A DNA stretch of 34,105 nt, taken from positions 1 to 34,105 of the forward strand of contig JAEEOO010000011.1 in assembly GCA_016284315.1 (NCBI GenBank), in the 5' to 3' direction. The position numbers and the translations under genes were made by a program. Shown here in pieces: positions 1-34,105 of this stretch. The notes beneath the pieces were generated by a model that worked only from the letters and a program-made list of their open reading frames with translations, ran no database searches and had not been told where the DNA came from. The stretch comes from Lachnospiraceae bacterium (lineage in GTDB: Bacteria > Bacillota > Clostridia > Lachnospirales > Lachnospiraceae). Within the stretch, counting starts at the first letter, position 1. The number at the start of each line of letters is the position of its first letter.

Positions 1-259
1 CGATGAGTGACTGGAGCTCTTCGATCTTTAAAACAGTTGCTTCGTCGAGAACCGAATCACTTCCGGAAACATATGTGCCTTCTTCGATATACTTTCTTGT
101 ATATTTTCTGGTTATCCCAAGGACAACCATGACCATTACTATGGCCATGACCAGCGCACCTATGATGATACCGGCAACAAATAATTTCTTATCGCCCTTG
201 CTTGTCACAGCAGACTGTGCAGCTACGGGCTGTTCATTTACATTGTTCAAGTCTTCCAT
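1..259 (-). CDS. S41-type C-terminal processing protease, N-terminal part only (partial)
   Basis: The reading frame opens with ATG at 259 and runs off the left end of the window, so only about 86 residues are visible. They show a short polar N-terminus, one hydrophobic membrane segment at about residues 25-47 (rich in Ile, Val, Met, Ala), and then a charged linker. This fits a membrane-anchored extracytoplasmic protein. The protease name is inferred from position: in many clostridia an S41 (CtpA-like) peptidase directly follows ftsE-ftsX-M23 peptidase in the same operon, and the gap to the M23 gene is only 22 bases. No catalytic or PDZ region lies inside the window, so another anchored protein is possible. 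Confidence 0.6.
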   Translation of the reverse strand, partial: MEDLNNVNEQPVAAQSAVTSKGDKKLFVAGIIIGALVMAIVMVMVVLGITRKYTRKYIEEGTYVSGSDSVLDEATVLKIEELQSLI

Positions 260-281
260 AATTCATCCTTTGTATTGCGTT

Positions 282-1553
282 TTAGTAGAAGGGATAATAA
301 TTGTTGGGATCTACATATTCACCGTTAAGTCGCACGGAGAAGTGCAGATGGTTACCTGTGGAGTTACCGGTGCTTCCAACCTTTGCAATAGTCTGACCGG
401 TAGCAACAACATCACCTTCTTTTACATCCAGAGAGGATGCATGCATATAAACGGTGTACAGACCGTCACCGTGATTGATCATTACGTAGTTACCCATGGA
501 GGAATTGTATCCTGCACCTGCAACAACGCCGGAATATGCGGCATAGATGGCAGTTCCGTAATTTGCAGCAAGGTCGACTCCGCTGTGGAATTTCTGTGTT
601 CCGTAAATGGGATGGATTCTCCATCCATACTTACTTGATACATACTTATAAGACGCGATGGGAAGTATGAAGGATCCGCCATCATAGGTCTTTGCGGAGC
701 TCTGGGATGCAAGCCATATCTGTTTCTGCTCGATCTCAATAGCTTTTGCAAGAGCTGCGATCTCATCATCGCAATCGTCTATCTGACCGGAAAGGGAATC
801 GATCTGAGCCTGGGATGCGGCAATGCTTCTCTGATACTCCTCGAGCTGAGCGGTTTTCTCTTCTCTCAGGGCCTCCATATTTGCCTTTTCGATCTCAACG
901 TCCGCCTTTGCTTCTTCTACGGATTCTTCCTTTATCTCAAGTTCCTGTTCACAGAGTTCAACATAAGCTCTCGCTGTCTTAAGCTGTTCCCAAGAAGCTT
1001 TGTCATAAGCGATAACGGATTCAATGTAATCCATTCTGTTAAGGAGTTCCCTAAGGCTGGTAGATGTAAGAAGACTGGTCAGGATACCTGCCTCGTCCTT
1101 TTCGTACATCATGCGCATACGGACCTTCATGGCCTCGTAATGCCTTTCCTCTTCTGCCTTGGCTTCCTCTAATTCTGCCCTGGTGTTCTCGATATCCATC
1201 TCAAGGATTACGATCTGGTCTTCCAGGTCCATTATGTTGTAGTTGATCTGTTCAAGAGAAGTATCGATCTCGGTGATATATGCGCTGAGGTCGTTCTTCT
1301 GCTGCTCAAGATTTTTCTTTATACTTTCAACATCCGATTTCTTGCTCTGCATCTCGGCCTTTTCTTTTTTCTGCTTTTCAATCTCGGCCTGTTTCTGAGC
1401 AATTGATGCATTGGAAATGCTTGTATATGCCGGGGCTGCGTATGCGCTCCTCATGGGAAGAACGCACAAAAGAGCCATAACGGCAGTCATGAACAGACTA
1501 ACCGCTGCGGCTCTTTTATTACTCATTTTATTAAATGACGAATCTCTTTTCAT
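282..1553 (-). CDS. EnvC-like murein hydrolase activator / M23 peptidase
   Basis: A 423-residue exported cell-wall protein. Residues 1-39 form a signal peptide (basic start, hydrophobic core, cleavage probably after Ala-Tyr-Ala). Residues about 45-285 are a long Glu/Lys/Gln-rich coiled coil. The last 105 residues are a LytM (M23) domain with His323 and Asp327 (HxxxD), His371 and the HLH motif at 402-404, so the zinc site looks intact. This is the architecture of FtsEX partners (EnvC, PcsB, and the CwlO system), in which the coiled coil contacts FtsX and the ABC transporter switches peptidoglycan hydrolysis on at division or elongation. Because the zinc residues are present it may cleave peptide bonds itself rather than only activate an amidase. 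The ATG at 1553 almost touches the ftsX stop, which suggests translational coupling. Confidence 0.9.
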   Translation of the reverse strand: MKRDSSFNKMSNKRAAAVSLFMTAVMALLCVLPMRSAYAAPAYTSISNASIAQKQAEIEKQKKEKAEMQSKKSDVESIKKNLEQQKNDLSAYITEIDTSLEQINYNIMDLEDQIVILEMDIENTRAELEEAKAEEERHYEAMKVRMRMMYEKDEAGILTSLLTSTSLRELLNRMDYIESVIAYDKASWEQLKTARAYVELCEQELEIKEESVEEAKADVEIEKANMEALREEKTAQLEEYQRSIAASQAQIDSLSGQIDDCDDEIAALAKAIEIEQKQIWLASQSSAKTYDGGSFILPIASYKYVSSKYGWRIHPIYGTQKFHSGVDLAANYGTAIYAAYSGVVAGAGYNSSMGNYVMINHGDGLYTVYMHASSLDVKEGDVVATGQTIAKVGSTGNSTGNHLHFSVRLNGEYVDPNNYYPFY

Positions 1554-1554
1554 A

Positions 1555-2454
1555 TCATACTCTCAAGTGTTTACGTACTGTAGCCATACTTCCGATGAAT
1601 CCGATTCCAACACCTATAATAAGGCAGATGGGTGAAAGATACTTAAATATCTCATCGATCTCAAGGAAGTTAAGCATGCTGCTAAGGATTTCAAATCGCT
1701 CAGTCACATATCCGATAACGTAATCATAGAGCTCATAAATGAGCAAAAGAGGGACCACGGAACCGATGAGACCGATGAGCATACCTTCAAGCACAAAGGG
1801 TGCACGGACGAAAAAGTCTGTAGCTCCCACATATTTCATAATGCTGATCTCTTCAGCTCTTACTGAAATACCTACTCGAACGGTATTGCTGATAAGGAAG
1901 ATACTTACAGCAAGAAGGATTGCAATGATGGCGATTGAAACATAAGCAATGAGGCTGTTAACACCCGTAAGGGTATCAGCTGTAACTTCGGAATAGTTGA
2001 CCTTCCTGATCTCACTCTTGTTCTGAAGCCAGTTAACAAGAGTATCCTGCATGGAAACGTCGCTTAAAAATACTTCGTAGTTGTGATCGCCTTCAAGGGG
2101 ATTCTCGGGAAATCCTTCAGCATAATCCTCTCCGTAATAAGAAGAACCAAACTCCGCCCAGATCTCGTCGTCGTCGTGGAAGACAACATCTGAAACTTCA
2201 GAGCGCTTTCTGATCTCTTCTCCGATCTCCTTAACGCGGGCATCGCTTACATCCTCGTTAAAGAATACGGTGACTGACACTGCCTTCTCGGCGGTCATAA
2301 GGATATTTCTGATGTTAAATACAACAGAAAAGAACAGTCCGAATAAAAACAGACATGCTGCTATTGTTGAAATTGACGCGAGTGAGTACCAACCGTTTCT
2401 GAAAAGGTTGCGAACACCCTGCCACAATGTATAGAAAAATGTACTAATCTTCAT
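1555..2454 (-). CDS. ftsX: Cell division ABC transporter permease FtsX
   Basis: A 299-residue membrane protein of usual FtsX length. One membrane segment lies near residues 22-45, followed by a large extracytoplasmic domain (about 50-170) that includes a short acidic aromatic insert around residue 100-115. Three further membrane segments follow, about 170-195, 220-245 and 270-292. The region between the second and third segments contains the conserved RAEEISIMKYVGA stretch that couples to FtsE. FtsX transmits ATPase-driven conformational change to a periplasmic or wall hydrolase, here very probably the M23 protein directly downstream. The start ATG lies within the end of ftsE (11-base overlap). 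Confidence 0.95.
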   Translation of the reverse strand: MKISTFFYTLWQGVRNLFRNGWYSLASISTIAACLFLFGLFFSVVFNIRNILMTAEKAVSVTVFFNEDVSDARVKEIGEEIRKRSEVSDVVFHDDDEIWAEFGSSYYGEDYAEGFPENPLEGDHNYEVFLSDVSMQDTLVNWLQNKSEIRKVNYSEVTADTLTGVNSLIAYVSIAIIAILLAVSIFLISNTVRVGISVRAEEISIMKYVGATDFFVRAPFVLEGMLIGLIGSVVPLLLIYELYDYVIGYVTERFEILSSMLNFLEIDEIFKYLSPICLIIGVGIGFIGSMATVRKHLRV

Positions 2455-3190
2455 TTATGTAGAGTCCTTCTTCCTCGTCGCTGACTATGATGCCTTTACG
2501 CATCGTAACAACACGTTTTTTCATTGCGTTAACTATCTCGGGGCTGTGTGTTACGACCACGACTGTGGTGCCCATCTCGTTGATCTCCTCGATCATCTTC
2601 ATGATCTCCCATGAATTGTTGGGATCAAGGTTACCGGTGGGCTCGTCGGCAAGCAAAATAGACGGCTTGTTGATAAGTGCTCTTGCAAGAGCTACTCTCT
2701 GCTGCTCACCGCCTGAAAGCTTTCTGACGTCTGATTTATATTTTCCCGCAAGACCGACCATGGATAAAATATTGGGAACATTTCGTCTCATCTGGTTTGA
2801 GGGAACCTCGATTATTCTCTGTGCAAATGCAACGTTCTCATAAACGTTACGGTCTCTTAAAAGTCTGAAATCCTGGAATACAACGCCAAGACTTCTTCTG
2901 AACTTGGGGATCTGTCCGTGTCTTAACTTTCTGGTATTGTAACCGTTGACATAGACATAACCGCTGGTGGGTACAAGTTCTCTTAAGAGCATTTTGATCA
3001 TGGTAGACTTACCTGATCCGCTGTCACCTGTAATAAATACAAACTCACCCTTGTTGATACGAAGGGAAATATTGTCAATGGCAGGTGCTCCCTGTTCGGG
3101 ATAATTCATACTAACATTTTCAAGAAGGATGATGCCGTTCTCTTCGACAAACTTTTCCCTCTGTGCCTGTTTCTTTTCACTTGATGTCAT
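2444..3190 (-). CDS. ftsE: Cell division ATP-binding protein FtsE
   Basis: A cytoplasmic ABC ATPase of 248 residues. Walker A (GDSGSGKST) lies near residues 55-63, followed by the Q-loop, the signature LSGGEQQR, Walker B ILLADEPTGNLD and the switch His in VVTHSPE. The start was chosen at ATG 3190: GAGG lies five bases upstream, and the residues after it lead into the usual FtsE N-terminus. An upstream TTG at 3226 would add 12 residues, overlap the preceding gene and has no ribosome site. A polar N-terminal extension of about 20 residues precedes the ABC domain. FtsE binds FtsX and links ATP hydrolysis to septal or lateral wall remodelling. It starts 13 bases after the CdaR-like gene, so the two probably share a transcript. 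Confidence 0.95.
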   Translation of the reverse strand: MTSSEKKQAQREKFVEENGIILLENVSMNYPEQGAPAIDNISLRINKGEFVFITGDSGSGKSTMIKMLLRELVPTSGYVYVNGYNTRKLRHGQIPKFRRSLGVVFQDFRLLRDRNVYENVAFAQRIIEVPSNQMRRNVPNILSMVGLAGKYKSDVRKLSGGEQQRVALARALINKPSILLADEPTGNLDPNNSWEIMKMIEEINEMGTTVVVVTHSPEIVNAMKKRVVTMRKGIIVSDEEEGLYINED

Positions 3191-3203
3191 AATAGCCTCG
3201 AAA

Positions 3204-4289
3204 TTATCTGTAATCGTTCTCTTCAATGCACTTCATGTAGTTAACTACCATGAGAGCGATCTTAAAGGTGATCGCATCCTCGAAAGCACGAAGGTCAAGA
3301 CCTGTGCTCTTCTGGAGCTTATCAAGCCTGTACACAAGTGTGTTTCTGTGAATGAAGAGCTGTCTTGAAGTCTCTGAAACGTTAAGGTTGTTCTCAAAGA
3401 ACTTCTGAATGGTGGTGATGGTCTCGTCATCAAAGTCATCGGGAGACTTTGTTCCGAAGATCTCCTCAATGTACATTTTGCAAAGAGGAACGGGAAGCTG
3501 ATAGATAAGACGTCCGATTCCAAGCTGGTTGTAGGCAACAACTTCTCTCTCTTCGAAGAAGATCCTTCCTACGTCTGCTGCCATGCGGGCTTCCTTGTAT
3601 GAACGGCTTACTTCCTTGATCTCGGGTACAACGGTACCATATGCGATCCTGAGTCCCTTAACTCCCTCTTTGTGGTAGAAGTCTGAAAGACTCTTTATGG
3701 TCTTGCTGATCTCCTTGGTAGCTTCCATGGATGCCAGCTCTTTTACGATGATAACATTCTTTTCGTCAACAGCAGTTACAAAATCCTTGCCATTGTTGAC
3801 CGCAGACTTAGTAAGGTCAAGAAGATTATTGTCCTTGCCCTTTGCGCACTCTATAACAAAAACTACTCTGGGAACTTCGGTCTGAATGTGAAGCTTCTTA
3901 GATCTGCTGTAGATATCAATAAGGAGCAGGTTGTCCAAAAGAAGGTTCTTGATATAGTTATCCTTATCAAAGCGCTCTTTGTATGCTACGAGAAGGCTCT
4001 GGATCTGGAATGCCACCATTCTTCCCACAACATACTTTTCTTCACCGCTTCCGCCTACAACAAGAACATACTCCAAGCTCTGCTCATCGTATATTTTAAA
4101 ATACTGATAACCGGAGATTTCCTGAGAATCCGCGGGAGATTTAGCAAATTCCGCTGCTGATTTACTGCAGTCGGAAAGATCCGCTGTAGAAGCGGCCACT
4201 TTTCCCTCCGGATCCATAACACTTAATGCCACTCCGGAAATTGAGCTCAGGCCGTCAAGAGTATTCTGTAAAATCTGATTTGAGATCAT
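3204..4289 (-). CDS. CdaR/PucR-type transcriptional regulator
   Basis: A 361-residue regulator. Residues about 1-130 resemble the sugar-diacid recognition domain of CdaR proteins (ISNQILQNTLDGLSSISG at the start). A middle GGDEF-like fold region follows. The C-terminus (about 300-355) carries the PucR/CdaR helix-turn-helix, seen as FFENNLNVSETSRQLFIHR followed by NTLVYRLDKL. Start ATG 4289 has GGAGG six bases upstream; the TTG 12 bases further up has no such site. CdaR members usually control sugar-acid use (glucarate, galactarate, glycerate), but no such genes are near. The next genes are ftsE, ftsX and the M23 peptidase, 13 bases away, so the ligand and regulon here are unknown. Its promoter contains a strong palindrome (4337-4376) that could be its own operator. 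Confidence 0.85.
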   Translation of the reverse strand: MISNQILQNTLDGLSSISGVALSVMDPEGKVAASTADLSDCSKSAAEFAKSPADSQEISGYQYFKIYDEQSLEYVLVVGGSGEEKYVVGRMVAFQIQSLLVAYKERFDKDNYIKNLLLDNLLLIDIYSRSKKLHIQTEVPRVVFVIECAKGKDNNLLDLTKSAVNNGKDFVTAVDEKNVIIVKELASMEATKEISKTIKSLSDFYHKEGVKGLRIAYGTVVPEIKEVSRSYKEARMAADVGRIFFEEREVVAYNQLGIGRLIYQLPVPLCKMYIEEIFGTKSPDDFDDETITTIQKFFENNLNVSETSRQLFIHRNTLVYRLDKLQKSTGLDLRAFEDAITFKIALMVVNYMKCIEENDYR

Positions 4290-4328
4290 GTCTTCCTCCA
4301 AAATGCTGCGCTTAATATCGCTATATAA

Positions 4329-4357
4329 ACTGTACTAAAAAATAACCAAAAAATCAA
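4329..4357 (-). promoter_or_regulatory. Sigma-A promoter for the CdaR-like gene and ftsEX
   Basis: On the minus strand, TTGATT (4352-4357) and TACAGT (4329-4334) are separated by 17 bases, about 40 bases upstream of the ATG at 4289. The -35 box and spacer lie inside the palindrome at 4337-4376. By eye only. Confidence 0.55.
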
Positions 4358-4376
4358 CTGTTTTTTGGTTATTTTT
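4337..4376. promoter_or_regulatory. A/T-rich palindrome over the cdaR-like promoter, possible operator or terminator
   Basis: Left arm AAAAATAACCAAAAAA and right arm TTTTTTGGTTATTTTT are near-perfect inverted repeats of 16 bases around a 7-base centre (TCAACTG). The right arm ends in Ts on both strands, so it could act as a weak terminator. Its overlap with the -35 box of the promoter at 4329-4357 makes an operator, possibly for the CdaR-like protein itself, at least as likely. Confidence 0.55.
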
Positions 4377-4442
4377 ATATTTTATTCGTCAAAACATTTA
4401 TATAATTTTCTCTTGGAGCAATTTTTACTGTTAAAAAATAAC

Positions 4443-4471
4443 AAAGGGTTGAAGGAATCCTTCAACCCTTT
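4443..4471 (-). terminator. Rho-independent terminator after yjfB
   Basis: The stem is AAAGGGTTGAAGGA against TCCTTCAACCCTTT, 14 complementary bases almost without a loop base (in practice a 12-bp stem with a small loop). On the minus strand it is followed by GTTATTTTTT. It lies 27 bases after the yjfB stop. Confidence 0.9.
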
Positions 4472-4497
4472 GGATCTCGCATCGATAACGATAATAA

Positions 4498-4695
4498 CTA
4501 TACGGACATATCAAAGTTTCCGCCGACAGCGGGATTTACGCTTCTTTCCATAGCGGCAGCGTCGATCATGTTCACAAGATTCTGTCCTATCTGCTCGTTA
4601 TTATCCATTGTTTTTGCAAGCATTTTTACACCGAAATCGGTGTTAAGCTGTGCCTGGCTGACAGCAGGCATAAGCCCTGTAATTGACAGATCCAT
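4498..4695 (-). CDS. YjfB-family putative motility protein
   Basis: A 65-residue protein with the YjfB (putative motility protein) family pattern: an N-terminal MDLSITGLMPAVSQAQL, then a predicted amphipathic helix with GVKMLAKTMDNNE and a short polar tail. The family is found in flagellated Firmicutes and Proteobacteria; its molecular role is not established. The strong ribosome site AGGAGGTGAT lies just before ATG 4695. The gene stands alone, with its own promoter (4758-4786) and terminator (4443-4471). No other flagellar gene is in the window. Its presence hints that the organism is motile. Confidence 0.85.
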   Translation of the reverse strand: MDLSITGLMPAVSQAQLNTDFGVKMLAKTMDNNEQIGQNLVNMIDAAAMERSVNPAVGGNFDMSV

Positions 4696-4747
4696 ACTAT
4701 CACCTCCTGATTCTTCCTTGAATCCTTTTTTATAACTAAATCCTTTT

Positions 4748-4804
4748 AGTTATGTAAATCATAACACAGTTTTGCAAAAATGTACATATCCAATTTACAT
4801 AACT
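4748..4804. repeat. 12-bp perfect inverted repeat bracketing the yjfB promoter
   Basis: AGTTATGTAAAT (4748-4759) and ATTTACATAACT (4793-4804) are exact inverted copies 33 bases apart. The first overlaps the -10 box and the second lies just upstream of the -35 box of the yjfB promoter. Two operator half-sites or a cruciform are possible. A further small hairpin (AACTAAA/TTTAGTT) lies at the start of the leader, at about 4735-4752. Confidence 0.65.
4758..4786 (-). promoter_or_regulatory. Extended -10 promoter for yjfB
   Basis: The minus strand reads TGTACA (4781-4786), a 17-base spacer, then TATGAT (4758-4763) preceded by TG, an extended -10. It is a sigma-A type. The flagellar sigma-D pattern (TAAA with GCCGATAA) is not seen, which is notable for a presumed motility gene. 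Confidence 0.6.
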
Positions 4805-4821
4805 CAAAAGCGCTACTACGA

Positions 4822-5670
4822 TCAGTCTCTGCGAAGTTCGATATAATCAGGTCCGATATTGATATGACCCTCTTTTAAAAGCTTTCCCACCGCGCGTTTA
4901 AACTGCGCCTTACTCATACCGGTCTTTTCGAAGATAAGCTCGGGAGAGGCCTTATCACTGAAAGGGAGTCTTCCCTTGGCCTTGCTGATGAGTTCCATGA
5001 TAACTTCAGAGTCTTCATTTCTCTGAATATATCCCTTGTCTCTTACCGCAAGTTCAAGTCTTCCGTCGGGCATCACCTTGGCTACTCTTGCTGTGAGTTT
5101 TTCACCGATCTTGATCTTCTCTGCAGCACCGAACATGGCTTTTCTCGGAACAAGTGCTGAATAAATATCATCAACTGCAACAAAAGCTCCGAAGTTATTG
5201 CTTATCTGATAAACGGTACCGGTTACAGTGTTGTCTTTTCTGTAGGTACTGTCGTTTCTAAGGTTCTCGTATACATTCATGGTAGCGCAAAGTCTGCTGC
5301 TCTTATCAAGATAAAGGCTTACAAGAACCTCATCACCTTCGCTTACCTTAAAGGTCTGCTCCTTGAAAGGAAGGAAAAGGTCTTTATCAAGTCCCCAGTT
5401 AAGGAACGCTCCAACCTTTGTTATCTGAGAGACTTTCAGTCTGGCTACCTGTCCCATGGTAAGAAGGGGCTTGTAAGTTGTTGCGATGGGTCTGTCCTCA
5501 GAATCCTTGTAAACAAAGACCTCGATCTCGTCCCCTGTATTAAGTCCTTCGGGAACCTGCTTTCCGGGCAGGAGGATCTTGTCCTCATCGCCTTTCTTTT
5601 CCGCAAGGTATACACCAAACTCCACTCTTTTTACTACTGTTAACTTCTGAAATTCACCTAATTTAAACAT
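4822..5670 (-). CDS. cvfB: CvfB-like S1 RNA-binding protein
   Basis: A 282-residue cytoplasmic protein with the CvfB/YitL layout: an atypical S1-like domain at about 1-62, a second at 68-130, a canonical S1 domain near 145-215 (GTVYQISNNFGAFVAVDD) and a C-terminal winged helix at about 220-282 (GMSKAQFKRAVGKLLKEG). In Staphylococcus CvfB binds RNA and affects virulence gene expression; its exact role is not settled. Start: ATG 5670 has GAGG nine bases upstream. The GTG two codons earlier, used by a longest-ORF reading, would leave only three bases to GAGG. It follows the acyl-ACP thioesterase by about 27 bases, probably on the same transcript. Confidence 0.9.
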   Translation of the reverse strand: MFKLGEFQKLTVVKRVEFGVYLAEKKGDEDKILLPGKQVPEGLNTGDEIEVFVYKDSEDRPIATTYKPLLTMGQVARLKVSQITKVGAFLNWGLDKDLFLPFKEQTFKVSEGDEVLVSLYLDKSSRLCATMNVYENLRNDSTYRKDNTVTGTVYQISNNFGAFVAVDDIYSALVPRKAMFGAAEKIKIGEKLTARVAKVMPDGRLELAVRDKGYIQRNEDSEVIMELISKAKGRLPFSDKASPELIFEKTGMSKAQFKRAVGKLLKEGHINIGPDYIELRRD

Positions 5671-5697
5671 GTTCACCGTCCTCTTTTTGACTGCAGG

Positions 5698-6405
5698 TCA
5701 GGAAAACTCAAGTACTGAAAAAGGCTTTCCGTCCTGTGCATTGTTAATAGAAACTATATATCTTCCCTCTTGGTCCTGCCCTGCCACGAGACAAAGCATA
5801 TCGCCCAAGAAGGCCTGATTTCTGTATTCCGCTCTCAGTCTCTTTATCTTGAATCCTTCCGGTAAAAGTGAAGCTCCGAGACTGATATACTGCCCATTGT
5901 TCATATGATGATTGGGATCAAGGAAATGGGGCTCAACTTTGATCCTTAATTTTTCTTCCGCAGATTCCGGAACCCTGATCTTTCCGTTCTGATAGTCCAT
6001 CTCCATGGGATCTGCGCTTCCGTATACAGCCGGAAGTTCTTCCGGAACCGAAGCAGGCTTCATCTTCTTAATATCGATCAAACTCCACAAAGAATTTGCC
6101 TTAACAAGGATCTCTCCGCTTTCCGATTCCAGAGTGAAGTTCCTGTATCCAAGGAAACCTCTGAATTTATAAGGTACCGTGGTTACTTTGACTTTCTCAA
6201 GATACTTGGGGCGCCTTAAGATATCTATCTGCCAGGTGTTAATGACCCAGCCAAGATTCTTCGGAAGGAGATAATCATATCCCACTCCCAGATCCTCCGA
6301 ATGAAAAGTTGAAGCATCCTGAAAGAAATCAATTATGGAATTGATGGTGATATTCTTCTCGGAGTCAACCATACTGAAGCCAACTCTTGAATCATAGGAA
6401 TACAT
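5698..6405 (-). CDS. Acyl-ACP thioesterase (FatA/FatB family)
   Basis: A 235-residue bacterial acyl-ACP thioesterase with two hotdog folds. It should release free fatty acids from acyl carrier protein, which could set chain-length output or allow fatty acid turnover. The catalytic stretch is Asp163-Pro-Asn165-His-His167-Met-Asn-Asn, matching the DxNxHxNN motif of the family, with an acidic residue at 193 in RAEYRNQ. The N-terminal hotdog holds the usual substrate-pocket sequence around VINTWQIDI. GAGGG lies seven bases before ATG 6405. It is not near the fab operon at the right end of this window, but it could act on its products. Confidence 0.9.
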   Translation of the reverse strand: MYSYDSRVGFSMVDSEKNITINSIIDFFQDASTFHSEDLGVGYDYLLPKNLGWVINTWQIDILRRPKYLEKVKVTTVPYKFRGFLGYRNFTLESESGEILVKANSLWSLIDIKKMKPASVPEELPAVYGSADPMEMDYQNGKIRVPESAEEKLRIKVEPHFLDPNHHMNNGQYISLGASLLPEGFKIKRLRAEYRNQAFLGDMLCLVAGQDQEGRYIVSINNAQDGKPFSVLEFS

Positions 6406-6448
6406 TTTTAAACCCTCATAATAATCCGCAGATCACATTACATGATCA

Positions 6449-6477
6449 ATATCACACCATTTATGAAGCACTGTCAA
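6449..6477 (-). promoter_or_regulatory. Promoter for acyl-ACP thioesterase and cvfB
   Basis: The minus strand has TTGACA (6472-6477), a 17-base spacer and a weak -10 TGATAT (6449-6454). Just downstream is an imperfect palindrome with arms GATCA/TGATC around 6431-6447, which could hold an operator. Confidence 0.5.
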
Positions 6478-6499
6478 AAACTATTTTTTGATAGTAAAA

Positions 6500-6525
6500 A
6501 ATCCTGTGAGGTAACTCACAGGATT
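6500..6525 (-). terminator. Rho-independent terminator of tRNA-Gln
   Basis: An 11-bp perfect stem (AATCCTGTGAG with CTCACAGGATT) closes a 4-base loop and is followed on the minus strand by TTTTTAC. It starts four bases after the tRNA 3' end. Confidence 0.92.
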
Positions 6526-6528
6526 CAG

Positions 6529-6600
6529 CAGGGCTAGGAGGACTCGAACCTCCAAATGACGGAATCAGAATCCGCTGCCTTACCATTTGGCTATAGCCCT
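6529..6600 (-). tRNA. tRNA-Gln (anticodon CUG)
   Basis: A 72-base tRNA. The acceptor stem is AGGGCTA with TAGCCCT. The D arm contains AGCCAAATGGTAAGGC, the anticodon stem is GCGGA/TCCGT with loop TTCTGAT (anticodon CTG), and the T arm contains GGTTCGAGTCC. The discriminator base is G, as usual for glutamine tRNAs. CCA is not encoded, so it must be added enzymatically. It has its own promoter (6633-6661) and terminator (6500-6525), so it is a single-gene unit. Confidence 0.96.
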
Positions 6601-6632
6601 TTACCGCGTCATTTATCCGCGCGACTTAATGA

Positions 6633-6661
6633 AGTATACACGAACATGACGGGAAATGCAA
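6633..6661 (-). promoter_or_regulatory. Sigma-A promoter of tRNA-Gln
   Basis: The minus strand has TTGCAT (6656-6661), exactly 17 bases, then TATACT (6633-6638). The -10 box ends about 32 bases before the mature tRNA 5' end. Confidence 0.8.
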
Positions 6662-6691
6662 GTACTTTTTTAAAAAATTTTTATTTTAGTA

Positions 6692-6716
6692 TTTTCCCCT
6701 TAAAATACGGGGAAAA
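6692..6716 (-). terminator. Rho-independent terminator overlapping the AEC transporter stop
   Basis: Arms TTTTCCCC and GGGGAAAA pair around a 9-base loop that contains the TAA stop of the transporter gene. A long A/T tract ending in TTTTTT follows on the minus strand. Confidence 0.7.
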
Positions 6717-7662
6717 ATGAGATGATCAATGAGGTCAGAGGAATGGTAAATACGGAAAAAATTGTGGTAAGTGCCACGCCTCTTGAAGCAAGATCAAAAT
6801 TACCGCCGTACTGCTCGGCAAGCATAGCGGTCATACTTCCCACAGGAGTTGCCAGCATGATGAGCATCACTCCCGCAAGCTTCGGATCCAGCTTTAAAAA
6901 GCCGACTAAGAACATTCCAACCAAAGGAATGAGTATCAGCTTTATAACCGAAAATACAAGAAGCCTTACATCCGTAAACAGGGACTTGAGCTCGATTTTT
7001 CCGAGAGAAGCGCCTATTACTATCATGGAAAGAGGAGCGGTGAGTTCACTGAGTCTCTTAACCGTATCCTCGATGACCGTAGGCACCCTGATACCTGTAA
7101 GGTAAATGACAATGGTTAATACGCAGGCGATAACACCTACATTGAATATCTTTCCAAGGACCTCTTTTTTGCTCTTTTTAACGTTTTCTGTCCCCTCAGG
7201 ATCTTTACCTGCTCCGTCATTCAGCGCAGCAATACCGTAGGTGTAGATCAAAATATTATATGGAATAAGGAAAATTGATGCGTATAAAAGGGCATCGCTT
7301 CCGTAGGTGGCTGAAATAACAGGGAATCCCATAAATCCTATATTTGAAAAGATCGTCATAACCCTGTACGCGCTTCTGTTCTCCTTGCGGGCACGTATCA
7401 TAGCGGGAAGGAACAGGGAAATGATTATAAGAAACGCAAAGACTCCTATGGCCAGTCCCACGGTCTTAAGAAGGTCCATTCCCTTTACCGTACTCTCCTG
7501 ATTAATGCTGGCTGAAAGTATAAGACAAGGATTTGCCACATTGACAACTATTGCCGAAAGGGTCTTTGATCCCTCATCGCCGATCATCTTTATCTTTCTT
7601 AAGATAAATCCTATGATCATGATTATGAAAAGAATGGACATTTGTTTTAATAGTATGAGCAT
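6700..7662 (-). CDS. AEC-family (auxin efflux carrier type) transporter
   Basis: A 320-residue integral membrane protein with about ten hydrophobic segments and a central hydrophilic loop near residues 155-175 (GAGKDPEGTENVKKSKKEV). This layout and the Asn-Pro in the first third (VNVANPCLILSAS) are typical of the AEC family, which exports or exchanges small organic acids such as malate; the substrate cannot be told here. Start: ATG 7662 follows AAGGAAG. The longer ATG at 7707 would lie only about four bases after the predicted transcription start from the -10 at 7718-7723, and it lacks a ribosome site, so the shorter form is preferred. The gene is divergent from the PocR hybrid kinase, which might sense the transported compound. 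Confidence 0.9.
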   Translation of the reverse strand: MLILLKQMSILFIIMIIGFILRKIKMIGDEGSKTLSAIVVNVANPCLILSASINQESTVKGMDLLKTVGLAIGVFAFLIIISLFLPAMIRARKENRSAYRVMTIFSNIGFMGFPVISATYGSDALLYASIFLIPYNILIYTYGIAALNDGAGKDPEGTENVKKSKKEVLGKIFNVGVIACVLTIVIYLTGIRVPTVIEDTVKRLSELTAPLSMIVIGASLGKIELKSLFTDVRLLVFSVIKLILIPLVGMFLVGFLKLDPKLAGVMLIMLATPVGSMTAMLAEQYGGNFDLASRGVALTTIFSVFTIPLTSLIISFFPVF

Positions 7663-7717
7663 GATTATTTCTTCCTTTAAAAATCTTCCCCTCAGCAACC
7701 CAAACATGTTTCCCGTA

Positions 7718-7726
7718 ATTATAACA
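7718..7726 (-). promoter_or_regulatory. Extended -10 promoter for the AEC transporter
   Basis: The minus strand reads TGTTATAAT, a perfect extended -10 (TATAAT at 7718-7723). No good -35 box is present. Its position argues against the longer start at 7707. Confidence 0.6.
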
Positions 7727-7775
7727 TATGTTCAAAAGAACTGCTTTTATTTATATAATTTTTTAATCCAAACTA

Positions 7776-7784
7776 TGATATAAT
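7776..7784 (+). promoter_or_regulatory. Extended -10 promoter for the PocR hybrid kinase
   Basis: TGATATAAT is a perfect extended -10 (TATAAT at 7779-7784), 44 bases before the ATG. The -35 region is weak (TAATTT at 7756). It shares the divergent intergenic space with the transporter promoter. Confidence 0.65.
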
Positions 7785-7827
7785 GATTCTAAGTAGCGTA
7801 AACTGAAGTTTATCATTCGGAGCAACT

Positions 7828-9978
7828 ATGGATAAATTGGAGAAAAACGATCTTCTGTCCTGGCTCGATTTTGACGAACTAAAGAGCATACAAACTTCCT
7901 TTTACCACATTGCGGGCATGCCCATTTGTGCGTATTCCATCGATGGCGAACCTCTGACCTCAAAAGTTGGAGGCACTACTTTCTGCGACATTTTGGTCCA
8001 GCAGAACAAGAAGACCAATTCCATGTGTGAAAGATGTCGCTTGTACTCTGCCCAGGAATGCTTCAAGGTTCAGCGTGCGGTTTATAGCTACTGCTATCTG
8101 GGGCTTATCGAGATCTGCTGCCCCATAATCGTTGACGGTAAAATGGTTGCCTATATCACAGGCGGCATGGTTTTCGACCGTCCCCCCGTAGAATCTGAAA
8201 TTAAACACTTTGCCGAATTACACGACCTTGATCCGGATATGCTCTGGGAGGCTGCTCTTAAAGTGCCCGTAAAGCCTCAGCACGTGGTGGAAAGAGCAGC
8301 GGAAGGTCTTTTTAACTACTCATATATTCTTTCGAAATCGGCTGACAGCCGTATAAGAAGTTTTAGGGCCACTTCCGAAATAGAAAAAGCTGCTCAGATG
8401 AAGAACGACTTTCTTGCAAATATGAGCCATGAGATCCGTACCCCCATGAATGCTGTTATCGGTATGGCGGAGCTGGCCACCCAGGAGGAAATATCCCCCA
8501 CCGCAAGAGAGTATCTTGAGAACATCCAAAGTTCAGGTAAAACCCTGCTTCACATTATCAACGACATTTTGGACTACTCCAAGATCTCCTCGGGAAAGAT
8601 GTCCATCTTTGAGGAAAAATACAGCCCCATCTCTCTGATCAGGGATGTTACTTCCATCATCTCCAACAGGCTTCGCGATAAAGCTGACAGGATCTTCTTA
8701 AAGATAGATGTTGACCCGGATATTCCCATGTCCCTTGTAGGCGATTTTGCCCGTATCCAGCAGGTAATAATCAACCTTGCCAACAACGCGGTCAAATTCA
8801 CCAACACAGGCTATATCAAGATATCCTATGAGTGTACATATAAAGAGTATAGAAACTGCAAGCTTAAGGTTACCGTTAAAGACACGGGTATCGGAATAAA
8901 AAAAGAGGACCATGACAAGCTTTTCAGTTCCTTCACTCAGGTGGACAGCCGCCGAAACAGGAACGTGGAAGGAACAGGTCTCGGACTAGCCATCGTTAAG
9001 CAGCTTATTTCACTTATGCACGGCACCGTAAGCCTTGAAAGTGAATACGGCATCGGAAGTACCTTCTCCTTTGAGATACCTCAGGAGATCTCCGATCCCT
9101 CGCCTCTTTGTAAGGTTAACGACCCGAGACAGTACATCTTCCTTACGGTCATCGAAGATCACAACATGTTCTCCAGTTTCCATGACGCAGTGGACAAATT
9201 GGGCATGTATACCCAGGCCTTTGACTATTCCGAGATCTCTAAGGCTTCGCTTCTCAGTTGGATCGATGATCACAAGGCACTTGATAAATATGTTTTCTTT
9301 GACGATCTTTCATACGAAATGGGATTCTTCGAGAAAGTCGGTTTTGACTTTGAAAAGCATCCTGAGATCAAACTTATCTACCTGACCGAAGGAAAACAGG
9401 AAGATAAAAAGGTTGAAAACTCCGAGGAGAAACCTGCAGAAAATCCCACTGAGCTTCCCAAAGGAACAATTGTGGTCAAGAGTCCCATCACCACCATAAG
9501 CCTTGCAACCATACTGGAGGGAGTAAACGAAAGCCAGGCAAGAGCCGGTAAGTCGAAGTCCGAAAAACAGCTTAGCTTCACCGCTCCCGAAGCTAAGATC
9601 ATGGTAGTTGACGATATCCCCATGAACCTGAAACTTGCAGAAAGACTTCTTGCAAAACTTCAGATAAAAGTCGATCTTGCTTCCTCCGGCCAGGAATGTC
9701 TTGAAAAGCTGGTGAAAGAAGACTACGATCTTATCTTCATGGACCACATGATGCCGGGACTGGACGGAATAGATACTGTAAGACTTATACGAAGATTCCA
9801 TACAAGATACAATGAAGTTCCCATCATTGCCCTTACGGCAAATGTCATGGAGGACGCAAAAAAGATGTTCTTAGACGAGGGTATGAGCGATATCATACCA
9901 AAGCCCATCGAAGTAAAAGTCCTTCACGAAAAATTATTGGAATGGCTTCCAAAAGAAAAAATAGTGCCGGCAAATTAA
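7828..9978 (+). CDS. PocR-domain hybrid sensor histidine kinase with C-terminal receiver
   Basis: A 716-residue soluble hybrid kinase with no membrane segment. Residues about 8-170 form a PocR ligand-binding domain with a Cys-rich core (Cys53, 67, 70, 78, 89, 97, 98). A HisKA domain holds the phospho-acceptor His201 in NMSHEIRTPMNAV. The ATPase domain has Asn320, DTGIGI 352-357 and GTGLGL 382-387. Residues about 435-555 look like a degenerate receiver with no clear phospho-acceptor Asp. A complete receiver follows at 588-708, with Asp595/596, phospho-acceptor Asp639, Thr670 and Lys692. PocR domains sense small metabolites such as propanediol in the cytoplasm. The input signal here is unknown, and no DNA-binding output is in the protein. 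GGAG lies five bases before ATG 7828. It has its own promoter and a shared terminator. Confidence 0.92.
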   Translation: MDKLEKNDLLSWLDFDELKSIQTSFYHIAGMPICAYSIDGEPLTSKVGGTTFCDILVQQNKKTNSMCERCRLYSAQECFKVQRAVYSYCYLGLIEICCPIIVDGKMVAYITGGMVFDRPPVESEIKHFAELHDLDPDMLWEAALKVPVKPQHVVERAAEGLFNYSYILSKSADSRIRSFRATSEIEKAAQMKNDFLANMSHEIRTPMNAVIGMAELATQEEISPTAREYLENIQSSGKTLLHIINDILDYSKISSGKMSIFEEKYSPISLIRDVTSIISNRLRDKADRIFLKIDVDPDIPMSLVGDFARIQQVIINLANNAVKFTNTGYIKISYECTYKEYRNCKLKVTVKDTGIGIKKEDHDKLFSSFTQVDSRRNRNVEGTGLGLAIVKQLISLMHGTVSLESEYGIGSTFSFEIPQEISDPSPLCKVNDPRQYIFLTVIEDHNMFSSFHDAVDKLGMYTQAFDYSEISKASLLSWIDDHKALDKYVFFDDLSYEMGFFEKVGFDFEKHPEIKLIYLTEGKQEDKKVENSEEKPAENPTELPKGTIVVKSPITTISLATILEGVNESQARAGKSKSEKQLSFTAPEAKIMVVDDIPMNLKLAERLLAKLQIKVDLASSGQECLEKLVKEDYDLIFMDHMMPGLDGIDTVRLIRRFHTRYNEVPIIALTANVMEDAKKMFLDEGMSDIIPKPIEVKVLHEKLLEWLPKEKIVPAN

Positions 9979-9988
9979 TGTCGGCACT
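9963..9988. terminator. Bidirectional terminator between the kinase and the CZB gene
   Basis: AGTGCCG (9963-9969) pairs with CGGCACT (9982-9988), and the stem includes the kinase stop codon in its loop. The plus strand continues TTTTATTATTT; the minus strand continues ATTTTTTC. It can serve both converging genes. Confidence 0.8.
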
Positions 9989-10012
9989 TTTATTATTTCA
10001 CTGATTATTCTT

Positions 10013-11176
10013 TTAATATCCCTTGTATTCCCAAAGTTCTGTTTCTTCTGTATATCCCTTGGCCATTACATACTCTCTGAAGGCTCCCAGAGCCCCGATA
10101 AGGCCCTCCAATGCATCCATGGCATTGGCAAACTTATCAAGTGCTACAACCGTGTCAGATTCCTGTTTTGCAAGGTAACATTCCACGCATCTGTCGTGAA
10201 AAGCCTTGTGCATAACCGAAAGATTCTTAAACTCATCTGAACCCGCATATACGGGATCCTTTGCATTCTTAAGCCAAAGTCCGAATTTACAGCTCTCCGG
10301 ATTATTAACCTGTGTAAGCTTAAGTGTCTCATACTCCAGGAGATGGTTATAAACTCTCCAGGCAACAGTTATGTGGTCAACTTCGAAGACCTTTAGCCTA
10401 TCCAAAAGCGTAGGATAGGAATTATACCTGTAACTGTCATTACGGGCATTGTCTATATCTCTTGATATACGATAGAGATGTCTTCCAAGGGCAATGCACT
10501 GAAGCGACAGATTCTTGTAGCTCTTTGTTAAGAGGTCCACTCCCGCTATGAAGCTGTTTCCGATAGTTGTTGATTTATCTATTATCTCAAACAGGCTTCT
10601 GGCATTTTCGTCGATGGAATAAATCCTTCTTTCCATGGAGTCCAGCTTTTCTCCGGCTCTCTGTATGGATTTTTGAAGCTGTCTTAAAATAATATACTGC
10701 TCATTATCCTCTGTCTCGGACCAGGATTCATTGTCCGGAACTTCAAGCTGTTCGTATAGCTTAAGTGCCTCCTCGATATCTTCGCTGCAGGGTCTGATGG
10801 TATTTTTCACCTGGGCTGCCAAAGCAAGAAGCTCCTGATTGGTTTCCGCTACAGGACGTGAGTCCGGTGTAATGTCAAATTTGACATCCTGGATCATCTT
10901 AATAGCTTCTTCCTGGGCTGTGATTTGTTCAAACATTGCTTTAAGGCATGAGGTATCAGCCACCCTGGACTGGGTGTCGTTAATGCGGACCAGGTATTTG
11001 TTGTTTCTGTCCGACTGGCGATGGAGCATACTGTTAAAAGCATCGGCGAGCTCGGGATCGTCAAATTTTTCCCTGTCAATGGGTTCAAAGTATCCGTCTC
11101 CGAATTCGTCCATAGCCTTCAGGAGTCTTTCTTTATCAGTCATTTCAGTCAAGTTCTTTTGATCTTTCTCAGACAT
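10013..11176 (-). CDS. Stand-alone CZB (chemoreceptor zinc-binding) domain protein
   Basis: A 387-residue soluble protein with no membrane segment and no recognisable methyl-accepting signalling domain. The C-terminal part (about 260-365) matches the CZB domain: His268 in VDHITVAWR, Cys296 in CKFGLWL (the Cx[FL]GxW motif), and His323/His327 in HKAFHDRC, the expected 3His-1Cys zinc site. The N-terminal 250 residues are helical and charged, with coiled-coil-like stretches, and were not recognised. CZB domains in receptors and diguanylate cyclases sense zinc or hypochlorous acid. Here the output is unknown. Start ATG 11176 follows GGGGAG; the TTG at 11218 has no ribosome site. It lies 63 bases after glnN with no terminator seen, so the two may be co-transcribed. 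Confidence 0.75.
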   Translation of the reverse strand: MSEKDQKNLTEMTDKERLLKAMDEFGDGYFEPIDREKFDDPELADAFNSMLHRQSDRNNKYLVRINDTQSRVADTSCLKAMFEQITAQEEAIKMIQDVKFDITPDSRPVAETNQELLALAAQVKNTIRPCSEDIEEALKLYEQLEVPDNESWSETEDNEQYIILRQLQKSIQRAGEKLDSMERRIYSIDENARSLFEIIDKSTTIGNSFIAGVDLLTKSYKNLSLQCIALGRHLYRISRDIDNARNDSYRYNSYPTLLDRLKVFEVDHITVAWRVYNHLLEYETLKLTQVNNPESCKFGLWLKNAKDPVYAGSDEFKNLSVMHKAFHDRCVECYLAKQESDTVVALDKFANAMDALEGLIGALGAFREYVMAKGYTEETELWEYKGY

Positions 11177-11239
11177 ATAAAGCTCCCCTTTCGTGTAACG
11201 GGCGGTTTGCCAAAACAATGTTAAATTCTTTACTTAAAC

Positions 11240-13351
11240 TTATACTTCAAAGATAAGATCTGCGTATGCGGGAACGGGCCATACCTTCTTGTCAACAAGA
11301 GTCTCAAGGGTATCAACAGCCTTACGAAGCTTGTCCATCTCTACCTTTACTTCATCCTTGTAGAGATATGCCTGAGCCTTGTTGTTCTTCTCAGCAGATG
11401 CCTTTGCAACTGCTGCCTCAAGTCCCTTAAGGGCGGTATTGGCCTTTGCGAGCTCGCAGCTAACAGATTTAAGGATATCTGCCTGAACAGTCTCATCCGC
11501 ACCGACTTCGCGAAGGACCTTAACGGTATCCGCAAGAGTCTTGGTGTAGTCAACAACTGCAGGGATATAAAGCTTCTTAGCCATATCAATCATGGTAAGA
11601 GCCTCAATATTGATGGTCTTTGAGTATGTCTCGTAGGTAATCTCCTGACGGGACTCAAGCTCAACCTTGCTGTAAATTCCGAACTTCTCGAAAAGCTTAA
11701 CAGCCTTCTCTGTGGTAAGAGCGCTTGCCGCATCGATGGTGGTAGCAATGTTGGGAAGTCCTCTTCTTGCAGCCTCTTCCACCCATTCCTTGGAATATCC
11801 GTCACCATTGAAAATAATTCTCTGGTGCTCGGTAAGGTACTCTTTAATAAGATCATGAACGGCAAGATCAAAGTTGTCTGCCTTTTCAAGTCTGTCAGCC
11901 GCCTCGCTGAAGGCTTCTGCAACGATAGCGTTAAGTGTGGTGTTAGGGCTCGCAATGGAGTCAGATGAACCTACACTTCTGAACTCAAATTTGTTTCCTG
12001 TAAATGCAAAAGGTGATGTACGGTTTCTGTCGGTAGCATCTCTCTCGATATCGGTAAGGGTAGATACACCTGTAACAAGCTTTTCACCCTGGATAGAGTG
12101 ATCTGCGCTACCGGTCTCGATAAGCTGTCTTACAACGTCATCAAGCTGCTCTCCGAGAAATACGGAAATGATTGCCGGAGGTGCCTCATCCGCGCCGAGT
12201 CTGTGATCGTTTCCGACGTCCGCAGCGCTCTGACGAAGAAGGTCTGCGTGAGTATCAACAGCCTTAAGTACGCATGCAAGAACAAGGAGAAACTGAACGT
12301 TCTCGTTGGGAGTCTTGCCGGGATCAAGTAGGTTAACTCCGTTGTCGGTGGTAAGTGACCAGTTGTCATGCTTACCGGATCCGTTTACTCCGGCAAAAGG
12401 CTTCTCATGAAGGAGACAATTAAGTCCGTGACGGGTAGCAACCTTCTTCATGGTCTCCATAACAAGCTGGTTATGGTCTACCGCAATATTTGCACTCTCG
12501 TAAATGGGAGCAAGTTCATGCTGTGCGGGTGCAACCTCATTGTGCTGGGTCTTTGCGGTAACGCCAAGCTTCCAAAGCTCAATGTTGAGGTCCTTCATGT
12601 ATGAGCCGATCCTCTCACGGATAGCTCCGAAGTAGTGGTCTTCAAGTTCCTGTCCCTTGGGAGCGGGGGCACCAAAAAGAGTTCTTCCGGAGAAGATAAG
12701 GTCGGGTCTCTTTAAATATTTCTCATGGTCAACAAGGAAGTACTCCTGCTCCGCACCTACGGAAGGAACAACCTTCTTTGCTTCGGTATTACCAAAAAGT
12801 CTTACGATTCTGAGAGCCTGTGTGTTGATGGCTTCCATTGATCTCAAAAGAGGAGTCTTCTTATCGAGAGCTTCTCCTGTATATGAACAAAAGGCAGTAG
12901 GGATGCAAAGGATAACTCCGGTGGCATCCTCTTTAAGGAATGCGGGAGAAGTAATATCCCAAACTGTATATCCTCTTGCTTCGAAAGTAGCGCGAAGTCC
13001 GCCTGAAGGGAATGAAGAAGCATCGGGTTCACCCTTGATAAGCTCTTTTCCGGAGAACTCCATAAGCATTCTGCCTTCCTCATCGGGATGGGTAACAAAT
13101 GCGTCATGCTTTTCAGCGGTGATTCCGTTAAGAGGCTGGAACCAATGGGTATAGTGGGTAGCGCCGTTTTCAACAGCCCAATCCTTCATTGCCTTGGCAA
13201 CTACGTCAGCGGACTCTTTTGAAAGCTCTCCGCCCTGTTCCATTACCTTTCTTACTTCCTTGAATACGGTCTTCGGCAATCTCTCGCGCATTTTACCGAG
13301 ATTAAATACCTTGCTGCCGAATATCTCTTCAACGTTTAATACTTCGCTCAT
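11240..13351 (-). CDS. glnN: Glutamine synthetase type III
   Basis: A 703-residue GSIII (GlnN) enzyme, making glutamine from glutamate, ammonia and ATP as a dodecamer in the cytoplasm. Length and sequence match the family: the N-terminal region starts [16 protein letters not shown], followed by [11 protein letters not shown], the metal-binding [39 protein letters not shown] (nucleotide and ammonium site) and [16 protein letters not shown]. Start ATG 13351 is preferred because AAAGG lies upstream and homologues start here; an in-frame ATG at 13375 lacks a ribosome site. It has a strong promoter (13400-13428) and a short hairpin leader. The CZB gene follows on the same strand. Confidence 0.96.
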
Positions 13352-13399
13352 GTCAAATTTACCTTTCAGTTGCATTTAGGGCATACGCCCATATATTTC

Positions 13400-13428
13400 A
13401 TAATATCTCAAAAGCATATGTGTATCAA
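13400..13428 (-). promoter_or_regulatory. Sigma-A promoter for glnN, with leader hairpin
   Basis: The minus strand has TTGATA (13423-13428), 17 bases, then TATTAT (13400-13405). The predicted transcript begins near 13393 and quickly forms the perfect hairpin GGGC-ATAC-GCCC at 13379-13390. The promoter starts just after the U32 gene stop; no terminator was seen between them. Confidence 0.75.
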
Positions 13429-13435
13429 GGTTTTT

Positions 13436-14803
13436 CTACTGTCTTACGATGTCTCCGGCCTCGGGTGAAACGGAGAATCTTGCATAGACCATTTCCCTTG
13501 CATGAGGACAGTCGGAAGCCGCAATGCACTCTTTTCCTTCAAGAACGATCCTTTCGGAAACCTCTTTTTCGAAATTGGAGCCGTCACAGACATGATACAT
13601 TTCAAGAACTTTAACTTTAATATCCTTACCGTCCGGCTTCATGATCTCCACTTCATCGCCAACGGCAAACTTGTTCTTCTGCTCGAAATATGCCATCTCC
13701 ACTTCTTCACCCTCAGCATTTTTAAGTACCGCGGTGTGATCGATCATTGCCAAATACACAGCATCGCTTGAATATGTGTTGTTATCGTAGATCTGGCTTT
13801 CCTCATCGGGCTTTCCAAAGAAGAAACCGGTGCTGAACTTTCTGTAGGTACACTTGGCGATCTGTTCTCTGTACCACTCCATGTTTGCCTTATATTTCTC
13901 AGGGCTCTCAAGATAATCGTCAATAGCCTTGCGATAGGTTCTTGCCACTGTTGCAACGTAGAGCGCGGTCTTCATTCTTCCTTCGATCTTCCATGAGTCA
14001 ATACCCGCCTCAAAAAGTTCGGGAATATGCTCGATCATGCAAAGATCCCTAGAGTTAAAGATGTATGTACCTCTCTCATTTTCATAAACAGGAAGGTACT
14101 CTCCCGGTCTGCTTTCCTCTTCGATTGCATATCTGATCTCGCCGGATTCGGTCTCAAAGGGATCCTTTTCCTGAAGTTCGTAAGCATTGTACTTCCATCT
14201 GCATGGGTGGGTGCATGCTCCGTGATTGGCATCTCTTCCCGTAAAGTAATTGGAGAGAAGGCATCTTCCGGAATAGGAAATGCACATGGCGCCGTGAATA
14301 AAACTCTCGATCTCCATATCGTCAGAGATATGCTCTCTTATCTGGGCGATCTCAGTAAGAGATAATTCTCTTGCGCTTACAACTCTCTTGGCGCCCTGAT
14401 TCCACCAGAAATTATAGGTTTCATAGTTGGTATTGTTGGCCTGGGTTGAAATGTGGATCTCCGCCTCGGGCCATACTCTCTTGCAAAGAGTAAACATGCC
14501 TGGATCTGCCACGATAAGTGCATCGGGGCCCAATTCCTTTAATTCTTTGAAATATTCCTCTGCTCCCTTAAGGTCATAGTTGTGGGCAAGGATATTGGTG
14601 GTGACAAAGACTCTTACGCCATGCTCATGGGCAAATTTAATACCTTCTGCCATTTCATCATGGGAAAAGTTCTTTGCCTTTGCGCGAAGTCCGAAAGCCT
14701 CACCGCCTATATATACCGCGTTCGCACCGTAGCGAACCGCACATTTTAAAACTTCAAGACTGCTTGCAGGGCAGAGAAGTTCGGGGTTTGTTATCTTTTT
14801 CAT
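13436..14803 (-). CDS. U32-family protein, probable tRNA uridine-34 hydroxylation factor
   Basis: A 455-residue member of the U32 'peptidase' family. It begins with PELLCPASSLEVLKCAVRYG and AVYIGGEAFGLRA and carries the family's Cys cluster around residues 170-210 (MCISYSGRCLLSNYFTGRD, then GACTHPCRW), which ligates an iron-sulfur cluster in characterised members. A C-terminal domain around 340-455 probably binds RNA. Homologues YrrN/YrrO (TrhP) of Bacillus subtilis make 5-hydroxyuridine at tRNA position 34 with prephenate as oxygen source. The gene directly downstream of trmR, which methylates that product, strongly supports the same role. Only one U32 gene is present here. Start ATG 14803 is chosen over a TTG at 14815 that has no ribosome site. 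Confidence 0.85.
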   Translation of the reverse strand: MKKITNPELLCPASSLEVLKCAVRYGANAVYIGGEAFGLRAKAKNFSHDEMAEGIKFAHEHGVRVFVTTNILAHNYDLKGAEEYFKELKELGPDALIVADPGMFTLCKRVWPEAEIHISTQANNTNYETYNFWWNQGAKRVVSARELSLTEIAQIREHISDDMEIESFIHGAMCISYSGRCLLSNYFTGRDANHGACTHPCRWKYNAYELQEKDPFETESGEIRYAIEEESRPGEYLPVYENERGTYIFNSRDLCMIEHIPELFEAGIDSWKIEGRMKTALYVATVARTYRKAIDDYLESPEKYKANMEWYREQIAKCTYRKFSTGFFFGKPDEESQIYDNNTYSSDAVYLAMIDHTAVLKNAEGEEVEMAYFEQKNKFAVGDEVEIMKPDGKDIKVKVLEMYHVCDGSNFEKEVSERIVLEGKECIAASDCPHAREMVYARFSVSPEAGDIVRQ

Positions 14804-14843
14804 TTTTCTATCCAATTCTTTTAAATATCCAAGTACGAAATAA

Positions 14844-15509
14844 CTATTTTTTCGTGCTTAATGTCATTCCGTCACCGGTCTGGAGAATAACGGTCTCAAG
14901 TTCCGGATCGTGACAGATCTCATAAATATATTCCCTCATTCTTGAGTGAATGGTACGGTTTCTTCTGGTCACTGCAAACCTTGATTCAATGATATCTCCG
15001 TCTCTTAAAACATTGTCGGAAACAAGTAATCCGCCGGACTTAAGAAGCCTCTTAATGTCCGGAAGCCAGTTGATATACTGACCCTTTGCGGCATCCATGA
15101 ATATCATGTCATACTCGCCTGTTAATGTGGGGAGTATTTCAAATGCATCCCCTTCATATAAGGTGATCCTGTCAAGGGAAGCCATATTGCACTCTTTTTG
15201 ATCAAATGCCTTCTTAAAGTTCTCCTTGGCTACCGGGATCCTTTTTTCGTATTTTTCAATGGTATCGATATGTGCGTCCGGGCCTGCTGCCTCGCTCATA
15301 AGTAAAGCAGAAAAGCCGACCGCTGTCCCTATCTCAAGGATGCGCTTCGGCTTTGCAAAACTTATCAAAAACCGCAGACAGCTTTGAGTGGATTTACGTA
15401 TGATCGGTACCTCCGCCCCAAGAGCTTCCTGCTCAAGCCGGTCCAGAAACGGACCGTTTCCTCTGTCACAGAGGTCAATGAAGGCGGACAATCTGTCTGC
15501 TTCCATCAT
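14844..15509 (-). CDS. trmR: tRNA 5-hydroxyuridine methyltransferase
   Basis: A 221-residue class I SAM-dependent O-methyltransferase. Motif I is EIGTAVGFSALLMSEA (about residues 68-83), an acidic motif lies at DTIEKYEK, and the metal-binding Asp is in MIFMDAAKGQYINWLP, typical of the catechol-type family to which YrrM/TrmR belongs. TrmR methylates 5-hydroxyuridine-34 to 5-methoxyuridine in a set of tRNAs, widening wobble decoding. The ATGATGG start overlaps the stop of the preceding MltG-like gene, with GGAGG about ten bases before it. The U32 gene follows at once. The order matches B. subtilis yrrL-yrrM-yrrN-yrrO. Confidence 0.88.
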   Translation of the reverse strand: MMEADRLSAFIDLCDRGNGPFLDRLEQEALGAEVPIIRKSTQSCLRFLISFAKPKRILEIGTAVGFSALLMSEAAGPDAHIDTIEKYEKRIPVAKENFKKAFDQKECNMASLDRITLYEGDAFEILPTLTGEYDMIFMDAAKGQYINWLPDIKRLLKSGGLLVSDNVLRDGDIIESRFAVTRRNRTIHSRMREYIYEICHDPELETVILQTGDGMTLSTKK

Positions 15510-16096
15510 CTTATACTATCCTCCGTAAGACCTGAATCATCTCCCATGTCGATCTGCTGAATTCCGGTATCCCCTTCTCCGGACATATCGCCGTCATCGG
15601 ATTCAGCCTTTTCCTTAGCCTCAGCCTCTGCCTTTGCAGCAGCCTCTTCCTCGGCTTTAAGCTTCTCTTCCGCTTCCTTTGCGGCCTGAGCTTTTTCAAT
15701 GTTTACTTCAGCTATGGCCTCAAACATTTCCTCTGCAGTCATGGTAGTGCTGAGAGTGTATGTTCCGCCTTTAACGTTCTCTCTGTACTCGGAACAATAA
15801 TACTGAAGCGCAAGAAGCTTTGGATCTCTGGTAAGGCCCTTGCTCTCAAAAAGCTTTCCAAGGTCCATGGCACTGAAATCAACCGGAATGGTCACTTCGA
15901 TCTCTTTGCCGATGGTCTTAGCCATTGGTTCCTCGGTGAAAACCCTGTAACCATAGTCATATGCAACTCCTGCGCCTTTAATGATCACAAGAACGATCAC
16001 CACGATAAGAAGTATCTGAAGGATCGTGTCAAGGACATTACCGGTCAGGCCGAATACTCTCCCCACCATCTCGTTGTTATTTTTCTTTTTTTTCAT
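15506..16096 (-). CDS. MltG-like membrane protein lacking the transglycosylase domain
   Basis: A 196-residue protein with a basic N-terminus, a strong membrane helix at about 23-45, an extracytoplasmic region at about 58-122 resembling the LysM-like subdomain of MltG/YceG (VTIPVDFSAMDLGKLFESKG and GGTYTLSTTMTAEEMFEAIA), and an Ala/Glu/Lys-rich stretch (125-165) ending in an acidic tail. MltG (about 340 residues or more) normally continues with a catalytic YceG domain containing a conserved Glu; none is here. The gene sits exactly in the mltG position between the RNase J region and trmR. Family and synteny suggest a wall-associated protein that may bind glycan or partner with another enzyme. 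Start ATG 16096 is preferred (GAGG nine bases upstream) over GTG 16102. Confidence 0.75.
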   Translation of the reverse strand: MKKKKNNNEMVGRVFGLTGNVLDTILQILLIVVIVLVIIKGAGVAYDYGYRVFTEEPMAKTIGKEIEVTIPVDFSAMDLGKLFESKGLTRDPKLLALQYYCSEYRENVKGGTYTLSTTMTAEEMFEAIAEVNIEKAQAAKEAEEKLKAEEEAAAKAEAEAKEKAESDDGDMSGEGDTGIQQIDMGDDSGLTEDSIR

Positions 16097-16125
16097 AATC
16101 ACTTTCCTCGAAGGGTTGAAAAATA

Positions 16126-16449
16126 CTACTCGAATTCAACCGCCTCTACTATATCAAAATTGATATCCTGCATCATCCTGCAAAAGGCCAGCTCGGATGC
16201 CAGAAAATTGTCAACCAGCGGATTCTCGCGAAGGGTCTTGTTCTCTTCCTGAAACACACCAAGCTTTACGAAGTCCAGGTCTTCACCCATCTGCATCTGA
16301 TAATTTCTCTTGCGGAAATCATCCACCTGCCTTTTCAGTTCGGGATTCTGTCTCAGCAGATTAAGCTGTCTGTGATATTCCTCATAGACTTCGTCTTTTT
16401 TTATGACATCGATCAGATTGTCCAAAGCATCTTTGACTTCTCTGTTCAT
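16126..16449 (-). CDS. YlbF/YmcA-family regulator
   Basis: A 107-residue, all-helical cytoplasmic protein of the Com_YlbF family (NREVKDALDNLIDVIKKDE, then NPELKRQVDDFRKRNYQMQ). In B. subtilis YlbF, YmcA and YaaT form an iron-sulfur complex that stimulates RNase Y-mediated mRNA maturation and promotes competence, biofilm and sporulation. Here it lies 20 bases after the RNase J gene, which suggests a link to RNA turnover, though a partner role with RNase J is inference only. GGGAGG lies eight bases before ATG 16449. Confidence 0.85.
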   Translation of the reverse strand: MNREVKDALDNLIDVIKKDEVYEEYHRQLNLLRQNPELKRQVDDFRKRNYQMQMGEDLDFVKLGVFQEENKTLRENPLVDNFLASELAFCRMMQDINFDIVEAVEFE

Positions 16450-16469
16450 AGCCTAAACCTCCCGGAAAT

Positions 16470-18152
16470 CTAAACCTCCTGAATGATCGGTAAGATCATG
16501 GGACGTCTCTTTGTTTTTTTCCACACAAACTCGCTAAGCACATCCTTGGTACCGGATTTGATCTTGCCCCAGTCCGTGATATGTCTGGAGATATAGCCCT
16601 CAACGGTATCCTGCACAAGAACTCTCGCTTCCTCGATAAGATCCTCGGATTCCTTCATGTAAACGAATCCTCTTGAAACGATATCGGGTCCCGCAACAAG
16701 TTCTCCGGAAAGTTCGTCGAGGCACATTACCACGATAAGGATTCCGTCCTCTGCAAGGTGCTGTCTGTCTCTGAGAACGACATTACCTACATCACCGACT
16801 CCAAGTCCATCGACAAGGATATCACCAACGGGTACTCTTCCCGTAACCTTTGCAAAGTCTTCGCCGAATTCAAGAATATCTCCCGATGAAAGGATCTTGA
16901 TATGGTCCTTGTCATAACCAAGTTCTTCAACAATCTTGGCCTGAGCCTTAAGATGCTTGTATTCTCCGTGAGCCGGGATAGCAAACTTAGGCTGTACAAG
17001 GGTGTACATAAGCTTTATCTCTTCCTGGCAGGCATGTCCCGATACATGAACATCCTGGAATATTACATCCGCACCCTTGGCCAAAAGCTCGTTGATGATC
17101 TTTGTAACCGGCTTTTCGTTTCCCGGGATGGGGTGTGATGAAAAGATAACTGTATCTCCGGCACCAATGGTTAATTTCCTGTGGGTACCGTTCGCCATAC
17201 GGCTGAGGGCTGCCATGCTTTCGCCCTGGCTTCCCGTGGTAATGATAACCTGCTTTTCGGGCGGGTAATTCTTGATAAGGTCAAGATCCACAAGGGTATC
17301 GTCGGGGACGCTGATACATTCAAGCTTCTGGGCAGTCTCAATGATATTTACCATGCTCCTGCCTTCCACACTTACTTTTCTTCCGAATTTGTGTGCGGTG
17401 TTGATGATCTGCTGAACTCTGTCAACGTTTGATGCGAAGGTCGCAACAAAGATCCTTGTGTTCCTATGCTCCGCAAAAAGGTTGTCGAACATTCTTCCAA
17501 GGGTTTTCTCGGAAGGGGTGTATCCGGGTCTTTCCGCGTTGGTGGAATCGCACATCATGGCAAGGACACCCTTGCGTCCAAGATCTGCGAATCTCTGAAG
17601 GTCGATGGCATCTCCGTAAACCGGAGTGTAATCCACCTTGAAGTCTCCTGTATGAACAATGATGCCCGCAGGAGAATATATAGCCAGGGCTGCAGCATCA
17701 ACGATACTGTGATTGGTTTTAATAAACTCAACCCTGAACTTACCAAGTGTAATGAACTGTCCGAACTTAACCACTTTTCTTCTGGTGGTATCCATCATTT
17801 CATGCTCGGTCAGTTTGTGTTCAATGATGCCCATGGTCAGACGCGTTGCGTAAATGGGCACATTAATGTCACGAAGCACATAGGGGAGTGCTCCGATATG
17901 GTCTTCATGTCCGTGGGTAATAACGAATCCCTTGACCTTTTCGATGTTGTCCCTTAAATAGGTCACATCAGGGATTACAAGGTCTACTCCCAGCATATCA
18001 TCTGCCGGGAAGGACAATCCGCAATCCACTACAATAATACTGTCTTCGTATTCGAAGGCAGTTATGTTCATGCCGATCTGTTCAAGGCCTCCCAAAGGAA
18101 TTACTTTAAGCCCTGACAGCTGCATCTTATCTTTACTTTTCTTCTTACTCAT
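16470..18152 (-). CDS. rnj: Ribonuclease J
   Basis: A 560-residue RNase J of usual length: metallo-beta-lactamase core with His80-Gly-His82-Glu-Asp84-His85 (HxHxDH), further metal ligands in KTNHSIVDA and HTGDFKVD, a beta-CASP insert with MCDSTNAERPG and TTGSQGESMAA, the motif VHVSGHACQEE, and a C-terminal domain from about residue 450. It performs 5'-3' exonuclease and endonuclease cleavage in mRNA decay and rRNA processing. The start ATG overlaps the end of the DUF1292 gene by 8 bases, and GGAGG lies only about four bases upstream, so the two are translationally coupled. A second RNase J paralogue, if any, is not in the window. Confidence 0.96.
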   Translation of the reverse strand: MSKKKSKDKMQLSGLKVIPLGGLEQIGMNITAFEYEDSIIVVDCGLSFPADDMLGVDLVIPDVTYLRDNIEKVKGFVITHGHEDHIGALPYVLRDINVPIYATRLTMGIIEHKLTEHEMMDTTRRKVVKFGQFITLGKFRVEFIKTNHSIVDAAALAIYSPAGIIVHTGDFKVDYTPVYGDAIDLQRFADLGRKGVLAMMCDSTNAERPGYTPSEKTLGRMFDNLFAEHRNTRIFVATFASNVDRVQQIINTAHKFGRKVSVEGRSMVNIIETAQKLECISVPDDTLVDLDLIKNYPPEKQVIITTGSQGESMAALSRMANGTHRKLTIGAGDTVIFSSHPIPGNEKPVTKIINELLAKGADVIFQDVHVSGHACQEEIKLMYTLVQPKFAIPAHGEYKHLKAQAKIVEELGYDKDHIKILSSGDILEFGEDFAKVTGRVPVGDILVDGLGVGDVGNVVLRDRQHLAEDGILIVVMCLDELSGELVAGPDIVSRGFVYMKESEDLIEEARVLVQDTVEGYISRHITDWGKIKSGTKDVLSEFVWKKTKRRPMILPIIQEV

Positions 18153-18429
18153 TTTCCTCCGATATTAAAGCTACGTCTTCAAGCATATCTTCAAATACGG
18201 AAGCAACGGCATTAAGCTCTGCATCGTCTGACACGATCACATATCTGCTCTCTTCATCGCCGTCCTCAGACAGATCCTTAAGGATAAGGGCCTCACCATC
18301 GCCCTCCTCAAAATCGGTCACGAGAATGTAGTTGAAGCCCCCGATCCTGGTCTGCTCCAACACAAAAAACTCTACCGGATCTTCTCCTTCCGGATTGAAA
18401 ATTACTTTTTCCAGCTTTTTTTCACTCAT
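18145..18429 (-). CDS. DUF1292 (YrzB-like) protein
   Basis: A 94-residue, very acidic protein of the DUF1292 family. It contains the family pattern EDPVEFFVLEQTRIGGFNYI and later EDGDEESRYVIVSDDAEL. The function is unknown. The family occurs between ruvX and either mltG or rnj in many Firmicutes, as it does here, so its context is conserved. Weak ribosome site AGG precedes ATG 18429; a small hairpin (CCCG/CGGG) lies in the 42-base gap after ruvX. Confidence 0.88.
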   Translation of the reverse strand: MSEKKLEKVIFNPEGEDPVEFFVLEQTRIGGFNYILVTDFEEGDGEALILKDLSEDGDEESRYVIVSDDAELNAVASVFEDMLEDVALISEENE

Positions 18430-18471
18430 AGTTTACCTGTTATTTCTTCCCGCTCACTCGGGATTCAATTC

Positions 18472-18891
18472 TTATTTATTGTTATCTAAATAATCCTGGA
18501 GAATTATCTGCGCCGCGATCATATCAACGTATTCCTTGCGATTCTCCCTGCGCACTCCCACTTCCTTCATGATCTCGTCGGCTTCTACGGTGGTCAGTCT
18601 CTCGTCATACATGATGACGGGAAGTCCCGTGCGCCTTTCAAGACTCTCCTTGAATTCAAGCGAAAGCTGTGCTCGTTCTCCCTCATCACCGTTCATGTGC
18701 AAAGGAAGTCCCAACACGATCTTCTCGATCTCAAACTCAGTGCATAGTTCCTCTATCCTGGCCAGAGTCTTTCTGAGTTTGTTTTCCTTCTCACGTCTGA
18801 TTATCTCATGTGCCTGGGCTGTAATATAAAGTGGGTCACTGATAGCCACACCCACAGTTTTTGAACCGAAATCAAGCCCCATTATCCTCAT
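18472..18891 (-). CDS. ruvX: RuvX/YqgF Holliday junction resolvase-like protein
   Basis: A 139-residue RNase H-fold protein of standard length. It starts [19 protein letters not shown] with the first catalytic Asp, keeps [14 protein letters not shown] and [14 protein letters not shown], and ends with [14 protein letters not shown], so the acidic active site looks complete. Members act in pre-16S rRNA 5' maturation and are described as putative Holliday junction nucleases. Start ATG 18891, four bases after the ireB stop, agrees with the family N-terminus. A longer reading to 18963 would overlap ireB by 68 bases and adds a non-conserved N-terminus. Confidence 0.93.
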
Positions 18892-18895
18892 GGAC

Positions 18896-19162
18896 TTACT
18901 GCTCCCAGCCGCGATTGATGATATAACTGTTAAGAAGTTCTTCAACAAGCTCATCACGCTCAACCTTCATGATGAGACTGCGGGCATTATTGTAGCTTGT
19001 CACGTAGGTCGGGTCACCGCTCATGATATAACCTACTATCTGGTTAACGGGATTATATCCCTTTTCCTGAAGCGCCTCGTAGACAAGTGCAAGTACTTCC
19101 TTCACGCCTGTAGGAGGCTCAGTCTGAACTTCAAAGTACTGTGTGTTCCCCAAATCTGCCAT
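18896..19162 (-). CDS. IreB family regulatory phosphoprotein
   Basis: An 88-residue protein matching IreB/YrzL closely: [19 protein letters not shown], then [20 protein letters not shown] and [18 protein letters not shown]. In Enterococcus faecalis IreB is phosphorylated on N-terminal threonines by the PASTA kinase IreK and lowers cephalosporin resistance. Here Thr7 is a possible phosphorylation site, while position 4 is Leu. No kinase gene is in the window. It is the first gene of the operon and has a sigma-A promoter and the ribosome site AGAGG. Confidence 0.92.
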
Positions 19163-19207
19163 CTTCTTACCTCTTTCCCTTAGTTTTTCGCCAAACCATT
19201 TGGATTT

Positions 19208-19236
19208 ATTGTACTATATTTCGGTAAAAAATTCAA
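19208..19236 (-). promoter_or_regulatory. Sigma-A promoter for the ireB-ruvX-rnj operon
   Basis: The minus strand has TTGAAT (19231-19236), 17 bases, then TACAAT (19208-19213), 45 bases before the ireB ATG. It lies directly after the mtaB stop, with no terminator between. Confidence 0.75.
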
Positions 19237-19247
19237 ATATCCCTTGA

Positions 19248-20684
19248 TTAAAGCGGTTTAGCTTCCACAAGTCCCCCGGCGACCTTTACACCCTTTACGG
19301 TAACGATCTTACCCGTAGGATCCTCCGAAAACTCGCTTGCTTTCATGGCGGCTTTTACGTAGTCTGCTGTGTGCCCGAAGAAAATGCCCTTCTTTTCTTC
19401 TTCCCAAAGAACTTCCATCTCCTTGCCCACGTACTTTTCCCTGTACTTGTCGGAATGTTTCTCCGTCATATCAAGGAGCACATCACTTCTTGAATTCTTA
19501 AGTTCATCCTTAACCTGATCCGGAAGTCTGTCCGCCACAGTATTCTTTCGTCTTGAATACTTGAAGATATGCATCTCATATAATTCAAGATTCTCAAGAT
19601 ACTTTCTTGTGGTCTCAAATTCACCGATGGTTTCTCCGGGAAATCCGACGATGACATCGGTTGTAATGGCTACATTCTTTCCTGCTGCAGCGTAGGAATC
19701 TCTTAAAAGCTTAACACCTTTTTCGTATTCATCAGTGGTATAGTGACGGTTCATGCGCTTAAGAGTTTCATCACATCCGCTTTGAAGTGATAAATGAAAA
19801 TGAGGACAAACTCTTTCTATCTTAACAAGTCGTTCTACGTTCTCATTGGTTATAACCCTTGGTTCCAAAGATCCAAGTCTTATCCTTTGGATCTCATCCG
19901 ACGAAATTTCTTTATCGATCATCTCCACAAGATCGAAAAGCTTTGTCTTTCCGCGATAATCCCGCATCATCTCAGAATTTGTCTCATGAACCGATGGTTC
20001 TACTTTTCTGTTCTTCCATGCTTCATCATCAAAATCAATTCCGTAAGAACAGATATGGATTCCTGTAAGAACAATTTCTTTGTGACCGTTCTTTGCAAGA
20101 TTCTTTATCTCGGAAATTACATCTTCGGGGCGACGGCTTCTTACCCTTCCTCTTGCCAGAGGAATAGCACAATAGCTGCAAAACTGGTTACATCCGTCCT
20201 GGATCTTAACATCAGCTCTGATCCTACTCTCACCTATGGTTACTTCTGCATTTTCATAATCGGAAGGACCGGTTAAGTCGGACATAACCGTTAGTTTTTC
20301 TTTTTCATCATCCGAATTATTGTTCTTTTGTGCACAACGGTTATTGAAGTAATCATCCAGAATATCTGCAATTTCGGTCTTGTGGTTGTTTCCCACAATA
20401 ATATCTACAGCTGAATCTTTTTCAAGATCCGCCTCGCCCGTTTGGGCATAGCAGCCTGCCGCAACCACCACCGCATCAGGATTTAACTGCTTTGCGCGGT
20501 GAAGCATTTGCCTGCTTTTTCTGTCTGCAATATTCGTTACGGTGCAAGTGTTCACAATATACGCGTCTGCTTTTTGTGTAAATTGCACAATTTCGTAACC
20601 TTTATTTTGTACAATCTGCTGCATTACTTCCATCTCATAGGAATTCACTTTGCAACCAAGATTGTGAAATGCAACTTTTTTCAT
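19248..20684 (-). CDS. mtaB: tRNA t6A37 methylthiotransferase MtaB
   Basis: A 478-residue radical SAM methylthiotransferase that turns t6A37 of lysine tRNA into ms2t6A. The N-terminal domain holds Cys11, Cys47 and Cys78 for the auxiliary 4Fe-4S cluster (HNLGCKVN, VNTCTVTN, AAGCYAQTG). The radical SAM motif is Cys165-x3-Cys169-x2-Cys172 in DGCNQFCSYCAIPLARGR. A C-terminal TRAM-like region ends the protein. It is somewhat longer than usual because of a polar insert near residues 112-135 (Asn/Asp/Lys rich) and another near 210-240. AGGG lies seven bases before ATG 20684. It is divergent from the HPr-like gene. Confidence 0.95.
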   Translation of the reverse strand: MKKVAFHNLGCKVNSYEMEVMQQIVQNKGYEIVQFTQKADAYIVNTCTVTNIADRKSRQMLHRAKQLNPDAVVVAAGCYAQTGEADLEKDSAVDIIVGNNHKTEIADILDDYFNNRCAQKNNNSDDEKEKLTVMSDLTGPSDYENAEVTIGESRIRADVKIQDGCNQFCSYCAIPLARGRVRSRRPEDVISEIKNLAKNGHKEIVLTGIHICSYGIDFDDEAWKNRKVEPSVHETNSEMMRDYRGKTKLFDLVEMIDKEISSDEIQRIRLGSLEPRVITNENVERLVKIERVCPHFHLSLQSGCDETLKRMNRHYTTDEYEKGVKLLRDSYAAAGKNVAITTDVIVGFPGETIGEFETTRKYLENLELYEMHIFKYSRRKNTVADRLPDQVKDELKNSRSDVLLDMTEKHSDKYREKYVGKEMEVLWEEEKKGIFFGHTADYVKAAMKASEFSEDPTGKIVTVKGVKVAGGLVEAKPL

Positions 20685-20728
20685 TGTTTTTCCCTAAAAG
20701 TTTGGCCCTTTTTCTGTAGGTTTTTTTC

Positions 20729-20757
20729 TTGACATAAAACGGTTTCAAAGTTAAGAT
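20729..20757 (+). promoter_or_regulatory. Strong sigma-A promoter for the HPr-like gene
   Basis: Consensus TTGACA (20729-20734), a 17-base spacer and TAAGAT (20752-20757). The leader is about 36 bases and contains GGAGG (20785-20789). One of the best promoters in the window, which suggests high expression. Confidence 0.9.
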
Positions 20758-20799
20758 GAACTCGTAGCAAGAAAAATTATATACGGAGGTAGTAATAGT

Positions 20800-21030
20800 A
20801 TGAAGACTATTAAGATTTCACTTAACTCAATCGATAAGGTTAAGAGCTTTGTAAATGACATTACCAAGTTTGATTATGACTTCGATCTTGTATCCGGAAG
20901 ATACGTAATCGATGCAAAGTCTATCATGGGTATCTTTTCACTTGATCTTTCAAAGCCCATCGACCTTAACATCCACACCGAGGACGGCGCAGATGATGTG
21001 CTTGCAGTTCTCAAGAAGTATGAGGCTTAA
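20800..21030 (+). CDS. HPr-like protein without the phosphorylatable His15
   Basis: A 76-residue HPr-fold protein. The part VIDAKSIMGIFSLDLSK is the classic HPr segment around regulatory Ser46. The active-site loop of true HPr (GIHARP-type, with His15) is absent; at that position the sequence reads SIDKVKSFVND, and the only His lies near residue 60. It therefore should not carry phosphate in the PTS relay, but it may be phosphorylated by HPr kinase on the Ser, like Crh of Bacillus, and act as a CcpA cofactor or signal protein. It is a single-gene unit with a near-consensus promoter, a strong ribosome site and a terminator. Confidence 0.85.
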   Translation: MKTIKISLNSIDKVKSFVNDITKFDYDFDLVSGRYVIDAKSIMGIFSLDLSKPIDLNIHTEDGADDVLAVLKKYEA

Positions 21031-21061
21031 TCCTCTGCTTCATTTTTAATAAGATTATTCA

Positions 21062-21086
21062 AGAGCATCCTTACAAGGGATGCTCT
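21062..21086 (+). terminator. Rho-independent terminator of the HPr-like gene
   Basis: AGAGCATCC (21062-21070) pairs with GGATGCTCT (21078-21086) and runs into TTTTTTTA on the plus strand. The minus strand has no T tract, so it serves only the plus strand; no separate terminator for thiI was seen. Confidence 0.9.
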
Positions 21087-21102
21087 TTTTTATCTCCTTT
21101 GG

Positions 21103-22449
21103 TTATCTGATCTCGATAACCCTGTCGGTAGCATATGCCTGCTCGAGAAGTCCGTCGATGACTTCATCAAGATTGTGCTCATGCTTTTCGATAACATGTC
21201 TCAAAGGTTTTGTTACGGGATGCTTTGCAACAAAGATGGTGCAGCAATCTTCGTAAGGAAGGATCGAAGTCTCGTAGGTTCCGATCTTCTCTGAGATCTC
21301 GACGATATCCTGCTTATCAAAAGCAATAAGAGGACGGAGTACGGGAAGATTGCAAACTTCGTTGGTGCATACAAGTGATGCAAGAGTCTGAGATGCAACC
21401 TGGCCGACGCTCTCACCGGTGATAAGAGCTGAACCTCCTGACTGCTCGCAAAGATGCTCAGCGATCCTCATCATGTATCTGCGCATGATAATGGTAAGCT
21501 CATCGTGGGGACACTTCTCATAAATAGCAAGCTGAATGTCGGTAAAGTTAATGACATGCATATTTATGGGTCCGGTATATTTTGAAATGATCTTTGCAAG
21601 ATCAACCACCTTCTGAAGCGCGCGCTCTGAAGTGTAAGGCGGTGCATGGAAATAAACCGCATCAATGGTTACACCTCTCTTAGCGATCATGTATCCCGCA
21701 ACAGGTGAATCGATTCCACCGGAAAGAAGGAGCATTGCATGTCCCCCGGTTCCAACAGGCATTCCTCCGGGTCCGGGAATGATCTCGGAATAGAGATAAA
21801 TATAATCTCTGATCTCAACATAGATGATCATCTCGGGATGATGTACGTCAACTTTAAGTCCGGTGAAATTGTTAAGAACTGCCTCACCCACTTCCACGTT
21901 AAGTTCCATGGAATCAAGTGCGAAGTTCTTGCTCTCTCTTCTTGCAAAGATCTTGAATCTCTTACAATCCTTCTCGCTTCTCTCGATGGAAGGAAGAACT
22001 TCCTGCCATTTGATCTTGCCGAAGTTTTCATCCTTCATTGCATCTTCAGGCTTCTCCGCATTTAGTCCGGCCTCTTTCATAATGGCAACGGACTTTGCTC
22101 CGGTCTCGCCTTCCGCAACAAGCTCTGTTCCGTACATGTCATGCATATAGCTTACGACATTTTCAAAAAGAGCTTCCGGAGTCTCCTTCTTGAGACGAAC
22201 GATGGGGCAAATTCCGACGATTCCGAATACATGTCCCAACGCATCAACTACTTCATCAAAATCAAATTCTGAATCGGCTGATACAAAGATCCTTCCGGGA
22301 GTCTTGTATACTCTGAATTCACCGTCAACGTGTGACAGCGCAGACTTGATCCTTGCCACAAGAGCATCCTCGAACATGTATCTGTTTCTGCCCTTGATAC
22401 CGATCTCTGCGTATTTAATTAAAAAATCCGTAAATAATTCTTTTTTCAC
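21103..22449 (-). CDS. thiI: tRNA 4-thiouridine synthetase ThiI
   Basis: A 448-residue enzyme that adenylates and thiolates uridine 8 of tRNA, and in some bacteria supplies sulfur for thiamine. It has an N-terminal ferredoxin-like/THUMP region (KYAEIGIKGRNRYMFED), the PP-loop LLSGGIDSPVAGYM near residue 195, and a Cys pair in PYEDCCTIF near the end. The rhodanese domain of the E. coli enzyme is missing, as in Bacillus, where the cysteine desulfurase NifZ, encoded next to thiI, hands over the sulfur; the same pair is found here. The only fitting start is GTG 22449, with a poor ribosome site. Confidence 0.95.
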   Translation of the reverse strand: MKKELFTDFLIKYAEIGIKGRNRYMFEDALVARIKSALSHVDGEFRVYKTPGRIFVSADSEFDFDEVVDALGHVFGIVGICPIVRLKKETPEALFENVVSYMHDMYGTELVAEGETGAKSVAIMKEAGLNAEKPEDAMKDENFGKIKWQEVLPSIERSEKDCKRFKIFARRESKNFALDSMELNVEVGEAVLNNFTGLKVDVHHPEMIIYVEIRDYIYLYSEIIPGPGGMPVGTGGHAMLLLSGGIDSPVAGYMIAKRGVTIDAVYFHAPPYTSERALQKVVDLAKIISKYTGPINMHVINFTDIQLAIYEKCPHDELTIIMRRYMMRIAEHLCEQSGGSALITGESVGQVASQTLASLVCTNEVCNLPVLRPLIAFDKQDIVEISEKIGTYETSILPYEDCCTIFVAKHPVTKPLRHVIEKHEHNLDEVIDGLLEQAYATDRVIEIR

Positions 22450-22491
22450 TTTTTACTCACATTCTAAGGCCCGCAGACCACAAACCATTGG

Positions 22492-23661
22492 TTACTTTCT
22501 TACAAAACGTCTTAACATGGGAAGGATCTCTCCCAGTGCTTTTATAGTCAGGTCTATCTCTTCTTCCGTTGTATGACCTGACATTGAAAATCTCAGTGTA
22601 CAATCCAAAAGAGATTTATCAAGGCCTATGGCCTTTAATGTTGCTGAGGGTTCGGGCTTGTGGGTTGAACAAGCGCTTCCCGCAGAAACATAGATTTCTT
22701 TATCCTCGAGGGAATGTAAGAGCACTTCCGCTCTTGTTCCCGCAAATGAAAGACTTACGATATGAGGTGCGGTCTCTCTGATATTTGAAAGGTCTTCCTT
22801 AACTCCGTTGACGCTTACGTCACCGAGAGCAAGGGCTCCCTTTATCAGTCTCTCTTTAAGAGCATACAGGCGCTCCATATCCTCATCAAAGTTTTCATAG
22901 ATCATCTTAGCGGCAAGAGCCATTCCTGTAATTCCGGGAACATTCTCCGTTCCATTACGAAGACCGCCCTGCTGACCGCCGCCATAGGTTATGGGCTTAA
23001 GACGAATTTTATCGGAAACATAAAGCATTCCCATTCCCTTAGGACCGTGAATCTTGTGGCTGCTTACGGAAAGAAGATCGATGTTCATCTTCTTGGGCTG
23101 AATAACTGCTTTACCAAATCCCTGCACCGCATCCACATGGAAGATGATCTCGGGATTGATCTCCTTAACGATCTTTCCAATCTCAGCGATGGGCTGAACG
23201 CTTCCGATCTCATTGTTTGTATGCATGACAGAAATAAGGATGGTGTCTTTTCTGACTGCCTTCTTTACATCCTCAAGGCTTACAACTCCCATTTCATCAA
23301 CAGGAAGATATGTTACTTCAAAGCCTTCTCCCTCAAGGTATTTCATGGTATTTAATACCGCGGGGTGCTCGATCTTTGTGGTAACAAGATGCATGCCACG
23401 TCTCTTCATGGACTGTGCTGCGCCGATGATGGCAAGGTTATCGCACTCCGTTCCGCCGGAAGTAAAGTAGATATTCTTTTCCTCGCATTTAAGGATCTTG
23501 GAAAAGATCTCCTTTGCCTGCTTTATATACTTTTCTGCTTCAACACCTTTATGGTGCATACTTGAAGGATTGCCGTAATCCTCGCACATTACTTTAGTCA
23601 TAAGTTCTGCGACCTCGGGCAGTACCCTTGTGGTCGCAGAATTATCAAGATATATTTCCAT
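22492..23661 (-). CDS. Cysteine desulfurase (NifZ/IscS-like), ThiI partner
   Basis: A 389-residue PLP enzyme of the NifS/IscS family that takes sulfur from cysteine. Seen: LDNSATTRV at the start, TSGGTECDNLAI (PLP phosphate contact), a central HVDAVQG, the PLP lysine in SVSSHKIHGPKG, GGGQQGGLRNGTEN, and the persulfide Cys in YVSAGSACSTH. Its place directly before thiI and the absence of isc scaffold genes suggest it is dedicated to tRNA thiolation. Its start lies within the end of rsmE (17-base overlap); the ribosome site is weak (GGA), so coupling is likely. Confidence 0.93.
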   Translation of the reverse strand: MEIYLDNSATTRVLPEVAELMTKVMCEDYGNPSSMHHKGVEAEKYIKQAKEIFSKILKCEEKNIYFTSGGTECDNLAIIGAAQSMKRRGMHLVTTKIEHPAVLNTMKYLEGEGFEVTYLPVDEMGVVSLEDVKKAVRKDTILISVMHTNNEIGSVQPIAEIGKIVKEINPEIIFHVDAVQGFGKAVIQPKKMNIDLLSVSSHKIHGPKGMGMLYVSDKIRLKPITYGGGQQGGLRNGTENVPGITGMALAAKMIYENFDEDMERLYALKERLIKGALALGDVSVNGVKEDLSNIRETAPHIVSLSFAGTRAEVLLHSLEDKEIYVSAGSACSTHKPEPSATLKAIGLDKSLLDCTLRFSMSGHTTEEEIDLTIKALGEILPMLRRFVRK

Positions 23662-24415
23662 TTTTTCCGTCCGTCATTAACATTATCCAACTCATTACGG
23701 TAAGTCCCGCAGTCTCAGTTCTTAGAATTCTCTTTCCAAGGGTTATGATCTGCATTCCCGCCGCTTTGGCCTTCTCAATCTCGCTTTCGTCAAAGCCTCC
23801 TTCGGGGCCGATGAAAACAGAGATCTTACTTCCCGGTCTTAAACCTTCAAACAGTGCTCTTGTCTTGTCCATGGCATCACCGTCAGCCATCTCATAGGGC
23901 AAAAGCTTTACATCACACTCGGCTGCATTTTTAAGAGCCGTTTCAAAAGATTCCACATTTCCGATCTCGGGAATGATACCTCTTTTGCTTTGCTTCGCGG
24001 CAGACTCAGCTATGGACTGCCATCTGGAAACCTTTGAGGCTCCCTTTTTATCATCCAGTTTTACAACGCATCTTTTCATTGAAACCGGAACTATCTTTGT
24101 AACTCCGAGTTCCACACATTTCTGGATGATAAGTTCCATCTTGTCAGCTTTGGGAAGTCCCTGATACAGAGTAACTTCCACAGGAAGTTCATTTCCGTCC
24201 TCCTTGATAAAACGAAGTTCAAGGTTTACCACAGAATTATCCATATCAATAATGGCACATCTGTATTCCTTGCCATCGTAACCGTTGGATACATTTACTT
24301 CTTCCCCCGGTTTCATCCTGAGGACGTTCTTTATGTGATTTACATCAGGCCCCGTAATAAACACTCTTTTTAATTCCGTGTTTATCTGTGAGGGTTCCAC
24401 AAAAAACTGATACAT
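23645..24415 (-). CDS. rsmE: 16S rRNA m3U1498 methyltransferase
   Basis: A 256-residue SPOUT-class methyltransferase that methylates N3 of U1498 in 16S rRNA. It has an N-terminal PUA-like domain (HIKNVLRMKPGEEV) and a knotted SAM domain with TLYQGLPKADKMELIIQK, ELGVTKIVPV, SIAESAAKQSKR, FIGPEGGFDESEIEKA and the final LGKRILRTETAGL. It lies five bases after the CbiE/CbiT-like gene and overlaps the start of the cysteine desulfurase gene, so all are one operon with prmA. Confidence 0.95.
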   Translation of the reverse strand: MYQFFVEPSQINTELKRVFITGPDVNHIKNVLRMKPGEEVNVSNGYDGKEYRCAIIDMDNSVVNLELRFIKEDGNELPVEVTLYQGLPKADKMELIIQKCVELGVTKIVPVSMKRCVVKLDDKKGASKVSRWQSIAESAAKQSKRGIIPEIGNVESFETALKNAAECDVKLLPYEMADGDAMDKTRALFEGLRPGSKISVFIGPEGGFDESEIEKAKAAGMQIITLGKRILRTETAGLTVMSWIMLMTDGKNGNIS

Positions 24416-24420
24416 AAGAT

Positions 24421-25326
24421 TTACTTTCCGCCGTGGCAGGTAATGATCCAGGGCGCAGGCTGGTTTTCAAAGGTATTCTTTCTTCCGAGTTTTGATACGC
24501 TGATCTGGATGATCTCGGGATCTTCCATACCGAACTTTGCGCAGAGAGCAGGCATTCCTGCTGCAGTAACAAAATCAAGAGTGTAGATAACAAATTCCAT
24601 TTCGGGATTGATGGAGAGCATATACTCCATCTCCTGCTCCATGCTTGCGGATGCAACCAGCATGGTTACATCGGGAACTGGAAGTCCCTCAAAGCTTTTA
24701 CCGTCCACATGATCAACGATCTTTACATTCTGGATTCCGAAGCGGTCCACATTGTCTTCAAGGGCGCTTCTGTCATTGGCATTATATTCAACAGCGATAA
24801 TGGTTCCGTCACCGTCTATTATTCCGGCTTCAACAACGATAGATTCACCGGAGATAACACAAATATTCTTTCCCTCTTCGATCTGCATTTTTGAAAGGAT
24901 GATGGCTCTGATCTCGGAGCCTACATACTTAACAGATCCCGGAGTAAATGCGGAATTGTCCATTCCGAATTTAAAAGTACTTCTCGCATTGGGGTTAAGG
25001 ATCAGCATACCTGCGGATGCATTAATTCCGCGGTCGATCATGTCGGAGAGCTTGTCTTTTTTGATCTCTCCCACAGGCTCACTTCCCTCGTTGTATATAA
25101 CGGTGCAATCTCCAAGGCCTGCGTTATACATACGATAGAAAATGTCTTTGTGCCCCGCTTCAGTAAACACCAGCACGCATCTGTGTGCCTCAACTGTAGG
25201 AATAATGTTCTTATTCTTCTTGGTGATATCCAGCAGTTTTACATGCTCCAGATCAAGATCCGTGTTCTGTGAAAAATACTGAAGCCAAGAAATGATGTGT
25301 GTGTTACTAAATACCTGTTCCGACAT
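24421..25326 (-). CDS. Orphan CbiE/CbiT-derived protein with degenerate SAM site
   Basis: A 301-residue protein. Residues about 48-112 resemble the C-terminal half of CbiE (FTEAGHKDIFYRMYNAGLGD, ending AGMLILNPNA). Residues about 120-300 follow the CbiT pattern (SEIRAIILSKMQIEEGKN, then IIAVEYNANDR, NVDRFGIQNVKIVDH and LPVPDVTMLV). In precorrin-6Y methylase these domains methylate C5 and C15 of the corrin. Here the first half of CbiE is missing, and the glycine-rich SAM loop of CbiT (DIGxGxG type) is replaced by CVISGESIVVEAG at 156-168, so activity is doubtful. No other cobalamin gene is near; neighbours are prmA and rsmE. GGGAGG lies before ATG 25326. The family call rests on pattern recognition only. 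Confidence 0.65.
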   Translation of the reverse strand: MSEQVFSNTHIISWLQYFSQNTDLDLEHVKLLDITKKNKNIIPTVEAHRCVLVFTEAGHKDIFYRMYNAGLGDCTVIYNEGSEPVGEIKKDKLSDMIDRGINASAGMLILNPNARSTFKFGMDNSAFTPGSVKYVGSEIRAIILSKMQIEEGKNICVISGESIVVEAGIIDGDGTIIAVEYNANDRSALEDNVDRFGIQNVKIVDHVDGKSFEGLPVPDVTMLVASASMEQEMEYMLSINPEMEFVIYTLDFVTAAGMPALCAKFGMEDPEIIQISVSKLGRKNTFENQPAPWIITCHGGK

Positions 25327-25358
25327 AGTTTTCCTCCCATACCCATTGGTTATAAACC

Positions 25359-26357
25359 TTATTCAGGTTTTCTTGCTGTTACCGAAGCCCACTCGCCCTG
25401 ATAGGTTGTCTCAACTATCTCAAGGCCTGCAGCGGTACATGCATCCTTTACCCTGAATTCTTTGTCATTGTCATTTAAGATTCCCGAAGTGATATAAACC
25501 GCGCCGGGCTTAAGCTGTGACACTATCACAGGTGTCAGCGGTACAAGAACATCTGCAAGGATATTTGCTACCACGATATCATATTTTTCATATCCAACTT
25601 CATCCTGGATATTCTTTTCAGAAATGATGTTTCCGATGATGAGGTCAAACTTGTTCTTGTCCACACCATTGTTGGCAAGATTATCATCTACAGCAGGAAC
25701 TGCGCAAGGGTCAAGGTCTGTACCAACAACATGCTTTGCTCCCATCATAAGAGAAAGGATTCCAAGGATTCCGCTTCCGGTTCCAACGTCAAGAAGCTCT
25801 GTCTCTTCGTTTACATACTTTCTGATCTGTCTGATGCAGAGCTGAGTAGTCTCGTGCATACCGGTTCCGAAAGCTGTACCGGGATCGATGTGAAGGATCA
25901 TCTTGTCCTTGTCCTCGGGAGTTACTTCTTCCCATGAAGGGATAACAAGGATATCGTCGATATAGAACTGGTGGAAATACTTTTTCCAATTGTTGATCCA
26001 GTCGATATCTTCGGTGCTTTCCGTCTCGATGGTTCCTTCTCCGATATCAAGATTGAAGGACTTAAGGTCCTCAAGTTCCGCTTCTATCTTTGCTTTTAAT
26101 TCTTCGGGATCTGTCTCTTCTCCCTCCACCATGGCCTTGCCGTTGTCCTCAAGTTCTACAAAGAAATTAAGGAAGGCAACTCCGTCATCAGTCTCGGTCT
26201 GGGGCAAAATATCAACAAACATCTGCTCTTTTTCAAGGGGAGTAAGAGGAATCTTATCCTCGATCTGAGCTCCCTCAAGACCTATATCGTAAAGAGTGGA
26301 GATAATGATGTCTTCCGCCTCTGTCTTGGTCTTGATCCTATATCTCATCCAGCGCAT
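25359..26357 (-). CDS. prmA: Ribosomal protein L11 methyltransferase
   Basis: A 332-residue class I methyltransferase that trimethylates lysines of ribosomal protein L11. It has an N-terminal substrate domain (about 1-110, acidic), then NWKKYFHQFYIDD, the PrmA hallmark IDPGTAFGTGMHETTQLC, and SAM motif I LLDVGTGSGILGILSLMMG, with NPxY-type catalytic region at VVANILADVLVPL. It opens an operon with the CbiE/CbiT-like gene, rsmE, the desulfurase and thiI. A promoter with an extended -10 lies at 26414-26422. Confidence 0.94.
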   Translation of the reverse strand: MRWMRYRIKTKTEAEDIIISTLYDIGLEGAQIEDKIPLTPLEKEQMFVDILPQTETDDGVAFLNFFVELEDNGKAMVEGEETDPEELKAKIEAELEDLKSFNLDIGEGTIETESTEDIDWINNWKKYFHQFYIDDILVIPSWEEVTPEDKDKMILHIDPGTAFGTGMHETTQLCIRQIRKYVNEETELLDVGTGSGILGILSLMMGAKHVVGTDLDPCAVPAVDDNLANNGVDKNKFDLIIGNIISEKNIQDEVGYEKYDIVVANILADVLVPLTPVIVSQLKPGAVYITSGILNDNDKEFRVKDACTAAGLEIVETTYQGEWASVTARKPE

Positions 26358-26413
26358 GTCATTTTCCTTTCCGGTTTTAGGTTAACCGTAAACAACTGTG
26401 CATTCACAGATTC

Positions 26414-26422
26414 ATTATAACA
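26414..26422 (-). promoter_or_regulatory. Extended -10 promoter for the prmA-thiI operon
   Basis: The minus strand reads TGTTATAAT (TATAAT at 26414-26419), about 57 bases before the ATG. The -35 region is poor. It lies between the accDA terminator and prmA. Confidence 0.65.
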
Positions 26423-26465
26423 GATAAATCTTTATAAGAATATGTTGAATCCTATAAAACAACAC

Positions 26466-26491
26466 GCTCCCTCACGCTATTGTAAGGGAGC
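26466..26491 (-). terminator. Terminator after the fab/accDA operon
   Basis: GCTCCCT (26466-26472) pairs with AGGGAGC (26485-26491) around a 12-base loop. The minus strand continues GTGTTGTTTTA, a moderately good T tract. It lies 14 bases after the accDA stop. Confidence 0.7.
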
Positions 26492-26504
26492 ATTTTTAAC
26501 AATA

Positions 26505-28148
26505 TTAATACTTTCTGAATCTCTTGTATCTTTCTTCAGCAAGTTCGTTTCCGCTCTTTCCGTCCATCTTGGAAAGGAATGTGCGGATCCTTCCCTTCAT
26601 ATCACTGGCCATGGAAGAAAGGGCTGCCTCATCGGCTCCGCCGTACTCAGGAATGATCTCTTCGATAACTTCAAGTTTCTTAAGATCCTGAGCGGTGATC
26701 TTCATTACTTCGGAGGCTTCTACCTTACGGCTTCCGTCCTTCCAGAGGATTGAAGAGAATCCTTCGGGTGAGAGTATTGAGTAGATGGCATTCTCGGTCA
26801 TCCATACTTCATTTCCTACTGCAAGAGCAAGGGCTCCGCCGCTTCCTCCTTCGCCGATCATAATGGCGAGGATGGGTACTCTCATTGAGGACATTTCGTA
26901 AAGGTTTCTTGCTATCGCTTCACCCTGTCCGTTTTCCTCTGCTTCCATTCCGGGGTATGCTCCGGAAGTATTAACAAAAGTAATGATGGGTCTGCCGAAC
27001 TTCTCTGCCTGCTTCATAAGTCTTAAAGCCTTGCGGTAACCTTCAGGAGAAGGCATTCCGAAGTTGTGCTTCTGACACTCATCAAAGCTTCTTCCTCTGT
27101 TAACACCGATAACGGTTACAGGCTGTCCGTCAAGATAAGCAACACCGCCCATGATAGCGGGGTCGTCTCTGAAATATCTGTCACCGTGAAGTTCTACAAA
27201 ATCATCAAATATTGACTCAATGTACTCGGCTGCGCCAAGTCTTGATACCTTACGTGCTTCCTGAACCTTTTCCCATGCGCTGAGGGTCTGTGCCTTTGCA
27301 GCACGCTCTCTCATTATCTCGGTGGGTCCGTAATAAACCTTCTCGCCCACATTGGTGAATCCTGCATATCCACCGCGTACGGAATGCATTTCAAGTAACT
27401 TGATAAGGGTGGGGCGAAGTTCGTCTCTCTTAACAACCTTATCAACAAATCCATGCTCAAGCTGGAATTCTGCTCTCTGGAAGCCCTCGGGAAGTTTTTC
27501 TCCGATGGTCTGCTCAATAACTCTGGGACCTGCAAATCCGATCATCGCGCCGGGCTCTGCAAGAATTATATCACCAAGCATTGCAAAGCTTGCGGTAACA
27601 CCACCGGTGGTAGGATCGGTCAAAACTGAAATATAAAGAAGTCCTGCTTCGGAATGTCTCTTTAATGCAGCTGAGGTTTTCTCCATCTGCATAAGAGAGA
27701 TGATTCCCTCCTGCATTCTTGCTCCACCTGAACAGCAGAACAAAACTACGGGCATCTTTTCCTTAGTTGCAAATTCAACAGCACTGGTGATACGATCTCC
27801 TACCGCATGACCCATGCTTCCCATAAGGAATCTTGAATCGATTACGCCAAGAACTGCTTTGTGTCCGCCGATAAGGCACTTGCCAACGGTTACGCCTTCC
27901 GAAAGTCCCGTCTTATCCTGTGCCTGCTTTAATTTATCCTCATACTCGGGTGTTCCGAGTACATTTGTAGTACCGATCTCACTGAACATTTCTTCAAATG
28001 TACCCTGATCGGCTACCATTTTTATTCTATTGTCTGTCCATACCCTGAAAAGTCTTCCACATTCAGGACAAACGTAATTGTTTTCCTTTACTTTGGACCA
28101 CTCAACCTCAGCTTTGCAGCCGGGGCATGTTTCAACATTGTTTCCCAT
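26505..28148 (-). CDS. accDA: Fused acetyl-CoA carboxylase carboxyltransferase (AccD-AccA)
   Basis: A single 547-residue chain joins the beta and alpha subunits that are usually separate. The AccD part (about 1-280) begins with a zinc finger, Cys8/Cys11/Cys27/Cys30, and has [13 protein letters not shown] and [18 protein letters not shown]. The AccA part (about 290-547) has [52 protein letters not shown] and [15 protein letters not shown]. It transfers carboxyl from carboxybiotin to acetyl-CoA, giving malonyl-CoA for the fab genes upstream. The biotin carrier AccB and carboxylase AccC are not in the window. AGAGG lies before ATG 28148. Last gene of the operon. Confidence 0.96.
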
Positions 28149-28157
28149 TCTAAACCT

Positions 28158-29114
28158 CTATGCCTCGAGATATGCCTTAAGGTCTTCTAACTTTTCAATA
28201 TTTACTGTCTTAACATCCTTGTTAAGCTTCTTTACGAAACCTGTAAGTGTGCTTCCGGGTCCGATCTCTACGAACTCGTCTGCACCGTCAGCAAGAAGTC
28301 TTTCGAGAGTCTGCTGCCACTTAACTGATGATGAAACCTGTGCTGTGAGAAGAGGCTTAACCTGTGCTGCTTCTGTTACATAATCAGCATTAACATTCGC
28401 AAGATAAGGAACCTTAATGTCATTTACGGTAACAGTTTCAAGCACTTCGCCGAGCTGCTTTCCTGCGCCCTCTAAAAGAGCTGAGTGGAAGGGACCGCTA
28501 ACCTTAAGAGGAACGGCTCTTCTTGCGCCTCGCTCAACGCAAATATCAGATGCCTTTTTAACTGCATCTTCTCTACCTGTGATAACGATCTGTACAGGGC
28601 TGTTATAGTTTGCTACGGATACAACATAGGGAAGTGTATAACCATTGGCATCAGCCGCGGGACCCGCTTCCTGTACTTCCTTACAAACATCTGCTACTAC
28701 TGCAGGGTCAAGGTTAAGGATCGCTGCCATTGCTCCGCCTTCGGGAACCGCAGCCTGCATGAACATTCCACGCTTTCTTACTACCTTGAATGCATCTTCC
28801 ATGGTCATTGCTCCGGATGCAATAAGCGCACCGTACTCGCCAAGGCTTAAGCCTGCGGTTACATCGCAGGTGATGCCTTCTTTAACAACTGCAGCATAGA
28901 TAGCTGCTTCAGCTGCGAGCATGCAGATCTGGGTATACTCTGTAATGTTTAATTTCTCATTTTCTTCAAAGCAAAGCTGCTCTACAGAGAAGCCTGCAGC
29001 TGCGCTTGCTTTCTCGAAAACTTCCTTTGATTCGGGGTAGGCGTCGTAGAAGTCCTTCGCCATTCCGATGTACTGGCTTCCCTGGCCGGGAAACATAAAA
29101 ACACGTTTAGACAT
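28158..29114 (-). CDS. fabD: Malonyl-CoA:ACP transacylase
   Basis: A 318-residue malonyl transferase that loads ACP. It has VFMFPGQGSQYIGMA at the start, the active serine in AGLSLGEYGA (Ser90; the usual GHSLGE has His where this has Leu), the catalytic His in VSGPFHSALLEGA and VEIGPGSTLTGF near the end. Start ATG 29114 is supported by GGAG nine bases upstream; the ATG 15 bases earlier lies directly on AGGA and has no spacing. It is separated from fabZ by about 185 bases that hold a structured repeat, although it is probably still in the same transcript. Confidence 0.94.
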   Translation of the reverse strand: MSKRVFMFPGQGSQYIGMAKDFYDAYPESKEVFEKASAAAGFSVEQLCFEENEKLNITEYTQICMLAAEAAIYAAVVKEGITCDVTAGLSLGEYGALIASGAMTMEDAFKVVRKRGMFMQAAVPEGGAMAAILNLDPAVVADVCKEVQEAGPAADANGYTLPYVVSVANYNSPVQIVITGREDAVKKASDICVERGARRAVPLKVSGPFHSALLEGAGKQLGEVLETVTVNDIKVPYLANVNADYVTEAAQVKPLLTAQVSSSVKWQQTLERLLADGADEFVEIGPGSTLTGFVKKLNKDVKTVNIEKLEDLKAYLEA

Positions 29115-29139
29115 TTTATTTATCTCCATTCCTAGTTTC

Positions 29140-29283
29140 GGCGCCTAGCTTAGATAGTTTGTTCACTCACACGCCTCTCGGCTCATACCGCGCTTTTCGC
29201 AGCGGTACTAAGCTCATTCTTCGAATTCGCTAAGTGCCGGCGGCGCTACATGGTTCGCTCACAAATCTATCTAAGCTCTCGCC
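29140..29283. repeat. 144-bp element with inverted ends between fabZ and fabD
   Basis: The ends AGCTTAGATAGTTTGT (29147-29162) and ACAAATCTATCTAAGCT (29261-29277) are inverted copies with one inserted base; outside them GGCG (29140) pairs with CGCC (29280-29283). Inside are a hairpin TACCGCGC/GCAGCGGTA (29186-29207) and a GAATTC palindrome (29223-29228). No ORF is present. The size and terminal repeats suggest a MITE/REP-like element or a structured RNA in the fab transcript. No matching second copy was seen in the window. Confidence 0.6.
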
Positions 29284-29298
29284 TCTTATGGAATTGTA

Positions 29299-29742
29299 TT
29301 AACTGTATACCGCTTCCTTGGGCATTGAAGTAAATGCCAATTTACCCTTAGCTCTGACGCCGCCATCGACTGAGATCTTCACGTCGAATTTTACGAGGCC
29401 TGCGCCGCCTGCGGTCTTGGTAACTTCGATCTCGCAGACGTCTCCGGGAATTACGGGCTTAACGAACTTGAACTCGTCAACCTTGAGGAGAACGTAGATA
29501 AGGCTTTCATCGGTACCCTGGCTCTCGATGGTTACGGAACAAAGCTGGGCTGCTGCCTCGATAAGGAGCACGCCGGGCATAATGGGGGTATCGGGAAAAT
29601 GGCCCATAAAGTAAGGCTCATTGATTGATACGTTCTTGATTCCCTTTGCATATTCGCCATCCCTGATCTCAACGATCTTTTCGATCATCTGGAAAGGGGG
29701 ACGCTGTTTGATCCTCTTCTGTACTTCGTTGATGTTCATCAT
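29299..29742 (-). CDS. fabZ: 3-hydroxyacyl-ACP dehydratase FabZ
   Basis: A 147-residue hotdog dehydratase that removes water from 3-hydroxyacyl-ACP. The catalytic His48 lies in FMGHFPDTPIMPGVLLIEAA with Glu62, the classic FabZ site; RPPFQMIEKI and the C-terminal GVRAKGKLAFT are also typical. Its ATG overlaps the fabG stop (ATGA), so translation is coupled. FabZ normally does not isomerise; no FabA, FabM or FabN and no enoyl reductase are in the window. Confidence 0.95.
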   Translation of the reverse strand: MMNINEVQKRIKQRPPFQMIEKIVEIRDGEYAKGIKNVSINEPYFMGHFPDTPIMPGVLLIEAAAQLCSVTIESQGTDESLIYVLLKVDEFKFVKPVIPGDVCEIEVTKTAGGAGLVKFDVKISVDGGVRAKGKLAFTSMPKEAVYS

Positions 29743-30488
29743 AAGCTGAGTCCTCCGTCAAGTACGAGAACCTGACCGGTCACGTATGAGCATGCATCGC
29801 TGGCAAGCATAACAACTGCGCTTGCAACTTCTTCTGCGGTACCGAATCTTCCGAGAGGAATATCCTTGATGTACTGCTCTCTCTTCTCCTCGGGAATTGC
29901 CTCGATCATCTCGGTGGCAATAAATCCGGGAGCAACTGCATTTACTCTGATTCCGTAAGGAGCAAGTTCCTTTGCCATGGTAGCGGTCATTGAGTTAACT
30001 GCACCCTTGGTTGAGCTGTATACTGACTGTCCGGGAACAGCAAGTACTGAACTTACGGAAGATACGTTTACGATGCATCCCTTTTTCTTAGAGAACATCT
30101 TAACTGCTGCCTGCTGTGAGCAATAGAGATATCCCTTGATATTAAGGTTAAGACACTGGTCGATAGTGTCGGGATTCATCATCATTACATATTCATCCTT
30201 AACGATTCCCGCATTGTTTACGAGAAGATCGATCTTACCGAAGGTCTTAACAAGGGTACGCATCATGTTCTGAACGTCCTTAAGATCTGCTGCGTTTGCC
30301 TTGATGGCGATAGCCTCGCTGCCTGCTTCTTCGATAGCCTTAACTACTTCCTGAGCTGCTGCTTCGTTTGAGTTGTAGTTAACGCCTACCTTATATCCTG
30401 CTTTTCCGAGAGCAATTGCACAAGCTCTTCCGATTCCTCTTGAAGCGCCTGTTACAAGGGCTACCTTTGCTTCGTTATTATTCTCCAT
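29739..30488 (-). CDS. fabG: 3-oxoacyl-ACP reductase FabG
   Basis: A 249-residue short-chain reductase that reduces 3-oxoacyl-ACP with NADPH. It has LVTGASRGIGRACA (cofactor loop, about 11-24), NNAGI (91-95), the catalytic Ser144 in NVSSVSSVL, Tyr157 and Lys161 (YxxxK), and ends VTGQVLVLDGGLSL. Length and motifs are fully standard. AAAGG lies before ATG 30488, 23 bases after the double ketosynthase gene. Confidence 0.95.
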   Translation of the reverse strand: MENNNEAKVALVTGASRGIGRACAIALGKAGYKVGVNYNSNEAAAQEVVKAIEEAGSEAIAIKANAADLKDVQNMMRTLVKTFGKIDLLVNNAGIVKDEYVMMMNPDTIDQCLNLNIKGYLYCSQQAAVKMFSKKKGCIVNVSSVSSVLAVPGQSVYSSTKGAVNSMTATMAKELAPYGIRVNAVAPGFIATEMIEAIPEEKREQYIKDIPLGRFGTAEEVASAVVMLASDACSYVTGQVLVLDGGLSL

Positions 30489-30511
30489 GTGTCTTTTCCT
30501 TTCTGTTTTTA

Positions 30512-32890
30512 TTAAGCCTTCTTAAGTACTACTGCACAGTAAGAACCACCTTCTGAAGTAGCGGTTGCAAGTACATACTTGTAAGCAGAAGTATCTGCCT
30601 TTCCTTCAGTAACCTTATCGCCGAAGAAGTATGCCTTCTGCTCGCTTCCAAGGTCTCCACTAAGAGTAAGTGCTGCGGTTGCGATAGAAAGTGCACTTGC
30701 TGCCGCACGGCTCTCACCAACATATGCTCTAACGTTGTGTACGGGCATCTTCTCGTCAAAGAGCTTTCCGTATACGTTCTTTTCTACTGTATCGATCTCA
30801 ACGCATCCGTTACCAAAGCCGTAAACAGCATCGATGTCTGCGATAGAGATTCCTGCATCCTTAAGTGCGATCTCGATAGCTTCCTCAAGTCCCTTCTCGG
30901 TTCCTGCTACCTTGCCGTACTCGGTTACAGCGTGGGTCATACCATAACCTGCAACCTGTGCGTACTTCTTTGCACCACGTGCGTTTGCACTCTCAGCACT
31001 CTCAAGAACAACGGTGGTAGAACCATCACTCATTGCAAGACCGGTTCCCTCGTAAAGCTTAGCTTCACCGTTGGCAACATGTCCGAGCTGGCGATAGAGC
31101 TTCTCCATAACTGCGCTGTTCTCATCAGTACCGGTTGCGAGCATAACCTTTGCATGGTTCTGACGGATCTCGTTGTATGCGTAGCAGAGTGAGCTCATAC
31201 CTGACTGAGCACCGTTGGTTACGGTTACGTTTACACCACGCATATTTGTCTTGATGGAAAGGTATCCGCCTGCTGCATTGTAAACAGTGTTGGGGAAGTT
31301 GAATGCAGAACCGCTCTTGGTGCCGTTCTTAACGATGTTCTCCTGGAACTCGTAAACGGTGGTAAGAGGTCCGTCATCGGTACCGATGATCATACCGAAG
31401 TCTTCTGCCTTCTCATCAGCGATCTCTACCTTAGCGCTCTCTAAAGCTTCAAGACCTGAAACAACCTGCATGAGGCTGAGCTTGTCGAGCTTTCTGTAGA
31501 ATGCCATCTTTACATCATACTTGTCGTAATCTTCTTTAGTGGTCTCGGCAAATACTGAATCTGAAGAGATGGTCTCTCCTGCCTTAACCTTCTCAATATA
31601 ATTCGCAACGCCGTTTCCGAGAGGGCTTACGATACCCATACCGGTAATATAGATAGGCTCGTCGTTTGCAGTCTCAGCTACGTTTCCTGCGCCCTTTGAG
31701 AAAATGATACTTGCGTTGCTTCCGCCGAATGCGAAGGAGTTACTCATTACGAAGTCAAGCTTCTTCTCCTTCATCTCGTTGGGCATGAAATCGATCTTTC
31801 CGGCCTTCTCCTTAAGAGCTTCCTTGTCCTCGTCGGTGTAACCGATTGTGGGGGGAATCTTATCTTCTACAAGAGCCTTGATAGCATATACAGCTTCGAT
31901 GGCACCTGCAGCGCCGAGGCAGTGACCAACCATTGCCTTGGTGGAGCTTACTGAAAGGTCGTCGTTTACATCATCAAAAATTGCGTGAAGTGAAAGGAAC
32001 TCAGCTTCATCGTTCTTTGCGGTTCCGGTTCCGTGTGCATTTACGTAATCGATATCCTCGGGCTTGATGCCTGAGTTTGCGATTGCGGTACGGATAGCAT
32101 ACATCTGACCGATTCCGTCAGGTCTGGGAGCGGTGATGTGGTGTGCGTCACTGCTTACGCCTGCTGCGAGAACGTCACAATAGATCTTTGCGTTTCTCTT
32201 CTGAGCATGCTCATAAGACTCAACTACGATAGCGCCTGCACCTTCACCAAGGGTGATACCGTTTGAATGGTTGAAGGGAGAGCAGGGCTGCTCTGAAAGT
32301 GCGTGAAGTGCATGGAAGCCTGCGAAAGGAACGGCTGCAAATGCATCTGCACCACCTACGATGAACATATCTGCAACGCCTGCACGGATAAGCTCACAAG
32401 CGTATGCTACGCTGATGGATCCTGCTGCACATGCGTTACCAACGTTTGTGATAACTCCGGCTGCGCCAACCTTGTTTGCAACGTGGTTAGCAATTGGAGA
32501 AATGGTCATCTTTCTGATATCTTCGTCCTTCTGACCACCTACAACATAATTCTCGATACTTACAACACCGCCGACGCAGCTTCCCATTACAACACCGAAT
32601 CTGGTAGCGTCTTCTTTGCTCATATCGATGCCTGCATCCTTGAATGCTTCTTCTGAAGCCTTGAGGCAAAGCTTGGAAGCTCTGTCCACACCCTGGTATG
32701 CATCAAGCTCATCACAGTCAACTTCTGCGCCAAGGTTTGCATAGCACTCGTCAGCATTTACGGACTTAACTGTATCAATACCCTTTTTTCCTACAAGTGC
32801 ATTGTTCCAGCACTCATCAACATTGTTTCCGATTGCGTTGATCATTCCGAGACCGGTAACTACGCATCTTGTGTTAATCTGCTTGTTCAT
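30512..32890 (-). CDS. Fused FabF-type ketosynthase and chain-length-factor-like pseudo-ketosynthase
   Basis: A 792-residue protein with two complete thiolase-fold KAS domains. Domain 1 (about 1-400) is FabF-like and keeps the triad: Cys154 in NACAAGS, His286 in VNAHGTGTAKND, His323 in AMVGHCLGAAGA, and ends FAFGGSNASIIF. A short linker leads to domain 2 (about 411-792), which starts IYITGMGIVSPLGNG. There the active Cys becomes Gln562 (VTNGAQSGMSS), the first His becomes Phe692 (AVYGFGNG) and the second becomes Glu726 (AYVGESRAAAS). Loss of the triad with Gln for Cys is the mark of chain-length factors (KS-beta) of type II polyketide and aryl polyene systems. It probably forms an intramolecular KS-CLF pair that condenses malonyl-ACP and sets chain length. 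It lies between ACP and fabG. GGGAG precedes ATG 32890. Confidence 0.88.
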   Translation of the reverse strand: MNKQINTRCVVTGLGMINAIGNNVDECWNNALVGKKGIDTVKSVNADECYANLGAEVDCDELDAYQGVDRASKLCLKASEEAFKDAGIDMSKEDATRFGVVMGSCVGGVVSIENYVVGGQKDEDIRKMTISPIANHVANKVGAAGVITNVGNACAAGSISVAYACELIRAGVADMFIVGGADAFAAVPFAGFHALHALSEQPCSPFNHSNGITLGEGAGAIVVESYEHAQKRNAKIYCDVLAAGVSSDAHHITAPRPDGIGQMYAIRTAIANSGIKPEDIDYVNAHGTGTAKNDEAEFLSLHAIFDDVNDDLSVSSTKAMVGHCLGAAGAIEAVYAIKALVEDKIPPTIGYTDEDKEALKEKAGKIDFMPNEMKEKKLDFVMSNSFAFGGSNASIIFSKGAGNVAETANDEPIYITGMGIVSPLGNGVANYIEKVKAGETISSDSVFAETTKEDYDKYDVKMAFYRKLDKLSLMQVVSGLEALESAKVEIADEKAEDFGMIIGTDDGPLTTVYEFQENIVKNGTKSGSAFNFPNTVYNAAGGYLSIKTNMRGVNVTVTNGAQSGMSSLCYAYNEIRQNHAKVMLATGTDENSAVMEKLYRQLGHVANGEAKLYEGTGLAMSDGSTTVVLESAESANARGAKKYAQVAGYGMTHAVTEYGKVAGTEKGLEEAIEIALKDAGISIADIDAVYGFGNGCVEIDTVEKNVYGKLFDEKMPVHNVRAYVGESRAAASALSIATAALTLSGDLGSEQKAYFFGDKVTEGKADTSAYKYVLATATSEGGSYCAVVLKKA

Positions 32891-32941
32891 TTTGGTACTC
32901 CCTATTAAACTAAAATACTAAAAAATATTTAAACACAACAT

Positions 32942-32953
32942 TAAACCGGTTTA
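32942..32953. promoter_or_regulatory. 12-bp perfect palindrome upstream of the ketosynthase gene
   Basis: TAAACCGGTTTA is fully self-complementary and lies about 52 bases before the ATG at 32890. It could be an operator, but does not match FapR or FabT sites known to me. No clear promoter was found next to it. Confidence 0.4.
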
Positions 32954-32973
32954 CCCTGTGGGCCCCGGCTCAT

Positions 32974-33154
32974 GTGATGGTTATTTTTAACCTAGTGAGA
33001 AAATATCACGGATTGCTTCGCTGCAAAGCAGCTCTCGCAATCCTAACCGCATTCGCATCCGCGGCAATATAATTGCCGCTATATGCTCATGTGGTTTTAA
33101 GGTCCTTAAAGCACATCAGTACTTTCATGCAAGCATGACGCTCTGATGTGCTTT
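32974..33154. repeat. Chain of perfect hairpins between ACP and the ketosynthase gene
   Basis: Four hairpins follow one another: 32974-33009 (outer GTGAT/ATCAC, inner GGTTA/TAACC), directly abutting 33010-33043 (GGATTGC/GCAATCC enclosing GCTGC/GCAGC), 33061-33079 (GCGGCAAT/ATTGCCGC), and 33108-33154 (AAAGCACATCAG/CTGATGTGCTTT enclosing CATGC/GCATG). TTTAAGG/CCTTAAA at 33096-33110 competes with the last. GCTCATGTG occurs at 32968-32976 and again at 33085-33093. No ORF. This is the only content of the 279-base gap between the two genes. Possibly a regulatory RNA, a processing site or a mobile repeat. Confidence 0.7.
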
Positions 33155-33168
33155 AGTCCCTGATATTT

Positions 33169-33417
33169 TTACATATGTTCTACTACGTACTTAGTAAGAC
33201 TAGTGATGTTGTAGAAATTCTCTTTTGCAACACCGGTCATAACTACACCGTACTCGTTGTCGATGCAAGAGATGATCTCAAGTGAGTCTACGGAATCAAG
33301 TCCGATACCGTCACCGAAAAGAGCTACTTCATAATCAAGCTCCTCTTCAGGAATGTTGAGGTTCTCTGATAACATGCTCTTGATCTTTGCTGCTACTTCA
33401 AGTTCTTTCTCGTTCAT
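33169..33417 (-). CDS. Acyl carrier protein
   Basis: An 82-residue acidic carrier protein. Ser42 in GIGLDSVDSLEI is the phosphopantetheine site. The loop LFGDGIGLDSVDSLE is closer to carriers of aryl polyene and other specialised type II systems (LFGEGLGLDSIDALE type) than to the housekeeping AcpP (LGADSLDTVE type), which supports a dedicated role with the double ketosynthase. This comparison is from memory. Start ATG 33417 follows AAAGGA; the 15-residue longer reading is rich in Arg and has no ribosome site. A short hairpin (CCGC/GCGG) lies in the gap after the acyltransferase. Confidence 0.9.
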   Translation of the reverse strand: MNEKELEVAAKIKSMLSENLNIPEEELDYEVALFGDGIGLDSVDSLEIISCIDNEYGVVMTGVAKENFYNITSLTKYVVEHM

Positions 33418-33505
33418 TTTCTTATTCCTTTCGTAAAATCCAGTCCTTGAACGCCTGAGCATTCAAAGCAGTTCTATATGAATCCGCATAGCGGTCATAA
33501 ACAAA

Positions 33506-34105
33506 TTAAACTTCGCCGCGGCTAAGCTTTTCTCCAAGTCCTTCCACGTAGCTTCTGCTCTCCTCGCAGTACTTCTTGAGCACCTGTGAAGGTCTGCCTT
33601 TTTCGTGAAGGTCAAAATCAAGAGGCTTTCCGATAACAAGATGTGTCAATCTGAAAGGCTTGATCTTGCGGCTTATAAATATGGGAACGGGAGTTGCACC
33701 GGTCTGTTTTGCCAGCACCAGGAATCCGGGTTTAAAAGTATCCATCTGTCCTGCAGGACTTGTATGTCCTTCGGGAAGGATATAAATGGATGCGCCCTTC
33801 TCCATTACTTCATTGGTGGTGTCCAGCCATTCGGTGTCCATTCCGCTCTTTCTGTCGATGGAAATATATGGAAGATTTCTGAAAAGCCAGTTGATGGCTT
33901 TCTTATCATACCAATCCTTTCCAACGAAAGTCCAAACTCTGTATTTATGAAGGAGTCTCGTCATAAAGAGACCTTCAACGTATCCGAGGTGATTGGAAAA
34001 TACTACGCAGCTTTTTTCCAGAGCCTTTTCTGTTTCCTTCTTATCTTCCCAATGGATCTTCATGGGATACAGTGCTCTGAGAATGGGGTACGAAGCCCAA
34101 AATAA
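33506..34105 (-). CDS. PlsC-like acyltransferase (5' end beyond window)
   Basis: The frame stays open to the right edge, giving at least 199 residues, including an upstream hydrophobic stretch (LFWASYPILRALYP) ahead of the Met at 34063, so the true start is outside. It carries the 1-acylglycerol-phosphate acyltransferase pattern: FSNHLGYVEG (an HX4E instead of the usual HX4D), LPYISIDRKSG, and ILPEGHTSPAGQ (PEGTRS-like), with the final FKPGFLVLAKQTGATPVPIFI. It should transfer an acyl chain from ACP or CoA to a hydroxyl acceptor, perhaps the product of the operon that follows 88 bases downstream. The Asp-to-Glu change in the first motif is unusual and makes the substrate uncertain. Confidence 0.85.
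   Translation of the reverse strand, partial: LFWASYPILRALYPMKIHWEDKKETEKALEKSCVVFSNHLGYVEGLFMTRLLHKYRVWTFVGKDWYDKKAINWLFRNLPYISIDRKSGMDTEWLDTTNEVMEKGASIYILPEGHTSPAGQMDTFKPGFLVLAKQTGATPVPIFISRKIKPFRLTHLVIGKPLDFDLHEKGRPSQVLKKYCEESRSYVEGLGEKLSRGEV

Follow-up and report, generated by a model that had tools for sequence, protein, structure and literature searches.

What is the role of a protein that carries two full KAS domains in one chain and is encoded among fab-like genes of a rumen bacterium (Lachnospiraceae)? We addressed this question for the window, i.e. the whole analysed stretch of 34,105 nucleotides, in which a first-pass annotation had placed such a gene at 30512-32890 and had read its product as a natural intramolecular pair of ketosynthase (KS) and chain length factor (CLF). 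This interval proved exact and the gene lies on the minus strand, which holds a single open frame of 792 amino acids with an ATG start; the plus strand of the interval contains many stops. The relevant features of the window are:

33506..34105, minus strand: PlsC-like acyltransferase (PF01553), continuing past the window edge to C76:34150 (Pfam, neighbour survey)
33169..33417, minus strand: acyl carrier protein (ACP), 82 amino acids by its likely start, with a longer frame starting at 33462 (PF00550, 31.8 bits)
33001..33168, minus strand: Clostridiales-1 RNA (RF01699), in the gap between ACP and fusion (RNA family match)
30512..32890, minus strand: KS-CLF (KS-alpha/KS-beta) fusion, 792 amino acids (open reading frame, Pfam, alignment, AlphaFold model)
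31694..32890, minus strand: domain 1 of the fusion (residues 1-399), active KS with C154-H286-H323 (Pfam, alignment, trees)
30515..31669, minus strand: domain 2 of the fusion (residues 408-792), CLF-like KAS without the triad, Q562-F692-E726 (alignment, trees)
29739..30488, minus strand: FabG-type ketoreductase (Pfam, NCBIfam)
29299..29742, minus strand: FabZ-type dehydratase (NF000582, 132 bits, cut-off 113)
28158..29129, minus strand: FabD malonyl-ACP transacylase (TIGR00128, 303 bits, cut-off 260.9)
26505..28148, minus strand: AccD-AccA fused carboxyltransferase (Pfam, NCBIfam)

Pfam recognised two ketoacyl-synt domains and two C-terminal stretches in the 792-residue protein, i.e. KAS domains only, which together with the single frame bears out that one chain contains two full KAS domains. 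In the alignment C154, H286 and H323 of domain 1 match Q562, F692 and E726 of domain 2, exactly the residues named before. KS and CLF thus form one chain, encoded by one open frame, whereas they are separate chains in type II pairs. The description of the operon as fab-like was also correct, as acyltransferase, ACP, fusion, FabG, FabZ, FabD and AccD-AccA genes follow each other on the minus strand, and the serine in the motif GLDSVDSLE of the ACP was assigned by eye as its putative phosphopantetheine site.

A scan of genome contigs yielded 38 loci, from 35 of which a full-length fusion could be read (17 from Lachnospiraceae, 18 from Fibrobacter), so that with the protein of the window 36 fusions, 18 of them from Lachnospiraceae, were aligned. 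The remaining three loci hold a fragment at a contig end in a Bacteroidales MAG (L036) and, in two cases (L039, L040), a single KAS gene. Lachnospiraceae fusions are 69-95% and Fibrobacter fusions 51-53% identical to the protein of the window. The Cys-His-His triad of domain 1 is kept in all 36 fusions, and the three corresponding places of domain 2 hold neither Cys nor His in any of them: position 692 is always Phe, position 726 is Glu in 34 and Asp in two proteins, and position 562 is Gln in the 18 Lachnospiraceae proteins and Leu (14), Val (3) or Asn (1) in those from Fibrobacter. Numerous columns of domain 2 are invariant. Moreover, Eubacterium eligens ATCC 27750 has a fusion with 54% identity annotated on its finished megaplasmid, surrounded by genes for ACP, a reductase, FabZ, a malonyltransferase, a carboxyltransferase, a flavodoxin-family protein and PlsX. 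The fusion is therefore natural and no product of joining or assembly error, given 36 full-length copies from two phyla and the finished E. eligens record, and the concern that a sequencing error had created the joined frame can be dismissed. A domain 2 profile scored at least 500 bits in at least seven of 397 sampled genomes of the family, including that of the window, this number being a lower bound since a maximum of four candidates was scored per genome; a copy at a contig edge in G174 reached 246 bits and an 816-residue frame in G088 148 bits. Priestia megaterium (on pBM500) and Streptomyces (in plasmid clusters) also have diverged fused KAS-KAS proteins. In Priestia and in the Lachnospiraceae genome G088 (L085, L116) such a gene adjoins one for a GCV_T-like folate-binding protein, and in the Streptomyces clusters (L086, L087) it is accompanied by two more KS genes, a KSIII gene and an AMP-binding gene.

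The relationship of both domains to other KAS proteins was analysed in two trees, one with 61 rows and a second one from which 12 of these rows had been dropped (long rows, all Streptomyces fusion and cluster KAS), but which retained the aromatic KS pairs. Genes of E. coli CFT073 are named ApeO, ApeR and ApeC here by comparison with the order of genes listed in Table 1 of PMC8253772; ApeC, with 240 amino acids, is absent from both trees. In the larger tree the 16 rows of domain 2 are all split off by one branch (100/99, starred), with FabF and the aromatic KS-beta proteins outside, and domain 1 is placed with ApeO-type KSs as well as with the domain 1 rows of Priestia and Streptomyces (96/90, starred). 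In the trimmed tree domain 1 again joins the ApeO-type KSs (98/93, starred) and the FabF rows are separate (98/97, starred), but here domain 2 joins the aromatic KS-beta proteins (90/94, not starred), and in both trees long branches meet. Neither domain groups with FabF in either tree. For domain 2 the comparison with FabF and CLF sequences that the first-pass annotation had suggested hence gave the same answer on FabF twice, namely separation, and two different answers on KS-beta. For both domains E. eligens is placed with Fibrobacter, as expected if the domains travel together and have moved between phyla. Counting against a partner role, as the long branches do, by score domain 2 is nearer to FabF than to the CLF chains 1tqy_B or 6smo_C, and the whole protein reached 486.4 bits with the FabF model TIGR03150 (cut-off 493.75; domain 1 alone 361.7) and 462.6 bits with NF005589, the beta-ketoacyl-ACP synthase II subfamily (cut-off 387). 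A decaying FabF duplicate as domain 2, or a frame joined in assembly by mistake, would fit the lower conservation of this domain, since identity to the Fibrobacter protein L027 is 46.0% in domain 2 and 59.7% in domain 1; in view of the many invariant columns in 36 full-length fusions from two phyla, the finished E. eligens record and the tree position apart from FabF, we regard the chance of this as negligible. Separation from FabF in both trees argues against recent decay, contrary to what had been envisaged as a possible refutation, and tree position and conservation speak for domain 2 as the predicted partner of domain 1.

To this picture we added an AlphaFold2 model of the fusion based on the 36-row alignment (mean pLDDT 82.3, pTM 0.88). 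Its best match in the PDB is 6riw, the KS-CLF didomain of the PUFA synthase PfaC, over 914 columns including both domains (TMq 0.79, rmsd 7.3), and the single KAS chains in the PDB listing have TMq values of 0.43-0.45. The value for 6riw indicates that both domains are placed alike in the model and in PfaC, pairing across the KAS dimer face being a prediction of this model. In four stretches (41-53, 107-110, 184-213 and 525-536) pLDDT is below 50, so that a tunnel is not readable from the model. The predicted domain arrangement and the trees support the view that the protein is a natural intramolecular KS-CLF. PfaC likewise has an active KS followed by an inactive CLF in one chain, but there KS-CLF is joined to DH/isomerase domains, which the fusion lacks; here a stand-alone protein of 792 residues is found, with ACP, KR, DH and malonyl transferase encoded by separate genes. 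Identity over the structural alignment is 20%, suggesting that PfaC and the present fusions may have arisen apart. As a one-chain KS-CLF is established in PUFA synthases (PMC12895367; PDB 6riw), the principle is not new, and the statement that no such fusion has been described does not hold in its general form. For the clostridial operon it stands, as we found neither Lachnospiraceae nor Fibrobacter reported to have a stand-alone KS-CLF fusion in the open-access PMC literature, as far as its text was accessible, and the accessible part of the type II PKS catalogue PMC10132072 contains no word beginning with "fus". The stand-alone form in an operon of discrete enzymes with lipid-handling genes is a new variant.

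Next to the fusion the same enzymes recur. For each of the 36 fusions we surveyed 6 kb of upstream and 8 kb of downstream DNA, counting only loci with DNA on the respective side. An ACP gene is located upstream in 34/34 loci, FabG was found in all 35 loci with enough downstream DNA, and FabZ in 34 of these 35, missing in L034. The acyltransferase gene is present in 16/16 Lachnospiraceae loci with upstream DNA and in 16/18 Fibrobacter loci; it had no match at L018, L031 or the E. eligens copy, the latter having PlsX. A gene for a flavodoxin-fold/FMN-reductase protein, which lies upstream of the operon outside the window, occurs in 15/15 Lachnospiraceae loci with at least 2 kb of upstream DNA and in 6/18 Fibrobacter loci. 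Most Fibrobacter loci (16/18) and L034 have a patatin-like lipase gene (PF01734, scanned in L027), and 5/18 Fibrobacter loci an MlaE-type permease gene (scanned in L038). No FabK- or FabI-like gene was found beside the fusions in this survey, the nearby FabI matches being the FabG genes, and the operon of the window combines KS, KR, DH, ACP and LPLAT with no known ER beside them. In the complete Lachnospiraceae genome G408 the cluster additionally contains an AMP-ligase, a second ACP and a second acyltransferase, so that starters may differ; no AMP-ligase is among the scanned proteins of the window operon. The RF01699 element is also found between ACP and fusion in L003 (1715-1887) and L005 (9695-9870), but had no match in L007, L014, L034 and L027 (six of the 38 loci and the window were tested). 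In the genus it is dispersed, with 0 to 27 matches per genome and matches over cut-off in 25/31 genomes. As it is multi-copy and missing at several loci, we did not count it as part of the system and rejected a role as regulatory RNA; it probably lies outside the conserved system.

With ACP, FabG, FabZ, FabD and AccDA the operon resembles the clostridial type II fatty acid synthase, but it differs by its double KAS and by the lack of separate FabF, FabK and FabH, none of which was found in the operon or in the window's genome (a MAG, 81% complete), where no full KAS other than the fusion was found, a third match being weak and located on contig C50. The fusion might belong to a replacement fatty acid synthase in which it does the work of FabF and FabH and saturated membrane fatty acids are made with the help of an enoyl reductase that has escaped recognition, possibly the flavodoxin-fold protein. 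FabD and AccDA inside the operon and the conserved flavodoxin-fold gene beside the Lachnospiraceae fusions agree with this, as do six genomes of the genus that have the fusion (G000, G001, G002, G003, G007 and G014, five of which also bear the labels G043, G046, G047, G062 and G063) and in which neither FabF over cut-off nor FabK nor FabH was found, each gene absence being limited by MAG incompleteness. The best FabI matches in these six are the operon's own FabG (23-24% identity); in Fibrobacter, G025 and G027 each encode a further short-chain dehydrogenase that shares 29% identity with FabI. However, the fusion is not associated with FabF loss among 31 genomes of the genus (Fisher p 0.46), as six have only the fusion, three both, 11 only FabF and 11 neither. 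Furthermore, a FabF-like KAS is present in addition to the fusion in the Fibrobacter genomes and in 12 of the 18 Lachnospiraceae fusion genomes (in G017 it scores 472 bits and narrowly misses the cut-off), and in the trees domain 1 sides with the polyene KSs, away from FabF. Altogether we consider a replacement fatty acid synthase unlikely; since genomes of the genus often lack FabF, with or without the fusion, a specialised role of the fusion is favoured. The term fatty acid operon used in the first-pass annotation is doubtful, as FabK is absent from the six FabF-less genomes, the best FabI matches there are FabG, and the fusion does not track FabF loss. FabF is over cut-off in 14/31 genomes of the genus, and three of the 11 genomes with neither FabF nor fusion are 90-93% complete; gene content suggests repeated FAS-II loss in the genus. 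The biotin carboxylase domain PF02785 was detected in 0/18 genomes (G000 and 17 others) and in 13/14 control genomes, and accC over cut-off in 0/16 genomes, although AccDA is encoded in the window operon.

Gln is a mark of decarboxylating KS/CLF domains, and KSQ decarboxylases have a conserved Gln for Cys with the two His kept. Domain 2 might accordingly be a KSQ-type decarboxylase making the acetyl-ACP starter instead of FabH, consistent with Gln in all 18 Lachnospiraceae fusions and in those of E. eligens, G408, G187, G174 and G110, and with FabH being undetected in 17 of 22 genomes. But Gln is likewise present in the fusions of the five genomes in which FabH is retained (G005, G006, G017, G018 and G032), both His are also replaced in all 36 proteins (by Phe, and by Glu or Asp), and all 18 Fibrobacter fusions have Leu, Val or Asn instead of Gln, though FabH was not detected in the four Fibrobacter genomes tested. 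Since only 18 of 36 fusions have Gln and the Fibrobacter ones still have ACP, FabG and FabZ beside them, decarboxylation is weakened as the shared function, and we judge a KSQ role of domain 2 improbable. Of the earlier suggestion that the operon works without FabH, the lack of a detected FabH in the window's genome stands, while the decarboxylation on which it was based is weakened by Fibrobacter. A short or cyclised product, as made by the AmcF-AmcG KS-CYF pair of cispentacin synthesis, in place of a long polyene appears very unlikely: the NCBIfam models AmcF, AmcB and AmcE match the fusion, the ACP and FabZ, respectively, which points in this direction, but all three matches are below cut-off, FabZ scores 132 bits as FabZ and 47 for AmcE, and the neighbours include lipid acyltransferase and lipase genes. 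A celluxanthene-type pathway was ruled out, as it is an iterative type I PKS (PMC12144888).

The closest parallels in gene content are polyene-forming systems. The aryl polyene clusters share ACP, KS, CLF, KR, DH and a lysophospholipid acyltransferase with the operon, and their ApeO-type KSs are near domain 1, but KS and CLF are separate there (ApeO-ApeC) and no aromatic-starter gene was seen in the window operon. Aromatic ammonia-lyase (PF00221) is absent from 15 of 16 genomes, including that of the window; the sole match, in Fibrobacter G027, lies on contig C33 near separate KS genes, and the fusion of this genome is on C20. This second KS locus (L089) with its aromatic ammonia-lyase is probably an aryl polyene cluster. 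Arylpolyene clusters are rarely detected in Firmicutes (PMC9177762). KS, CLF, KR and DH are the polyene-making set both in aryl polyene synthesis, for which chain attachment by the lysophospholipid acyltransferase has been proposed (PMC8358021, PMC8253772), and in highly reducing type II PKSs such as the ishigamide synthase with Iga11-Iga12 (PMC10698177), from which the present system differs by the fusion of KS and CLF and by its lipid-handling neighbours.

We thus think it fairly probable that the operon encodes a one-chain highly reducing type II PKS that makes a non-aryl conjugated polyene chain for a membrane lipid. Domain 1 would condense malonyl-ACP onto the growing chain, and domain 2, as a non-catalytic partner, would close the other side of the pocket and limit chain length. 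As ACP, FabG and FabZ are encoded next to the fusion and no FabK- or FabI-like enoyl reductase was found there, a double bond would be left in each cycle, giving a non-aryl conjugated polyene acyl-ACP, which the PlsC-like acyltransferase, and at most Fibrobacter loci the patatin-like lipase, may put into membrane lipid. The acetyl-ACP starter could be formed from malonyl-ACP by the active KS, as described for PfaA-KS (PMC12895367). By analogy with the gene sets of highly reducing type II PKSs and aryl polyene synthesis the product would be unsaturated and probably a polyene, and we likewise infer length control and lipid attachment; as evidence against the polyene reading, the flavodoxin-fold protein could be an unrecognised enoyl reductase. 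The KAS II subfamily score, the further short-chain dehydrogenases of G025 and G027, the loci with no acyltransferase match and the AMP-ligase of G408 also count against it. More tentatively, as a possibility for which the chances are somewhat below even, Lachnospiraceae and Fibrobacter may share a stand-alone PKS whose non-aryl polyene is swapped into membrane phospholipids by the acyltransferase and a lipase and which, in genomes with the fusion only, would be the only de novo acyl-chain synthase.

With KS and CLF in one gene, where both halves can be changed together, the fusion offers a simple object for the question how a CLF sets chain length. The system moreover draws attention to a probable unsaturated lipid in the membranes of gut anaerobes, for which the human species E. 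eligens and the rumen genus Fibrobacter provide cultured hosts in which to look. If the proposal is true, it would reveal a class of membrane polyene unreported in gut anaerobes.
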